From contig NZ_LMZQ01000001.1 of the NCBI RefSeq assembly GCF_001442625.1, positions 186,001-250,000 on the forward strand: a stretch of DNA of 64,000 nt, given 5' to 3'. The notes under the pieces were generated by a model. It saw only the letters and a program-made list of their open reading frames with translations, had not been told where the DNA came from and made no database searches. Below are positions 1 through 64,000 of this stretch, in pieces. Numbering within the stretch: position 1 is the first letter of the stretch; the number at the start of each line of letters is the position of its first letter. The position numbers were made by a program, and so were the translations under genes. Source of the DNA: Pedobacter ginsenosidimutans (GTDB lineage: Bacteria; Bacteroidota; Bacteroidia; Sphingobacteriales; Sphingobacteriaceae).

Positions 1-797
1 TTATCTTTAAAATTAAGATAATCAGGATTTCCGTTGAATAAAGGGCTTGCCGCCAATACCAACAGTTTAGCCTTTACAGCAAGTGCGATCGGTTGGGTAA
101 CCCGTCCAAGTTGTGTATTCTCATCAACTATTCTCGATGGAAGACCTTCAACAGATTCATCTAGAAGGGCCGATATAAAGTTAACGCATTCATCCACAGG
201 CATACGCTTATGCAGCATATCCTCTCCATCCAGATTTTTATCAACGATGGGAATAGGGCCATACATTTGCAGCATGTAAAAGTGATAATATGCTTTGAGG
301 AATTTTACCTCCCCTATCCATCTAGTACGCTCATCAAGACTCAGATCTGGAACTTTACTTCTATCCTGAATATTTTCTAAAAAAATATTGCAGTGCCTGA
401 TTGCCCGCCAAATTTTCAGGTGATCAAAACGTGTATTCCCTGGATTTCCTTTCCTTGCCCCACCCCACTCATCAAACAAAGGTGCATCTTTGTTTTGCTG
501 CCCTCTGGCAATCCTGTAAGCCGCGTGCCAGTTTGATTGGTCCGCTTCCGGCACGATAATCTCAGCAGCGGTAAACATACCAGCGTTATACCAGTTATCT
601 CCATTTTTTGGCAGGTAAGAATAACAGGTGAAAAGGTATTTTTCAGCTTCGTTTCTCAGCTTAAAGGCATTCTCAATGGTGGCCACATTATCAGGTACCA
701 CATCAAGATATTTTTTGCATCCAGATAACTCTATTAGTGCAATTACTACGATAACAAAGAGGCACCTTGTTTTTGCAGCAGTATAGTTATAGCTCAT
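1..797 (-). CDS. RagB/SusD family outer-membrane lipoprotein (3' end cut by window edge)
   Basis: Reading from the ATG at 797 gives a signal peptide with a lipobox (IELSGC) followed by KKYLDVVPDN, the usual start of SusD proteins. About 265 residues are inside the window, with the Tyr/Trp-rich helical segments typical of the family (for example GEVKFLKAYYHFYML). Known of the family: SusD lipoproteins cap the SusC barrel and bind glycans before import. The start lies 10 bp after the stop of the SusC gene at 808-4044, so the two form the usual susC-susD operon. The C-terminus lies outside the window. Confidence 0.93.
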   Translation of the reverse strand, partial: MSYNYTAAKTRCLFVIVVIALIELSGCKKYLDVVPDNVATIENAFKLRNEAEKYLFTCYSYLPKNGDNWYNAGMFTAAEIIVPEADQSNWHAAYRIARGQQNKDAPLFDEWGGARKGNPGNTRFDHLKIWRAIRHCNIFLENIQDRSKVPDLSLDERTRWIGEVKFLKAYYHFYMLQMYGPIPIVDKNLDGEDMLHKRMPVDECVNFISALLDESVEGLPSRIVDENTQLGRVTQPIALAVKAKLLVLAASPLFNGNPDYLNFKD

Positions 798-807
798 ATT
801 TATATTA

Positions 808-3800
808 TTATAGATTAATTGAAATACCAAGGTTATATACTGATTGGATTGGGTAACCCAGACCATTGCCACCCATTTCTACGTCCCATAGTTTGAAATT
901 ACTGAAGGTAAAAAGGTTGATTGCAGAAAAATAAATCCTTGCGCTTCTTACTTTAAGTTTTCGAAGATTTGTAAAGTTGTACCCCAGATCAACATTTTTC
1001 AACCTTATGAAACTACCGTTACGCATCCACCAGGTAGACGGCAAATTATTCGGGGCAACACGCCATGTACTTAAACGTGGCCAAAAGGCATAAAGATTTC
1101 TATTGTCTTCTGACCAGTGATCATCCGCTATGGCTTGTAGCAATCCTGTTTGATAACCACCGTCTAAAAAGAAAGGCTGAATGGCTGTAGGATTTATGAA
1201 AAAAGAAGAACGTGCAGAACCCTGAAAATAAAAGTTTAGGTCAAATTTTTTAAAACGTATAGAGGATCCAAATCCGTATATTATTTCAGGCTGAGAAGGA
1301 TAACCGAGTGCTACACGATCATCGGTGGTAACAACCCCATCACCATTTATATCTCTGTATTTGATATCTCCCGCCAATAGTCCATTATCGCCAAATTGTG
1401 TTGGCGAATTTGCCACGTCCGCTTCATCTAAGAATAATCTTTCTGCAATATAACCCCATTGCTGACTTGCGGAGTAGCCAGCTTTAGATAGATAACTTAT
1501 GTTTTGAGGATAGGATAACTCATCAATTTTTAAAACTTTACTTGTTGCATAGGTCAAAGTCCCGCGCATTTCGACGCTAAGATCCTTTCCCAGAGATTTA
1601 CGGTAATTCGCGGATAGGTCTATTCCCTGGGATTCGAGTTTTCCGGAATTAGCCATTGGTATTGCCATCAATCCGGCTGCATTGTCAAGATAAGTAATAG
1701 GCTGTAAAATCTGAGATCGTTTTTGTTTAAAAACATCAACGATGAGTTCAAATGAATTAGCAATTCCCAAGTCCATACCTAAATTTAATTGCTCAGACTT
1801 TTCCCAGGTAATGTTGTTGTTTGCATATCTTGATATAGATACCCCGTTACGATTGTAAGTCCCCACTCCATCATTTCTACCGAACGAGGATCCAAAGCCA
1901 CCGTCATTCATATTTACATTAGACAGGTATAAAAATCTGTCAGCGACCTCTCCTATCTGATCATTTCCAACCACACCGTAGGTCGCACGGAGCTTCAGAT
2001 TTGTCACAACTCTTTTAAATTGTTCAAAAAATTTCTCATTTGAAACCCTGTAAGCGATACCTCCTGATGGAAAAAATCCAAATCTGTTCTGCTCGGAAAA
2101 GCGTTCAGATCCATTGAACCCGAAATTGAATTCTGCTAAATATCTGTCATCATATCCGTAAGAGAACCTACCTGACACCCCATTGTTTCTACTGGGAAGC
2201 GATCGAATCAACGATCCTGCATTACCTGTTTCATAGCTTGAGAAATAAGTAACCAACATTCCTCCAACAGCATGTTTTTTCGAAAAAGTCCTGTTATAAT
2301 TAACGGATCCTTCAATCCAGAACCTGGAATCAACAAGTTTTTCTCCCTCATTGTAGTTGAGGTATTCTGTCCCTACAGTTCCAACAGAACTCGCTGACCC
2401 ATCATTCAATACATTTATCGAATATGTTCCTGTAGTGGGATCGATGGTCGAAGAATAATAAAACGGATTGTAAAATCTGTTCAAGGCAAGATAAGATGTT
2501 CGCTTCACGTAGGACATCATTCTTGCGCTTAGGCCTTGTGTTAAACCGTTTAAATCCTGCTTTAATTCGATTTGAGGATTTAGATTTGAAGTTTTATAAG
2601 TTTGATATCCCTTAACCATCTCGGCATATGGATTTACAAAGAGGGTATTGGTTTCTGCTGCACCCGTATTGATTGTCCTTGCACTACCAAATAGCGGATG
2701 TTCGATGTAAGGGAGCTTTTCTTGAGGATAGACTGCAGGAAACATTACAGGATTTGAGCGCAGGGCATTGCTAAAAGTAGTAGAACCACCTCCTATTGGC
2801 CCATTGTAATCATCGAACTGTCCGTAAACCCTTAATAACAAGACAGTCGATTTTGTTAGATTCAGGTCGATGTTTGACCTCACTGCGTAATTGTTGAGTT
2901 TGATGTTGCTGTTAAAATTGTTAATGGGATCAACTCTTAATACACCATTATCCCTATTAAATGTTCCCGCAATGTAATAACGGGCCTTATTTGTACCTCC
3001 GCCTATGTTAAGATTGAAACCCTGGTTAATGGTATAATCTTTTATGAGCTGCTTTATCCAATTATTGTTTGGATATAAATACTGGTCATCGCCAGCTCTG
3101 GTATGATTGATCTTATTCTGGGTGTAAGGTGGGATACCCAGTGGCGTTCTGGTGACTGAGGCTTCATTAGCGAGCTCCATATAGGTAATATTATCTGCAA
3201 GCTGAAAATTTCTGGTGTTTGTTGATACGCGATTTTCTGCCCTAAAGCTAAACCTGGTCGTACCTTCCTGCCCTAACTTTGTATTTATCAAAACAACTCC
3301 ATTTGCCCCTCTTGCCCCATATATAGAACTAGCAGCTGCATCTTTCAATACTGAAAAATCTGAGATATCATCTGGCTGTAACCTTGCCATATCATTTGGA
3401 GAAGATTCAATTCCATCGATCAGTATTAAAGGGTCTCTTTTACCAGTACCAAAAGTGGAAAGCCCCCTGATGTAGAATGTTGAGTTGTCCGTTCCAAGAC
3501 CTGGTTCTCCACTTTGCTGAAAGGCTATTATACCTGCAACCTTTCCAGCAATGGCGTTGGTTAAATTCGATGAGGGCGTCCTAAGGTCTTTCACATTAAC
3601 ACTAGTAATCGAGCTGACTAAACTTGCTTTCTTTTGCTGTGCACCAAATCCTGTGATTGTAACCTCTTCAAGATCTTTGTTATCTGGTTTCATCAGCGCA
3701 TCGATGATATATATCCCCTCACTGTTTGGCCTGTAGTCGGCTACGTTTAAAATAAGTTTCTGATAGGATACACTGGTTATAACAATTTTTGCATTTTTTG

Positions 3801-4044
3801 GGACTTTTAATTTATATCTCCCGTCATTATCTGTAAATGATCCCCTTACAGTACCTAACACGTTAACATTTGCGCCGGGGATACCTCCTATGGTATCTCG
3901 AACGACACCGGTAATGGTTACTTCTGTCTGTGCGATAGCTGGTAAAGCGTTTAAAATAAGATAGGCGATACCAAGAATTTTAATTATACTTTTTAAAAGT
4001 ATTGTAGGGCTGAGCCTACGATTAATATAAGATCTATTCGTCAT
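808..4044 (-). CDS. SusC/RagA family TonB-linked outer-membrane transporter
   Basis: A reading frame is open further upstream (to 4185), but the ATG at 4044 (MTNRSYINRR) directly precedes the signal peptide and is chosen, giving about 1078 residues. The protein shows a carboxypeptidase-regulatory-like domain (VTITGVVRDTIGG, then GSFTDNDGRYKLKVP), a plug domain (AIAGKVAGI, FYIRGLSTFG, PLILIDGIES) and a long C-terminal beta-barrel ending in an aromatic-rich strand. There is no STN domain, unlike the second SusC at 16505-19807, so direct anti-sigma signalling is not expected. It is followed at once by its SusD partner. The nearest enzymes are the GH127 at 5360-7774 and the kinase-like protein at 8480-9613, which suggests an arabinose-containing substrate. 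Confidence 0.95.
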   Translation of the reverse strand: MTNRSYINRRLSPTILLKSIIKILGIAYLILNALPAIAQTEVTITGVVRDTIGGIPGANVNVLGTVRGSFTDNDGRYKLKVPKNAKIVITSVSYQKLILNVADYRPNSEGIYIIDALMKPDNKDLEEVTITGFGAQQKKASLVSSITSVNVKDLRTPSSNLTNAIAGKVAGIIAFQQSGEPGLGTDNSTFYIRGLSTFGTGKRDPLILIDGIESSPNDMARLQPDDISDFSVLKDAAASSIYGARGANGVVLINTKLGQEGTTRFSFRAENRVSTNTRNFQLADNITYMELANEASVTRTPLGIPPYTQNKINHTRAGDDQYLYPNNNWIKQLIKDYTINQGFNLNIGGGTNKARYYIAGTFNRDNGVLRVDPINNFNSNIKLNNYAVRSNIDLNLTKSTVLLLRVYGQFDDYNGPIGGGSTTFSNALRSNPVMFPAVYPQEKLPYIEHPLFGSARTINTGAAETNTLFVNPYAEMVKGYQTYKTSNLNPQIELKQDLNGLTQGLSARMMSYVKRTSYLALNRFYNPFYYSSTIDPTTGTYSINVLNDGSASSVGTVGTEYLNYNEGEKLVDSRFWIEGSVNYNRTFSKKHAVGGMLVTYFSSYETGNAGSLIRSLPSRNNGVSGRFSYGYDDRYLAEFNFGFNGSERFSEQNRFGFFPSGGIAYRVSNEKFFEQFKRVVTNLKLRATYGVVGNDQIGEVADRFLYLSNVNMNDGGFGSSFGRNDGVGTYNRNGVSISRYANNNITWEKSEQLNLGMDLGIANSFELIVDVFKQKRSQILQPITYLDNAAGLMAIPMANSGKLESQGIDLSANYRKSLGKDLSVEMRGTLTYATSKVLKIDELSYPQNISYLSKAGYSASQQWGYIAERLFLDEADVANSPTQFGDNGLLAGDIKYRDINGDGVVTTDDRVALGYPSQPEIIYGFGSSIRFKKFDLNFYFQGSARSSFFINPTAIQPFFLDGGYQTGLLQAIADDHWSEDNRNLYAFWPRLSTWRVAPNNLPSTWWMRNGSFIRLKNVDLGYNFTNLRKLKVRSARIYFSAINLFTFSNFKLWDVEMGGNGLGYPIQSVYNLGISINL

Positions 4045-4869
4045 TTTTTTTGAATGTTTTAAATACTTGCATATTTTAAGGCATGTTTGTCCAACAGAAT
4101 TGCTTCCTGAGACACGGCCACTTAATCTGAGTTTAGATAGCTGATCAGTTATGTATAAAAGATCTACGGTAAGCTTAGAAATCAAGCTTTTGACAATAAC
4201 ATAAAACTAGAACTCAACTGAGGAACTGGCAAGTAGCAAAGGCTCAGGCGATGAATAGAAAGAGGTTTAATTTGATCAGAGGCTTTCCAAAATGAAAAGG
4301 GAGTAATTCTGGTTAAATGGTTAATTAATTGGATTAAAAGTGTTCTTGAATCGAACAGAGTGATTCCTGTGTTAGCGTTTTTTCTCATAAAAGTTATCTG
4401 GTTTGGATCAAAACTACTGTTATAGACCTAACCAAATGAGGGACATATCTTTCTAAAATGAGCGATAAAAAAGACAATTTTCTTGAATAAGGACGACTGT
4501 TGGAAATTTTGAATTTATTCTATCAATTTAATTCGGGAATATTTCGATAGAAGTTCCACTTTAAAATTTTTCAGCTATGGTGATTTCGTATACGATTTTT
4601 AAACAAAACATATCTTTTTGATTATCAATACAATGCTGGAGATTTGCTTAGCAATAATTATTTTAATAAAGTTTGAATGGTAATAGAGGTAAAAGTTGAT
4701 ACCGAGATTTCAGTGTACATATTTAAGTTCATCGGACAAATGCATTTTAATATATGATGCAAAAATTAATGACATTGGATTTTATAAATGATTTAGAGCT
4801 AGCATAAAGTCATTCAATGTTAATTTAGGAATAAAGTCCCTTAGCTGTTAATCTAACCAAGATCAATAA
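4045..4869. other. AT-rich intergenic region upstream of susC
   Basis: I see no convincing gene here. The open frame at 4182-4388 on the minus strand has no recognisable features and a basic, low-quality composition. The segment probably carries the promoter of the susC-susD operon in its left part and decayed sequence near the pseudogene on its right. Confidence 0.5.
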
Positions 4870-5231
4870 CTTATAAACTCAGAGATTGTATATGTTTATT
4901 TATGGACTAGTTGGTGTGTGCCATGTAGGGAATCTATGCCTGCCTCTCGTCAATTAGCCAAACAATTTTCAGGTAAAAGGGTTAGTTTCGTCTATTTATC
5001 TATAGACGAAAAATTCGATAGTTGCGAGAAAGCATCCAAAGAAGAAGACCTAGATTCCAACACCTATAGTTTTTTACTCCTAAACCCAAAAGAGTCGGGC
5101 ATTTTGAAGCTAATACAATTCAAGACCATACCTCGCTACTTGTTATTTGATAAAAATGGGAAATCGGTACATGAGAATGCACCGGACCGTCAAGTGCCGA
5201 ACTAAGTAAAATAATAAATAAATACTTATAA
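4870..5231 (+). pseudogene. TlpA/thioredoxin-like fragment, 5'-truncated and frameshifted
   Basis: From the stop codon at 4867 the frame reads LINSEIVYVYLWTSWCVPC, which contains the thioredoxin-fold WCxxC active site (WCVPC), and then ESMPASRQLAKQF and FKTIPRYLLFDKNGK, the usual cis-Pro and beta-hairpin region. A start codon before the CxxC motif is missing; only a GTG at 4918 is available, and it removes the first Cys. Near the 3' end the frame closes at 5205, but a one-base shift at about 5185-5187 restores PSSAELSKIINKYL and a stop at 5229-5231, a normal TlpA C-terminus. The gene therefore carries both a 5' truncation and a one-base deletion. It is probably the remnant of a TlpA-like thiol-disulfide oxidoreductase. 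Confidence 0.7.
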
Positions 5232-5359
5232 AATGTATAACTAATTTTTATAATAATACATTCAATAAGCCTATGAAAAACGAGTATCGAATATACGCTA
5301 TAAAGGAGGTGGACAGACGGTCAAAATAATATTTTAACTTCCAGAATGCCAATGCTTAT

Positions 5360-7774
5360 TTATTTCATTAGCCGAACCTGAAAGATATTTCCAATTTTAG
5401 TACCATCTATAGTCTGAAATTTGACTACAATATTTTTATTTAATAACTGGGCCGGTATCAAAAAATCCCTGGTGAAATATATATCTCCTTTCTCCCCGTT
5501 TAATCTAACGGTTTCGATTAACACATCATTAATGAGCACATCAAAGTTTCTGTTCTTTTCAGCACCATATAAAAGTACTTGTACTTTTCGTGCACTAAGA
5601 TCTTTATTATTTAGCTGATAACTAAACCATCCTGAGCCGGTTCGGAAATGATTTTCCCTGAAAATACCATTTTCTGTTTTTTCGCCTTTGAAATTATGGT
5701 CAGATTCAGGTTGTTGTTCACCAGTGTTCACCAAATCAACAGTCTCCTGCTCAAGTTTCATTTTCTCCATTTCGGCACGCTCAACGGCCTTTGACTTCTC
5801 CGGAAGATTTTCTAACGTTGAATATGGAAAATAAATTACATATCGCTTTTCTGAAAGACTGTAAAAAGGGACCAATTTCATTTTTTTATACTTCTGTTGC
5901 GCAATAATTGCATCTGCAGTAAATGATAATGGTGTATTACTTGTCGGTATTAACTTTGCAGCAAGTTCTGATTTATTTCCGCTGATTAAGGGAACTTGAT
6001 TTATAGGTAAAAGCTGGCCAGATGCAATATGCCCCATTCTGCTTCCATCGGCAGTTAAGTTTGACTGGCTTAGCGTATCCATCTCAGCGGCCAACACAAC
6101 GGGGCCATGTAAAAAAGAAACCCAGTCTGAACCATCAGGAATAAATTCAGCGGAGCTATGCATTGGTAATATCACCTTAACCAGATCCTCTGTAGACCAT
6201 AGACGGTCTACACTAACATAACCATTACCGAGATCTTTTACATCAATATTCTCACCATTGACCAAAATAGAAATTTTGCCATTTGTAACCCAGGATGGTT
6301 TACGGATATTCAAAGCAAATTTCTTTTTATTATTCAGCTTTAGCTTTATGGTGGTAAAATCCTGCTGAGGAAAATTGTTTTGCTGAATTAACGCAACTCC
6401 TTTTTCTTTCCAATCCAATTTTGAAGGAATGAACAAGTTAACGTAGATATCTCCAAGCGAGTTATGTGCGTAAATCAATTCTCCGTATTTACCATGATTT
6501 TCCAAACCAGAACCTACACAACACCAAAAACTTTCCTGATTTCTGGAATAGGTACGATAGTGACCAGGCCTCATTGGGGTAAAATAAACGAAGCCACCCT
6601 CACTTCTTTGGGATGTTAAAATATGATTATATAAAGTTCTTTCATAATAATCAATGTACTTACTTGAAGGTTCCTGCAAGAAGAGCTGCTTTGTTAGTTT
6701 GAGCATATTATATGAATTGCAAGTTTCCGGACCTTCGCGGGACTCAAGCATCAAGGAAAAATCCTTTGAGGGATTGAAATGTTCACGCACGCTGTTCCCA
6801 CCTATACTTACACTTCGGTGTTCAACCACGGTTTCCCAAAAAAATTCAGCTGCTCTTGATAGCTCGTTATTGTTGGATACTGATGCAATCTGCTGGAAGC
6901 CGATAACTTTAGGAATCTGAGTATTTGCATGTAAACCATTGAGCGCATCTTTTTTATCTTCCAGTGGTTTAAGAATAGACTGATCGGAGAATTGTAAAGC
7001 AAGTTTTAAGTATTTTTCATCGCTGGTGAGTGAATACACATTTGCAAACACTTCATTAAGTCCGCCATATTCACTTTTTAACATTGTTTGAATTTGCTGG
7101 TCTGTCAATTTGGATACCAAATTTATACACCAATCAGTTAGGCTGATGAGCATTTTCTTCGCCTTTAAATTGCCTGCGATTTCGTATGCATCATAAAGGC
7201 CGGAATATATTTTATGAATATTGTATAGGGGAACCCATTTGCCATTAAGGGATGAACTGGATGCTTTGATGTTACCATTTCGTATTTGGTTCCACATTTC
7301 CTTTCCTCCAGGAATGCCTGAGAGATAACCGTCGCCATTTTTTATCTGACATCTTTCAAGCTCATCAATTACATAGTCCAATTTCTTTTTCAACCTGATG
7401 TCTCGTGTTGATGCGTACATAAATGAAAGTGCCGAAACATAATGACCACATGTATGCCCATCAAGGCCCGTATTTTCCCAGTTTCCATATGAAGTTGCCT
7501 TTGGAATTAAACCAGATTCCCTAATATAGGGTGAGAGCAGTCTGTCTGCATCCAATGATAACATATAATTTTTATCAGTTAACTGGGCTTTTTCAAACGC
7601 GCTTTCAAGTAAACTTACCTCTTGAAACTTGTAGCCCTTTAATTTATCCTGACTAATTACAGCGGAAGAAAAGAAAGATAAAAAAACAAATAAAAGACAG
7701 GACTTTGTATCCAAATGAAAATTGTTTAATCTGAAGGTAATTGAATAATAATTTTTAATTGAGTTCATCCACAT
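5360..7774 (-). CDS. GH127 family beta-L-arabinofuranosidase-type glycoside hydrolase (exported)
   Basis: The 804-residue protein has a signal peptide (about residues 24-41; the ATG at 7774 or the in-frame ATG two codons on could start it) and the DUF1680/GH127 fold: NWENTGLDGHTCGHYVSALS near residue 97, then GPETCNSYN (E350, C352) and WCCVGSG (C418, C419). In the characterised enzyme HypBA1 the equivalent Glu and three Cys residues bind zinc and supply the cysteine nucleophile; all are present here. A C-terminal beta-sandwich (DUF4986/CBM-like) follows. The likely reaction is removal of beta-L-arabinofuranose from arabinan or hydroxyproline-linked glycans. The neighbouring SusC/SusD could import the product. 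Confidence 0.9.
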   Translation of the reverse strand: MWMNSIKNYYSITFRLNNFHLDTKSCLLFVFLSFFSSAVISQDKLKGYKFQEVSLLESAFEKAQLTDKNYMLSLDADRLLSPYIRESGLIPKATSYGNWENTGLDGHTCGHYVSALSFMYASTRDIRLKKKLDYVIDELERCQIKNGDGYLSGIPGGKEMWNQIRNGNIKASSSSLNGKWVPLYNIHKIYSGLYDAYEIAGNLKAKKMLISLTDWCINLVSKLTDQQIQTMLKSEYGGLNEVFANVYSLTSDEKYLKLALQFSDQSILKPLEDKKDALNGLHANTQIPKVIGFQQIASVSNNNELSRAAEFFWETVVEHRSVSIGGNSVREHFNPSKDFSLMLESREGPETCNSYNMLKLTKQLFLQEPSSKYIDYYERTLYNHILTSQRSEGGFVYFTPMRPGHYRTYSRNQESFWCCVGSGLENHGKYGELIYAHNSLGDIYVNLFIPSKLDWKEKGVALIQQNNFPQQDFTTIKLKLNNKKKFALNIRKPSWVTNGKISILVNGENIDVKDLGNGYVSVDRLWSTEDLVKVILPMHSSAEFIPDGSDWVSFLHGPVVLAAEMDTLSQSNLTADGSRMGHIASGQLLPINQVPLISGNKSELAAKLIPTSNTPLSFTADAIIAQQKYKKMKLVPFYSLSEKRYVIYFPYSTLENLPEKSKAVERAEMEKMKLEQETVDLVNTGEQQPESDHNFKGEKTENGIFRENHFRTGSGWFSYQLNNKDLSARKVQVLLYGAEKNRNFDVLINDVLIETVRLNGEKGDIYFTRDFLIPAQLLNKNIVVKFQTIDGTKIGNIFQVRLMK

Positions 7775-8479
7775 TTTTATTTAAATATTTCTAACGCAAT
7801 AAATTATACTGCGATTAATTCTAAAACTTATTCTCTCTAGCGCATCCGACCCTTTTGAATAACGATAAATTTGTTAGTGTTTTTATAATTTCGGATTATT
7901 TGGATTTAGTGATTCATATCACAAAATAACCATTTCTTTTATACAATCATAGGGGACAGATCGAGACTTAAACAGGGTTAATCATTAAGTTTTTGCTTAT
8001 TTCAACTAGTTAAGTTTACGGATGCCAACAGTGCAGAACATTAATAGCATCGTTTTCTCCAAAATATTGTTAGTCAAGATATTTTAGGTGATATTTTTAT
8101 TCAAAATAATCCAATTAGCATTTTTCAAATTTGATGCGCATAAACTTTGATGGATACGGCTTACATTGAAGACAGCCAAATCCACTATCTCGAATACTAT
8201 TTTGAGAACAGCTAATTCGAAATGAATATTTTGACCATTTGACTATCATAAGATACCTACTCCAGAAAATTCATTTGCAAATAAAATTACATCAAATCTA
8301 AATCATTATCTGCATGATTGTATGTGTTATGAAATATCAGATTCTACCTACCCTTACAATTCATTAGCATATTTAAAAAGTACCACAATATATTACAATG
8401 ACACTTGAATAAGGGAAGAGCAATAATTGTCAGGTATTATACAATAAATATTAAATTCTTCTACTTTTGAGATTTATGA
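7775..8479. other. 705-bp region without a recognisable gene
   Basis: All frames are interrupted. The right part holds short stretches that may be decayed coding sequence, but nothing I can name. The first about 100 bases presumably carry the promoter of the GH127 gene on the minus strand. Confidence 0.4.
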
Positions 8480-9613
8480 TTAAAAGGATTCTATTCCAGA
8501 CACAATATTCATCTTGCGGATAGAGGGTTCTCTACCGGTTAACCAAACATGGGTTTGAAATGCACGATTCGACCATTTATAATTATTGTTATCCGAGATC
8601 AAACAAAGGAAACCATTTTGAAGCATTTTATAGCCAGATATCATCTTTGATTTTCTAGCTTCCGCAATTACGCCTTTAAAGCACGCATCCTCAATTTCTG
8701 AGTAGCTAATTAGGTCATCATGACTTCTGATAAGTTCCTGTGCAAATAAGTCGAATCGCTTCGCCTTTATGTAATTTACAGCCTCAATCGTTCTATCATT
8801 CTCAAGAAGTAAAAATTTTACGCTTTGGAAAGCTGAAGGAGATTCCGGCAAAACATATTTATGCAACATTTTGGTGTTGATATCAGCTAAGCGCTGGAGA
8901 TTTAACACAAAACTTTTTACCAGGTTAAACGCTGTTAACGAATCATTATTCAGTTTCCGAAATTTTTCCAATAGGTGACTGCGCTCCGGGTTCGCATCAA
9001 AAAGTAGAAAAGACAAGCCAGTCATCCTTAGAGGCAAAAATTCAAAATGCTGGGTCTTTTGATCTATGAATAGACAATGTCCCTTTTTACCCAGAAGACA
9101 TAAGTACATTGTAGGCGCTTGGCAAATCTTGACGAAGGGATAATTGTTTGATCTCAAGAAAATGTTAATCATCTTTAGACGACTTAAGCCAATAGTAAAC
9201 ATCTTATTTACAGCTAAAATTAAAGAGCAGGCTAAAGCGGTAAGGAATGAATGATTTATTAAGCATTCATCTGATGCTAAAATCATCATATTGAAGCCAA
9301 ATAATGATAAACCTCTACCCAGTAAAGTTCCAATAACATTCTCAATACAGGATTGCCAAGGGTCAACCGCAATTCCAAGATCAAATATACCAGTTTCAAA
9401 GTTCTCCTTGTTCATGAAAACTTTTACTTTATAATCACTCCTTGGTGATATCGCAATATTAAAATAGGAATCAATATTAACAGAAATAGACTTTCCTTCA
9501 AACTGGTCACAATGTCCTCCAAATAGATGTACGGTTAATGGTGTTTTAAAAATTTCAGGTTTAGTATCGAAGGCTTGTGTAAAATCAAAAATTAATTTTT
9601 CAGTATCTGGCAT
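8480..9613 (-). CDS. Degenerate galactokinase-like (GHMP superfamily) protein
   Basis: The length (377 aa) and layout match galactokinase. The usual N-terminal signature (GRxNLIGEHxDY) reads TVHLFGGHCDQFEG, which keeps only the Gly-His-x-Asp core. The glycine/serine-rich ATP-binding loop (PxGxGLSSSA) is replaced by ASDECLINHSFLTALA, with no glycines. The C-terminal GHMP region is also altered (ISGYKMLQNGFLCLISD instead of a Gly-rich GARMTGGGFGG-like motif). What I see is loss of both nucleotide-binding glycine motifs; what I infer is a paralogue without kinase activity, perhaps a sugar sensor as in Gal3-like proteins. It lies upstream of the GH127 gene on the same strand but 705 bp away. Confidence 0.7.
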   Translation of the reverse strand: MPDTEKLIFDFTQAFDTKPEIFKTPLTVHLFGGHCDQFEGKSISVNIDSYFNIAISPRSDYKVKVFMNKENFETGIFDLGIAVDPWQSCIENVIGTLLGRGLSLFGFNMMILASDECLINHSFLTALACSLILAVNKMFTIGLSRLKMINIFLRSNNYPFVKICQAPTMYLCLLGKKGHCLFIDQKTQHFEFLPLRMTGLSFLLFDANPERSHLLEKFRKLNNDSLTAFNLVKSFVLNLQRLADINTKMLHKYVLPESPSAFQSVKFLLLENDRTIEAVNYIKAKRFDLFAQELIRSHDDLISYSEIEDACFKGVIAEARKSKMISGYKMLQNGFLCLISDNNNYKWSNRAFQTHVWLTGREPSIRKMNIVSGIESF

Positions 9614-10055
9614 AAACTTAAGGATAGGGAATATATAGGGGAGCGCCTTTAAATACAGGATAATTATTAAATCATTTCTCAGTATGGATTGTAGAGCAAC
9701 AGGAAATGCCCGACATCTTCGTCAATAAAGCAGATAAAACTGTTGCTCAAGACAATGTTAGTTACAAACGAAATCAGATTAACACCTTGGGAATCTCTCA
9801 TTAGCTAACAGAATTATAGAATATATTTCGATTGATTTGATGACCGCAAATCAATGCAAAACAGAGAAGGAATTTAGGTGTCAAATCCATTGATTTTAGG
9901 GGAGTAAATTTATGGTTCATCAAGATAATCTTCTTATTTATTGCTTGAGAGGGGAAATTCATATTAAGGCATGTCACATAGTGAAAATGTCATTCCTTCT
10001 AATACCTGTATTTTGTTTTACTTTTGAACGTATTCAAACAACCCCAGTGTTTAAA
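9614..10055. other. Divergent intergenic region
   Basis: This lies between the minus-strand kinase-like gene and the plus-strand small exported protein. An in-frame ATG at 9912, preceded by AGGGGAG, would extend the downstream protein by 48 residues; I prefer 10056 because a clean signal peptide begins there. No other feature is seen. Confidence 0.4.
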
Positions 10056-10454
10056 ATGAAATTCTTTCTGCTATTTTCTCAACTAAGTATTTGCTTCTGT
10101 CAATTGAAGGCTCAATCAAATGCCTGTCACTCCCCTGCCGGTTGGTTATATACAGACCAGCAAGGAACTTATGGCACACCAGCTGTTCCAAATTACTTAC
10201 TGGATGAAGAAAGTGATAGATATCTTAGACTTTCAGGAGTTTATTGTGCGACCAGATCTGTTGTAGGTACATGTTACATTACCTATGCCCCGAAGCCAGG
10301 TACTACGGTAGGTAATGCTGCCAGCGTTTATGGGGAATACGTTACATTTAGCCTAGTCCAGTGTGGATTGGATAGCTACGTAGTATATCTACTTTTAATT
10401 TCTGGAGCTATCGGAACTTTCTTTTTGCGCAGAAAAATACTTTTGAGTGCCTAA
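10056..10454 (+). CDS. Small exported protein with C-terminal membrane anchor/sorting-like tail
   Basis: From the ATG at 10056 the product is 132 aa: a signal peptide (MKFFLLFSQLSICFCQLKAQ), a short extracytoplasmic part with four spaced Cys residues, and a C-terminal Leu/Ile-rich transmembrane helix followed at once by RRK (GAIGTFFLRRK). This signal peptide - short Cys-containing domain - TM - Arg/Lys tail layout resembles sorting-tail (CTERM) proteins handled by exosortase-like enzymes in Bacteroidota, but no such enzyme lies in the window. An upstream ATG at 9912 in the same frame is possible. I do not recognise the family. Confidence 0.55.
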   Translation: MKFFLLFSQLSICFCQLKAQSNACHSPAGWLYTDQQGTYGTPAVPNYLLDEESDRYLRLSGVYCATRSVVGTCYITYAPKPGTTVGNAASVYGEYVTFSLVQCGLDSYVVYLLLISGAIGTFFLRRKILLSA

Positions 10455-10707
10455 ACAGCAACTCAGGTTAATTCCTAGTGGATCTTGAATTACAACTATA
10501 ACATAATATTGATTTTGGGCTATTTACAATTTTGACCGCTAGAATAAAACCTTTTGATAATCATATCAGCGGTATATTGACAGGTAAAATGCTGTATTAT
10601 TTTTAATGGGGCAATACTATACTAACATATAATTAATACTATTGAAATCTGGCATACTAAAATTCAGACATCCTGGGTTAGATAACATATACTTTAATCG
10701 AACTAAA

Positions 10708-12036
10708 ATGAAAAGAGGCCTTTTTACAGCATTATCAATAATATTAATATTTATTATTTCCTGCAAAAAATCTGAGAATAAAGTCGCTGGAGATCAGGCC
10801 AAACCTGTAGCTGAGAAAAAAGTTTACCTACCAAATGAATGGAAAAAAATTGACCTAAATAATAATGACAGTGAATGGAGTAATCTCCGCAGTGCCAAGT
10901 CAGCCAACGTTGTTGTATTCTGGCAGAAAGGTTTCGGAGATGATCCATCGAAAGCAACTGATGCCAGTATGCGTTTCAATAAGGAAGTAATCTTGCAGAA
11001 AGCTGAGCGGATATATGAAACTTACCGTAATACTTTAAAATTTACGGGATTAAATACCCGAACGGATTCATTGCGAATGATGATACAGGTGGTTTATAGC
11101 AAGGATTGGGTTGCTGCAGGATCAGGATGGGATAACATTATAGGCGCATTATGGGTTACGCCCAGGGCACTCAATATAGACGCCGTATTGGCGCATGAGC
11201 TGGGCCATTGCTTTCAATATCAGGTGGCATGTGATGGGATGTATGGTTTTAGGGATCAAAATTATGTTGGTTCATTTTGGGAGCAATGTGCCCAGTATAT
11301 GGCTCGGCAGATTTACCCTGCAAGTCAACTCGATGACCTGAAATTTTTTACAGATAATTCATACCGTAATTTTTCAAATGAAGAAATCCGCTACCAATCC
11401 TTCCACTTACAGGAGTACTGGAAATTAAAACGGGGGGCAGACTTTATTGGAAAGCTATGGCGTGGCGCAATTAAACCAGAGCATCCTTTGCAAACCTATA
11501 AAAGAATTGCGGGGATAGACCAACCTGGATTAAATGACGAGATTGCAGACTATGCCATGCGCTGTGTAAGCTGGGATCTGCCAAATGGCGAGTATGTGAG
11601 ATCAGCTGCAACCCGGACAAATGCTCGTTTAACGACGAAACTTATTAAGAGCACTACCGATAATAGCTATATTGTAGACCCAACGGTTGCCCCAGAACCT
11701 TATGGATTCAATGCATTTGAACTAAATATGCCAACAAGCAGCAACCAGGTGTCTGTTAGTTTTACTGGACTAGATAACACAAAGTATAAGTCATTTCAAG
11801 GTTGGCGATATGGATTTGTAAGCTTAGATGCCGCAAACATACCAACATATGGAACCTTGGGTAAAACCGATATGGGTACAGTCAGCTTTACTGTTCCAGC
11901 TAGCAGTGTAAAGCTATGGTTTGTCGTTACCGGCGCACCTGTAACTCACTACAATCATGTGTGGGGGACCTCACAAATTGAAATACCAAAATTCAATTAC
12001 AAAGTGAATTTTAGCAATACATCACCAAAGATTTAA
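10708..12036 (+). CDS. DUF6055-like lipoprotein with zinc-metallopeptidase HExxH motif
   Basis: An upstream TTG (10642) is in frame, but the ATG at 10708 starts the lipoprotein signal peptide (lipobox FIISC) and gives 442 residues. The central domain contains LAHELGHCFQYQ with H163-E-x-x-H167, the gluzincin-like zinc motif, then a Trp/Glu-rich segment (FWEQCAQYMARQ) that could supply the third ligand. A C-terminal beta-rich module follows (from about residue 320). The pattern fits surface-attached DUF6055 family proteins, for which I know no firmly assigned substrate. It lies between the two polysaccharide loci on the opposite strand. Confidence 0.72.
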   Translation: MKRGLFTALSIILIFIISCKKSENKVAGDQAKPVAEKKVYLPNEWKKIDLNNNDSEWSNLRSAKSANVVVFWQKGFGDDPSKATDASMRFNKEVILQKAERIYETYRNTLKFTGLNTRTDSLRMMIQVVYSKDWVAAGSGWDNIIGALWVTPRALNIDAVLAHELGHCFQYQVACDGMYGFRDQNYVGSFWEQCAQYMARQIYPASQLDDLKFFTDNSYRNFSNEEIRYQSFHLQEYWKLKRGADFIGKLWRGAIKPEHPLQTYKRIAGIDQPGLNDEIADYAMRCVSWDLPNGEYVRSAATRTNARLTTKLIKSTTDNSYIVDPTVAPEPYGFNAFELNMPTSSNQVSVSFTGLDNTKYKSFQGWRYGFVSLDAANIPTYGTLGKTDMGTVSFTVPASSVKLWFVVTGAPVTHYNHVWGTSQIEIPKFNYKVNFSNTSPKI

Positions 12037-12110
12037 TTCTGACAAAAATAAATTTCATCTAATCCGAAACAGAATGAATAGATCATTAAAGAGGTAAATT
12101 GATAGAGTAT

Positions 12111-13046
12111 TTATCTGACAAGTTTTTTCACTATTGAATCATTTACCCATATTACACTGCCATGCCTAGCACCTTCTGGCATGTTTAGTTTATCGGAAAC
12201 GTCTTCCCAATTCTTAAGGTCGTTGGAGACGACAGCACCATATTTATGCGCTTCATATTTATCAAAATAGACAGTCCATCTTCCTTTTATCATCACTGCA
12301 GTTGGCCCCTCTGCCCAATAATTACCCGTAATAGGCAATGATGGGGCGCTATATGGCCCATCGATATTTTTACTGTAGGAAATTAGGATATTTTTCTTTG
12401 CCGTGGGATATTTGGTTTCATCTTTCAGAAACATTAAATAACCATTTTTATACTTTTGGATACTGGCATCGATAACATTAAATCCTTTATTATACAGCAG
12501 TTTTGTTTGACCAAAAGATTTAAAGTCCTTGGTTGTAACAGAATATATCCTATGATTCTTCTCTCCAGGCACTTCTGTTTCTTTAAATCTTCCTGAAATG
12601 GTACTTGCCCAGTAAATAAAATATGATTTATGCTCATAATCATAACTTATCTCAGGAGCCCAGCAGTTTTGTGCACCTTGCTCATGTTCCATTACTGGCA
12701 AATATTGCTGCTCCGACCAGTTGATCAGATCCTTTGATCGCGAATAACCAATACCACGCTCTTTCCAACTTACCGTCCAAACCATGTGAAAAAAACCATC
12801 AGGTCCATAAATTATAGATGGATCTCTCATGAGCTTATCCTTACCAACCATAGGCATCAAAAAACTGCTGTCATTACCTAGAGCTGCCCATTGCATGCCA
12901 TCTTTACTGCTAGCAATATGCAAACCATCCTCACCATTCCCCTTGAAGTAAAAGAATAAAAGCGTCTTCGATTCTTTTCTGGACTGAGCAACTACTAATG
13001 AATTAAATACAAATGTGAATGATAACAGAACAATTATCTTTTTCAT
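12111..13046 (-). CDS. GH43-like five-bladed beta-propeller glycosidase (exported)
   Basis: The ATG at 13046 (MKKIIVLLSFTF) begins the signal peptide and is chosen over an upstream ATG at 13073; the protein is 311 aa. Propeller features include MRDPSIIYGPDGFFHMVWTV (catalytic-base type Asp), NCWAPEISYDYEHKSYFIYW and WAEGPTAVMIKGRWTVYFDK (EGP acid motif), all typical of GH43 and related families. Such enzymes release L-arabinose, D-xylose or galactose from plant polysaccharides. It follows the GH28 gene by 70 bp on the same strand and is probably the last gene of the sigma/FecR-linked locus. Confidence 0.85.
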   Translation of the reverse strand: MKKIIVLLSFTFVFNSLVVAQSRKESKTLLFFYFKGNGEDGLHIASSKDGMQWAALGNDSSFLMPMVGKDKLMRDPSIIYGPDGFFHMVWTVSWKERGIGYSRSKDLINWSEQQYLPVMEHEQGAQNCWAPEISYDYEHKSYFIYWASTISGRFKETEVPGEKNHRIYSVTTKDFKSFGQTKLLYNKGFNVIDASIQKYKNGYLMFLKDETKYPTAKKNILISYSKNIDGPYSAPSLPITGNYWAEGPTAVMIKGRWTVYFDKYEAHKYGAVVSNDLKNWEDVSDKLNMPEGARHGSVIWVNDSIVKKLVR

Positions 13047-13116
13047 AAATATGGCAGTTTTATGTTTGATCACCGCTATGATCTTTAAAGTCTTTAGGCA
13101 AAATCTTTTAAGGAAA

Positions 13117-14625
13117 TTACTCTTTGGTCACTATAGCATTCAAAACTTTTGGAATATCCATTTCTTGGACAGATAAATCTTTTATGTTCCGATAAACAAT
13201 TGCTGGAATGGGCGCATTATAAGGGATCGACAGGTTATTTATATCTAGCTTTGAAACATCATCAAATAATAAAGCTGGTCTGAAATCTTCACCCTTTAAG
13301 CTAACCTTGCAATTAATAATATTTACCCGTCTGGCATGCCTAATATACATTCCCCATGAAGGAAGTTCTCCGAACATTGTAAATTCCGGATAAGCCGAGG
13401 CATTTTCACTTACAGTAGCTAAAGAATCCAAACTATGAAAAGCTTTCGTTTTACTAGCCCCGCCTCCGTATTCTATCACAATATTTTTCAAAGTAATATT
13501 TTCAATTAAATGTCCAGGAAGTCCTGTTATCGATGCAGGTAGCAGGTTGTGTGGCGGGACTTTGGGCAATGGGCCTTCCAGAGGATAACCAATATCTGGC
13601 TTACCGGATGGTACCTCTACGTTAAAATTATCAAAACTTATGTTTTTTACTGAACTATAAGCTCCATCTTTATTCCTGTGACCCAAACGGACAAAAATTG
13701 CATTCCCGGTATTTTTAGCTTTTATATTATTTACCCTTACTCCATCGATAAAACCGCCATCAACTGCCTCTATGGCAACAGCTGAACGATAAGTATCGAA
13801 AACAACCAGGTTTCTTACTGTAATATTTTTGAAACCACCAACCGAACCCGTGCCAATTTTAAATCCACTGGCACTTGACCTAAGCACGCAATTCTCAACC
13901 ACTATATTCTCGCAGATGCCTTTAATTGTTTCTGATTTAAGGCATATGGCATCGTCTGCAGCATTAAAATAGCTGTTGGAGATAACCACATTTTTTGAAT
14001 CAACAATATCTATCCCATCATTATTCCAGTATGTGGTACTGTGGACCTTGATGCTGTCTATGGTCACCTCATTGCATTCTTTGTAATTCTGGACCCAGCT
14101 GGCAGCATCTTTAAGTGTAATACCGCTAACTTTAACCTTCTGACAACCTTTAAAAAAAAGTATATTTGTTCTGTTCGCTTCAGTGGGGCGTTTGACGAGC
14201 CACTGATCATCGCTGATTTCTCCTGATCTGAGGCGCTGAAATATACTGAGCATTAACTTATGGGCCTGCCCATCGATAGTACCTTTTCCTGTTATAGAAA
14301 CGTTTTGCTGATTTATTGAACTCACTACGGCCATTTTTCCATCGCTGTAGCTCATTCTTTCAGCGATGCCCATAAGTACGGAATTAGATTCTAAATGAAG
14401 CTCTACATTGCTTTTCAAAATCAAAGGCCCGGTAATAAAATTGCCTGCAGGTATAATCACTCGTCCTCCACCTTCTGCGTTAGCGTTATCTATGGCGTTT
14501 TGTATGAATTTTGAATTATCAGCTTTTTCAATACCTGCGCCGAAGTTTAAAATATCAAATTGTTTCTGAGCAAAAAGTGATAATGAAAAAAATATGTTAA
14601 GGCATAATAGGATTGAATTTTTCAT
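13117..14625 (-). CDS. GH28 family polygalacturonase-like right-handed beta-helix hydrolase
   Basis: The 502-aa protein has a signal peptide and a parallel beta-helix typical of GH28. The catalytic aspartates are in place: NNDGIDI (D203) and AADDAICLKS (D224, D225), with the family's 21/22-residue spacing. The usual GHG motif is replaced by SSASGFKIGTGS, as in the exo-acting or rhamnogalacturonan-directed branch common in Bacteroidota. The likely role is cleavage of galacturonic-acid-containing pectin. It lies downstream of the SusD gene at 14738-16477, separated from it by a strong hairpin. Confidence 0.9.
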   Translation of the reverse strand: MKNSILLCLNIFFSLSLFAQKQFDILNFGAGIEKADNSKFIQNAIDNANAEGGGRVIIPAGNFITGPLILKSNVELHLESNSVLMGIAERMSYSDGKMAVVSSINQQNVSITGKGTIDGQAHKLMLSIFQRLRSGEISDDQWLVKRPTEANRTNILFFKGCQKVKVSGITLKDAASWVQNYKECNEVTIDSIKVHSTTYWNNDGIDIVDSKNVVISNSYFNAADDAICLKSETIKGICENIVVENCVLRSSASGFKIGTGSVGGFKNITVRNLVVFDTYRSAVAIEAVDGGFIDGVRVNNIKAKNTGNAIFVRLGHRNKDGAYSSVKNISFDNFNVEVPSGKPDIGYPLEGPLPKVPPHNLLPASITGLPGHLIENITLKNIVIEYGGGASKTKAFHSLDSLATVSENASAYPEFTMFGELPSWGMYIRHARRVNIINCKVSLKGEDFRPALLFDDVSKLDINNLSIPYNAPIPAIVYRNIKDLSVQEMDIPKVLNAIVTKE

Positions 14626-14692
14626 TTAGTAGGGATAAGTGATTGAGTGGTGTTAGATAAAAGAAAGTGTTCTCAAATTATGATACTTAAAG

Positions 14693-14728
14693 CGCTCCGC
14701 GCACATCAAACCGAACGTGCGCGGAGCG
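14693..14728 (-). terminator. 12-bp intercistronic hairpin between susD and GH28
   Basis: CGCTCCGCGCAC (14693-14704) and GTGCGCGGAGCG (14717-14728) are perfect complements around a 12-nt loop. On the minus strand the hairpin falls 9 bp after the SusD stop. A weak T-rich stretch follows. It could be a partial terminator or an mRNA-stabilising structure that keeps susCD transcript above that of the downstream enzymes. Confidence 0.75.
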
Positions 14729-14737
14729 AAACAAGGT

Positions 14738-16477
14738 TTAGTAGCCAGGATTTTGAGCAAAGACAGCTCCACGATTCAAGTCTATCTGGCTCTGAGGTAT
14801 CGGCCGTAAGAGGTGAAAAGATTTTAGGCTATTCGCCGCTCTCGCTTCTTCGTTATAGGCAAGCACCCTGGATAATAATTTACCTGTGCGTTTAAGCTCA
14901 AACCATCTGAATTCTTCTCCAGCAAGCTCGCGGGCACGCTCATCAAGAATAGCATCCAATGACAGGGCACTCACCTGCATTTCTGCTGCATATGTGTTAC
15001 CAGTCGCTGTGTTGACACCTGCTTTGGCAGCTCTTGAACGAACTGCATTAAAGAACTGAAGTGCTTTAGTCAAATTTCCTGCCTGAAGATAAGCTTCAGC
15101 TGCCAGAAGATAAGTTTCTCCTAAGCGGAATACATATGTATCTCTTGTTCCTCCATTATCAGTAAAAGTCACATTAGGATCCCTGAATTTTTTGAATAAT
15201 GGGAATGTCCTTGTATTTCCAGTAAACGGAGAACTTCGATATTCATCGGGATTAAAAACGTAATATTTTCTATTTGCCTTTTGGGCAGGTGTAAAAGCAA
15301 TATCGGGGTAGAAAATCACAGTATCCCCCACTGCAAATGTCTTACCGTTTAAATTGCCTGCCGTTTGTGCGGTAAGTCCGGTCCAAACGCTCGCAAGGTA
15401 TCTGCTATCCCTTGCTTTATCAAAAAGGCTAAAAAAGAAAGGATCAGGTACAGCGGTATGTGCAGCGTTGGGTTTATTATAAAACGCTGCACGACCAATT
15501 GTAGCCACATTTTGTACATCCCAAAGAAAATATTGTTGCTGAGAACTTCCAACGACAGCAGTTCCTGAAGCTGCAGAACCCCCGGCAACAGCAGGCAATC
15601 CCGGCTTTCCAAGGAAATAAACGGCGTTTGTAGCTGCTGTTGTGCTATATTGTACAGAAAAAATTACCTCTGAATTTATTTGGAAGTTCGCTGTTGAAGG
15701 ATCAAACATACTCGAGTAGTTTGGACGAAGTGAATAGGTCCCTGAGTTGATAAGTGTTTCAGCAAGAGTTGCGGCTTGATTGAAGTCTGCATTTCCTGAG
15801 CCAAAGGATTTATATCCTCTGGTCAGATACACTTTAGATAGAAGATGCTGAGCAAAACCCCTGGTTACCCTACCCTGATCTGTCGTGGTTAGTGGCAAAA
15901 CAGCGATCGCTTCCGATAAATCTTTTATAATCTGTAGATAGACTTCACTTTCCGGATTTCGTGTGAAGGAATTACTAACGGTTACAGTTCTATTTGTAAC
16001 TAAGGGTACATCACCAAAGGTTTCTACTAGAAGGTAATAGCAATATGCTCTCAATGCTTTAGATTCTCCTATTCTTGCATTCAAAGTCGCTGCATCCATA
16101 CCCTGAACCTGGGTTGCCCAATATAATGTATTATTGGTTCCACCGATGGCATAATAAAGCTGTTTCCAGTAGTTGTCCACATCAACCAATGAAGAATTAA
16201 GTGAAACATTATACATGTTCAGGGCATTAACATCAGTGGTCGCGTAAGAAGAAAAAACATCTGTTCCAAGATTATATAAGGAACTCATTCCGACTATGTA
16301 ACGGAAGTTTGGATAATTAGAACGCGCCAGATCTTCAAAGCCCTGTTTGGTCACATAATAGTTCTGATCGGTGGCTGAGCCAAGATTAGACTCTTCAATA
16401 TATTTCTTGCAACTTGTGCAGGTAATGGCTAGGCCTAAAAAAAGCACAGCCAAAATTTTGTTTATTATATATTTCAT
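14738..16477 (-). CDS. RagB/SusD family outer-membrane lipoprotein
   Basis: The 579-aa protein starts with a lipoprotein signal (lipobox ITCTSC) and KKYIEESNLGSATDQNYYV. TPR-like helices (ALRAYCYYLLVETFGDVPLV) and the C-terminal region DERARELAGEEFRWFELKRTGKLL plus LRPIPQSQIDLN are diagnostic of SusD/RagB. It is the glycan-binding lid of the SusC transporter encoded 27 bp upstream. Control would come through the sigma/FecR pair at 20031-21733. Confidence 0.96.
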   Translation of the reverse strand: MKYIINKILAVLFLGLAITCTSCKKYIEESNLGSATDQNYYVTKQGFEDLARSNYPNFRYIVGMSSLYNLGTDVFSSYATTDVNALNMYNVSLNSSLVDVDNYWKQLYYAIGGTNNTLYWATQVQGMDAATLNARIGESKALRAYCYYLLVETFGDVPLVTNRTVTVSNSFTRNPESEVYLQIIKDLSEAIAVLPLTTTDQGRVTRGFAQHLLSKVYLTRGYKSFGSGNADFNQAATLAETLINSGTYSLRPNYSSMFDPSTANFQINSEVIFSVQYSTTAATNAVYFLGKPGLPAVAGGSAASGTAVVGSSQQQYFLWDVQNVATIGRAAFYNKPNAAHTAVPDPFFFSLFDKARDSRYLASVWTGLTAQTAGNLNGKTFAVGDTVIFYPDIAFTPAQKANRKYYVFNPDEYRSSPFTGNTRTFPLFKKFRDPNVTFTDNGGTRDTYVFRLGETYLLAAEAYLQAGNLTKALQFFNAVRSRAAKAGVNTATGNTYAAEMQVSALSLDAILDERARELAGEEFRWFELKRTGKLLSRVLAYNEEARAANSLKSFHLLRPIPQSQIDLNRGAVFAQNPGY

Positions 16478-16504
16478 ATCAAATATCTTAAGGATACTAG
16501 GGAA

Positions 16505-19500
16505 TTATAAAGTTAAATTAACACCAAAAATGAAAGTCCTGCTTCTGAAACCTTGCAGTCCAAAGGAACTTAAATCAGCGGTTTCGGGATCCCATCCGAT
16601 AAACTTAGTCCATATAAAAGGATTATATGCTGTCGAATAAATCCTTAGACTGGTTAATCCTATTTTTTCCGCCAGGACTTTCGGTGCTGTGTAACCAAGG
16701 GTCATGTTACTGATTTTGGTATAGGAAGAGTTCTGATAGGTAGCTATAGTCCTTCTGGTTGCATCAGTTTCAATGGCATTATTTGCCCAGGTATTGCTTG
16801 GATTTGTTGGTGTCCAGTAACTACGGTTGTACGCACCAAATCTAGCCCTGCTTTGATCACCGTTCAAATACTGGTCTAAAAAGGTGCTCTGTTGAAGGGT
16901 GCCTTGACGAGTATAAACAGTAATACCAAAGTCGAAATTTTTGTAAGAAAAGTTATTGGTTATCCCACCAAACCAGTCTGGAATATCACTACCTAATACA
17001 ACCCTGTCGTCAGCTGTGATTTTACCATCATTATTAACATCCAATAATTTGTACTGACCTGGCTTCTGTCCAAATACAGCAGCCTGAGCTGCTTCTTCAG
17101 TCTGCCATACGCCAACAATTTTATAATTGTAAAGCACTCGGGCTTTTTCACCAATGAATCTGGCATTTCCAACATCGTTGGCTCCATTACCAAACAAATC
17201 GATTATCCGGTTATTGTTTTTAGAGAAATTGATATTTGTTGTCCATTTAAAATCGCGCCCAGTGATGTTGACAGTATTTAGTCCAAGTTCAATGCCACTA
17301 TTGCGGATAGAGCCAATATTCGCAGTTACGCTTGCATAACCATTTGCTGCAGGAATCTGCTGAGGGAGTAGAGTTCCTTTTGCAGTTTTGTTGTAATAAT
17401 CAAAAGTCAAGGCAATGCGGTTAGATAATACGTTTAATTCCAGACCTGCATTATATTCGGTTGTTTTTTCCCAGGTCAGCGCATTTGGTGCAAGGTTTAC
17501 CACGCCTGAACCATTCGCGGTTGCTCCATTAAAGTCGTAAAAACTCGTTGCAACCGCAGATTGAGTGACATAGGGATAAAAGTATGTACCATTTACCGCA
17601 GCATTACCAGACTTGCCATAACTAAAACGGAATTTCAGAAAACTTATAAAATCAATATCTTTAATAAAATCCTCTTCACTTGCTACCCAACCTAAGGCTG
17701 CAGATGGAAAAAATCCCCATTTATTTCCGTCGGCAAATATTGAATTCCCATCTGCCCGACCAGTTAAGGTGAACAGATATTTTCCTTTATATGTGTAATT
17801 AGCCCTGGCGAAATAGGAGTTGATAGTCTGCTTGGTATATGCACTTGAAACGGTTGTTGCTGGCGCAATTCCATTGATAGTAGTTACATTACCAACATTA
17901 TACCATAGGGATCTGTAAGGCAGCCCAGAGACAGAAATTAAATTATTATCGCTTTGGTAATAATTTATTGAGCTACCTAAGGTCATCTCAATTTTATGAG
18001 CTTCATTTATCGTCTTATTATATATCAATAGATTATCGAATGTGTAGTTTACCAGATGGCTCGCGCTATTGGTCGCCGCATTTGGTCTGGTTCCCGCACC
18101 TATTTTCGAGAATGTATCCGTATAGGTTCCTGCACGCTGAAAAGTGATATCCGGGGTAAAAGAAGAACGAAACTTCAAATCTTTAAAAAATGTCAGCTCA
18201 GCAAAAATATTGGGCAACATCCTTACATATTGAGTCTTACGGATCTCATTATCAAAATCAAATACTGGATTGGTAATTTGTGCTTCTGTCTCATAAGCAA
18301 AAAAACGGTTACTCCCATCGGCATTTAAAGCACTGCCAGTTGGACGAAGTCGATACGCACTCCTGAAAGCCTCTCCGCTGCCAAGATTCAAGTCAGTGTA
18401 TGCACCATAAAGTGACGCCCCGACCTTTATAGCGTTGTTAAAAGTTTTCTCCATTCCGACCTTCAACGTATATTTTTTTGTATTTTCAATCTTAACAGTA
18501 CCCTGATATAACTGGTATCCTGCTGACAAGAAATAAATCGTTTTCTGGTCACCGCCAGTAATAGATAGATTATGGTTGGTTTGCAGTCCATTCTGTTTGA
18601 TTAAACTTACCCAATCTGTATAGTTGCCGCTGGCAATATTTGCCAGCTCAGTAGGTGAGAAAATTTGGGCGTCAGTATATGACACAGCAGGAGTAGCATT
18701 ACTTCCCAAAGTTTTATAAAATTCCCGTGCATAATCTACAAACTGGGTGCCCGTCATTACTTCGGGCAGGTTATAAGCATTTACAAAGCCAACATACCCA
18801 TCATAAGAAATTTTAGTCTGGCCGTTGGAGCCTCTTTTAGTTGTTACAATTACAACTCCATTTGCTCCTCGGGAACCAAAAATAGCCGTTGATGATGCAT
18901 CTTTTAAGACATCCATACGCTCAATATCTGCAGGATTGATGTCGTTTATATTAGAAACAGGAATTCCATCAACTACATAAAGAGGCTGAGTATTGCCGTA
19001 TATAGAATTTACTCCGCGTATTTCCACAGTCATATCAGCGCCTGGCTTCCCAGAGCTTCGTTTCACATCCACTCCAGCCATTCGTCCCTGTAATGCTTCC
19101 TGCGCATTTGGAGCGCGGGATTTGATAATTTCGTCAGCATTTAATGATGCGACGCTACCAGTTAGATCACTTTTCTTTTTGGTTCCATAACCTACAACAA
19201 CTACCTCATTTAAAGATTTATTGTCTGCAATAAGTTTTACGGTTAGTGATTTAGAACTATTTACAGAAACTTCCTGTGAGTTGTAGCCGATATATTTGAA
19301 TACCAGGATATCACCTGAACTGGGAACAGAAATTTTAAAATTGCCGTTAGGATCAGTTACAGTACCCCTTGTTGTTCCCTTAATCGTTACGCTAACACCA
19401 GGAATTGGTAGATCTTTTTCATCAACGACCTTCCCGCTCACCTCAATTGCTGCTGTAAAACGATTATTTAATGATATAGTTTCCGGCTGGGCATCGATTA

Positions 19501-19807
19501 GGATTACCTTCGTTTTAAAAACCTTGTAGGAAATGTGGTATTGATTTAATAATCCATCAAGCACTTCGCGGATGGTTTGGTTATTGAAGTTGGCACTGAT
19601 CTTTGCACCTGACTGAATAACATCTTGATTGTAAATAAATTCAACCCTGTGTGCTTTCTCGAGCTGTTTCAAGATCTCCTTAAGATTTTTGTCCCGTACA
19701 GACAAGCTAATCTTTTTATTTAATGCTTCCTGGGCAGAGCTTGTTTTAGAGAAGGTGATACCAGTCATCAATATGATGATAAGAAGCTGACTGAGTGTTA
19801 TTTTCAT
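16505..19807 (-). CDS. STN-domain SusC/RagA family TonB-dependent transporter
   Basis: The ATG at 19807 (MKITLSQLLIIILM) starts the signal peptide and gives 1100 aa; an upstream in-frame ATG at 19849 is less likely. Order of domains: STN (about residues 30-100, LSVRDKNLKEILKQLEKAHRVEF in two blocks), CarboxypepD-like domain (SGKVVDEKDLPIPGVSVTIK), plug (ALQGRMAGVDVKRSSGKPGA, LYVVDGIPVSN), and barrel. The STN domain is known to contact FecR-type anti-sigma factors, so this transporter probably senses its substrate and signals through the FecR/sigma pair directly upstream. It imports oligosaccharides with the SusD at 14738-16477. Confidence 0.96.
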   Translation of the reverse strand: MKITLSQLLIIILMTGITFSKTSSAQEALNKKISLSVRDKNLKEILKQLEKAHRVEFIYNQDVIQSGAKISANFNNQTIREVLDGLLNQYHISYKVFKTKVILIDAQPETISLNNRFTAAIEVSGKVVDEKDLPIPGVSVTIKGTTRGTVTDPNGNFKISVPSSGDILVFKYIGYNSQEVSVNSSKSLTVKLIADNKSLNEVVVVGYGTKKKSDLTGSVASLNADEIIKSRAPNAQEALQGRMAGVDVKRSSGKPGADMTVEIRGVNSIYGNTQPLYVVDGIPVSNINDINPADIERMDVLKDASSTAIFGSRGANGVVIVTTKRGSNGQTKISYDGYVGFVNAYNLPEVMTGTQFVDYAREFYKTLGSNATPAVSYTDAQIFSPTELANIASGNYTDWVSLIKQNGLQTNHNLSITGGDQKTIYFLSAGYQLYQGTVKIENTKKYTLKVGMEKTFNNAIKVGASLYGAYTDLNLGSGEAFRSAYRLRPTGSALNADGSNRFFAYETEAQITNPVFDFDNEIRKTQYVRMLPNIFAELTFFKDLKFRSSFTPDITFQRAGTYTDTFSKIGAGTRPNAATNSASHLVNYTFDNLLIYNKTINEAHKIEMTLGSSINYYQSDNNLISVSGLPYRSLWYNVGNVTTINGIAPATTVSSAYTKQTINSYFARANYTYKGKYLFTLTGRADGNSIFADGNKWGFFPSAALGWVASEEDFIKDIDFISFLKFRFSYGKSGNAAVNGTYFYPYVTQSAVATSFYDFNGATANGSGVVNLAPNALTWEKTTEYNAGLELNVLSNRIALTFDYYNKTAKGTLLPQQIPAANGYASVTANIGSIRNSGIELGLNTVNITGRDFKWTTNINFSKNNNRIIDLFGNGANDVGNARFIGEKARVLYNYKIVGVWQTEEAAQAAVFGQKPGQYKLLDVNNDGKITADDRVVLGSDIPDWFGGITNNFSYKNFDFGITVYTRQGTLQQSTFLDQYLNGDQSRARFGAYNRSYWTPTNPSNTWANNAIETDATRRTIATYQNSSYTKISNMTLGYTAPKVLAEKIGLTSLRIYSTAYNPFIWTKFIGWDPETADLSSFGLQGFRSRTFIFGVNLTL

Positions 19808-19938
19808 AATCTTGCACCAGAGATGCGGATGAAGTAAACAAAAATTCATAATTTCGAAGTAATTGTATTTTGAAAAAAAAATATAATAAACGGCCCTTCA
19901 CCAATTTTTTTGATGTTCCATTTGGGCTAAAATTTCGA

Positions 19939-19966
19939 GTACAGAAGTGTGACAGCACTTCTGTAC
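19939..19966 (-). terminator. 11-bp perfect hairpin between fecR-type gene and susC
   Basis: GTACAGAAGTG (19939-19949) pairs with CACTTCTGTAC (19956-19966) around a 6-nt loop. It lies 65 bp after the FecR stop and about 130 bp before the susC start, so it may end or attenuate the sigma/anti-sigma transcript. The T-tract on the minus strand is weak. Confidence 0.6.
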
Positions 19967-20030
19967 CTTTTTATGGATGTCAGATTGCTTAAGTTGGGTA
20001 TGAAGACTTCATCGTTTTTGATTTATTTGG

Positions 20031-21068
20031 TTAGAATTTATTGGATTTTATAAGCGAAACTTTAGATTCACTTATCTCATAATCTATGTTCATTGATGCT
20101 TTTAGCACTTCTAATACTTCAGCTAAATTAAGCTTTGTTAAGTCTGCAGTGATATGCATATTTTCCAGCGAGGTATTCTCAAAGACGATGTCTACATTAA
20201 AACTTTGTTTAAGTTTTTTCACAACCTCAGAGAGCGGCTCATTTTCAAAGGACAAACTAAGATGTTTCCATTCTGACATATCCTGCATATCTGCCATTTT
20301 TATCGTAGATATACGATCATCTTTTTGCTGATAACTAACTTTTTGGTTTGCAGTCAACATTATCTCCCCAACAGCTTTGAACTTATCAGGCTCTGATACC
20401 TTATTATTTTTAACGACAGATACTTTTCCAGTTAAAACTTTTACCATAGCATCAGTATGACTATGATAGTCTTTAACCTTAAAGCTTGTACCCCAAACCT
20501 TTGTGATCAAATGAGAACTCTTGATTATAAAGGGGCGCTCAGGATTTTTTGATATCTCAAAAAAGCACTCTCCATCCATGGAAATCAACCTGATGTTTTT
20601 TGCGAATTTTATGGGAAAGCCTATTTTCGAATTTGGTTTAAGCCAAACGACGCTTCCATCAGATAATATCTTCTTGAGAACTTTTCGAGTATTATTCACA
20701 ACAAAAACTTGTCGGTTATCTGGTTGTTCTTTCTTTTTTTCTAATAAACCATCAAAAACCGATATTTTAAGAATCATTAAGATAACTGCAGCAGAAATAG
20801 CCCTGAACCACCATTTTTTATAAATGGAAACTATTTTTACACTTGTCGTTGTTTCTTCTGGAATCGAATCAAAAGCATCGACCTTTTCAGATATCGCTGC
20901 AAGCATTCTCGATTTAAGTAGTCCGATTTCTTTCTCGCTCATTTGATCAATCACCGGCGTAACAGACTCGTATTTTTCATACCAATGTTCGATTATAGCA
21001 ATTTCTTCATCACTACATTCATCCAATAGATATCGTTTTAATAATAAGGATAGTTGATGATTGTCCAT
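20031..21068 (-). CDS. FecR family anti-sigma factor
   Basis: The 345-aa protein has an N-terminal cytoplasmic anti-sigma region (LLKRYLLDECSDEEIAIIEHWYEKYE), one transmembrane helix (about residues 87-104, WWFRAISAAVILMILKISV) and a periplasmic FecR domain (KILSDGSVVWLKPNSKIGFP, GECFFEISKNPERPFII, HLITKVWGTSFKV). The C-terminal STN-like domain (DUF4974) follows. It holds the ECF sigma factor at the membrane until the STN domain of the SusC partner signals. It is 77 bp downstream of the sigma gene on the same strand. Confidence 0.95.
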   Translation of the reverse strand: MDNHQLSLLLKRYLLDECSDEEIAIIEHWYEKYESVTPVIDQMSEKEIGLLKSRMLAAISEKVDAFDSIPEETTTSVKIVSIYKKWWFRAISAAVILMILKISVFDGLLEKKKEQPDNRQVFVVNNTRKVLKKILSDGSVVWLKPNSKIGFPIKFAKNIRLISMDGECFFEISKNPERPFIIKSSHLITKVWGTSFKVKDYHSHTDAMVKVLTGKVSVVKNNKVSEPDKFKAVGEIMLTANQKVSYQQKDDRISTIKMADMQDMSEWKHLSLSFENEPLSEVVKKLKQSFNVDIVFENTSLENMHITADLTKLNLAEVLEVLKASMNIDYEISESKVSLIKSNKF

Positions 21069-21145
21069 ATCCTGAGCCTTTGATTTATTAGTTTATATTA
21101 TGGTTATAATAGGAAGTCGAATAACTAAGGCAAATCCCTTGCTCT

Positions 21146-21733
21146 TTAAAAAAAATAATTTTCCAAATAGGCATTTATGAAGATCAGGACTATGCAAAGG
21201 CTTGCTTTTATTGACTTAAGTGCGATGGTGAGGTGCCCCTCAACGGTTTTTTCTGATATATTAAGTAAAACTGCAATCTCCTTATTTGTCTTATTTTCAT
21301 TGCGGCTTAACTGGTATACTTTCCTGCATTTTTCAGGAAGCGATTCTACAACACGTTCAATATGTTTTTTTAGGTCGTAAAGGAAGATGTTTTCTTCATT
21401 GGAATTATCGAGGGGTGACTGTGACCTCTTGTCGGTTAGAAAAGTATTTTTTAAAAGTTCTCTGCGATAATAATCAATAACAGAATACTTGACCGCTGTG
21501 TACAAGTAACTGCTAAGTGCAGAAGATACATTAATTTGGAACCTTTTTTCCCAAAATTTGACGAATACGTCCTGGACAACTTCTTCACATATAGCGTGGT
21601 TATCTAGCCGTTTATGAGCTGAATTATAAAGTTTCGCCCAATAACGCTCATAAACCTCTTCAAATGCTCCAACTTTACCTTGAGTAATCAACAATAGGAG
21701 TTCATCATCCGTAAACTTTGAAAATGTACTCAT
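21146..21733 (-). CDS. ECF RNA polymerase sigma factor (Bacteroidota expansion family)
   Basis: The 195-aa protein has sigma region 2 (FEEVYERYWAKLYNSAHKRL, EVVQDVFVKFWEKR) and region 4 with an HTH (LPEKCRKVYQLSRNENKTNKEIAVLLNISEKTVEGHL). This is the ECF sigma type that pairs with FecR and STN-SusC proteins. It should direct transcription of the susC-susD-GH28-GH43 unit downstream. The C-terminus carries a short hydrophobic tail (LCIVLIFINAYLENYFF), which is common in the family. Confidence 0.95.
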   Translation of the reverse strand: MSTFSKFTDDELLLLITQGKVGAFEEVYERYWAKLYNSAHKRLDNHAICEEVVQDVFVKFWEKRFQINVSSALSSYLYTAVKYSVIDYYRRELLKNTFLTDKRSQSPLDNSNEENIFLYDLKKHIERVVESLPEKCRKVYQLSRNENKTNKEIAVLLNISEKTVEGHLTIALKSIKASLCIVLIFINAYLENYFF

Positions 21734-21985
21734 CCCCTTACGTAAATCGCATTTAGTTCTCTAAAAATCTTTTATTAGATACTATAAAGTAAATAAATTA
21801 TTAGCGCAAAAACAAAAGATCGGCGTTATGGCGATTCAGCGGTAATTAAAGAAATAATGGGTGATATTAGCTCGTAGGTTAAATTAAAGAATCTTGCTGT
21901 GTCTATTCACTGATAAAAATCTCATATATGGATGATAACCATAAAATATTTAAATTGATAAATACCGTTACCCGATAATTATAAA

Positions 21986-22052
21986 ATAGTTTTTTCCTAT
22001 TTTCTCATCAGTTTAAGTGATTGGTTTTGCTAAAATCTTAACAATAGTTTTG
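21986..22052 (+). promoter_or_regulatory. Putative catalase promoter with an ATAG-N7-CTAT element
   Basis: ATAG-N7-CTAT (21986-22000) matches one half of the known OxyR tandem motif; a second half at the expected spacing is absent. Downstream, TAGTTTTG (22045-22052) fits the Bacteroidota -7 element TAnnTTTG, with a TTG at 22021-22023 at about the right distance for -33. The gene starts 20 bp later. The OxyR assignment is tentative. Confidence 0.35.
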
Positions 22053-22072
22053 AAAACAAAATTATAAAAAAG

Positions 22073-23602
22073 ATGAACAAAAAAATTCCGCTACTAATTA
22101 TCTATTTGTGCTTTGCTAGCTTAACGTATGCACAACAAAAGACTTTAACTACCAATACAGGCGTTCCCATAGGTGATAATCAAAATTCCAAAACAATAGG
22201 AAATAATGGTGCTGTACTTTTAGAAGATATAAATTTGCTTGAAAAACTTGCAGCCTTTGACAGAGAACGTATACCTGAGAGAGTTGTTCATGCTAGAGGC
22301 GCAGGTGCATTTGGAACATTCACGAGTGCTGCTGATTTCTCTGCCTATACGATGGCTTCATTATTCTCTTTAAAGGGTAAAGCTACGCCTGTATTCGTAC
22401 GATTTTCAACTGTTATCCATGGAAACGGATCTCCAGAAACATTGAGAGACCCACGCGGTTTTGCTGTCAAGTTCTATACAGATCAAGGTAATTATGATTT
22501 GGTGGGGAATAACCTTCCTGTTTTTTTTATAAGAGATGCAATCAAATTTCCAGACATGGTGCATTCACTTAAACCCTCACCAATAACTAACAGACAGGAT
22601 CCAAACCGATTTTTTGACTTTTTTTCACATATACCTGAGTCTACGCATATGTTAACCAGATTATACACAACTCTGGGTATACCCTCAAACTATCGCCAGA
22701 TGGATGGTTCCAGCGTACATGCTTTTAAATGGATTAATAAGGAGGGAGCGATAACCTATGTTAAATACACGTGGAAAACAAAGCAAGGCGTTAAAGGGTT
22801 AACGGCACAGGAGGCAGAACTAGTTCAGGGCAAAGACTTTCAGCATGCTACAAATGATCTTTACGACCATATAAAAACTCATGATTTCCCTTCCTGGGAT
22901 TTATATGTTCAGATGTTAAAGCCGGAAGATTTTGAGCATCTTGATTTTAATCCGCTGGATGCTACCAAAATATGGCCAGAAAAAGATACCAAGAGCATAT
23001 TGGTCGGTACAATGACACTAAATAAAATACCAGATAACTTCTTTGAACAGGTTGAGGAATCTGCATTTTCACCTGGAGACCTAGTTCCAGGAATTGAGCC
23101 ATCGGAAGATAAACTTTTACAGGGTAGGCTGTTTTCTTATTTCGACACCCAGCGTTACCGAATTGGCGCTAACTTTCAATCACTGAAAGTAAATGCCCCG
23201 ATGGTGCCTGTTCATTCTTATAATCAGGATGGTGCATTGTCTAATCAGAATAAAACCTCAGATGTTAATTACCAGCCAAATACCTCGGACAAAGAATATA
23301 CAGACAATGGTATTCTAGCCTCTTCGTCCAAAATAAATGGTTCCACTGCTACAGTGAGGCATCAAATAGATAAACCTGAGAATTTCAAACAGGCGGGGGA
23401 TTTCTACAGATCACTTCCAGAAAATGAAAAATTAGAACTTATAAAGAACCTAACCGGGGATCTCTCCGCAGTTAAAAACAGGTCAGTGGCACTTAAAATG
23501 GTAGGATATTTTTACATGGCAGATGCAGATTTTGGTAAAAAGCTTGCTAGTGTGCTGAAAATATCTCGGGAAGAGGCTGAATCCACTTTTAGCAATCATT
23601 AA
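22073..23602 (+). CDS. Catalase with signal peptide (exported clade)
   Basis: The 509-aa protein carries the catalase hallmarks: FDRERIPERVVHARGAGAFG (catalytic His), RFSTVIHGNGSPETLRDPRG, NNLPVFFIRDA (catalytic Asn) and RLFSYFDTQRYRIG with the heme-ligand Tyr. An N-terminal hydrophobic segment ending in LTYAQQ looks like a cleavable signal peptide, so the enzyme probably acts in the periplasm. It is followed by an ankyrin-repeat protein and a convergent oxyR, a classic peroxide-defence grouping. It breaks hydrogen peroxide into water and oxygen. Confidence 0.96.
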   Translation: MNKKIPLLIIYLCFASLTYAQQKTLTTNTGVPIGDNQNSKTIGNNGAVLLEDINLLEKLAAFDRERIPERVVHARGAGAFGTFTSAADFSAYTMASLFSLKGKATPVFVRFSTVIHGNGSPETLRDPRGFAVKFYTDQGNYDLVGNNLPVFFIRDAIKFPDMVHSLKPSPITNRQDPNRFFDFFSHIPESTHMLTRLYTTLGIPSNYRQMDGSSVHAFKWINKEGAITYVKYTWKTKQGVKGLTAQEAELVQGKDFQHATNDLYDHIKTHDFPSWDLYVQMLKPEDFEHLDFNPLDATKIWPEKDTKSILVGTMTLNKIPDNFFEQVEESAFSPGDLVPGIEPSEDKLLQGRLFSYFDTQRYRIGANFQSLKVNAPMVPVHSYNQDGALSNQNKTSDVNYQPNTSDKEYTDNGILASSSKINGSTATVRHQIDKPENFKQAGDFYRSLPENEKLELIKNLTGDLSAVKNRSVALKMVGYFYMADADFGKKLASVLKISREEAESTFSNH

Positions 23603-23610
23603 TTATTAAA

Positions 23611-23650
23611 CTTCACAGGAAGGGCAAGTTAACCTGCGCTTCCTGTGAAG
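23611..23650 (+). terminator. 12-bp hairpin after the catalase gene
   Basis: CTTCACAGGAAG (23611-23622) and CTTCCTGTGAAG (23639-23650) pair perfectly. It begins 8 bp after the stop. No T-tract follows, so it may be an mRNA 3' stabiliser or a partial terminator between the catalase and ankyrin genes. Confidence 0.6.
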
Positions 23651-23802
23651 ATATATATGTATGGACTTTAGGTTAATTAGTTTCTTGCTTATAAAAGCAG
23701 AAGCAAATCGTAAGTACCCAGAGCAAGGCAAGACTACCACATTGAAGCCGTTGAAATACAGAAGGCAGTAGAATATTTTATTTATAAGTAAGAAAAACCA
23801 TA

Positions 23803-24321
23803 ATGAAACTAATCATAATTATCCTATCACTTATCTTTTGCTCATCAGAAAGTTCTTTTTCCCAAGACATTTTTGTTGCTGCCAGAAATAACGACACCGT
23901 AACTCTAAAAACATATATAACGAGTGGAATAAAAATTGATTCTACAGATTCAAGGGGTTCAACTCCACTGATTATTGCTGTTTATAATGGTAATTACAAT
24001 GCTGCCCGTATCCTGCTTAGCAATGGTGCTAAAACAGACTTTTCTGACAGGTCCGGAAATACAGCCTTAATGGGGGCATGTTTCAAGGGTTATATTGATA
24101 TGGTTGTATTACTCGCACAATACAAATGCGATATAAATCAGATAAACTTTAATGGTGCCACTGGATTGATCTTTGCATCCACATTCGGACATGCTTCAAT
24201 AGTAAAATTTCTCCTTAGTAGAAATGCTGAAAAGGACATAAAGGATAAATGGGGAAAGACTGCCATGGATTACGCAGTGAATCAAGAAAACGCTGAAATT
24301 TCAGCACTTTTAAAAAATTGA
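23803..24321 (+). CDS. Exported ankyrin-repeat protein linked to catalase
   Basis: After a signal peptide (ending SSFSQ) the 172-aa protein consists of about four ankyrin repeats (GSTPLIIAVYNGNYNAARIL, GNTALMGACFKGYIDMVVLL, GATGLIFASTFGHASIVKFL, WGKTAMDYAVNQENAEISAL). In Pseudomonas and others a catalase-adjacent ankyrin protein (AnkB) supports periplasmic catalase activity; the same gene order here suggests the same role. It lies 200 bp after the catalase gene, with a hairpin between them. Confidence 0.85.
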   Translation: MKLIIIILSLIFCSSESSFSQDIFVAARNNDTVTLKTYITSGIKIDSTDSRGSTPLIIAVYNGNYNAARILLSNGAKTDFSDRSGNTALMGACFKGYIDMVVLLAQYKCDINQINFNGATGLIFASTFGHASIVKFLLSRNAEKDIKDKWGKTAMDYAVNQENAEISALLKN

Positions 24322-24397
24322 TGGTGTAGAAAATGTGTTATGGTCTGTTTCTAAATCATATCAGCGATCTATACAAATTCAATATAATCTCCGATAA

Positions 24398-25345
24398 CTA
24401 AGTACTTTGGGTTACAGGAATAGTATTACTATTTATGTTGGCTCTTACATTTTCAGGCAGGCACAACATTATCTCCTCACTAACTATAGCGATCAGTTTT
24501 TTCTTGATATAATCCCTATGCACAACTATACTAATTTCTCTGACCGGGGATGGTTCAGCAAAATATCTCACTTGGCTCATCTGCTCCTCATTCATATTTA
24601 TGGTTGCAAGCTCAGGAATAATGGTAATACCATCATTGATATCGATCATTCTTCTAAGGGTTTCAATGCTACCAGATTCATATATAAACTGGCCTTCACC
24701 ATCGATAGAATGCTTTAGCGCGCACAAATTCATAATCTGACTCCTAAAACAATGGCCTTCTTCTAACAGCCATAATTTTTTAGGGTCAATATCCTTGGCT
24801 AAAATGTAGTTTTTTTTATCTGAGCCATTATTCTTAGAAACATAAGCCAGGAGTTTTTCGTAGAATAACGGATATTCCTTTATTCCTGCTTGCTGTAAAG
24901 GCGTGGCCAAAATACCAATATCAATCTTTCCAGATATCAGGCTTGAGGTCATCATTTCTGTTGTATGCTCACTGATTATTAATTTTACTCTTGGATATTT
25001 GGTTGTGAAAGGCTTTATGAATAGTGGCAATAAATAGGGAGCCAGTGTAGGTATTATCCCAATTCTCAATTGACCAGAAATCACGCTCAAGCGGATTTGA
25101 ACCATGTGGTCTAATAATTCAACTTCGGAAAGTATTTTTCTGGCTTGCTCAATAAGTTCAGTTCCGAGTTCGGTAGGGATGACAGGCTGTTTACTGCGGT
25201 CAAATATTTTCGCTCCGATTTCTTCCTCTGCTTTTTGTATCTGCATACTCATCGTTGGTTGTGATACATAACACTTTTCAGCGGCTAACGCGAAATGTCG
25301 GTAGGTATCAACTGCAACTATATATTTTAGCTGGACTATGGTCAT
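24398..25345 (-). CDS. oxyR: OxyR, LysR-type hydrogen peroxide sensor
   Basis: The 315-aa protein has the LysR-type HTH (LKYIVAVDTYRHFALAAEKC, SQPTMSMQIQKAEEEIG) and a substrate-binding-like domain. The redox pair falls in EEGHCFRSQIMNLC, with C199 and C208, the same residue numbers and spacing as the disulfide-forming cysteines of E. coli OxyR. It is convergent with the catalase-ankyrin unit and divergent from the sulfur island. On oxidation it should activate peroxide-defence genes. Confidence 0.95.
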   Translation of the reverse strand: MTIVQLKYIVAVDTYRHFALAAEKCYVSQPTMSMQIQKAEEEIGAKIFDRSKQPVIPTELGTELIEQARKILSEVELLDHMVQIRLSVISGQLRIGIIPTLAPYLLPLFIKPFTTKYPRVKLIISEHTTEMMTSSLISGKIDIGILATPLQQAGIKEYPLFYEKLLAYVSKNNGSDKKNYILAKDIDPKKLWLLEEGHCFRSQIMNLCALKHSIDGEGQFIYESGSIETLRRMIDINDGITIIPELATINMNEEQMSQVRYFAEPSPVREISIVVHRDYIKKKLIAIVSEEIMLCLPENVRANINSNTIPVTQST

Positions 25346-25621
25346 TATAGATTTTATCTATTAAATTTCAAATGTAATAAACATATGTTAATTGATCGTA
25401 TGTCTTATAAATTCATAAGCGATTTTTTAGACCTAAATCATATTAGAATTTATTGAATATATCGAGATACTATGGTAGCATATTTTTTTTTGCGCCCTTA
25501 ACTATTCCTGCTTATACTATCTAGAGAATTTTCGATTTAGTCGTTAGATCAAAATATTATCTAGGGAGCAATGCATATGAATTAGTAAAAGACAAACATA
25601 GTAACTCAAACATCTTCGATG

Positions 25622-25666
25622 TGTAACATAGGTTACAGAAGTTCTTTACAATTAAGTATACTTTTA
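25622..25666 (+). promoter_or_regulatory. Crp/Fnr-type dyad and promoter upstream of the YeeE/YedE half transporter
   Basis: TGTAAC-ATAG-GTTACA (25622-25637) is a perfect 6+6 dyad. A -7-like element TACTTTTA (TAnnTTTG type) starts at 25659, 29.5 bp from the dyad centre. That would put the dyad near -41, the class II activator position of Fnr/Crp proteins. The same arrangement recurs at 27844 and 28784. Confidence 0.75.
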
Positions 25667-25715
25667 CGCACCGTGTATTCACTCATCAATGTTGAGTACT
25701 TAAATAATTACTTCT

Positions 25716-26273
25716 ATGAATTGGATCTTCGAGCCCTGGCCATGGTATATCGCTGGCCCCTTAATAACTTTGACCATGTTTTCGCTCCTTTACTTGGGTA
25801 AAAATTTCGGATTGTCCTCCAATTTGAGAACGATATGTACGATCGCAGGAGCAGACAAGTCGTGTGATTTTTTCTGTTTCAACTGGAAATCACAATATTG
25901 GAACCTACTTGTCATGTTGGGTGCAATCATAGGAGGATATATTGCCTCCCATTACCTCTCAAAAAATCAGATTCCAACGTTAAATCCAAAAACAATTGAA
26001 AATCTACATTCACTTGGCTTTGAGAGCGCTGGAAAATCATATGCACCTCAAGAAATGTTTGGCAACAACGCCATTTCATCGCCTGGAGTATTTGCAATAT
26101 TATTGATTGGGGGATTATTGATTGGTTTTGGCTCAAGATATGCAGGAGGTTGTACATCTGGACATTCAATATCTGGTCTTAGTAATCTTCAATTACCCTC
26201 ACTGATCGCTACTATTGGATTTTTTACAGGTGGATTGATCATGATACATTTTATAATGCCAATGATCTTTTGA
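25716..26273 (+). CDS. YeeE/YedE family sulfur-compound transporter, N-terminal half
   Basis: This 185-aa membrane protein has about four transmembrane helices and the family motif GSRYAGGCTSGHSISGL, whose Cys is thought to relay thiosulfate or other sulfur species in TsuA-type transporters. In Bacteroidota the transporter is often split in two; the second half is the gene at 26485-26898. It starts the Crp/Fnr-linked sulfur island. Confidence 0.92.
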   Translation: MNWIFEPWPWYIAGPLITLTMFSLLYLGKNFGLSSNLRTICTIAGADKSCDFFCFNWKSQYWNLLVMLGAIIGGYIASHYLSKNQIPTLNPKTIENLHSLGFESAGKSYAPQEMFGNNAISSPGVFAILLIGGLLIGFGSRYAGGCTSGHSISGLSNLQLPSLIATIGFFTGGLIMIHFIMPMIF

Positions 26274-26484
26274 AAAAGTAAAAGATATATTTGAATAAAT
26301 GTGTTTGTAAGACCAGTTTTCATTTAGCCAAAGCACGGGAACTATCTATTAGTTAATATTAAAAGTAGGTGAAATCACAAGAGATATTGCAAATAATTAT
26401 CACAAAATTAACTTAGGAAGTCTCTTCATAAAAGCAACCATAAGTTGGCAAATCTCAATAAAATATCATATAAAAAACAACAAA

Positions 26485-26898
26485 ATGAAAAGTTTGATTT
26501 ATGTAATTATCGGAACATTTTTCGGTATAGTCATGTACAAATCTGAAGCAGCATCCTGGTTCAGGATATATGAAATGTTCAAATTCCAATCATTCCACAT
26601 GTTCGGATTGATGGGAACGGCATTGTTTACTGGCATATTTCTGGTCAATTATATTAAAAGAAAACATTCTAAAGATGTATTTGGGAATACCATTAAATTA
26701 ACACCTAAAGACAAGGGAGTTAAAAGGTACTTAATAGGAGGAATAATTTTTGGATCGGGATGGGCTTTGATCGGAGCCTGTCCCGGGCCGATGTTTGTAC
26801 TTGCCGGGGCAGGCTATATCCCAATATTAATTGTAATTTTAGGGGCACTATTGGGAACCTGGGTATATGGGCTCATCAGACACAAACTTCCACATTGA
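26485..26898 (+). CDS. YeeE/YedE (DUF6691) transporter, C-terminal half
   Basis: The 137-aa protein has four predicted membrane helices and the motif GSGWALIGACPGPMFVLAGAG with a conserved Cys, characteristic of the second half of YeeE/YedE sulfur transporters. It lies 211 bp after the first half, with no dyad of its own in the gap, and 12 bp before the Crp/Fnr regulator gene, so the regulator is probably co-transcribed with it. Confidence 0.92.
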   Translation: MKSLIYVIIGTFFGIVMYKSEAASWFRIYEMFKFQSFHMFGLMGTALFTGIFLVNYIKRKHSKDVFGNTIKLTPKDKGVKRYLIGGIIFGSGWALIGACPGPMFVLAGAGYIPILIVILGALLGTWVYGLIRHKLPH

Positions 26899-26910
26899 TA
26901 TAAACAGGTT

Positions 26911-27540
26911 ATGATCGAAACCATTAGAGATGCTTACGGCAGTATATTTGAAAAATCACTTGTAGATGAAATTTCAGAAGTCGCAAAACTGATTGAGTTC
27001 AAAGAAGGCGACATACTTATAGATTTAGGAAATTATATTAAGAGTATGCCCCTATTAATTAATGGTGCGATTAAAATTATGCGGGAGGATTTAGACACAG
27101 GCGAACTGCTTTTATATTTTATAGAAAAAGGTGACACCTGTGCAATGACACTCACCTGTTGCATCGGGGACCAAAAAAGCAAAATAAGGGCAGTAGCTGA
27201 AACCGATGGATTGGTAGCAATGATACCGATAGTCAAGATGGAAGACTGGCTGGGCAAATACAAAAGCTGGAGAACCTTCGTTTTTACAAGCTACAATAAC
27301 CGTTTGAATGAAATGCTTGCAGCGATAGATAATGTCGCGTTCAGGAGAATGGACAAAAGACTTTATAATTATCTTAAGGAGATGGGCAAGATAACTAATT
27401 CAAAAATTGTAAGTAAAACCCATCAGGAAATTGCATATGAACTTCATAGCTCAAGAGTAGTGATCTCCAGGCTTTTAAAAACACTGGAAATCGATGGAAA
27501 AGTCAAGTTAAACCGTCACAACATCGAGTTGATAAGCTGA
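26911..27540 (+). CDS. Crp/Fnr family transcriptional regulator of the sulfur island
   Basis: The 209-aa protein has a cyclic-nucleotide-binding-like N-terminal domain (EFKEGDILIDLGNYIKSMPL, FIEKGDTCAMTLTCCIG) and a winged HTH (KTHQEIAYELHSSRVVISRLLKTLE). The Cys cluster in CAMTLTCC is conserved among Bacteroidota regulators placed beside YeeE/YedE genes and may sense sulfane sulfur or redox state. I infer that it binds the three TGTAAC-N4-GTTAC[AC] dyads at 25622, 27844 and 28784. Confidence 0.92.
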   Translation: MIETIRDAYGSIFEKSLVDEISEVAKLIEFKEGDILIDLGNYIKSMPLLINGAIKIMREDLDTGELLLYFIEKGDTCAMTLTCCIGDQKSKIRAVAETDGLVAMIPIVKMEDWLGKYKSWRTFVFTSYNNRLNEMLAAIDNVAFRRMDKRLYNYLKEMGKITNSKIVSKTHQEIAYELHSSRVVISRLLKTLEIDGKVKLNRHNIELIS

Positions 27541-27843
27541 TATAATCTTACGTTCAGATTTTTATTGCTTTTTCGATTATTTTCCGAGATAATATTTTTA
27601 AGGTTTAATATCTCTTTATTTTAAAAATTCGACGCAACTCTGTCGATGATTATTGCACTTGCAATCAAAAAATAATAATAATTTCTGAACAAAAATGTAA
27701 TTTTTCTCTACACATGTTTCAACCATAAGAGACAAGCCTAAAACGGGGATTCAAACTAAATATCACATTATTTAGATCGTACTCGTTTTCTATACTTTAA
27801 TGGACTTGAAAGGCCCTATTAATTCACAGAAAATAACTTACTC

Positions 27844-27888
27844 TGTAACAATTGTTACCGCAGCTTAGAGCTGGTTACTATAGTTTTG
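27844..27888 (+). promoter_or_regulatory. Crp/Fnr-type dyad and promoter upstream of the TauE/SafE gene
   Basis: TGTAAC-AATT-GTTACC (27844-27859) is followed by the -7 element TAGTTTTG (27881-27888), an exact TAnnTTTG match. The centre-to-element distance is 29.5 bp, identical to the site at 25622. The gene starts 23 bp after the element. Confidence 0.78.
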
Positions 27889-27911
27889 TTGAAATTAAAA
27901 CATTTCTTACA

Positions 27912-28715
27912 ATGATTTCACAAGCAGTAGCATACATGCTAGCAGCTGTTGTTGGCATTTCTTTAGGACTTATCGGCAGCGGCGGTTCCATTCTGATGGT
28001 TCCAATTTTAGTTTACATTCTTGGGATAGAACCGATTCTTGCTACAACATATTCTTTATTTATTGTTGGCATGACTTCTTTAATAGGCGGAATAAGTGGA
28101 ATCATCCAAAAATCGGTAATTTTCCCAATCGTATTCATTTTTGGCATACCATCCATCATATCTGTATATCTAACTAGGGCTTTTATCATACCAGTTATAC
28201 CAAATATTTTATTTTCTATTAATGGGGTTGATTTTACCAGAGATGTCTCTTTAATGGTGATATTCTCAATGGTTATGATTCTTTCTTCTGTATCTATGAT
28301 CAAAAAGCCTAAAAGCCTTACCACGGGAGAAGGTAAGGTTGACGCTAAAAAAAATGTTATCCTTTTCTTACAGGGAACTTCGGTCGGCATCCTTGCAGGC
28401 TTAGTTGGCGCTGGGGGAGGATTTCTCATCATACCTGCGTTAGTGCTTTTGGGCAGGATTCCAATGAAAAAAGCAATAGTAACCTCACTTTGTATTATTG
28501 CCCTTAATTCAGTAATAGGTTTCGCAGGTTCGTTACAAAGTGGCATTTCGGTGGACTGGAAGTTTCTTTTATCATTTACCCTATGCTCAGTGATAGGGAT
28601 TTTTACAGGGATATATTTTTCCCAAAAAGTTCAGTCAGCTAAACTTAAAATAGCCTTTGGATGGTTTGTGATGTTCATGGGCATTTACATCTTATTTAAA
28701 GAACTAGTACCGTAA
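27912..28715 (+). CDS. TauE/SafE family sulfite/sulfonate permease
   Basis: The ATG at 27912 is chosen; a TTG at 27852 in the same frame overlaps the operator and is unlikely. The 267-aa protein has about eight transmembrane helices in two inverted halves (IGSGGSILMVPILVYILG and VGAGGGFLIIPALVLLG), typical of TauE/SafE permeases that export sulfite or related anions. In this island it probably exports the sulfite formed when persulfides are oxidised. Confidence 0.93.
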   Translation: MISQAVAYMLAAVVGISLGLIGSGGSILMVPILVYILGIEPILATTYSLFIVGMTSLIGGISGIIQKSVIFPIVFIFGIPSIISVYLTRAFIIPVIPNILFSINGVDFTRDVSLMVIFSMVMILSSVSMIKKPKSLTTGEGKVDAKKNVILFLQGTSVGILAGLVGAGGGFLIIPALVLLGRIPMKKAIVTSLCIIALNSVIGFAGSLQSGISVDWKFLLSFTLCSVIGIFTGIYFSQKVQSAKLKIAFGWFVMFMGIYILFKELVP

Positions 28716-28783
28716 ATTGACTAGTCATACTATCGTTATTATTGCCATCAGCAGACATCTATTCAAATTATAAAAAGGATGAA

Positions 28784-28828
28784 TGTAACCAATGTTACCG
28801 TTGGACACATAAAAACAAGGGAACTTTA
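28784..28828 (+). promoter_or_regulatory. Crp/Fnr-type dyad upstream of the MBL-rhodanese gene
   Basis: TGTAAC-CAAT-GTTACC (28784-28799) is followed 29.5 bp from its centre by GAACTTTA (28821-28828), a weaker -7 element that keeps the TTT core. The distance to the coding start is longer (161 bp from the dyad start), so a 5' leader is expected. Confidence 0.7.
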
Positions 28829-28959
28829 CAGGCGTTAACATTCAGTCATCAGGTACAATAGATATGAATTTGGAATGATTAAATACTTCTGAAGAACTTA
28901 ATGACGCTCAATTGGCAATGGAGAACAGAAATTATTAATTAAAAGAAATAAAGTTTAAG

Positions 28960-30348
28960 ATGATTTTTCAAAACATATTTGACAAAAGTTTAGCTCAGGC
29001 CAGCTACTTTATTGGCTGTCAGGCAAAAGGTGAGGCCATTGTGATAGACGCACAGCGGGACATAGATATTTATATAGATATAGCTAGTAAAAACAATCTA
29101 AGGATTACACACATTACCGAAACCCATATACATGCCGATTTTCTGTGCGGTTCTAGAGAACTTTCTGCGCGAACTGGAGCGCAAATATATCTTTCAGAAG
29201 AAGGTAGTAAAGGTTGGCTTTACGAATTTGCCCACATAGGATTAAAACACTCAGATAAGATTCATGTCGGAAATCTTTCCCTTGAAGTAATTCATACACC
29301 TGGACACACTCCTGAGAGTATCTCATTTCTTTTAACTGATCACCCAGCAACAGATAAGCCAGTTATGATATTCACGGGTGATTCTGTATTTGTTGGTGAT
29401 GTAGGTCGTCCTGATCTTCTGGAAAAATCAGTTGGTCTTGCTGGCACACAGGTAGAGGGTGCCAAAGATATGTACAGGTCAATTCAAAACTTCGCTAAAT
29501 TACCAGAATATCTTCAGATATGGCCAGGGCACGGTGCTGGCTCCTCCTGCGGAAAGTCTCTGGGTGCAGTTCCTTCTTCAACAATAGGTTATGAAAAAAT
29601 ACGTAATTGGGCATTTCAGTTTGAAAATGATGAACAGGGATTTGTTGATTATCTTTTAGAAGGTCAACCAGAGCCTCCTAAATATTTCGCGATGATGAAG
29701 CATCTAAATAAGGTAGCCCGTCCCCTACTTACTGAAGTTCCTAAACATCCAAAATTATCAAAGCTAGATTTCTTGCATGCTTATCATAATGGAATACGGA
29801 TAGTAGACACCCGAGACAAAGTTATTTTTGAACAGGGCTTTATCCCAGGAAGCATAAATATACAGGGAAACAAGTCATTTGCAACTTGGTGTGGATGGAT
29901 TTTAACTTTTCAGGAACAATTTATATTAATAGCCAGTGAGCATGAAATAGAAGATCTTACCCGAAAGCTTATGCGTATAGGTTTGGATAATATGTATGGT
30001 TATTTCTCAGGTGTGGAAGACTTAGATTTTAAATTAGAAACTGCAGATGTAATCGACATTGAAACTTTTAAACAACTAATAAAAAATGAGGATACGCAGA
30101 TAATTGATGTTCGAAATGCTTCTGAATATCAAGCAGGTCATATTAAAGGTGCAGAGAATATTTTCATAGGAACAATGAAGAACAACCTTGACAAAATCAG
30201 CAAAGCCAAACATGTGCTTATACATTGTCAAAGTGGCGATAGGGCCGCAATTGCTTATTCTATCTTAAAAGATGAAGGATTTGAGAAACTAAAAAATTTC
30301 TCGGGAGGAATAAACGAATGGATAAAAAACAATGAATTAGTTAAATAA
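28960..30348 (+). CDS. MBL-fold persulfide-dioxygenase-like protein with two rhodanese domains
   Basis: The 462-aa protein begins with a metallo-beta-lactamase domain of the ETHE1/BLH type (THIHADFLCGSRELS, HTPGHTPESISFL, FTGDSVFVGDVGRPDL, WPGHGAGSSCGKSLG). Two rhodanese domains follow (about 265-350 and 365-460). The first has lost its cysteine (ILIASEHEIED); the second keeps an active loop, HCQSGDRA with C423. Known relatives oxidise glutathione or low-molecular-weight persulfide to sulfite, with rhodanese handling the sulfane sulfur. It is 6 bp upstream of the peroxiredoxin gene. Confidence 0.93.
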   Translation: MIFQNIFDKSLAQASYFIGCQAKGEAIVIDAQRDIDIYIDIASKNNLRITHITETHIHADFLCGSRELSARTGAQIYLSEEGSKGWLYEFAHIGLKHSDKIHVGNLSLEVIHTPGHTPESISFLLTDHPATDKPVMIFTGDSVFVGDVGRPDLLEKSVGLAGTQVEGAKDMYRSIQNFAKLPEYLQIWPGHGAGSSCGKSLGAVPSSTIGYEKIRNWAFQFENDEQGFVDYLLEGQPEPPKYFAMMKHLNKVARPLLTEVPKHPKLSKLDFLHAYHNGIRIVDTRDKVIFEQGFIPGSINIQGNKSFATWCGWILTFQEQFILIASEHEIEDLTRKLMRIGLDNMYGYFSGVEDLDFKLETADVIDIETFKQLIKNEDTQIIDVRNASEYQAGHIKGAENIFIGTMKNNLDKISKAKHVLIHCQSGDRAAIAYSILKDEGFEKLKNFSGGINEWIKNNELVK

Positions 30349-30354
30349 ATTATA

Positions 30355-31008
30355 ATGGAAACACAAGAAACCAAAAATCTTATGCCTAGAATAGGCGAGA
30401 TCGCGCCTGACTTTACAGCCGTAACAACAATTGGAAATTTAAAATTCTCTGAGTTCAACAAAGGTAATTGGGTCATATTATTCTCCCATCCTGCAGATTT
30501 TACACCTGTCTGTACTACTGAAATGACTGGTTTTGCAAATGAAAGCAACTTCTTCTCTAAACATTCCACAAAATTAATGGGATTAAGTATTGATAGCATC
30601 CATTCACATATTGCCTGGGTGAATGCAGTACATGAGAAAACGGGGGTACTTTTTGAATTCCCAATCATAGCCGATTTAGATATGAAAGTAGCCAAACTTT
30701 ACGGAATGCTCCAGCCTGGTGAAAGCGAGACTGCTGCTGTACGTGCTGTTTTTATTATTGATCCGGAAGGGAAAATTCGACTTATCATGTATTATCCCCT
30801 AAATGTTGGCAGGAATATGGAAGAAATCAAACGTTCATTGCTTGCGCTTCAAACTTCTGATGACCATAAGGTTGCAATGCCGCTGAACTGGATCCCCGGA
30901 GAGCAGGTAATTGTTGCAGCACCAAAAACCCTGGAAGCACTCAAGGCACGAAAAGAAGATGACACCCTTGAAAAGACCGATTGGTATCTCGCTAAAAAGC
31001 AATTATAG
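30355..31008 (+). CDS. Prx6-type 1-Cys peroxiredoxin
   Basis: The 217-aa length and motif HPADFTPVCTTE (peroxidatic C53) mark the Prx6 subfamily, as does the C-terminal dimerisation part PLNWIPGEQVIVAAP. There is no obvious resolving Cys. It probably reduces hydroperoxides and possibly persulfides, using small thiols or other reductants. It is co-transcribed with the MBL-rhodanese gene (6-bp gap) and followed by a strong terminator. Confidence 0.95.
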   Translation: METQETKNLMPRIGEIAPDFTAVTTIGNLKFSEFNKGNWVILFSHPADFTPVCTTEMTGFANESNFFSKHSTKLMGLSIDSIHSHIAWVNAVHEKTGVLFEFPIIADLDMKVAKLYGMLQPGESETAAVRAVFIIDPEGKIRLIMYYPLNVGRNMEEIKRSLLALQTSDDHKVAMPLNWIPGEQVIVAAPKTLEALKARKEDDTLEKTDWYLAKKQL

Positions 31009-31017
31009 ATTTAAATT

Positions 31018-31057
31018 AAAAGAACGTGAAAATTTATCCTGATTTTCATGTTCTTTT
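31018..31057 (+). terminator. Rho-independent terminator after the peroxiredoxin gene
   Basis: A 16-bp stem (31018-31033 with 31042-31057, one G-T wobble) encloses an 8-nt loop and starts 9 bp after the stop. The descending arm ends in TTTT. It closes the sulfur island. Confidence 0.8.
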
Positions 31058-31265
31058 GAGAAAAAGTATTAAAAAACGAAATAGTTGATATAGCAATAAA
31101 AATAGTAAAGTGTTGTTATCTCGATTTTTACTCTGGATGAACCGCGGGCAGTTGAACCTATCTCGCCAAAAACAAAATTTATACAAGATGATTAAATAAC
31201 AAATTGTTATAAATTAAGCGAAACGAGGTCACTTAGATTGAGTTTTTATAAGTCTGAAAACTTTA

Positions 31266-32651
31266 TCAATTACCAGTGAGCTTCAATATCATTCCTTCTG
31301 CATTTTTGTTTGCAGGGTATTTTGCCAAAGCATTCTGATAACATTCGAGAGCCAAAGCATTCGCGTTTTTCTTCTGAAAGCATTCACCCATTATTTCATA
31401 GCCATAAGATAAATCCTGCGGTCGGGCTGGTAAAGAAACAGCTTCTTTTAGGACTGAGATTGCATCATCAAAGCGGCCCCTCCTCTGAAGATATTTAGCG
31501 ACGCTGATAAGATCGCCGATTTCGAAACTAAAATCAAAACGGTCCTGTCCTGAAATTTTCAACTCGTGGTAATAATCCATCCCTTTAGTAAAATCTGCCA
31601 GAATTTTATCCCTGATAGAGAGATAAAGTGATTTTTTTGGAACAGCAAAAGGCTTACCATTGATGATATTAACTATTGCAGTTTTTAAAGGCCAGACTTT
31701 CATTTGTTGGTTGTTGGTCATCATTACTACAGATACGCCATTTCTCCTATCGTGATAAAATGCAGCCTCATAATTGCTGTTTGAACCCTGATGCTGATGC
31801 CAAACCAGTGTGTCGGCAAGAAATTCAGCAGTTCCCAAACTACTCTCACCACCTGGGAAGTTATTACCCAACACTTTTACTGACTCTGGAGAAATAACTT
31901 TATTTGCATCCAAGGCAATAAACCATTTGTATAAATCTCTCACAGGTAAGCGTACCCATCCTTTGGTTTGTTGAGCATATTCGACATTTTTACCATCTTC
32001 ATCAAATGCTCTTGCCATATCCTTTGAAGCAATCGGATAATCTACGGCTGATTGGTTCATGTCCGCCAAGGGAAAGATATGATCTTCTAAAAAGGCAGCA
32101 TAACTCATACCACTTACTTTTTCAATAATATCTCGCTGCAAGGAAACGTTAATATGATTATAGATATAAAGGGTTCCTGGTGCGGCAACTATTTCTTTCA
32201 AATTCTTTAAACTTTTTAAGATTAAAGTATCTGTCGCGTCGAATTGAGGCCCAAGTACAGGTATTCCACTAGTATAATTGATAAGGTGTTTTATCTTAAT
32301 ATCCTTTGCCCATAAAGGCAGGTCTGGAAAATATTTCAATAACTCGTCATCTAAAGATAATTTACCATGTTCAGCGAGTAACATTATGGCTGCCCCATTA
32401 AATTCTTTACTTATTGACCCAATGTCGAATCGCATTTCTTTTTTTAGTGGTATCTTTTTTTCAGCATCAGCGAATCCGAAAGACTTTTCGTATATAACCT
32501 TTCCATGGTTGGCCACTAAAATATTTCCATTAAAAATCCCCCTTTGATGGGCAATGCTCATTAATGAATCAATCTGCAACTTTGCACTTCGCTGTGCTTT
32601 GGAGGTAAATGAAAACACCAAGACAATAAATAAAATCAAGTAAATCCTCAT
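31266..32651 (-). CDS. Exported serine hydrolase (class C beta-lactamase fold) with C-terminal TPR-like repeats
   Basis: After a signal peptide the 461-aa protein has the SxxK nucleophile motif (GSISKEF), LINYTSG and a YxN motif (YIYNHINVS), typical of class C beta-lactamase, D-aminopeptidase or esterase relatives. About 90 C-terminal residues form TPR-like helices (AKYLQRRGRFDDAISVLKEA, MGECFQKKNANALALECYQN). The substrate is unknown; peptide or ester hydrolysis in the periplasm is likely. It stands alone, and its promoter should lie in 32652-32940. Confidence 0.88.
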   Translation of the reverse strand: MRIYLILFIVLVFSFTSKAQRSAKLQIDSLMSIAHQRGIFNGNILVANHGKVIYEKSFGFADAEKKIPLKKEMRFDIGSISKEFNGAAIMLLAEHGKLSLDDELLKYFPDLPLWAKDIKIKHLINYTSGIPVLGPQFDATDTLILKSLKNLKEIVAAPGTLYIYNHINVSLQRDIIEKVSGMSYAAFLEDHIFPLADMNQSAVDYPIASKDMARAFDEDGKNVEYAQQTKGWVRLPVRDLYKWFIALDANKVISPESVKVLGNNFPGGESSLGTAEFLADTLVWHQHQGSNSNYEAAFYHDRRNGVSVVMMTNNQQMKVWPLKTAIVNIINGKPFAVPKKSLYLSIRDKILADFTKGMDYYHELKISGQDRFDFSFEIGDLISVAKYLQRRGRFDDAISVLKEAVSLPARPQDLSYGYEIMGECFQKKNANALALECYQNALAKYPANKNAEGMILKLTGN

Positions 32652-32940
32652 AGTTTTTTTTACTAAGACGTAGGATTTTTATATAAGTTGCACGAAGAAG
32701 AATAAATAAAAAATAAACGATAATGTATTTAAAATAGCTTGCATTATTCTCTAGATTCTTCAAAACCCAAATTTGGGATTATTATTTTTTGTACCGAATG
32801 AATTTTGTTTTCTCCCTCTAAAAGACGTTTGCAAACCTTGATAAAACTTCACGATAGACTGTATTAGCGATATAAATTTTTACGTAGTTCTTTCTGCCAT
32901 CCCCCAGGTTTTTCAACATTCTTCCTATGATTGTGGCACA
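32652..32940. other. Intergenic region
   Basis: No gene is supported in these 289 bp. It separates the serine hydrolase gene from the end of the four-gene operon at 32941-35902 on the same strand. Confidence 0.4.
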
Positions 32941-33267
32941 TCAAACTTCTTCCAAAGTAATACTGTCCTTGGCCGAACGGCATACAATATATTCCGAATC
33001 TTCCAGAAAAGTCTGCTGATAATGTCCAGCACCTGGACGACATGCACCAGCTGTACCAGGCTCCAGAATAAATTCGTCAATCTTCACTTTTCCACTAACT
33101 ATAAAAATATAGGAGCCTTCGGAATGCGAATGCGATTTGCTCGTTGTTCCCTTTTTTCCACGGACAACGGACATAATTACGCCAAAATCGCTAAATCTAG
33201 CGGTCTGTATTCCAATCTCTGATTCCATCCAGATAAAGTCTTCTGGTTTGATATGCTGATATTTCAT
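32941..33267 (-). CDS. Small cupin-domain protein
   Basis: The 108-aa protein is a single cupin: SHSHSEGSYIFIVSGKVKID supplies the first motif and GACRPGAGHYQQTFLEDSEY the second, with His residues suited to metal binding. It has no signal peptide. It is the last gene of a four-gene minus-strand operon and follows the Cys-rich peptide gene by 27 bp. Its job there is unknown; cupins of this size can be metal-dependent enzymes or sensors. Confidence 0.85.
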   Translation of the reverse strand: MKYQHIKPEDFIWMESEIGIQTARFSDFGVIMSVVRGKKGTTSKSHSHSEGSYIFIVSGKVKIDEFILEPGTAGACRPGAGHYQQTFLEDSEYIVCRSAKDSITLEEV

Positions 33268-33294
33268 ATATTTTCCTGTTTTTTTAGTTTACTT

Positions 33295-33546
33295 TTAACC
33301 AGGGTGGTTACATACCCACATGCAGCTTCCATTTGAACAAATCTGTTTCTGCGGAAATCCATGTGCGCAAATGTGCGTTCTAAAATCAAATTCTAGAGAG
33401 TTAGCACCTGTTTTGATATTTAATGACTCGACCTCAAAATCTTTAAGGCCTAGCTCCTGCAACTGCAGGTTCAATCCATCGATAAGTCTTCCGGACTCCA
33501 GCAGATCATTTATTTTCTTGTGCTTTGCTTTGGAAATTGTTTTCAT
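33295..33546 (-). CDS. 83-aa peptide with His/Cys-rich C-terminus, unknown function
   Basis: The N-terminal about 50 residues are charged and helical (KKINDLLESGRLIDGLNLQ). The last 26 hold four cysteines (C60, C70, C75, C79) and three histidines (H58, H62, H81). I do not recognise the family. The leader-plus-Cys-rich-core layout could be a RiPP-like precursor, or the C-terminus could bind a metal. It sits 11 bp after the lipoprotein gene and before the cupin gene, so it is clearly part of the operon. It lacks a signal peptide. Confidence 0.7.
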   Translation of the reverse strand: MKTISKAKHKKINDLLESGRLIDGLNLQLQELGLKDFEVESLNIKTGANSLEFDFRTHICAHGFPQKQICSNGSCMWVCNHPG

Positions 33547-33557
33547 AGGCTTCGTGT

Positions 33558-34286
33558 TTATTTATTAACAGTCAATAATAGAGAATCCCGAACTACGGTC
33601 TTTTTCCCCTTTGAATCCAAACAGACGGCTCTTATCTTGATTTCGGTTCCTATGGGATATGCTGGAGCCGAATAGATAGCAGAAACGGATGAACTGTCCG
33701 CAGTCTGGTTCTGCACTGCTCTGAAGCGGCCATTGGCGGCCAGTCCACTCAAGAGTACATCTTCAAATACTACGTTGAAACCAGAGGATACTGGCCTATT
33801 TTCACTGTTTTTGAGCAACCCTCGCAATTTAATTTCTGTAAGAAAATTTGATGATATCCCAAAACCAGAAGGCTCAATCTTCATTGAGAATGGCTCTGAC
33901 GGTACTGCTTCGATGTCTGTACTCAGTATATACTCGGAGTTTGGACTGTCAAATTCGGGAGATACGCTGACGGATATCATTCCTGGTTTTAGAGGAGAAC
34001 GTAGTAAAACCTTAGCAATGAGTACCCCATCATTGTATTCAGCCTTGACCAATGCTTTGTCCTGATTTCCGGGAATAAAATTACCCGAAGTGGTGGTGAA
34101 GACAACCGTTCTCCTGTCGGCGCTCGAGTTTGGGCTGAGCTGAACGGATATTTCAGACATGGAAAGCCCATCTGCGGAGAGCTTGGTTTTGCTGGCAGAT
34201 AGTGATACAAAGATCTCATCGATGCTGACCGTCTTCTTGCAGGAAATCAGCAGCATGAAGAATGCAGATATTATAAATATTTTCAT
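33558..34286 (-). CDS. Ig-like-domain lipoprotein of unknown function
   Basis: The 242-aa protein has a lipobox (LLISC) followed by two beta-sandwich modules resembling bacterial Ig-like (invasin/Big_1) domains: SASKTKLSADGLSMSEISVQ and, in the second half, SGLAANGRFRAVQNQTADS. Its ATG overlaps the stop of the preceding gene (TAATG at 34284-34288), so the two are translationally coupled. It is probably a surface or periplasmic partner of the 538-aa outer-membrane protein. Confidence 0.8.
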   Translation of the reverse strand: MKIFIISAFFMLLISCKKTVSIDEIFVSLSASKTKLSADGLSMSEISVQLSPNSSADRRTVVFTTTSGNFIPGNQDKALVKAEYNDGVLIAKVLLRSPLKPGMISVSVSPEFDSPNSEYILSTDIEAVPSEPFSMKIEPSGFGISSNFLTEIKLRGLLKNSENRPVSSGFNVVFEDVLLSGLAANGRFRAVQNQTADSSSVSAIYSAPAYPIGTEIKIRAVCLDSKGKKTVVRDSLLLTVNK

Positions 34287-35902
34287 TAGAACAGCTTTGA
34301 GGTTATGTCCTTGATACTTTGCAAAAGGTCTACATCAACCGATAGGGATGCATAGGCCCCAGGCACGACTATTTTTTCTGATATGGCTGGATTGAACGAA
34401 GCCCTACGCAAAAGTGAAAGGCCAACACTGGCTTTGAAAGCATTTGCGAATCTGTAGCCAGGACCTATGAGCAGTGACATGTTATTGTAAAGATTTGAGA
34501 AATTATCATCCTGCATCGCCCCGAGTGTGAGACCGAAATTTATACACAGCCGCTGGCCCAGGCTTGACCTGCTAGCAATACCATAATCTGGTCCATATCC
34601 GCCTGTACTATTCGTCCCATCAAACCTGCCCGGAAACGCTCTAGGAAATTTTGACCTTCTGGTGTTTTTGTCTATTGGCCTGAAATAAATGCTTATGCCG
34701 GTAAAAAGCTTTGGGATAAACTTGAACCTTGTATTGGTTCCCTGCGTACTCAGAAGACTAATACCGAGGTCGAGAAATAGAATGTTTCCCCCTTTTGATT
34801 TAAGGTCAGTTGCTACAGTACTTCCACCAATGTAGACTCCTTCCTGAAGTTCCCTGTTTTTTTCAATAGCTTCAGTGATTTTTTTTACGATCCCATCGAA
34901 TATGGTAATATTACGCTGGATATTACCCCTTAACTCCGAAACCTTATCCCTTAACACCTTAAGATCAACCTTGATCCCATTGATAGTTAAATACGAAGGA
35001 TGGTTGAGCATAACTCTATCCATCCTTTTTTGCATCGAATCGATAAAAAGGAAATTGTTCTCTAGGTTTTTAAGTACTTGTTCCGGATGATCCCTGGTTG
35101 TTGCCTTCCCAGGCTCCATAATTTCAGATAGCGAAAAAAGACCGTGTTGAAAATCTGCCATTTTGTTCTTTCTAAATAGCTCATAAAAGTACCCTCCGTC
35201 TTTAAAGTCAGAAACAGACTTTGAAGTGGAAATATCGATTGCCCTATATTCGACAAGATTCAGGATTCCAGAAGCAAAGAGGGGCTCGCTTCGTGCAGAA
35301 TTGTAATACGATTTCAACTTCTTGTTATAAAAGTCCACATAATCGGGGAAGGCAAGGCTAAAGTATGTTCGGTTGTTGTAAGGGGAAATTAAGCTCTTGT
35401 CCAGAAGAATGTATTCGTCAAACGCCTCTGAGTGGTTGCCCGAGGATAACTTAGAATTGACTTCCAGAAGTTTGTCTTTGCTGGCTTTCGTGAGAGCGTA
35501 TATAATGTTAATATCAAAATCCTTGTTCGGTTTCAGCGGAGGAAAATAGATACTCAGTGAGTCTGACCTTGACAAAAACAACAGATTCAAATCAACCACA
35601 GCCCTCGTTACGACCTGTCCGTTATAATCCTTAAAACTGCTTTCTACCAGATCACGATTGCCATCGTTAATTAATGCCTCGTAGACCTCTACCCTTTGCA
35701 CTGCTCCTTTGGGAAGCTTATCGATAAATAGCGTAAACGCGCGGTCGAATGGTATTGGTTTGTCTGTTAGCTGGGACGCCATATCGAATTTGATATATGC
35801 ATCAGAATGAAAAGGTGTCTGCGCCACCGCAAAAACGGGGAGCAAAAAAAAGAGAGTTGCTATCGCGTAAAAACCCCTTATAAGAAAATGTGAGCGTAAC
35901 AT
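34286..35902 (-). CDS. Outer-membrane protein of unknown function, first gene of a four-gene operon
   Basis: The 538-aa protein has a signal peptide (ending VFAVAQ), an N-terminal globular region (DAYIKFDMASQLTDKPIPF), a helical or coiled middle (about 285-350) and a C-terminal part of repeated amphipathic strands (NILFLDLGISLLSTQG, CINFGLTLGAMQDDNF, ASVGLSLLRRASF) that look like beta-barrel strands. I cannot name the family. It is translationally coupled to the Ig-like lipoprotein gene. The operon continues with the Cys-rich peptide and the cupin. Confidence 0.75.
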   Translation of the reverse strand: MLRSHFLIRGFYAIATLFFLLPVFAVAQTPFHSDAYIKFDMASQLTDKPIPFDRAFTLFIDKLPKGAVQRVEVYEALINDGNRDLVESSFKDYNGQVVTRAVVDLNLLFLSRSDSLSIYFPPLKPNKDFDINIIYALTKASKDKLLEVNSKLSSGNHSEAFDEYILLDKSLISPYNNRTYFSLAFPDYVDFYNKKLKSYYNSARSEPLFASGILNLVEYRAIDISTSKSVSDFKDGGYFYELFRKNKMADFQHGLFSLSEIMEPGKATTRDHPEQVLKNLENNFLFIDSMQKRMDRVMLNHPSYLTINGIKVDLKVLRDKVSELRGNIQRNITIFDGIVKKITEAIEKNRELQEGVYIGGSTVATDLKSKGGNILFLDLGISLLSTQGTNTRFKFIPKLFTGISIYFRPIDKNTRRSKFPRAFPGRFDGTNSTGGYGPDYGIASRSSLGQRLCINFGLTLGAMQDDNFSNLYNNMSLLIGPGYRFANAFKASVGLSLLRRASFNPAISEKIVVPGAYASLSVDVDLLQSIKDITSKLF

Positions 35903-36157
35903 AAATCTTAATTGTTTGGATAATGAAATTTAAGAAGATTTTTCAAATTATAAAATACTTAAAACTAAGTATTTACCAACGAAATGTGTCGCTACTGTCT
36001 AAATTAGAAATCGTCATTTTATATCTACATTAAAAAGGTTATACACCACTTATAAGGATCTGGTCATTTTTTTCAGGTGGTTATTGGACCTGTGATTTCA
36101 AATTAGAATTGAACTTAACAGTAAGACTTGTTCTTTCATATTTATACTTTAGATGAA

Positions 36158-38683
36158 TTAAAAATTAACATTAATGTTTTGACCTGTATAAACTATGCTC
36201 TTTGTTGACCCTTCATTTTCTTTTATGCCAATCCCAGCATTTTCACTAACGATAATAATCTTGTATTGTTGTTTTATAGCCATGTGTGCGTAGCTTCCAT
36301 TTCTGTTCCCAATAGTAAGTATTCTTGCTTTGTCATCCCAGGTTAGCTTTGTCGTTGAGAAATGTCCCTTTTCATAATTATAATTTTCTCCTTCATCCTG
36401 ATACAGTGTAAAATTTCCATCCTTTCCGGGGTATATCCGTATTTCAATTGGCGCATCAGGTTGTTCGTCTGAATATTGCTGGGCTGCAGCAAATGGTACA
36501 ATTGAACCAGCTTTCACAAAAACAGGAATTTTATCAATTGGCGCATCTGCATCGATTGTTATTCCGCCCCTAAATGTTTTCCCTGTCCAAAAGTCAAACC
36601 AGGTGTTATCTTTAGGTAAATAAACCTTTCTGGTTTTAGCCTGATCAACTGCTTTATTATTTGGCTCAAAATACATCGCCGAAGTCACCGGGCATGCCAT
36701 AAAAGCAGGGCCGAACATAAATTGATCTTTAATATCGTATACTAATTTATCCAATCTAAAATCAAAGATAAGGGGACGGGTCATTGTATAATCCTGATTG
36801 GAAACCATAGCTGCCAGCGAATAAGTGTAAGGTAAAAGCTTATATCTTAAATTAATCTGGGTGATAATACTCCTGTAAAAAGGGCTATCAAGGTCTCCAA
36901 ACTGCCAGGGTTCGCGGGCAAAATCAGTACCGTGGCTTCTCATCATTGGCAACCAGGTGGCAAATTGAAGGGTTCTGACGTAAAATTCCCTGTAACCATT
37001 GTCCAGCACGCCTTTATTAAAGTCACCTTTCCAAAACCATTGCGATTTTGATTTAACAAAAAATGCCCCGGCATCTATTGTCCAGTAAGGATTACCTGTA
37101 GCCATGTAATTCAGTCCAGAAGGTATCCATCTGGCGAAATCTGCCCATGTTGCTTTGGTATCGCCATTCCAGATGAATGTTCCATACCGGTGAATACCTG
37201 AAAAACCTGAACGTGTAAGGTTAAGCACTCTTTTCTGATCAGTTACCAAACGCTGGTTTTCATAAATTCCGCGTGCATGATTGAGCGAAAATAAATTTGC
37301 CCTTAAAGGACCAAGAAGTTCATTCAATCCTGCTGAATTAAGTTCATACCTCGCTTTTGGATTATTCGCGATACCATTCGCCTTATCATTCCAGTCACCA
37401 TCGACAGGCTCAGATGAATCACACCACCAGGCGTCCACACCTAATGAAAAAAGATTTTTATTAACGTAATCATCCCAATACATCTTCCTGGCTGCAGGAT
37501 TAAAAGCATCATATACGGATCTACCTAGTACAAATCCCTTTCTTCCCATTTCAGCAGACTCATTGCCTGCAACGTTTGGCCAAATCGACAACATGAATTT
37601 TGCATGTTTTTCATGCACCTTTTTAATCATTTCGCCCGGATTAGGATAAAATTTTTCATCAAATTTTTTATGACCCCATAAGCCATTTTTCCAGTAGTTC
37701 CAATCCTGGACAATCATATCCAATGGAATTTTAGAGGATCGGAAACGGGTGACAATACTGTCAATTTCTTTTGGATTGGTATAACGTTCTTTTGACTGTA
37801 TATAGCCAAATGCGTACTTGGGCGCTAAGGGCACTTTTCCTGTCAGGTAACGGTAATGACCAACGACCTCATCCATTTCAGGTCCGTACAAAAAATAGTA
37901 ATCCAATTCATTAACCGCATTCAGTTGGATGCTCTTATCTGGCTGCTCATCAGAAAACACCATTGTTGAACCAGCATCAAATAATAACCCATATCCTTTT
38001 GAGCTCATTAAAACAGGCACACTTTTCTTAAGATTATGCTGATAAAGGTATTGCGTTTTGCCCCTTAAATTCATATACCCTTCCTCATGAGATCCAAGCC
38101 CAAAGAGCGCCTCGTCAGATTGCCATTTAAAACGGCATATCATCTTCCAGGCGTTACCTATCACAGCTTTAGTTCCAACCTGGGCAATGACCAAATCACC
38201 ATTCGCTGTTTTTTCAATTTTATCCTTGCTATCATCAAAGCCAACTTTTTCAATATTAATTTTTTCTGATGAGCGTGGGTCAACTGGAGATTCCTGAAGA
38301 ATATTGGTTCCATTTTTTGAGAAATAACTTAGTGAACCTGTAGCTTTATTCAATCTGACACTTAAGGCGCGGGATGATAAGGAATAGTTTTTAGAATTTT
38401 GTGAAAACGTAGTAGCAACATTTGGATTTTTCTTTAGGATGCAGGCATCTGTTTCATTACTTTTGAATTCACCCAAAGGAGCATATTGTATGCGTACTAT
38501 TTCGGGACTTATAAAGATTACCCGAAGTTTTTGACGCTTACCAATAAACAATGCCCCTGAAGGTTCTTTTTTCACAATGAAAAAGTTTTGATTGTCTAAT
38601 TTTTTTCCTGCGCCACCTTGTCCGTTAGATTTTATTGAAAAAACAGATAAGATTAATATAAAAAATAGGATTTTTTTTGTCAT
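36158..38683 (-). CDS. GH31 family alpha-glycosidase (alpha-xylosidase/glucosidase type, exported)
   Basis: The 841-aa protein has a signal peptide, a galactose-mutarotase-like N-terminal domain, the GH31 (beta/alpha)8 barrel with IVQDWNYWKNGLWG and WWCDSSEP (nucleophile D422), and a C-terminal DUF5110 domain. The WWCDSSEP variant is common in alpha-xylosidases and related enzymes; substrate is not certain. It may remove alpha-xylosyl or alpha-glucosyl side chains from plant glycans and so fits the polysaccharide loci of the window. It is a single gene with 255 bp of AT-rich spacer before the outer-membrane operon. Confidence 0.93.
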   Translation of the reverse strand: MTKKILFFILILSVFSIKSNGQGGAGKKLDNQNFFIVKKEPSGALFIGKRQKLRVIFISPEIVRIQYAPLGEFKSNETDACILKKNPNVATTFSQNSKNYSLSSRALSVRLNKATGSLSYFSKNGTNILQESPVDPRSSEKINIEKVGFDDSKDKIEKTANGDLVIAQVGTKAVIGNAWKMICRFKWQSDEALFGLGSHEEGYMNLRGKTQYLYQHNLKKSVPVLMSSKGYGLLFDAGSTMVFSDEQPDKSIQLNAVNELDYYFLYGPEMDEVVGHYRYLTGKVPLAPKYAFGYIQSKERYTNPKEIDSIVTRFRSSKIPLDMIVQDWNYWKNGLWGHKKFDEKFYPNPGEMIKKVHEKHAKFMLSIWPNVAGNESAEMGRKGFVLGRSVYDAFNPAARKMYWDDYVNKNLFSLGVDAWWCDSSEPVDGDWNDKANGIANNPKARYELNSAGLNELLGPLRANLFSLNHARGIYENQRLVTDQKRVLNLTRSGFSGIHRYGTFIWNGDTKATWADFARWIPSGLNYMATGNPYWTIDAGAFFVKSKSQWFWKGDFNKGVLDNGYREFYVRTLQFATWLPMMRSHGTDFAREPWQFGDLDSPFYRSIITQINLRYKLLPYTYSLAAMVSNQDYTMTRPLIFDFRLDKLVYDIKDQFMFGPAFMACPVTSAMYFEPNNKAVDQAKTRKVYLPKDNTWFDFWTGKTFRGGITIDADAPIDKIPVFVKAGSIVPFAAAQQYSDEQPDAPIEIRIYPGKDGNFTLYQDEGENYNYEKGHFSTTKLTWDDKARILTIGNRNGSYAHMAIKQQYKIIIVSENAGIGIKENEGSTKSIVYTGQNINVNF

Positions 38684-39480
38684 TGTTATTATAAATCAAC
38701 TAAGATTGAGTCATGTGAACTTTTGGTTTAGTAAAAACTTATTTTATGAGCGCTAAACAGAAAATCTGATTCAGATATTAACTGGCAGTATCAGCTTTTG
38801 TAAGTACAAATATCTACACTTAGCGACTATATAAGTTAAGGATACAATTAAATTTTTCTAAGTCGGATCATAGCTAAGTGAGGAGATTATAACTATTGAA
38901 TATTTGGTTTTATCTATTCCTTATTATTAATTTAATAAAGTTTAGTAGGTCAAATTTAATTTTTTATAATATGGAGTTATTGTAGTATACAGACTATTTA
39001 TTATTATTTTCCGACTTTTATATATTTTAGCCAAGAATTTTTCCAAAAGGTTCCTTACACTACTAAAACTTAGAAGCCGGATGCTATCCATATATCATGC
39101 TATTTCACTAACCCCTTGCTAAAGCGTTATTTCACCAATATGAATAACCAAATTAAATCTTTGAAAATCTGAGTTATTGTCTGCTCTGGATAATTAAATC
39201 TGAAATTATTGGCGAGATAAAATCCTTTACATTTTGAAGTTTTTTATCGCTATATTTTAGAAAATGAATTCATAAAGAAGTTTTGACCTTGCAAAATCGC
39301 AGAATTATTCTATTTCGAGATGTCTAAAGAGATCCTAATTCGAACTTAAGATATTGAGCCTTAGTCCATTCGAAAATAAAGGAAACTAAAGATGTAATAA
39401 TTATTTCCTTAATATTTTAATTACCCAACGAATCGTATGAGCAGTAATCTCAAAATCTCTAATCTATCTCTAAATATTGG
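38684..39480. other. 800-bp AT-rich region without a recognisable gene
   Basis: All frames are short. It separates the minus-strand GH31 gene from the minus-strand multi-PAS kinase gene, so it should hold the GH31 promoter near its left end. I see no repeat, hairpin or RNA gene here. Confidence 0.4.
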
Positions 39481-41649
39481 TTATGGATTTAAAGGAAGAC
39501 TGAAGTGAAACGTTGATCCTTTATTTAATTCGCTATCTACCCAAATTCTTCCGTTATGTCTTTCAATTATTTCTGCACACAGGTAAAGACCAATTCCAAA
39601 TCCTGATATCGTCGATGGCTGATCATTTACACGGTAATATCGCTCAAAGAGTTTTGCCGTATCCTCTTCCTTAATTCCCTTTCCTTGATCGCTCACGGAT
39701 ACTACTGCACTATTACCTTCAACCTGGCAGCTGATGGTAATCAAGGTATTTACTGGTGAGTACTTTACAGCGTTGCTAATGAAGTTAGTAACAACATGCC
39801 CAATCTTATTCTGGTCAGCATTCACAACTACTGGTTGATTTTTTTCGAAAATAATTTCGTGACGATTAGCTGTCACCTTAAACTCGGTTCTCATTTCCTC
39901 TATTAAACTACAGAGGTCAAAATCTTGTTTCTCGATGTGTATCTTACCTGACTCCAACCTGGATACATTTAGAAAACTATTAATCATACCAGTCATTTTT
40001 TTTAGCTGGTTGTGGGCCTTTTCGAGTGCAGTCGCAGCAAAACTATCCTGTCGCTTCTGAGCATTGTGCTGCAGGATTTGCACGTATGCTGTCATAGAAG
40101 TGAGTGGCGTTTTAAGTTCATGGCTAACCATACCAATAAAGTCATTCTTTCGCTGTTCATCTGCTTTGACTTCTGTAACTTCTGATAATATGCCAACCAT
40201 TTTAATCGGCTTGCCTTTACTGTCGTATCTTGCCCTACCATGCGCACTAATCCAGTGCAAGGAGCCATCAGGCCATCTGATTTGATATTCTGCGTGATAT
40301 ATGCTGTTATCTTGCTTTGCAATTGCCACCAACTCCTTAATCCGATCCCTATATTCGGGAAGCATTGCCTCAAACATATCTGCATACACAAAATCCTCAC
40401 CTGGCTTTTTCCCAAACATCCGACTAAACTCTTCATTATACACCATCGTACCAGTTTCCAGGTCTACTTCGGTTGACCCAAGCGACCCAGCGTCTATGGC
40501 GATATTAAGCCTGGTGTTAACCTCAGAAATCTCCTTCCTCGAATTTACCTGTTCAGTAACTTCGGTAACGACTTGAAGGATGCTGCCAACTTTTTCTTCT
40601 TCATCGATTATTGGTTGGTAGATAAAGTTAAAGTATCGCTCCTCAGCCACGCCATCTTTAATGATTATTGCTTTACTCTCTTTTCCATGATAAGGAATAC
40701 CGGTATCAAGTACAGCATGCAAGATTTCGATGAAGGGCTGGTCTGCAATTTCAGGGAGAGCCACTGTAAAATTTTTCCCTTCAACTTCTGTCGTTTTGTT
40801 CCAGATCTCTAGCATCTTAATATTGGCACTTTCAATAATCAGATCCCTTCCTTTGAATACATTGATGGCAACCGGTGCCTGTTGAATGAGTTGCCTGAAT
40901 TTCCGCTCACCCTTCTCCAGTTCTTCAATGAGTTTTGCCATTTTTTTGTTGATGCTGGAGAGTTCTTCATTTGAGGCCGCGAGTTCTTTATTGGCTGCAC
41001 TAATCTCCTCATTTGATGCCTTAAGTTCTTGATTTAGAAAATAAATCTGTTCCGTTCTTTCCTTCACCATCATATCCAGCTTCTGATTCAAGCTTTCCAG
41101 GCTTTCTTTGGTAAGATAAAGTTCCTCGTTCGAGGCCTTCAATTCATCCAATGCGGCTGCGAGGGTATGGTTTTCGTGACTTAAATTTTCATTTAACTCC
41201 TCTTCCTTTTTTAATAACTCCGCACCTTCGGTAGCCCGTTCAATGGCTTTCTGCTTTAAAAATCTGTCTGTTACATCTGTAGCGGTGTGAAGTATACATA
41301 TCGTTTTACCAATATCATCTAAAATAGCACGATATTCAAAATCGAAATAGAATATTTGCTCCTTACCATCAATTTTGAGCATAGCCGGGGTGTCGCTGCC
41401 TGATATCGTCAAACCCTCACGCCATACCTTTGCAAACATTTCGATGAAGGGTTGCCCTTTCAGCTCAGGAAGTGCATCCTCTAGCGATTTGCCTATAACA
41501 GCCTCGTCTTTACCCCAGATGCGAAGCATCGCCTCATTTGCAAACTGGATATGTGCCTCCTCGCCTACATGAAGTGCTGTAGCATTTTTTGTTTGAGAAA
41601 AAATTTTAATTACGGAGAGTGGATCAAGGAAGGGAGGTGAAGCAGACAT
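39481..41649 (-). CDS. Multi-PAS sensor histidine kinase
   Basis: The 722-aa protein is soluble (no signal peptide or membrane helix seen). Domain order: PAS (about 15-130), a long coiled coil (about 135-245, with repeated ASNEEL/ANKEL heptads), PAS (about 250-370), PAS/PAC (about 380-495), HisKA with MVSHELKTPLTSM (phospho-acceptor His), and HATPase_c (IGHVVTNFISNAVKYSP, DQGKGIKEED, GFGIGLYLC). It is an orphan kinase: no receiver or response-regulator gene lies next to it. The signal is unknown; cytoplasmic PAS domains often sense redox state, light or small ligands. Confidence 0.95.
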   Translation of the reverse strand: MSASPPFLDPLSVIKIFSQTKNATALHVGEEAHIQFANEAMLRIWGKDEAVIGKSLEDALPELKGQPFIEMFAKVWREGLTISGSDTPAMLKIDGKEQIFYFDFEYRAILDDIGKTICILHTATDVTDRFLKQKAIERATEGAELLKKEEELNENLSHENHTLAAALDELKASNEELYLTKESLESLNQKLDMMVKERTEQIYFLNQELKASNEEISAANKELAASNEELSSINKKMAKLIEELEKGERKFRQLIQQAPVAINVFKGRDLIIESANIKMLEIWNKTTEVEGKNFTVALPEIADQPFIEILHAVLDTGIPYHGKESKAIIIKDGVAEERYFNFIYQPIIDEEEKVGSILQVVTEVTEQVNSRKEISEVNTRLNIAIDAGSLGSTEVDLETGTMVYNEEFSRMFGKKPGEDFVYADMFEAMLPEYRDRIKELVAIAKQDNSIYHAEYQIRWPDGSLHWISAHGRARYDSKGKPIKMVGILSEVTEVKADEQRKNDFIGMVSHELKTPLTSMTAYVQILQHNAQKRQDSFAATALEKAHNQLKKMTGMINSFLNVSRLESGKIHIEKQDFDLCSLIEEMRTEFKVTANRHEIIFEKNQPVVVNADQNKIGHVVTNFISNAVKYSPVNTLITISCQVEGNSAVVSVSDQGKGIKEEDTAKLFERYYRVNDQPSTISGFGIGLYLCAEIIERHNGRIWVDSELNKGSTFHFSLPLNP

Positions 41650-42415
41650 CAGTAGAATCTTAAGGCTATAAAGTTAATATTTTGTTATGTACGAGAAAAT
41701 CAAATTTTAAGACTTAAGTGACAAGATAAAATAGATATCTCAATAATAGTTGCCCAAGATGGATTAGACACTATTAGGACAATCCCAACTTAAGAAAAGA
41801 ATTTCTCGTTCAAAATAATATGGACACTTCTAAAGTAATTTCAATGAGAAAGAGATTAGCCTACATCAGATCTATCATCTCTTAAGTTTCAACTAAAAGC
41901 TGAATAAGGTGAGAATTTCAAGACTTAGCGGATAAACCAAAGTATTTACCCCATTCGTGCCAATCCATTAATATAACAGCAAGCAAAACATTATGGCAAT
42001 TTTATTTTTGGTGATCTAGGGTTCAATCTACTTTGGTTTATCCAGCTTATCGGTTGCTGGATATTAAATTTACTTCAGTCTATAAGATAGTGCAGATTCC
42101 TTTCTACATCTAGCTTTGAACTTACAAATGCCCTGATCTGTGGATTTATCCATGCTCAGATTGGCTTAGGCCCTTATTTAACTAATGGATCGAATAATCC
42201 AGCGGATCAAGTTTCATAATATAAATTGTGGCTTGCACTGAGGTTCCTGTTGAACTGTTGCGTCATGGTCACTGCCACTGTGGATATATCACATAAAAGG
42301 TCTGCTTCTCTAATTCTCTGCTAAATCATCACTTCCGCGGAAAATGGCCTGACAAGTAGCATAAAGGAAAAAGTAACCGCCTTCCTTTGTGGGTAATTCA
42401 CAATCTATTGAACAT
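41650..42415. other. Intergenic region containing a MITE-like element
   Basis: This has no coding capacity. It contains the 114-bp element described separately at 41930-42043. The rest is AT-rich and unremarkable. Confidence 0.5.
41930..42043. repeat. MITE-like 114-bp element, copy A
   Basis: GGATAAACCAAAGTA (41930-41944) is repeated as its exact reverse complement at 42029-42043, giving perfect 15-bp terminal inverted repeats. A diverged element of the same total length and with similar ends lies at 45758-45871. It has no coding capacity. The pair looks like non-autonomous transposable elements (MITE) or an old repetitive palindromic family. Confidence 0.65.
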
Positions 42416-43636
42416 TCAGTCTTCACCTTTTTGAATTGCGAACTTTTTTAATTGCCTCCCATATTGGAACAATTCATTAAAGACCCCTACATAGTATTTG
42501 ATAAAATCCCTATTGTTCAACGAGGTATTTGAAAATAGTACAACAGCAACCTCCTTATCAAGATCCGCCAACATCTCTGTCTTCACCCCTGGATCGGTTC
42601 CTCCATAACCGATCTTCCTTCCACCATCTTTAGTTGCCCAAAATAAACCAGCATTCTTGCTGGAAAGGTTTAGGTTTTCTGGCTTATGGCCAGACGAGAA
42701 CTGATAGCGCTGCATTGAATCAATAGAGGATCTCTTTAAAATCCGCTTTCCATGGTATTGGCCGTCTCCCAGCAGGGTTATAAAATATTTCGAAAGTTCT
42801 GCTACTGAAGTACGAACACCCCCATCCGGATAGGTGGGAACCCCGAAATACGGGATAAGTTTTAAGGTATCACCCTGTTTATCATAACCTTTGGAATAAG
42901 CACCCATATTTATTTCAGTGCTAAACCATCCAGTATTTTTCATACCAAGCGGCTTAAAGATATTATTTCTACTGTACACATTTAATCCAATACCCGTCAC
43001 CCTTTCGACGATGTAACCTGCCAGCCCAGTCGCTATATTGGAGTACTCCCAAAACGTGCCTGGTTTGTAGTTCAAAAAGTTATCTTTCGAATAGAGCTCA
43101 CCATTAACATCGAAATAGCTTCTTAAAAAATCTTCGAGAGCGACCGGGGAATCCCCGCCATAAAAATAAGAATTTTCATAGACTGGGCTTCTATCCATTA
43201 TGCCCGAGGTGTGCGTACCCAAGTTACGCAAAGTAATCTTTTCATCCGGAAAATGAGGATTGATAACTTTGAAGGGTAGATATGTATTGATGTCGGCATC
43301 AAGAGATAGTTTACCTTCCTCAACTGCCTTCATGACGCATACACCGGTAATGGTCTTTGTAATTGAGGCAATATTCATTATGGTATTTGGGGTAAAAGGT
43401 TTGCGTAGTTCCTTATCGGCATATCCAAAACCCTTCATCCAAACAATCTTCCCTTTTACAATAATGGCGGCACTGAGCCCAACCATTCCGGATTCATCTA
43501 TGCTTTTTTGGATCATTGCATCAAGTTCCTTCGCACTCAAATTCTTGGATGCAGTTCTTTCCTGGGCGAGGAGACCAGAGGTAGTCAGGGTAAAGCATAT
43601 CAGTGCAAATATTTTCAGCTCGAATATTATTTTCAT
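42416..43636 (-). CDS. Exported serine hydrolase, class C beta-lactamase family
   Basis: The 406-aa protein has a signal peptide (GLLAQ cleavage region) and the family motifs: IASITKTITG (SxxK), LGTHTSG, YSN in FWEYSNIATG, and a C-terminal GYGGTDPG in place of the KTG triad. Such proteins act as penicillin-binding-like hydrolases, esterases or D-amino peptidases. It is divergent from the LytS/LytTR pair (238 bp apart), and both lie between the two MITE-like elements. Confidence 0.9.
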   Translation of the reverse strand: MKIIFELKIFALICFTLTTSGLLAQERTASKNLSAKELDAMIQKSIDESGMVGLSAAIIVKGKIVWMKGFGYADKELRKPFTPNTIMNIASITKTITGVCVMKAVEEGKLSLDADINTYLPFKVINPHFPDEKITLRNLGTHTSGIMDRSPVYENSYFYGGDSPVALEDFLRSYFDVNGELYSKDNFLNYKPGTFWEYSNIATGLAGYIVERVTGIGLNVYSRNNIFKPLGMKNTGWFSTEINMGAYSKGYDKQGDTLKLIPYFGVPTYPDGGVRTSVAELSKYFITLLGDGQYHGKRILKRSSIDSMQRYQFSSGHKPENLNLSSKNAGLFWATKDGGRKIGYGGTDPGVKTEMLADLDKEVAVVLFSNTSLNNRDFIKYYVGVFNELFQYGRQLKKFAIQKGED

Positions 43637-43874
43637 ATGTTACTTATTTCTTAAAGGCTGGGAGGTTTTTTCTTGTCCGCTGACCAATGACCCAAAAGTA
43701 ATGAAGAATGGTTTATGTAGGTGGGAATGTCGATGGATAGCACTATTTTGGAGATGAAGAGCTTAATTCAAAGACTGTAGCGTTTAATAGGCCAAAAACC
43801 TTTAAACACCATGAAATCCCGCTTATTCGTCGACTAACAAAGGATAAAATCGCTAGAGTTGTATCTTTGCATTC

Positions 43875-44993
43875 ATGCCATTACTGGAAAAAATAATCAG
43901 GTTCAGTACTTCCCACAGGCGCTTAAGCCACGTGCTTTTCTGGCTAGTGGTTTCTGTGGTGTTTTTAAACCGGTACGACATGCAGGAATACCAGTATCCT
44001 GAAAAGATCTTTTACAGGCACTCCTATTATATTTCAGTGACTATAATCGCCTCGTATTTCATCTCCTACCTGATTATCCCACGGTTAATTCTATCTAAAA
44101 GCTATTATGTGGTAGTGCTTTATTTTCTTATAGGCAGCTACCTAATCTGTGTACTGTCGAGGATAGCGGTTATTTACCTACTGGAACCACTTATTAGATT
44201 ACAGCCCTTCGGACAGGAATCACTATGGGTAATCGCAACTGACCTTCCCAAGCTCCTCACCCATTATTTTGCGCTTTCTTTTTCTACGGCCTGGCTTTTC
44301 TCCTTTATAAAACTTATTAGGGATCAATACATGAGCCAGCAACGCACTATGTCCATGGGAAAAGAAAAAGCACAGGCAGAACTGAAAGTACTCAAAGCTC
44401 AGCTTAATCCCCATTTCCTTTTCAACACCCTCAATAATATCTATGCACTTTCGCTCACTGCATCCCCCATTACTTCAAAATCTATAGCGGGACTTTCGGA
44501 GATACTGGACCACATTCTTTACAGGTGCGAGGGTCCTTCTGTTCCGATCAGCGCCGAAGTGAGTTTAATAAAAAATTATCTAGAGCTCGAAAAGCTGAGG
44601 TATGATGAGCGCCTCAAGCTGAGCTTCGTTCATTCAGTGGACGAAGAGCTGGCGATTGTGCCTTTGGTTCTACTCTCGATGGTAGAAAATGCCTTTAAGC
44701 ATGGGGCAGGAGAAAACGTTGCAAGCCCTGTTATTGATATTAACCTACAACTTCGATCAGGACTCTTTGAATTTAAAGTATCCAACAGCTATTTTCCTGC
44801 CTACAGAGAAAGTAGCAGTGAACGCATCGGCCTGGTCAACGTCCGAAAGCAACTTGAACTGGTGTATGGAAAAAGACATCAACTTAGCGTTTCTACAGAA
44901 AACAATATCTTTGTAGCCTTATTGATAATTGATCTTAGGGTAAAAGATAAAACGGGATTAACTTATGAAAACAAGGTGTCTTTTAGTGGATGA
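43875..44993 (+). CDS. LytS-like membrane sensor histidine kinase
   Basis: The 372-aa protein has four hydrophobic helices (about 20-160) and the His_kinase domain of the LytS/YehU type: LKAQLNPHFLFNTLNNIYAL with the phospho-acceptor His, then MVENAFKHGAGE and RIGLVNVRKQLEL of the ATPase domain. It overlaps the response-regulator gene by 29 bp, so the two form a translationally coupled pair. Confidence 0.95.
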   Translation: MPLLEKIIRFSTSHRRLSHVLFWLVVSVVFLNRYDMQEYQYPEKIFYRHSYYISVTIIASYFISYLIIPRLILSKSYYVVVLYFLIGSYLICVLSRIAVIYLLEPLIRLQPFGQESLWVIATDLPKLLTHYFALSFSTAWLFSFIKLIRDQYMSQQRTMSMGKEKAQAELKVLKAQLNPHFLFNTLNNIYALSLTASPITSKSIAGLSEILDHILYRCEGPSVPISAEVSLIKNYLELEKLRYDERLKLSFVHSVDEELAIVPLVLLSMVENAFKHGAGENVASPVIDINLQLRSGLFEFKVSNSYFPAYRESSSERIGLVNVRKQLELVYGKRHQLSVSTENNIFVALLIIDLRVKDKTGLTYENKVSFSG

Positions 44994-45687
44994 TGAACCA
45001 TTGGCACTACAGCTGATAAAAAGTCATATTGACAAACTGGATAACTTTGAGGTTGTGGGCAGCTGTCCAAATGCAGTGAAAGCTTTGGAAGTGCTTAATT
45101 CGACGCAAGTTGATCTTCTTTTTCTGGACATCAAGATGCCTGGTATTATTGGCCTGGACTTCCTTAAAGTCCTGAAAAACCCGCCACCAGTAATCATCAC
45201 AACGGCTTACAGGGAGTATGCAATTCAAGGTTATGACCTAGACATTGTGGATTACCTGCTTAAACCGATTACCTTTGAACGGTTTTTTAAATCGATAGAG
45301 CGCTATCTGAGGCTTTTTGCCAGAAACGAAAATCTTCAGGTGCAGACCAATGAACCTCAACCCTTCATACACATCCGATCTGGGGGTAAAGTTCATCGGG
45401 TGGCAGTTTACGACATTATTTATGCAGAAAGTGTGAAGGATTATCTGTTGATTCACCTAAAGGACAGAAAAGTAAGAACTAAATATAAAATTGGAGATTT
45501 CGAAAAAGATGTACTAGGACAGCCATTCCTGCGCACCCACCGTTCCTTTATTGTCAACTTACTAAAAGTTACGGCGTTCACCCTATACGATGTTGAGATT
45601 GCAGGACTGGAAATACCCATAGGCTCAAGTTATAAGGAGTATGCCTTGAAGGTGCTCACAGATTCTGCCTTGAACAACCAGGACTGA
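44965..45687 (+). CDS. LytTR family response regulator
   Basis: The 240-aa protein has a receiver domain (LVDDEPLALQLI; phospho-acceptor Asp in LLFLDIKMPG; Lys in YLLKPI) and a C-terminal LytTR DNA-binding domain (IRSGGKVHRVAVYDIIYAES, FLRTHRSFIVNL). It works with the LytS-like kinase encoded just upstream. Targets are unknown; the divergent serine hydrolase gene is the nearest candidate. Confidence 0.96.
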   Translation: MKTRCLLVDDEPLALQLIKSHIDKLDNFEVVGSCPNAVKALEVLNSTQVDLLFLDIKMPGIIGLDFLKVLKNPPPVIITTAYREYAIQGYDLDIVDYLLKPITFERFFKSIERYLRLFARNENLQVQTNEPQPFIHIRSGGKVHRVAVYDIIYAESVKDYLLIHLKDRKVRTKYKIGDFEKDVLGQPFLRTHRSFIVNLLKVTAFTLYDVEIAGLEIPIGSSYKEYALKVLTDSALNNQD

Positions 45688-46187
45688 TTTTAAAACCATC
45701 ATTTGACCTTGCAGACAACGCCATTATACACTGTATGAAGAATATGGAAACCCTATTGGACAAACCAGTTAATTTGACCCCTTTCCGCCAAATCAATAAC
45801 ACAATGGCAACCAATTATTCATAAAAAAATTTATATCCGGTTAGACGGGGTCCATCTACTCTGATTTTTCCAAGTTACTAACGTTACTCTGTCTAACCCA
45901 TTATGTCTTCAGAAAATAATGAAACTATGATAACAATCAAACAACGGCAGAAGTAAAGTGGATTAATTGTGATTAATTGAATTTATAATAACAGTTTATA
46001 AAATCACCTATTCCTTACCTAGTTGCAAAAAAAATAAAATTGACGTAATGGGAACCAAGAAATTGATTGTCAAAAAGAAGATTTTGCGAAATACGGAAAA
46101 GTTATGGCTCTTTAGTCCTGTGATAAATAATACCTTTTTACTATATTATTTGTAATATTGAAAGCTAATCTACATTAAGAAAATCAA
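45688..46187. other. Intergenic region before the type IIG gene, with MITE-like copy B
   Basis: This holds the element at 45758-45871 and about 300 bp of AT-rich sequence upstream of the restriction-methyltransferase gene. It marks the left border of the accessory island. Confidence 0.5.
45758..45871. repeat. MITE-like 114-bp element, copy B
   Basis: The ends read GGACAAACCAGTTAATTTG and, on the other side, GATGGACCCC in reverse complement with GGAAAAATCAGAGTA, an imperfect terminal inverted repeat. The length is exactly that of copy A (41930-42043) and the outer 10 bp differ at a single position; the right ends (GG-GTC-ATCTACT-TG-TTT) also align. It lies 71 bp after the LytTR gene. Confidence 0.55.
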
Positions 46188-49100
46188 ATGACGATCTCAT
46201 TCATTGACATAAAATCCAGCCTAAACAAAGCATTCAGATTACTAAAACCTAAAAGAAACGATTTAAATATCTTCAAAAGTAATTTAAATACCCTGCTTGG
46301 ACACATCAATGAACAGGAAACTGAAGAACATGTAAAAATCCATCTCATGGATTTTCTAAAAAACACCTATTTCCATCCGCAGCACTTAGTAGCTACAAAT
46401 GGACGGACTGATTTTGTGATCCATACAGGTAATAATGCACAAACACCAGTAGCAGTTATGTTTGAAGTTAAGAAGCCTTCCAACAAGGCTGAGATGATTA
46501 CAAAGACCAATCTCAATGCGAGGGCAATGCATGAGCTAATATTATATTTCTTAAGAGAGCGGATCGACAAAAAAAATTTATCGTTAACCAGCTTGATCAT
46601 CACCAATATCTATGAATGGTATGTTTTTGACGCAGTTGCTTTTGAAAAGATATTTACCCAGAACAAAGATCTTCAGTCCGCATACCGAGAATGGAAGAAC
46701 GGCCAAAAAATCAGCACATCTACAGGGCTATTCTATAACGAGATTGTCAAACCATTTTTAAAGGAGCTTGATAAAGAGATTAGTTTTACCTTCTTTGACC
46801 TTAGAGATTTCCAAAAAAGCCTTAAGTCAAACGAACAAAAAAACGACACTAAACTCATTGCACTTTATAAATTCTTCACCCCGATCAACCTGTTAAAACT
46901 ATCGTTTACCAATGACAGTAATTCGTTGGATAAGGGCTTCTTCGCGGAACTTCTACACATTATAGGACTGGAAGAAGTCAAGGATGGAAGTAGAAAAGTG
47001 ATCGACAGACCACAACCAGCAAAACGAAATCCTGGGTCAATTATCGAAAATGCCCTAAGCATTCTGGAAGTCGAAGACTGCTTAAGAAAAGTTCCATCCA
47101 AGCTTCAGATCGGCGAAAGCCGTGAACAGAAATTATTGAACCTGGCCATTGACCTTTCTATTACTTGGATTAATCGCTTGCTATTTCTAAAATTACTAGA
47201 AGCGCAGCTACAAAAATATCACCAGGAAGATCAGAAATACCGGTTCTTGAATATCCAAACCATCAAGGATTATGATGAGCTTTACAAATTATTCTTTCAA
47301 GTTCTGGCGAAAAAATCAGTGGACAGACTACCTGCAGTTCGTGAAAAGTACAGATTTGTACCCTATCTTAACAGCTCCCTATTTGAAATATCTGAATTAG
47401 AAGATATCACCATTAAAATTAATGCACTTGACGACAATGTTGATATCCCTATATATTCGAATTCGGTATTAAGAAAAGGAAAGAGCAAAATAGAAGGCTC
47501 AACGCTAAATACCTTGAATTATCTGTTTGCCTTTCTTGATTCATATGATTTTTCTTCAGTAGGTAAAGAAGAAATACAAGAGGATAACAAAACCATCATT
47601 AATGCATCGGTACTAGGATTAGTTTTTGAGAAAATCAATGGTTACAAAGATGGCTCGATTTATACTCCAGGCGCGATCACTATGTATTTATGCAAAGATG
47701 TTATCAGGCGTTCTGTCGTTAAAAAATTCAACGACAATTATGGATGGAACTGTGGAACGATAGCTGATCTGAGAAACCATATTGCCGACAAGAGGAATTC
47801 GTGTGATGTACTAGAATTCAATATTGTTATTGATACCTTGCGACTTGCCGACCCAGCAGTGGGTTCAGGTCACTTTCTGGTATCAAGTTTAAATGAACTT
47901 ATTGCAATTAAGGCAGAACTCGGCATTTTTGCCGATCGGTATGGTAACAGAATTTCAGATGTGGATATAACCATAGCAAATGATGAACTAGTAGTCAACT
48001 ACATGCAGGGCCAGGATTTCTTTGATTATCAAGTCTTAACTGACTCAGAGGGTAAGTTCAAAGTTTCTCCGCAGATTCAGCGTATTCAAGAAGCCCTTTT
48101 CGACGAAAAGCGTAAATTGATTGAAAATTGTCTGTTTGGTGTTGACATTAATCCCAATTCGGTGAAAATCTGCCAATTAAGGTTATGGATAGAATTGTTA
48201 AAAAATGCCTACTATAAAGTCGGAGATGCCGCTACAGCCAATGAACTTGAAACCTTGCCAAACATCGACATTAACATAAAGCAGGGAAATTCTTTACTTA
48301 ATAAATACAGTCTAAAGGAAGATCTCTCCGATGTATTTAAAAAAAATAAATTTGGCGTTAAGGATTATCAATTAGCGGTGCAGCGGTATAAAGAGGCACC
48401 TAACAAGGAAGCTAAAGAAGATCTAAGAAATTTCATCAAAGAAATTAAAGCCAAGTTTCATGAAACAGTGAGCAATCGAGACCCTCGACGCAAAAGACTA
48501 TCTGAGTGGCGTGGGAAAAAGATACTTGCCGAATCGACAAATAATAGTCTTTTTGGACAAACAAAATCTCTGAAGGACATTGGAAAGGAAGTTGCGAAAT
48601 ATCAAAAAGAGATTGATAAAATTTCATTGGAAATCGCGGAAATAGAAAACAATACGCACTATAAAAATGCTTTTGAATGGCGCTTTGAGTTTCCGGAAGT
48701 GTTGGACAAGAATGGAGATTTCATAGGATTCGATGTCATTATCGGCAATCCCCCCTACATCCAGCTTCAGAAAATGGGATCAGAGGCGGATATCCTACAA
48801 CGACAGAATTATGATACATATGTACGAACTGGCGATATATATAGCCTATTTTATGAACAGGCTATAAACTTATTAAAGCCAGATTATTACTTTGGGTATA
48901 TTACCTCAAATAAATGGATGCGTGCCAACTACGGTGAAAGTACTCGAAAATACTTCTTAAAAAGTACGAACCCACTATCACTTATTGATTTTAGTGGCTA
49001 TCCAGTATTTGATTCTGCTACCGTAGATGTTAATATACTTGTCGCACAAAAATCCCCATATTTAAACGACACCCAAACTTGTCTTATACAGAAGAGTTTA

Positions 49101-49985
49101 ACAAGTCTAGAAAAATTGAGCGATTTTATTGAACAAAATACAAGTAAAAATGTCTTTAAGTCTGGCGGAAGTTGGGCTTTACTTTCATCAATCGAAAAGA
49201 GTATAAAAGAAAAAATAGAGCGCCTGGGAGTACCCCTGAAAGATTGGGATATCCAAATAAATTACGGTATTAAGACTGGCTTCAATGAAGCATTCATTAT
49301 CAATGAAGATAAGAAAAACGAGCTGGTTGCAGCCGACCCTAAATCTGCCGAAATTATACGACCGATTCTTCGTGGCAGAGATATCAAAAAGTATGACTTG
49401 AAATTTGGCAACCAGTGGATCATTAATACACATAATGGTAAAAAGGATAAAGGAATCAAAGCAATTGAAGTGCAACAAGAATACCCAATAGTATTTGACC
49501 ACCTCAAAACCTATGAGAAAGAACTTAATAAAAGATTAGATAAAGGCAAGCACTGGAGTAATTTACGTAACTGCGCCTATCTAGAAAGTTTTAATGAAGA
49601 GAAAATAGTTTGGATTGAACTTACTGATCGCCCAAATTTTGCCTTGGATCTTAAAGGATATTTTTTGAACAATACTATATTCTTTATGACTGGTAATCAT
49701 CTTAAATATTTACTGGGCTTTTTAAATTCAAGATTATGTGAATGGTATTTTGATAAAATCGCTGCAACTTCAGGGGCAGGAACAAGAAGATGGATAAAAA
49801 TGTACATAGATCAAATTTGTGTGCCTAAGCCAAATGATGTTATCGAATCAAAAATTAATCTGATCATTGATTCTCTTAATGCTAAGTTTGATGATAGCAT
49901 TTACAAGGACTTAAATCAATTAATTTACAATATTTTCGAACTTTCACCAGAAGAAGTTCAGTTAATTAATGATGCTGAATTGTAA
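46188..49985 (+). CDS. Type IIG restriction-modification enzyme (nuclease-methyltransferase-specificity fusion)
   Basis: The 1265-aa protein combines three activities. At the N-terminus a PD-(D/E)xK nuclease motif is formed by D75 and E93-V-K95. A gamma-type N6-adenine methyltransferase follows, with motif I DPAVGSG (from D555) and motif IV NPPY (854-857). The C-terminal part (about 975-1265) is a TaqI-like target-recognition domain. Eco57I/BREX-PglX-like methylases have this layout. A 29-bp inverted-repeat arm lies in the coding sequence at residues 975-985, exactly where the specificity domain begins, and a second specificity domain lies inverted downstream. The enzyme should both cut unmodified DNA and methylate the host. 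Confidence 0.93.
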   Translation: MTISFIDIKSSLNKAFRLLKPKRNDLNIFKSNLNTLLGHINEQETEEHVKIHLMDFLKNTYFHPQHLVATNGRTDFVIHTGNNAQTPVAVMFEVKKPSNKAEMITKTNLNARAMHELILYFLRERIDKKNLSLTSLIITNIYEWYVFDAVAFEKIFTQNKDLQSAYREWKNGQKISTSTGLFYNEIVKPFLKELDKEISFTFFDLRDFQKSLKSNEQKNDTKLIALYKFFTPINLLKLSFTNDSNSLDKGFFAELLHIIGLEEVKDGSRKVIDRPQPAKRNPGSIIENALSILEVEDCLRKVPSKLQIGESREQKLLNLAIDLSITWINRLLFLKLLEAQLQKYHQEDQKYRFLNIQTIKDYDELYKLFFQVLAKKSVDRLPAVREKYRFVPYLNSSLFEISELEDITIKINALDDNVDIPIYSNSVLRKGKSKIEGSTLNTLNYLFAFLDSYDFSSVGKEEIQEDNKTIINASVLGLVFEKINGYKDGSIYTPGAITMYLCKDVIRRSVVKKFNDNYGWNCGTIADLRNHIADKRNSCDVLEFNIVIDTLRLADPAVGSGHFLVSSLNELIAIKAELGIFADRYGNRISDVDITIANDELVVNYMQGQDFFDYQVLTDSEGKFKVSPQIQRIQEALFDEKRKLIENCLFGVDINPNSVKICQLRLWIELLKNAYYKVGDAATANELETLPNIDINIKQGNSLLNKYSLKEDLSDVFKKNKFGVKDYQLAVQRYKEAPNKEAKEDLRNFIKEIKAKFHETVSNRDPRRKRLSEWRGKKILAESTNNSLFGQTKSLKDIGKEVAKYQKEIDKISLEIAEIENNTHYKNAFEWRFEFPEVLDKNGDFIGFDVIIGNPPYIQLQKMGSEADILQRQNYDTYVRTGDIYSLFYEQAINLLKPDYYFGYITSNKWMRANYGESTRKYFLKSTNPLSLIDFSGYPVFDSATVDVNILVAQKSPYLNDTQTCLIQKSLTSLEKLSDFIEQNTSKNVFKSGGSWALLSSIEKSIKEKIERLGVPLKDWDIQINYGIKTGFNEAFIINEDKKNELVAADPKSAEIIRPILRGRDIKKYDLKFGNQWIINTHNGKKDKGIKAIEVQQEYPIVFDHLKTYEKELNKRLDKGKHWSNLRNCAYLESFNEEKIVWIELTDRPNFALDLKGYFLNNTIFFMTGNHLKYLLGFLNSRLCEWYFDKIAATSGAGTRRWIKMYIDQICVPKPNDVIESKINLIIDSLNAKFDDSIYKDLNQLIYNIFELSPEEVQLINDAEL
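49111..49139 (+). repeat. Left arm of the inversion repeat (within the type IIG gene)
   Basis: The 29 bp match the reverse complement of 50816-50844 at 28 positions. The single difference (T at 49117, A in the other arm) is on the outer side. The arm encodes EKLSDFIEQN at the boundary between methyltransferase and specificity domain. Confidence 0.9.
49320..49367 (+). repeat. Inner inverted repeat within the active specificity domain
   Basis: These 48 bp are the reverse complement of 50588-50635 with one mismatch. They encode ELVAADPKSAEIIRPI in both specificity domains. The nucleotide identity is much higher than in the flanking parts of the two domains, which points to gene conversion or selection as a second exchange site. 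Confidence 0.85.
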
Positions 49986-50764
49986 ATAAACTGTCTTTCA
50001 TCTTCCGTGATATCATATAATGAATTTACAATATTGTTAATTTCAATTTCTGTTTGAATTTTCAAGAGTGGCTTTTCTTTTAATTTTTCAATTAATACTA
50101 ACAATCTATCTGCCACATTCTGTGAAATTTTCGGTATAGGAAGTTGTTCAACGAACATTGGTTTGTATTCAAAATATCCACCATTACGCGTTACCCCCAG
50201 CTGTTTTATATAAAAGTCGGCTAGTTGTGAATTTAATATTGCTATTAGATAGATTTGGTCTGTAGCAATAAAAGATGAAGGTGCATTGATGTAGTAGCCT
50301 TCATCAACTAAAGCAAACTGTCCTTTTAATGCTAAATTTCCCCATGCAATTTTTTGTTTATCAAAATCCTCAAAATATGCAACGTTATCTTGTATTTCAA
50401 ACCATTTATAAGACCCTGGCTTCCGTCCAGTAGGTTCATTATTGTTTCTAGGCCGGAGATTATCATAATCTGTTTGTAAATGCGCCTTAATTGCAGGGTA
50501 TTGGTCTATATTTATACCTCGTCTAGTAAAAATTATCCACTTGTTTTCCCAGCTAAATTGATATCTTTTAATGTTTTTGCCAGATAAAATCGGTCGTATA
50601 ATTTCGGCAGATTTAGGGTCGGCTGCAACGAGCTCATTTTTCTTTTTGTCATCTACTATGAAAGCCGCGTTAAAACCTGTAAGAATACCCCTATAAATAT
50701 TGATATCCCATTCTTTCAGTGGTGTACCTATTGCTTCAATCTTTGTTTTAATTTGCTGCTCCAT
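49958..50764 (-). CDS. Silent alternative specificity (TRD) cassette for the type IIG enzyme
   Basis: The frame encodes 268 aa of a TaqI-like target-recognition domain homologous to the last 245 residues of the type IIG protein (shared TPLKEWDI/VPLKDWDI, ELVAADPKSAEIIRPIL) but with a different middle. Homology continues upstream of the ATG as SDFIEQNQSSFKFSTSESW up to the inverted-repeat arm, where a TAG precedes it, so it has no methylase part and probably no expression in this orientation. Tail-to-tail it overlaps the type IIG gene by 28 bp. Inversion between the arms would fuse it in frame to the methyltransferase (about 1270 aa). Confidence 0.88.
   Translation of the reverse strand: MEQQIKTKIEAIGTPLKEWDINIYRGILTGFNAAFIVDDKKKNELVAADPKSAEIIRPILSGKNIKRYQFSWENKWIIFTRRGINIDQYPAIKAHLQTDYDNLRPRNNNEPTGRKPGSYKWFEIQDNVAYFEDFDKQKIAWGNLALKGQFALVDEGYYINAPSSFIATDQIYLIAILNSQLADFYIKQLGVTRNGGYFEYKPMFVEQLPIPKISQNVADRLLVLIEKLKEKPLLKIQTEIEINNIVNSLYDITEDERQFIYNSASLIN
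50588..50635 (-). repeat. Inner inverted repeat within the silent specificity cassette
   Basis: Partner of 49320-49367 (47 of 48 positions identical as reverse complement). Confidence 0.85.
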
Positions 50765-50815
50765 AGAACTTAAAATAATCCAACTTTCGGATGTAGAAAA
50801 CTTAAATGAAGATTG

Positions 50816-50844
50816 ATTTTGTTCAATAAAATCGCTCTATTTTT
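50816..50844 (-). repeat. Right arm of the inversion repeat
   Basis: Partner of 49111-49139 (28 of 29 positions). It lies 51 bp before the in-frame start of the silent cassette and 76 bp before the invertase gene. Its outer part carries TAG where the left arm has TTG, so the stop would stay outside after an exchange in the inner part of the repeat. Confidence 0.9.
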
Positions 50845-50920
50845 ACATACTTTTTTTGTCTATTAAAAATTGTCAGAACTTCGTTTTTTTTTAATCAATC
50901 GCAAAAAGCACTTAAAATTT

Positions 50921-51532
50921 ATGACTTACGGATATATTCGGGTTAGCACAGACAAACAAACAATTGAAAATCAAAGATTTGAAATCAATCAGTTCGGAAT
51001 TAAAAATGAATTATTAGTTGACAAATGGATAGAAGAAACTATTAGTGGGTCAAAACAGGTTGACGACCGAAAATTGGGCAGCCTTCTAAAGAAGATGAAA
51101 AAAGGAGATATCATGATTTGCTCAGAACTTTCACGCCTTGGCAGGAATTTATTGATGATAATGGGAATTTTAAATGAATGTATGAACAAAGACATACAAG
51201 TTTGGACAATTAAGGATAACTATCGTTTGGGGAGTGATATAAGCTCCAAGGTATTGGCATTTGCATTTGGACTCTCGGCAGAAATTGAACGCAACCTAAT
51301 TTCTCAACGAACAAAAGAAGCACTTGCACGAAAAAAAGCAGAAGGTGTCATTTTGGGACGCCCTAAGGGCAGAAAGTCTGCTAAAACCAAACTCTCTGGT
51401 CAGGAACGACGTGTTCAAGAATTGAGGGACAAAAATGTATCATACAGTGCCATCGGAAGAATATTGGGCGTTCATCGCTTGACAGTATCAAGTTTCATAA
51501 AAGAAGGCCGAGTAATTGCATCCGCAGAATGA
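50921..51532 (+). CDS. Mpi-family serine DNA invertase
   Basis: The ATG at 50921 (MTYGYIRVSTDKQ) gives 203 aa and the right N-terminus; an upstream GTG/TTG-type extension to 50870 is unlikely. The catalytic Ser is S9. The resolvase core (SELSRLGRNLLMIMGILN, VWTIKDNYRLGSDISSKVLAFAFGLSAEIERNLISQRTKEAL in parts) closely resembles the Bacteroides master invertase Mpi, which flips promoters genome-wide. A C-terminal HTH (YSAIGRILGVHRLTVSSFIK) binds the site. Its location next to the inverted repeats argues that it flips the specificity cassettes at 49111-50844. Confidence 0.93.
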   Translation: MTYGYIRVSTDKQTIENQRFEINQFGIKNELLVDKWIEETISGSKQVDDRKLGSLLKKMKKGDIMICSELSRLGRNLLMIMGILNECMNKDIQVWTIKDNYRLGSDISSKVLAFAFGLSAEIERNLISQRTKEALARKKAEGVILGRPKGRKSAKTKLSGQERRVQELRDKNVSYSAIGRILGVHRLTVSSFIKEGRVIASAE

Positions 51533-51861
51533 TTTACATATAAAAATTTTTAATTTTAGCTTGAACCGAAAAAAGAAATATTTAGATAACTGGATGATCA
51601 CTTTCTGTTCATGGAGATTGTCACATGCAAATAGCACTTACTATTTAATCCCGAAACTTACTTTAATAATTTTTTCAGAATTGTTATACATTTTTCATTA
51701 CTTGTAAATTGGTACACTAAAATAAAGCAGACGGGCTGTTTACAACTATAATATCTGTTATTAGCATACTGATTAGAACATGCATTTGATTATGAACTGA
51801 AGAATTATGACAAAAAAAATCCCCGAGAATTTTATTCGGGGATTACAATTTGTTTCAATCA
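51533..51861. other. Intergenic region between the invertase and HipS-like genes
   Basis: No gene is seen. The right end contains the minus-strand terminator at 51818-51844. The genes on either side converge. Confidence 0.5.
51818..51844 (-). terminator. Rho-independent terminator of the HipA-like pair
   Basis: AATCCCCGA (51818-51826) pairs with TCGGGGATT (51836-51844) around a 9-nt loop. On the minus strand it is followed by an eight-T tract (As at 51812-51819), the standard form of a terminator, 17 bp after the stop of the HipS-like gene. Confidence 0.88.
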
Positions 51862-52266
51862 TTAAACTAATTCCAGTTCGTAAGGGTTGGAAATCGTTTT
51901 CTTTCCAAACCGTTTCAACAATTCTAATTCATTAGATTCGTTTATATGCTCTTTTTTCAATATCTCCTTAACTGCCGGTTGTTTTAAACCAGGAATACGG
52001 GTTTGAAAAAACGGCCACAAGCTATCATTCGTATAAACTTTATTTAGGTTTGAAAACCCCGCAATGTGATTATAGTTACCCCCATTTTTTTTGAAATCCT
52101 CAGTGTATTTAAATTCCCAAACACCGTTCTCACAATGCAATGTTCCGATAACCAATTTATCTACACGAAGTTCAAATGTAGCATTTTCGCCTTTTGGTAA
52201 AAGAACTTCAACGTCAGCATGGGGTTCCTCTGATTTTGAAAAAAGTTGCTTTAAATAATTTATCAT
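51862..52266 (-). CDS. HipS-like protein (HipA N-terminal domain, stand-alone)
   Basis: The 134-aa protein aligns by eye with the N-terminal subdomain of HipA: VIGTLHCENGVWEFKYTEDF, then LWPFFQTRIPGL and ELELLKRFGKKTISNPYEL. In the HipBST toxin systems this domain is a separate protein, HipS, that neutralises the HipT kinase. Here it follows the kinase gene with a single base between stop and start, the reverse of the hipB-hipS-hipT order. It would most simply be the antitoxin. Confidence 0.82.
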   Translation of the reverse strand: MINYLKQLFSKSEEPHADVEVLLPKGENATFELRVDKLVIGTLHCENGVWEFKYTEDFKKNGGNYNHIAGFSNLNKVYTNDSLWPFFQTRIPGLKQPAVKEILKKEHINESNELELLKRFGKKTISNPYELELV

Positions 52267-52267
52267 A

Positions 52268-53299
52268 TTATAACTCCCTTATTCTTTTAAATCTTTCTTT
52301 AACAATATACTCTATTAATTTACATCTTTCTAGGATAAAAAAAGGAAAAAATTCTTTTTTTAACATTTCCAAGATGCGCTCTTCATTATCCAATGAAGAC
52401 ATATCTCTTATAAGAACGTGATATTCGCCCTTATAGTTTTTAAGATATTTAATTAATCCAAAATGATTAATTCCACTATTATTTTCTATACTGATTCTTG
52501 GACAGGCATCTTGAATGTAATGTTCAACTTTTTTTCCATTCTGGCTCATAGCCCGAAGATTCTTCTCTATCCAATCGTCACTACTATTCCATAACAAACC
52601 TCTTGCCGAATCATAAAGTGGCGCAAAACGTGGGGGCGTAGCTAACTTTTTGGCATTAGTTATGACGCCCCAATTATAAAAGTGCCTATCATTGTTACCA
52701 ACCAGCCCATCGTAGATAATCATTTTAACAATGTCGGTCATAAGTACGGTGCAATTTAATTTGAATTTGGCAGCTAATGCTTTTTCTATAAATTGAAAAG
52801 TAAACAGTTCCCGCGAAGTTTTCTTTTCATTAGCAATCTCTGCAGCCAAATCCATATCATTTAAGTATTCCCCACAAATTTCTGCACCATGGGTAAGAGT
52901 ATCACTGCTTTTCAAAAAGTAACGGCTCAGGAAACGGATTTGCCCATTTATCCAATATAGTTCGACTTCATTCATGTTAAGTCCTAAAACTTGACCGATC
53001 CTATTGATCATAAATTCGATAACCGATTCATGGGGATACCATTTTTCTGCAGTTTTCGCGATATACGGAATCCAGGTTTTGGGATTCTTTTTATGAATGC
53101 CGTTATCAGGAGCATACCGGTAAACCCTAATAAATTGTTTTGGTGCATCGCCATCAAGTAACCTATCTTCTACATAATAGTGCTTCTCCTTTAAAGTCTC
53201 AATTATCCTTTCATTTAAAAAAAGGCCCGAACAATGCATGGATGTTTCAGTACGGAGTTTTGGATGGGCGGCTTTCACTTTAGATAGTATTGACTGCAA
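52268..53299 (-). CDS. HipA/HipT-like serine-threonine kinase (toxin candidate)
   Basis: The 343-aa protein lacks the HipA N-terminal subdomain but keeps the kinase core: GLVGNNDRHFYNWGVI with the catalytic D204 (and N209), and PLYDSARGLLWN with the metal-binding D230. The N-terminal region (DGDAPKQFIRVYRY) is where a Gly-rich loop is expected. HipA-type toxins phosphorylate aminoacyl-tRNA synthetases or related targets to stop growth; the target here is unknown. No HTH (HipB) gene is found within 340 bp upstream. It sits in the defence island. Confidence 0.85.
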   Translation of the reverse strand: MQSILSKVKAAHPKLRTETSMHCSGLFLNERIIETLKEKHYYVEDRLLDGDAPKQFIRVYRYAPDNGIHKKNPKTWIPYIAKTAEKWYPHESVIEFMINRIGQVLGLNMNEVELYWINGQIRFLSRYFLKSSDTLTHGAEICGEYLNDMDLAAEIANEKKTSRELFTFQFIEKALAAKFKLNCTVLMTDIVKMIIYDGLVGNNDRHFYNWGVITNAKKLATPPRFAPLYDSARGLLWNSSDDWIEKNLRAMSQNGKKVEHYIQDACPRISIENNSGINHFGLIKYLKNYKGEYHVLIRDMSSLDNEERILEMLKKEFFPFFILERCKLIEYIVKERFKRIREL

Positions 53300-53640
53300 A
53301 GATAAGGAATAAAAATCTTGGTAGCATAATTCTAGCCCCCAAGAAAAAATTAAGACGCTATTATGAATAAACCGCAGGTGGTCGATACTATTTGTCCAGA
53401 AATAAAATTTTACTTAAATCATAACTATTTTGACATTGAATTTGGTTGTGAGGGGTCAAATAGATTCAATTTTCCATGTTTATATGCAATTAACCTAAAG
53501 AATTAGGAAAGAAGTCTGGAACAATCAAAAACTTATCTTCCATTTGAGTGAACGTTCAACGACTATTAATACGTTACCAAAACCTTTTAACAACTTGCTG
53601 ATTAGAAACAAGTCTTTTGTTTTCCGACAATTCATTTTTC
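53300..53640. other. Intergenic region upstream of the HipA-like kinase
   Basis: No HipB-like or other gene is seen. A segment at 53365-53475 has ends faintly like those of the MITE-like elements, but the match is too weak to list. Confidence 0.4.
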
Positions 53641-55038
53641 TCAAAGCCAAGAAACACCTTTTGGCATTTCAAGTCCGCGTGCCCTGAATACATTAAGACA
53701 AAGAATTTCTTTTTCATGTTCCCCCTTAACGGATTGGAAGTGACAGTAAACCTTGCGGCGATCACGCCCATCTCTTTCTTTTGCAAGCACAAAATGAAAT
53801 CTTTTTAGAATCCACTTTCTTTTGTCGTTTTCGATGGTAAATTCCTGACCGATTAAGCCTTTATAATGTGCTTGAAACTGATCAGTCTGATCAGCAAAAA
53901 TTGTCGAATAAATGTAGTTAGTTTTCGCGATGAAATCCGTAGAAAGCCCAGTGAACTGATCTGGATAATTAATAGTGAAGTAGGCAGAAATTTCTGCTGC
54001 TTTTTTCATAACTAGATTTCCGTGTTCCTCGTCGCTCACCTGACCCTTGGAACGACGATCCTTTAAATCATTGATCATTTTGGTGAGATCCTGCTCCAAC
54101 ATCGCCATGATATCACCATCAAGCTTTCGCTCTACCATATCATTAGCTAAAAATTCTAAATTTTCATCCCCTTCTGACAAATTTGAAATGTTGAGCTCTG
54201 GGATATTTGTCATTGGCACTCCGGTGAGCGCATTTTGATAATAAGTATAATTCACCTGAACTCCTTCATATTGCGAAGAAATTAGCGTATAAGCACAGAC
54301 TACGTTAAATAATTCCAGGTAAACATATAACTCTTTCCGGTCTTCATTTGACCTGATACAAATTAAGTGGCTGATTTCATTATCTACAGGCTTCCTGATT
54401 TCCTGAGTTAAATTGCAGATAATGACTTCCTCTGATTGTTCATCAAGTGCATATATTCGTTTTAACCTACTTTCGATATAACTTAATTCCAAGCCGCAAA
54501 AAGCATAATATTCAATCATGATTTTTTCCACCGCTAGTTTGAGCTTCGGTGTTATGATGAGTGGGTTTTCAGCCACAAGTTCATTCGGAACTTTGCTCTT
54601 TTCTTGAATCTTGATATTTCCGCTCTTTGCAGCCATAAGGGTTTCCTCCACACCATAATTCCGAACCATTTTTTTGAGCATTGCTTGGATTGCCTTCTCC
54701 ATTGGTCCACTAACACTGATGCCCTCAAGACCATTTTCTTGGATATTTTTAGTCAGAACTTGTTGGGGAATTATCTGTCCTTTCTGATCTGCTCTATATA
54801 TGTTCCCCTGGTCATCTTTGATTGCGAAATATTGCGCATTCGCAAACCCTAGAAAATAAAGTTGCATGTGAAGCACCTCTTTCAATATGGGGTCAAGATG
54901 GATTCCAAACTTTCTATTGCAAGATTTGCATATTAGTTTGCGACTTTGAAGCCGACCATTCAAACTATCAGGAATGATGTGTTCATTTGAACCGTCTAAC
55001 GTATTTGAACAAAAAAGGCAGTTATCTTTCATTTGCAA
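53641..55038 (-). CDS. HNH-type endonuclease-like protein
   Basis: The 465-aa protein starts with an HNH_5-like zinc finger: CLFCSN, NEHIIPDSLNGRLQ and LICKSCNRKFG supply the two CxxC pairs and the His-Ile-Ile-Pro catalytic core (an ATG two codons inside is equally good). The remaining about 400 residues are unlike anything I can name and may be an effector or sensor domain. Proteins of this type are frequent in phage-defence islands as nucleases. It is a single gene flanked by spacers. Confidence 0.75.
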   Translation of the reverse strand: MQMKDNCLFCSNTLDGSNEHIIPDSLNGRLQSRKLICKSCNRKFGIHLDPILKEVLHMQLYFLGFANAQYFAIKDDQGNIYRADQKGQIIPQQVLTKNIQENGLEGISVSGPMEKAIQAMLKKMVRNYGVEETLMAAKSGNIKIQEKSKVPNELVAENPLIITPKLKLAVEKIMIEYYAFCGLELSYIESRLKRIYALDEQSEEVIICNLTQEIRKPVDNEISHLICIRSNEDRKELYVYLELFNVVCAYTLISSQYEGVQVNYTYYQNALTGVPMTNIPELNISNLSEGDENLEFLANDMVERKLDGDIMAMLEQDLTKMINDLKDRRSKGQVSDEEHGNLVMKKAAEISAYFTINYPDQFTGLSTDFIAKTNYIYSTIFADQTDQFQAHYKGLIGQEFTIENDKRKWILKRFHFVLAKERDGRDRRKVYCHFQSVKGEHEKEILCLNVFRARGLEMPKGVSWL

Positions 55039-55537
55039 ATAAACTATCGATTATTGGATTGCCTTGTGGTTTCATGGTAAGGCGAGCCTATTTTAACGTG
55101 AATATCAATATAAAATTGAATATTTCTTAATGATAATGCCAGCTTATTCTAACTATTGTTTCTTATGTTTCAATAAAACTTACCTAGGTTTCTTGAATTT
55201 GAGAATCTATCACACCGCCTAGTTAAAATTATCCTATATTTTAGGTATTTATATAACTCGCAACTTTGGCCATTTCCACAAAACAGAAAGTAAGAATTTT
55301 TAAAAGTGCCTAGTAACCGCTGTCGATTCAGCAAAAGAATCAAGATTACAACAATATAAAGATTTCATTTCGGAATCTAAATCCAGTCTATTTCTTTTTA
55401 TAATGACCAATTTTTGCAACCCTTCTACATTATATATAGAAAAAAACAGACATGCTTGGCGCTCTTATATTACTTTTTCTTACTTAAAAAGTCTTATCTT
55501 GATTTTTAAATTGTAAGCCAATTTAAACTTATATAAG
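55039..55537. other. AT-rich divergent spacer
   Basis: This lies between the minus-strand HNH gene and the plus-strand two-gene unit. It has no gene; the promoters of both should be here. No repeat is evident. Confidence 0.4.
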
Positions 55538-56004
55538 ATGACTGATCTCATGGCAAGAAATCTTTTCAATGCACTTTACGACACATTATACAGAAATGGA
55601 TTCGTAGAATCAATAGAAATTTTTTTATTAAATTCAGATGTAAATGACCAGCTTTCAAAAGAGCCTATTTACGTAATGGCAGAATTACACTACCTTGCTC
55701 AAAATTTAAATGCATCAAAGTTACATCTAAATAAGTTGGTCCGAGTAACAATGACCTATTTCAAAAAATCGAAAAATATTCTGGAGAGCTACAGGAGAAT
55801 TATGCAGTCTCTTCCCACCGATAATCAAAGTGGACTATATCCCGGCTATGTACTGGGAATTTTGACAATGAATCTGTTGATATTACATCCATACTTAACC
55901 CTCCTGAATTGAAATACTTAACCCAAATGTTAAACATTATTCAAATTGCCATTGAGATAGATGAAGAAGATCAAACATTGTTTGATAAACTCAAGAATAT
56001 ATAA
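55538..56004 (+). pseudogene. Small protein gene with a one-base frameshift, upstream of a nuclease-like gene
   Basis: The first frame runs 124 codons (MTDLMARNLFNALYDTLYRN...) and stops at 55912. From about 55856 the next frame reads NFDNESVDITSILNPPELKY and on to FDKLKNI with a stop at 56002-56004, whose TAA overlaps the ATG of the next gene (TAATG). The second frame is as protein-like as the first and gives proper coupling, so I infer a one-base deletion near CTGGG|AAT (55853-55860). The full protein would be about 155 aa, soluble and helical, family unknown. A sequencing error is also possible. Confidence 0.6.
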
Positions 56005-56660
56005 TGGCAAAAGATATTTTTACAATCAAAAAAAAGTTTGACCACTTACTTCGGAATATTAAGGGAAAACCCATGGCATCTTTTACAAAAATGGTGGAGG
56101 TTGGATTTGAAGCGCTTGTGTGTGTTAATGCAATCAACGAATATGCAACTCTTTATGGAAATCCGATTCTTGTCACTAATCCCAAAGTTTTCCTTAACCA
56201 AAAGCCGGGTCGATTCATACCTGAAAAGTCTTTTAAAGTCGAGTTTAGCAGTGAAACATTTTACTTCGCAACTGATGTCGAATGTTTTGGTTTAGCAGCA
56301 ATGCGCGAACTTGCACCTGTGGGTGATAAATTTGAAGCTGATTTAGTCATCATCAAAGCCCAATACATGTATGACATACAGAACAATTATAATGGTTATC
56401 CAGCTCCTCAACACCTTCATGCAACATATGAATGCAAATTTGGCAAATATTCAAAATCTCAACAACGGGAATTGTTAGGCTTTAGGCGACATGTTTCTTA
56501 CTGTAGACCTTCAAGATTCCCTATCTATCATGCTCCTTTTGGAAAATCAACATTAAATTCTGTGCCAGAAATCCAAATAATAATGTTTCGTCCATTACAT
56601 ACTGATTTTTTTCAATATGAAACTGCGAAAATCTTCGACCTTCACCAAGTAATTATTTAA
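56004..56660 (+). CDS. Protein with PD-(D/E)xK-like nuclease motif, unknown family
   Basis: The 218-aa protein contains EADLVIIKAQ and, after a loop, TYECKFGK, so D113 and E143-C-K145 have the spacing and strand context of a PD-(D/E)xK nuclease core. Secondary structure appears mixed alpha/beta around them. I cannot name the family. It is translationally coupled (TAATG) to the frameshifted small gene upstream, so the two probably act together, for example as a nuclease with a helper or antitoxin. Confidence 0.6.
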   Translation: MAKDIFTIKKKFDHLLRNIKGKPMASFTKMVEVGFEALVCVNAINEYATLYGNPILVTNPKVFLNQKPGRFIPEKSFKVEFSSETFYFATDVECFGLAAMRELAPVGDKFEADLVIIKAQYMYDIQNNYNGYPAPQHLHATYECKFGKYSKSQQRELLGFRRHVSYCRPSRFPIYHAPFGKSTLNSVPEIQIIMFRPLHTDFFQYETAKIFDLHQVII

Positions 56661-57042
56661 AAGTATAATTGCAGACTTCGAAAGCGATTGACTTTCTCAT
56701 TTCTTAATAAAAAGTTTATCTAGCATTAGATTGCCATTGAAATACGACATCGCAGACCTTTATTAAACTTATATTTTTATTTTGAATGAGTGTGTCCATT
56801 ATTGATTTAGTGGGTTGATTTGATATTTTAATGGTAAAAAACTTCAAAAATTTAAACCTAAAGTAAGTTTAATCAAGGAAAGCGACTTCATAGCATCTTG
56901 ACACCATATTAACCTGGAATATTAATTAAATTATCTCTTTTAAAGGCTTATCCAATTAAAAACATGTTTTTATATATAGCGGCCATTAAATGTTAAAACT
57001 TCTTTTTCTTACGATACTGACCCTCAATTTTATTTCTCAAAA

Positions 57043-57144
57043 CTTTTTCAAAATTTACTACGGCTTCACAATGTTCAAAAATGGTCGAACTTGCGCGGGT
57101 TGACCCTACTGATCAAAAGCTCATCGAAAGATGGGCTTTTTTTT
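57043..57144 (+). repeat. Imperfect 102-bp direct repeat, left copy (ends in a terminator)
   Basis: The sequence resembles 61612-61713 in order and length, by eye about 85% identical. The last part is a terminator-like hairpin with GAAA loop and T-tract (57115-57144). The two copies bracket the gene cassette between them. Confidence 0.75.
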
Positions 57145-57238
57145 GTTTAAAGCTATTTCATTTTATCTAAGCCGAGTCGGAGACTCTTTTTTATTGGCTA
57201 ATCCGTAGAACTCCTGCGGAACGCTACGGATAGTGGGT

Positions 57239-57279
57239 GATTTTGTTTAGGCCTTAGCGAGACGCTACGACCAGAATGA
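57239..57279 (+). repeat. 41-bp direct repeat, left copy
   Basis: This matches 61724-61764 at 40 of 41 positions (core GCCTTAGCGAGACGCTACG). It follows the 102-bp repeat in both places, 94 bp away here and 10 bp away on the right. Confidence 0.8.
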
Positions 57280-57719
57280 TAGGAAGATCGGTATTCGGCA
57301 AGTCTAATGCCACTAAAAACACACGCCATTGCTTTGCATTGTCATGGTTTTAATTTTGGCAAAACGGCTGCCTCATGAATGCTTCCTCTATCTTTATCTA
57401 GGATTTGCTTCGCTTCATCCCGGATAAATCTAATCGCATTCCATTTTTCAGCTCACCTGCGTAGTCGAAAATGCTACGCTTCGCTTGTGTTAAAACATAG
57501 ATCGAATCCCGTTGCTTTGCAACTACTGATTCTCACACATTTTCTCAGTTCGCAAGCGGTGAGCACTAATTTACTTCCAGAAATCCATTAATATCTACAT
57601 ATCCAAAATTTCAATTAACTTTTCAACTGATATTATTCATTATCATAATGTAGAAAACTAAAGAATAATTAGTTATAGTTGTTGTTTATCTTTAAACCTT
57701 AGTATCTAAAAACAAATCA

Positions 57720-58208
57720 ATGCGCAATAGAATCTGGAATGAAATATGTCAAGCTAAACACCACCAACTTTATTGTATTCAACTGTTAGCTTTTAACAGG
57801 AAGTATTTAAATTATTTCACAATGATAATATTAATATTTTCTGGTGCTGGCGTTATGGGATGGGCATTTTGGAAAGATTTTCCTTTTTTTGCTTGCTTTA
57901 TCATTTCTGCTATCCAATTAGGCAGATTGCTTCAACCACATCTATTACCGACAGAAAAGCAAGTTGACAAACTTGATAGTGTCGTTGATTTTTACTTTGA
58001 TTACTACAATAAGTTAGAAGAGTTATGGATGGATTATGAATCTGAAAAACTAACTGAAATTGAAGCTAAAGATTTATTCTATAAAATTAAAGCAACTGAG
58101 AAACCAATTAACAAAATCATCAACGAAATTGTAAAGACAACCAAGAAGAAATTATTGGCAAAAACTGATAGAGAATCAACCGATTATTTAACCAAAAACT
58201 TCAATTAA
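57720..58208 (+). CDS. SLATT-like two-transmembrane protein
   Basis: The 162-aa protein has a short charged N-terminus (RNRIWNEICQAKHHQL), two adjacent transmembrane helices (about 33-52 and 57-70) and a long charged helical C-terminus (LDSVVDFYFDYYNKLEELW...). This layout fits the SLATT family, pore-forming effectors that occur with nucleotide-sensing domains in defence and conflict systems. No partner nucleotide cyclase is seen. One base separates its stop from the 46-aa gene. Confidence 0.6.
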   Translation: MRNRIWNEICQAKHHQLYCIQLLAFNRKYLNYFTMIILIFSGAGVMGWAFWKDFPFFACFIISAIQLGRLLQPHLLPTEKQVDKLDSVVDFYFDYYNKLEELWMDYESEKLTEIEAKDLFYKIKATEKPINKIINEIVKTTKKKLLAKTDRESTDYLTKNFN

Positions 58209-58209
58209 A

Positions 58210-58350
58210 ATGAGTAAAAACGAAAGCGGTAACAGTACCATCGTAAGAGAGGGTGGCAACAAAGTGCAATCTGCACCAACAACAGTTAAACAGGGTAGCA
58301 ATTTACCAACGTTTCAGACACCTCCACCGCCTCCACCAAAGAAAAAGTAG
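58210..58350 (+). CDS. 46-aa microprotein with proline-rich tail
   Basis: The ATG at 58210 starts one base after the SLATT-like stop. The product is polar and disordered in look (SKNESGNSTIVREGGNKVQS) and ends in QTPPPPPPKKK. It is too short for most gene callers, but the tight spacing makes translation likely. It may bind or control the SLATT-like protein; I know no named family. Confidence 0.6.
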   Translation: MSKNESGNSTIVREGGNKVQSAPTTVKQGSNLPTFQTPPPPPPKKK

Positions 58351-58635
58351 TTTGTCGACAAATATCACATGGCAATGCTATGTGATATTTTTCAAATGAC
58401 AAGCTTCTCTTAAGAAACTTACTTTTCAAAACCATCATATCCCAGTTATTTTACTACTCCCTAAATAATAATATCAACTTCATCTTTTAGATATGCAGTA
58501 AACATTGTTCGATTTATGATGCCATTTACGGTTTTCCATATTTTCTTTTTTAGTTATTGAATTACTTTAGTTATCCAAAATCATGTCAATTTCATTTGAT
58601 GATCAATTTATCCCTTTAAATATAAATCTATTATA

Positions 58636-59007
58636 ATGACAGCTCTATTCAATAAAGACACGGACCTAGTAGGATGGTTAAGTGACGATAAAAAAAACAT
58701 ATTTAATACGAAAATGGAGTGGGTTGCTTTTGTTTCTAGTGATTCAAGCGTATGGAATGTAAGCAAAAAAAATTGGCGAGGACATCTTTATGGAAACAAT
58801 ATTAGAGACTTCAATGGCAAAACATTATTCTGGAATCCAGATACGCCAATTGAAAATACTTATGCACCCTATAGACCTTACACGCCTTACACCCCCTATA
58901 GACCATACACCCCCTATACTCCGTATACGCCATACAGGCCTTATAGACCTTACACTCCAACAGGTGGTTGGTCCCATCTATCATGGGATGAATTTGTAAA
59001 CGATTAA
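58636..59007 (+). CDS. 4-fold beta flower domain protein with (Y-T/R-P) repeats
   Basis: The first about 70 residues (LFNKDTDLVGWLSDDKKNIF, EWVAFVSSDSSVWNVSKKNW, GNNIRDFNGKTLFW) form four short repeats of the 4-fold beta flower fold, with a hydrophobic-aromatic core and Asp/Asn turn residues. Residues 78-108 hold ten Tyr-(Thr/Arg)-Pro triplets, followed by GGWSHLSWDEFVND. Such proteins occur in Bacteroidota and others; the function is unknown. The repeat tract is encoded by near-identical 9-nt units, so length may vary. Confidence 0.75.
   Translation: MTALFNKDTDLVGWLSDDKKNIFNTKMEWVAFVSSDSSVWNVSKKNWRGHLYGNNIRDFNGKTLFWNPDTPIENTYAPYRPYTPYTPYRPYTPYTPYTPYRPYRPYTPTGGWSHLSWDEFVND
58867..58959 (+). 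repeat. Coding tandem repeat: ten Y-(T/R)-P triplets
   Basis: Ten 9-nt units encode YRP or YTP in the order R-T-T-R-T-T-T-R-R-T. The DNA units vary at third positions, so the array is old or selected at protein level. It lies within the beta-flower gene. Confidence 0.85.
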
Positions 59008-59059
59008 TATTTTTCTGCCTATAATTCTAAATTCATACCCAAATTAAAACTCTTACGTA

Positions 59060-60025
59060 ATGATCAACAGAGGGAAATATAACATAGAGTCATATGCTCA
59101 CATCCTGAATACTGATAGATCAATCCTTAAATTAAATCCAATAATTGAAAAGTTTGGATATTCTTTCATGTGCGTTACGGCATCTGAATTTGAGAAAGAA
59201 TTTTCTGAAATCCTTAACATTCCGAAAAATACAGAACGCAAACTAACTATTATAATAGGAAGAGAGCAGCATGGGATATCACATGAATTACATCATGCTT
59301 TAATTCACAATCCTGTTTTTGGGTTAAGGTTTATGCACATGGAATATCCAGAAATAATACTCCTCAAAAAAAATGAGAATTTTGAATTGACTGGAGGTTT
59401 CTACGATTCATCAATTGAGATGAATGCATTTACTTCTTTTCATTCATTTGTTTCTGACTTGCTTTTACAATTGAGATTGCTGAAAGCAGGTGAAATCTTC
59501 TGTTCTCAAAGTTTTCAAATAACATCAGAGACCAGACAAATATCATTTCGACGATTTGAGGTTTCAATAGGTTCTTTTGGCGACTATATTTTAAATGATG
59601 TAGAAGTAGATGTGCTATCAAAAACACTTAAGCATAATTTTGAATCTAATTCATTAACAGAACTGGCTGTAAAGAACTTTAATATAGTATATAATTTACC
59701 TGATGGGAGAATTAGATTCATCACATTGATGACTTGTCTAGAAAGTTTATTTAATCAAGGAAAAGAACAGATTGCTCATACCATTGCAAGACATTTAGCG
59801 ATAATATTATCTAAAAACAAGGATGAGTTCATTGAAAATTACACCAGAACGAAAAAGTTATATAATGCAAGAAATGCCATTGTTCATGGTAGTGAACACA
59901 AAGGTAATCTAGTGGAAGATTATCTAGACTTAGCAGAAAAAGTAAGAAAAGCTATAAATTATTGCAATAAATCTGAACTATCAAAAGAAGGATTATTTGC
60001 AGAATTAAACACTAGAGGGTTTTAA
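59060..60025 (+). CDS. HEPN-type (ApeA-like C-terminus) putative ribonuclease
   Basis: The C-terminal half matches the HEPN family of ApeA-like proteins: FITLMTCLESLFNQGKEQIA, a helix, then LYNARNAIVHGSEHKG, which contains R271-N-A-I-V-H276, the RxxxxH catalytic motif of HEPN RNases. The N-terminal half is probably a sensor. Proteins of this kind cause abortive infection by cutting RNA. It stands between the beta-flower and the Ntn-hydrolase genes. Confidence 0.75.
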   Translation: MINRGKYNIESYAHILNTDRSILKLNPIIEKFGYSFMCVTASEFEKEFSEILNIPKNTERKLTIIIGREQHGISHELHHALIHNPVFGLRFMHMEYPEIILLKKNENFELTGGFYDSSIEMNAFTSFHSFVSDLLLQLRLLKAGEIFCSQSFQITSETRQISFRRFEVSIGSFGDYILNDVEVDVLSKTLKHNFESNSLTELAVKNFNIVYNLPDGRIRFITLMTCLESLFNQGKEQIAHTIARHLAIILSKNKDEFIENYTRTKKLYNARNAIVHGSEHKGNLVEDYLDLAEKVRKAINYCNKSELSKEGLFAELNTRGF

Positions 60026-60290
60026 TCAATCTTACTGATACGAAAATAAGCCTCTCTTCTCAACACATTTCAAGAAATTCCGGCATAAACGCACCATCCA
60101 TATCACAGCCTATTTATTCCGTTGCTTCTTGATTTAATTGAGTTGAAAGCTTGATCAAATACCATAATTAATTAAGGCGAAAATATAGAAGATTACCCTA
60201 GCAGAAATTAGAGAGATAATTTAAATTCCGAAAATCTAATTTGAGTTAAAATATATATATTGCGATATCAAATTAACTCAATCATTATAA

Positions 60291-61247
60291 ATGACTTTTA
60301 TCGCAAGTGTTATAGCTAAAGAGGGCATCGCAATTGTAGCCGACTCATTTGGCACCACATTAGAACATTCTCTAAATGAAAAAACTTTTCTTGATTACAT
60401 CGCAGAGGCCGATGATAAAGACAATATACCAATCCAAGAGTTAATTGAGCTATTTGAAAAGAAGCCTTCATATACTAGAAATTATGTAGATAAGTTATTT
60501 CGATTTTCGAAATATTCAGCAATAACATTTACTGGTGCTATCTATATTAATGGAAAAGAGATAAAGGAAATCGTAAAATCTATAGCTACAGCAATGGATA
60601 CTGACAATGATGCTCATAATGCAAAAGAATTAGAAACCATTTTAACAGAATTTTGTAGCTACTTGAAGGCTGAAGTAATTGAACATGCACAAACCAATAA
60701 CTTAACGCCAACCGATCTTATCTTTTCTCATTTTAACTTAAGTACTAATACACCGCAGATTTACGTTATTAAAATTGATGCTGTTGATAAAGACAACTTT
60801 GATTCAGAAGCAGAGGATTTAATAACATTTGCTGAACAATCGCACCTAGGAATTGTTACGGATGGACAAAATAATTTTGTTGAGCGATTAATTTTCGGAT
60901 CTTTAGTAAAAAAAATCGGCACAGTAAAAGACGAACTTATTAATCATGTCGTTGATGTTTTAGAATTAGAAGGAGATCAAAAAGATAAGCTGATTGAATC
61001 GATTCGAGACTTTGAATTTTTAAAGGATACTGTTCTTGAAGATATGTTTTCTATTCAATTCAGAGAGTTAAGTCTTCAAGAAGCATTAGATTTGGCAGCA
61101 TTATTGATAAAAATAGTTATGGACATACAGGTTTATACTGAAAAAATACCTACAGTTGGTGGTTTAATCCGACTTGCAGTTATCCACGAAGAAAGAGGGT
61201 TTGAATGGATTTCTGGACATAAGTTAGTTCCCTCTAACATAATTTAA
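60291..61247 (+). CDS. Proteasome-like Ntn-hydrolase family protein
   Basis: The N-terminus MTFIASVIAKEGIAIVADSF follows the pattern of proteasome beta subunits (TT-hydrophobic-GIV-x-ADSR). Met removal would expose Thr2 as an N-terminal nucleophile. DKLFRFSKYSAITFTGAIYI matches the next beta-hairpin and loop, and the C-terminal part (GGLIRLAVIHEERGFEWI) resembles the closing strand. The 318-aa length exceeds a simple subunit because of a helical insert. Whether it forms a ring protease or a single-domain hydrolase is unknown. A 55-aa gene follows 12 bp later. Confidence 0.65.
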   Translation: MTFIASVIAKEGIAIVADSFGTTLEHSLNEKTFLDYIAEADDKDNIPIQELIELFEKKPSYTRNYVDKLFRFSKYSAITFTGAIYINGKEIKEIVKSIATAMDTDNDAHNAKELETILTEFCSYLKAEVIEHAQTNNLTPTDLIFSHFNLSTNTPQIYVIKIDAVDKDNFDSEAEDLITFAEQSHLGIVTDGQNNFVERLIFGSLVKKIGTVKDELINHVVDVLELEGDQKDKLIESIRDFEFLKDTVLEDMFSIQFRELSLQEALDLAALLIKIVMDIQVYTEKIPTVGGLIRLAVIHEERGFEWISGHKLVPSNII

Positions 61248-61259
61248 TATTTTTGCATC

Positions 61260-61427
61260 ATGAAAAACCTTAAAGAAAGTGCCTACGAAAAAAGTGTTTG
61301 GCAACAGGTTGCAGTAAAAATCAAACATGCTGATGCTGATAGGCGAAACGAAACAAAAGACTTAATGAATAAAATTAAGTCCACATTAGAAAGAAATAGT
61401 CAGGCAAATTGTCCTCCCCAGAGATAG
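61260..61427 (+). CDS. 55-aa microprotein downstream of the Ntn-hydrolase-like gene
   Basis: The ATG at 61260 lies 12 bp after the upstream stop and the frame runs 55 codons. The product is basic and helical (KNLKESAYEKSVWQQVAVKI..., RRNETKDLMNKIKSTLER) with a short tail (NCPPQR). It is followed 9 bp later by a strong terminator, which ends the two-gene operon. It could be a substrate, tag-like adaptor or antitoxin of the hydrolase. Confidence 0.6.
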   Translation: MKNLKESAYEKSVWQQVAVKIKHADADRRNETKDLMNKIKSTLERNSQANCPPQR

Positions 61428-61436
61428 TTTACTGAA

Positions 61437-61476
61437 AAACACAAAAGCAGAATTTAACGATTCTGCTTTTGTGTTT
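61437..61476 (+). terminator. 17-bp perfect stem terminator
   Basis: A 17-bp uninterrupted stem (61437-61453 with 61460-61476) encloses a 6-nt loop. The arms are A-rich on the left and T-rich on the right, so it may work in both directions. It follows the 55-aa gene. Confidence 0.85.
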
Positions 61477-61611
61477 CGTTAAATTATCAAATTATCTCAA
61501 AAGAAAATTTTATTAGTTAAACATCGTGATGTGCACATTCATCCAGCCCATTGTCCTATGCGCTAAGACTTGTGCTAGTGAGTTTTTGTATTACAAATCT
61601 TGTTCTTAATC

Positions 61612-61713
61612 ACTTTTTCAAAATTTACTATTGCTTCACAATGCCTATAAAGGGTCGATTTTCCGCAGATTGACTCTACTGATTAAAAGCTCATCGAAAG
61701 ATGGGCTTTTTTT
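61612..61713 (+). repeat. Imperfect 102-bp direct repeat, right copy (ends in a terminator)
   Basis: Partner of 57043-57144. The shared parts are the first 19 bp and the last 35 bp, including the GAAA-loop hairpin and T-tract at 61685-61713. The middle is more diverged. Confidence 0.75.
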
Positions 61714-61723
61714 GTTATAAATT

Positions 61724-61764
61724 GATTTTGTTTGGGCCTTAGCGAGACGCTACGACCAGAATGA
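61724..61764 (+). repeat. 41-bp direct repeat, right copy
   Basis: Partner of 57239-57279 (40 of 41 positions). It lies just before the end of the convergent gene at 61790. Confidence 0.8.
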
Positions 61765-61789
61765 GGTTAAAAGGCGTGAATACCTTACG

Positions 61790-62614
61790 CTATTTGTTTT
61801 GAATTATTTTTTCGAATTCGGCCTGGGTTAGAATTTCTAAAAATTCATCGCGAAAGTGCCATACAGATACATATCCGGCCGAGACAATGAAGCTGATCAC
61901 CCAAGTGGTCTTTGCCTTCCATAATTTAAACGCACAAATATCTGTCGCGGTAATATAAGGACTTGTTTCACCTAAGTGTTGATGTGAGGATGCTTCTATC
62001 GTGTCTATACCACCGGTTCCCAGGGGAATAAGGTTGTTATGAAGCTTTGTCTTTTTAATGATATTATTGTCTCTGTCAAAATTAATCAGGTAATCATTTC
62101 CTAATAACACTTCATCCGGTGCTGTTTGCGCAGTGATGACATATACTTTTTTTGCCCCATTTTTTATAATCGGGACAAGATTTAAACTGGTATTTTCATA
62201 AAATTTAAAAAGCGTGTCGTTTAAAACAGCCTGTGCAGCTTTTGACCGGATGGCATGCAAGTCTTTTTCAACTCCGGTAAATTTTCTTGTTGTGGTGTCT
62301 ATACTATATTTAGATGAGTCTAACTTATGGCCAAACTTAACTGTCGCCAACACTACCGGATCGTCATTTTTAGAAAAAAAGATCGTGGTCATTTCTTTTT
62401 CTGTCTCATAAGAAAAATATCCCCCAGATAAACGCTTCTTCTCGCCATAACCGAAGCTGAAAATCTGTGTACTATGACCTGAAGCCCATTCAGAACGATA
62501 AAGTATTTCCCCCTCTACATTAATGCTATCAGCAATTTTTCTCAGCGCATTTTTTTGTGCTGTTGCGTTTTGCGCCAGGATAAATAGGGTAATCAATGTT
62601 AACAGTTTTTTCAT
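61790..62614 (-). CDS. Exported protein of unknown function with JAMM-like motif
   Basis: The ATG at 62614 (MKKLLTLITLFILAQNATAQ) starts a clear signal peptide and gives 274 aa; an in-frame ATG at 62701 is less likely. The mature part is mixed alpha/beta. Near the C-terminus it reads SSHQHLGETSPYITATDIC: HxH followed by a Thr and Asp resembles the JAMM/MPN metal site (HxH...SxxD), but the spacing is one residue longer and Ser is replaced by Thr. I do not recognise the family and regard the metallopeptidase idea as weak. Confidence 0.6.
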   Translation of the reverse strand: MKKLLTLITLFILAQNATAQKNALRKIADSINVEGEILYRSEWASGHSTQIFSFGYGEKKRLSGGYFSYETEKEMTTIFFSKNDDPVVLATVKFGHKLDSSKYSIDTTTRKFTGVEKDLHAIRSKAAQAVLNDTLFKFYENTSLNLVPIIKNGAKKVYVITAQTAPDEVLLGNDYLINFDRDNNIIKKTKLHNNLIPLGTGGIDTIEASSHQHLGETSPYITATDICAFKLWKAKTTWVISFIVSAGYVSVWHFRDEFLEILTQAEFEKIIQNK

Positions 62615-62826
62615 TAAGGCGAAGAGCTTGGTAAATATTTTGTGAATATAAATAACCTTGCGGATTTTGTATAACGCGGTTGCGATAAAACGAGGTTTCA
62701 AACGTTTACATCGTTATCTAAAAAAGCTATATTCAAATTTTGTTTGATAGTTTAAGAAAGCTAATTCACGTAAATCATCCAAAAAATAGTTCGAGAATTG
62801 CCCAACGTGAGCTACTAAAACCCGGC

Positions 62827-62883
62827 AAAAAGCCTTGAAGTTCGAACCCTTTCTTTAAAAGGAGCTCAAATTCAAGGCTTTTT
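62827..62883. terminator. 13-bp stem hairpin with T-tract
   Basis: AAAAAGCCTTGAA (62827-62839) pairs with TTCAAGGCTTTTT (62871-62883) across a 31-nt loop with its own weak stem. The plus-strand side continues into more Ts. It could end transcripts on either strand. Confidence 0.6.
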
Positions 62884-62969
62884 CTTTTTGTGATATTTTC
62901 TCATGAAAATAAAAAAACAAATATAAACTTGTTTTTCATTAACAATAAAGCAACTAACAGTTCGATCCT

Positions 62970-62987
62970 GTTTGGGTTAACCCAAAC
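62970..62987. promoter_or_regulatory. 18-bp perfect palindrome
   Basis: GTTTGGGTTAACCCAAAC reads the same on both strands. It has no spacer, so it is better as a protein-binding site (operator-like) than as a hairpin. No regulator gene lies nearby. Confidence 0.4.
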
Positions 62988-63287
62988 GGCGAAAACAGAT
63001 TAACAGCCGACTAACAACACCTTAGCGTCCGAACCTCTGCTCAGGTTGGTTGAGAAAGTCAGACGATCTGAAAACTTAAGACTTATCCTAACGACCACGA
63101 AATATATTTTAAACCAGGTTAAGAGCCTCAATTATATGATTGAAGAAAAGACATCGGAGAAAAACACAGCCTGGCCGTTCAATATCCTTTGAAAGTAAAA
63201 GAACTGAGCACCTTATTAATATCTCTTAAATAGAAAAACATAAACGAACAAAATTTATCGAAATACTATTTAAGGATAATCCTGCCG

Positions 63288-64000
63288 TTAGGGGTATAAA
63301 TCAATCCTTTTAATTAACTCCACACAGGCCCTACTATTATGATAAGGGCATTTCCAAACACCTACCTTATCTTCACCTTGCATAACCTCATCCTGTTCAT
63401 TTACACCCCAAAACCATTCTCCTTTTTGATAATTGATGATTTTACGTTTCACAGACTCCCAATTTTTCAGACTGATCTCCAGAAAGCTTTCATCTGTTGA
63501 TAACTGCCATGCATTAAAAAACCCAACCATAGCCTCTGCCTGTACCCACCAGTGCTTTTCCCTGACAAGATGATTCCTGGAAGGCTCATATTCATACCAC
63601 AGTCCTCCATCAGCGTCAAGGCCATTCTTGGCAGCTTCGGCCATCTTCACCGAAACTGTTTTTACCATGCCCGTCAGCGCCTCATCGTGAACAGCTTCTG
63701 CAGCTTCCAGCAGTAACCAGGCGGCTTCTATGTCGTGTCCATAAGAAACTATATCTGATTTGGCTTCCCAGTTCTCATCAAAAAACAAAATCAGGCTCCC
63801 CGTTTCCTTATTGATTATCTGCGTGGTAAAGCAGTGCACAAGCTCAATAATTTTACTTCTTAAGTTTTCATTCGGCCAGATCCGATAAAGCGTTGTAAAA
63901 GCCTCCAGAACATGGAGATGCGTATTCATCGTCTTTTTTTCGTTCGCGTCCTTCTCACTAAGCCTTAAATCATCTAAAGAATTCCATTCGCGGTTGAAGG
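63288..64000 (-). CDS. Cellobiose/mannobiose 2-epimerase-type protein (5' end cut by window edge)
   Basis: The frame is open to the right edge: 5' of the ATG at 63929 it reads FNREWNSLDDLRLSEKDAN, so the start lies outside. The N-acylglucosamine 2-epimerase (AGE) fold is shown by TMNTHLHVLEAFTTLYRIWP, VSYGHDIEAAWLLLEA, WYEYEP and KHWWVQAEAMVGF, with the conserved His residues of cellobiose 2-epimerases. It would convert cellobiose or mannobiose units to their 2-epimers in beta-mannan use. The C-terminus (PYHNSRACVELIKRI) is complete. Confidence 0.93.
   Translation of the reverse strand, partial: FNREWNSLDDLRLSEKDANEKKTMNTHLHVLEAFTTLYRIWPNENLRSKIIELVHCFTTQIINKETGSLILFFDENWEAKSDIVSYGHDIEAAWLLLEAAEAVHDEALTGMVKTVSVKMAEAAKNGLDADGGLWYEYEPSRNHLVREKHWWVQAEAMVGFFNAWQLSTDESFLEISLKNWESVKRKIINYQKGEWFWGVNEQDEVMQGEDKVGVWKCPYHNSRACVELIKRIDLYP

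Follow-up and report, generated by a model that had tools for sequence, protein, structure and literature searches.

A predicted invertible specificity cassette in a single-chain type IIG restriction enzyme of Pedobacter ginsenosidimutans, with an adjoining Mpi-family invertase

Introduction

Gene-altering programmed inversions reportedly include type II restriction-modification (R-M) systems among their targets. In a 2023 NAR survey by Milman, Yelin and Kishony, inversion between inverted repeats is said to swap part of a type II R-M gene with a spare encoded on the opposite strand. In type I R-M, invertible hsdS genes are known, for example from the cod/SpnIII system of S. pneumoniae (PMC4948785), and have been surveyed in REBASE (PMC7394358). 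Type IIG enzymes can be phase-variable by another route, as in Cj0031 of Campylobacter jejuni, which undergoes ON/OFF switching of expression (PMC4889913).

A tail-to-tail arrangement has been described for Pin17FIII of Prevotella intermedia 17F, where the methylase gene is separated by 24 bp from a 305-aa reverse ORF that is inactive by itself. The motif GGYGAB was assigned by cloning, GGNYAG and CCNYAG were left unassigned, and the authors proposed no inversion (PMC5608340). The Rikenella microfusus motifs CCGACY, CCRGAG and SCCAAB are also unassigned in that work.

Here we analyse a stretch of 64,000 nucleotides from P. ginsenosidimutans (the window; contig NZ_LMZQ01000001.1, positions 186,001 to 250,000), in which a type IIG gene, a reverse-strand spare recognition domain and an Mpi-family invertase gene follow each other. 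Based on sequence comparisons, the locus is very probably an invertible specificity cassette of a single-chain type IIG R-M enzyme. It shares silent specificity segments and inverted repeats with invertible hsdS, and would also share site-specific inversion, target switching and the division into two half-specificity modules. While hsdS encodes a separate specificity subunit serving the M and R subunits, recognition, methylation and cleavage are here assigned to one chain, whose recognition domain is contiguous. In comparison with Cj0031, also a phase-variable type IIG enzyme, a target swap is predicted in place of ON/OFF switching. Since inversion in type II R-M has reportedly been described already, the locus is a further example of a known phenomenon. 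The original prediction, which considered a compact type IIG version with its own Mpi-like invertase to be less known, therefore holds only in part: the survey had reportedly already named type II R-M as an inversion target.

The enzyme and its two recognition domains

The gene at 46188-49985 (forward strand) encodes a protein of 1265 residues, the currently expressed form of the enzyme. The product matches the PADLOC REase_MTase_IIG model from end to end (residues 3-1263, E 3.6e-277) and contains the Pfam domains DUF7149, DUF7814, Eco57I and TaqI_C. A PD-ExK-like nuclease motif is present (D75...E93-x-K95), together with the motifs of a gamma-class m6A methylase: motif I, DPAVGSGHF, at position 555 and motif IV, NPPY, at position 854. 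The full-length match bears out the assignment to type IIG that had been made earlier, with a predicted nuclease, gamma-class m6A methylase and recognition domain on a single chain.

The product has a distant similarity to PglX (82.8 bits in NCBIfam), which could indicate a BREX PglX or a type I hsdS phase-variable system rather than a type IIG enzyme. The PglX cut-off is 500 bits, however, which leaves the protein well outside that family, and the type IIG model covers its full length. A type I system consists of separate HsdS, HsdM and HsdR proteins, whereas nuclease, methylase and recognition domain are found here on one chain. This alternative has next to no chance of being correct.

The expressed recognition domain (TRD A) occupies 49113-49985 and includes the TaqI_C region (Pfam, 2.8e-17). 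The silent spare domain (TRD B, 49958-50836, reverse strand; TaqI_C 1.3e-16) is placed tail-to-tail with it and is 40% identical to TRD A, in agreement with the second, different specificity domain that had been proposed for the other strand. Its frame has no stop codon from 50836 to 49961, reading through the right arm of the repeat described below. In the structure predictions, from which rows from plasmid records were left out, the AlphaFold model of TRD A has a pLDDT of 84.6 and matches CamA and M.BseCI in Foldseek searches with a TM score of 0.7. The TRD B model (pLDDT 80) matches CamA, M.BseCI, MmeI and BpuSI with TM scores of about 0.5. Both models resemble the DNA-reading parts of these enzymes, the spare less closely.

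Inverted repeats and the invertase

The two domains are enclosed by a 29-bp inverted repeat, IR1. The left arm (49111-49139, forward) is located inside the gene, where it encodes LSDFIEQN, and the right arm lies at 50816-50844 (reverse). As originally predicted, the arms are reverse complements at 28/29 positions; the single difference is a T/A at 49117, on the outer side. The arms give exactly two matches in the window at ≤3 mismatches, against 0.00 expected from shuffles, and at the same threshold the 6.5-Mb genome contains no IR1-like site beyond the two arms. A second inverted repeat, IRm, was overlooked earlier. It is an exact 42-nt pair, VAADPKSAEIIRPI, which includes CGACCGATT, with one copy in TRD A (49326-49367, forward) and the other in TRD B (50588-50629, reverse), at the same offset and in the same frame in both domains. 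A matched pair of a third repeat, IR2 (GGA[G/C]GATTTT), is absent from the window.

The inverted repeats bound a segment that gives sensible products in both orientations. If IR1 is used, the predicted invertible segment spans 49119-50836, and inversion in silico at or inside 49118 produces an open ORF of 1269 residues, matching the in-frame methylase of about 1270 residues that had been expected. Inversion at the IRm pair likewise results in 1269 residues. An inversion that includes the mismatch at 49117 introduces a TAG and shortens the protein to 976 residues. With a crossover at the AG of TTGAGCGATTTT, placed at 49119-49120 from relatives, this outer TAG would never enter the gene; the mapping in relatives thus agrees with the earlier suggestion that the mismatch leaves the TAG outside.

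The gene of an Mpi-family serine DNA invertase (50921-51532, forward strand, 203 residues) begins with an ATG located 76 bp outside the right arm, as had been noted; an alternative TTG start is found at 50870. The protein scores 333 bits against the NCBIfam Mpi equivalog NF009949 (cut-off 272), which confirms the family, and consists of an N-terminal Resolvase domain with the catalytic Ser9 (YIRVS) and a C-terminal HTH_38 domain (Pfam). It is the sole copy of its kind in the genome. Mpi of Bacteroides fragilis, a global promoter invertase, belongs to the same equivalog family. Unlike that enzyme, the window gene adjoins its predicted target, which is a coding sequence, and the genome offers no other sites at the threshold given above.

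It could be argued that the spare domain remains from a duplication or domain exchange and is decaying, the repeats being leftovers, and that no inversion occurs at present. A single orientation was assembled in this strain, and degenerate cassettes do exist among the relatives: L184-L189 have neither spare domain nor invertase, and L195 is scrambled. In the window, however, the spare frame and the invertase are both intact, and the arms are nearly identical though the domains they enclose have diverged to 40%. Together with the retention of the cassette across phyla, the flipped pairs among relatives and the frozen codons of the repeat sites, all described below, this makes a relic very unlikely.

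The cassette in other genomes

Searches covering the genus, GTDB contigs, two further genera and plasmids detected the cassette in some 50 genomes and plasmids besides this one. The 54 non-redundant cassettes have the same order of methylase, recognition domain and reverse spare domain, with the repeats at the same place, and most contain homologous IRm repeats. An Mpi-family gene is present within the fetched DNA in 51/54 cassettes (median identity to the window invertase 67.5%), pointing away from the cassette in 15 and towards it in 36. The hosts are mostly Bacteroidota, and the cassette is also found on Lactococcus plasmids. Other labels are Treponema, Parasutterella, Longilinea, a Methanomicrobiaceae archaeon, a planctomycete and a Campylobacteraceae bacterium; several of these records are metagenome bins. 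The finds in viral contigs, only one enzyme relative and 4/59 Mpi loci carrying such cassettes, do not point to a phage origin.

The cassette is found on two methylase bodies. One is the long single-chain IIG type present in the window; the other is shorter and in many loci has a helicase gene upstream. L082, L083 and L090 have the cassette on the shorter body, with a large helicase gene in front of the methylase. This suggests movement of the module between different R-M architectures. The layout published for Pin17FIII looks homologous; its body is helicase-associated as well, unlike the long DUF7149 type of the window. The R. microfusus homologue of Pin17FIII (L090) has the full cassette, with a spare domain and an Mpi-family invertase.

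Inverted states and the crossover point

The flips described here are between separate records rather than inside one culture, and the window strain is represented by one assembly. The inverted orientation, which the original prediction leads one to expect in related genomes, is present in three near-identical locus pairs. In a Bacteroides pair (L190/L191), the outer flanks agree at 198/200 and 200/200 positions, and the spare domain of one locus is the expressed domain of the other (160/160 nt). In two Lactococcus plasmids (L113/L114), the only such pair found when both orientations were sought among near-identical plasmids, the flanks agree at 196/200 and 200/200 positions and the domains are swapped (487/490 nt). 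Between L034 of B. oleiciplenus and L181, the flanks are 96-97% identical and an 852-nt segment is inverted at 97.9%. L034 and L082 have the same two domains with their places exchanged (85.7% over 1760 nt), on differing methylase bodies. The L194/L195 pair was not counted, because L195 is scrambled and possibly an assembly artefact. This cassette (G153 contig 17, ~4689-6529) has no invertase, and its spare domain contains a 250-bp segment, located between the IRm and IR2 positions, that is inverted without having changed place.

The position of the exchange can be read from L184 (2968-4298), which is 99.9% identical to L186-L189 from several Bacteroides genomes apart from a 1331-bp inversion. 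This inversion joined IR1 (AATTTG-AG-CGAT) to the methylase site AATTCC-AG-CCAT, and its products place the exchange within AG(C). It breaks the methylase, in a locus that contains neither spare domain nor invertase, and apparently reflects an off-target exchange of IR1 with an AG site present by chance. In 53 loci, the identity between the arms of a locus jumps at the crossover point from 16-58% to 98-100%. Agreement between the arms stays at background up to position -2, rises to 88% at -1 and reaches 98-100% over the four positions starting with the A, the profile being anchored on AGC, which forces the first three of these four.

A competing explanation attributes the inversion to homologous recombination of the RecA type, or to gene conversion, acting on the repeats, with the Mpi gene as a bystander that serves other sites. 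The products expected from homologous recombination at the repeats are similar. IRm and IR2 sit in conserved protein motifs, the inner identity extends to 150-310 nt in some cassettes, and, according to a passage of PMC5903667 that cites Coyne 2003, Mpi of B. fragilis acts globally on distant sites. The sharp onset of identity at one position in 53 loci argues against this explanation, as do the invertase adjoining the cassette in 51/54 loci and the lack of a further IR1-like genomic site at ≤3 mismatches. Moreover, the sites joined by the inversion between 99.9%-identical loci share just AGC and a few flanking bases, which is insufficient for homologous recombination. Inversion by this route is improbable.

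In the mechanism that we favour, the Mpi-family invertase would bind the two IR1 sites and exchange strands at the AG of TTG-AG-CGATTTT. The segment of about 49119-50836 would flip, so that the silent spare, which has no promoter, takes the place of the expressed recognition domain. The product would be an in-frame enzyme of 1269 residues with the same nuclease and methylase and, presumably, another DNA target. As cleavage and modification share one recognition domain, both would change together, and cells of one strain would protect and attack different DNA sequences. With its complete anatomy and wide distribution, the cassette would be an instance of one recombinase altering the restriction and the methylation of a single protein at the same time. 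Through the flipped relatives, the mapped crossover and the codon-frozen sites, the phase-variable type IIG enzyme has gone from a guess to a mechanism that can be tested directly.

Codon conservation and recognition modules

Three places in the recognition domain are conserved as DNA: IR1 (TTG-AG-CGATTTT), IRm (CGACCGATT) and IR2. In 98 recognition domains, the strongest synonymous-codon conservation among 135 columns forms three clusters at these sites, in counts uncorrected for sequence relatedness. The IR1 cluster contains Ser AGC in 91/92, in cassettes that were partly found through the IR1 site itself. The IRm cluster contains Arg CGA (90/98) and the IR2 cluster Glu GAG (63/66), each with neighbouring codons. 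The GTPLKDWD motif between IR1 and IRm is equally conserved in the protein, but its codons vary freely. In homologues that lack both the spare domain and the invertase, Lys mostly occupies the Arg position of IRm and the IR1 and IR2 motifs are absent, a contrast that is only qualitative, as the control set is small and consists partly of cassette remnants. The copies of IRm and IR2 might be kept identical by gene conversion instead of the invertase.

Cutting the recognition domain at IR2 defines two modules, v1 and v2. Among between-locus pairs, which are not independent, 474 share one module (at least 75%) and not the other (<35%), while 12 share both; the 11 clusters of v1 and 59 of v2 are found combined in 77 ways. 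IR1, IRm and IR2 appear to delimit two recognition modules, which are freely reassorted between species. The expressed and spare v1 modules of a locus fall into the same cluster in 0/46 loci, against 11.0 expected (none of 20,000 shuffles). The v2 clusters are never the same within a locus either, a result that alone is not significant at most thresholds. Modules that are never shared fit a device whose purpose is to offer two different targets. In R. microfusus (L090, 6146-9506), the v1 module of the expressed gene is interrupted, the spare domain being intact, and the identity of the two copies at IR1 extends over 310 nt.

The chances are evenly balanced that the Mpi-linked recognition domain is a combinatorial machine, in which v1 and v2, three codon-embedded sites and one invertase that recognises them generate up to four specificities by inversion. 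In such a machine the amino acids at IR1, IRm and IR2 would be dictated by the DNA sites, new modules would be acquired horizontally at the same sites, and the window, with IR1 and IRm, would be a reduced form with two states. The clade of the window (with L003, L031 and L043) has no IR2 pairs, and its v1 and v2 stay together. The TRD-A type is expressed in the window, L003 and L043, and is the spare in L031. The window should be a two-state switch. Different crossover dinucleotides at IR1, IRm and IR2, each pairing only with its twin, were considered and not adopted, only IR1 having been mapped.

The P. intermedia 17F motifs GGYGAB, GGNYAG and CCNYAG look like three of the four combinations of {GG, CC} x {YGAB, NYAG}, a combinatorial-looking set that the multi-site reading, if true, would explain. 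Two exchangeable modules, if real, would constitute natural half-recognition domains for contiguous DNA targets and could account for methylation motifs of gut and oral bacteria that are still unassigned. A multi-site, two-module description is absent from the reviews searched, and the bipartite, multi-site architecture may be new.

Neighbouring genes

A HipA-like pair, composed of a Couple_hipA ORF and a HipA_C ORF, is located directly downstream of the invertase on the reverse strand (51862-53299) and matches the PADLOC candidate PDC-M03A/B. The adjacent gene (53641-55038, reverse strand) encodes a 465-aa protein with an N-terminal HNH_5 endonuclease domain. The pair and the HNH_5 protein possibly form a small defence cluster.
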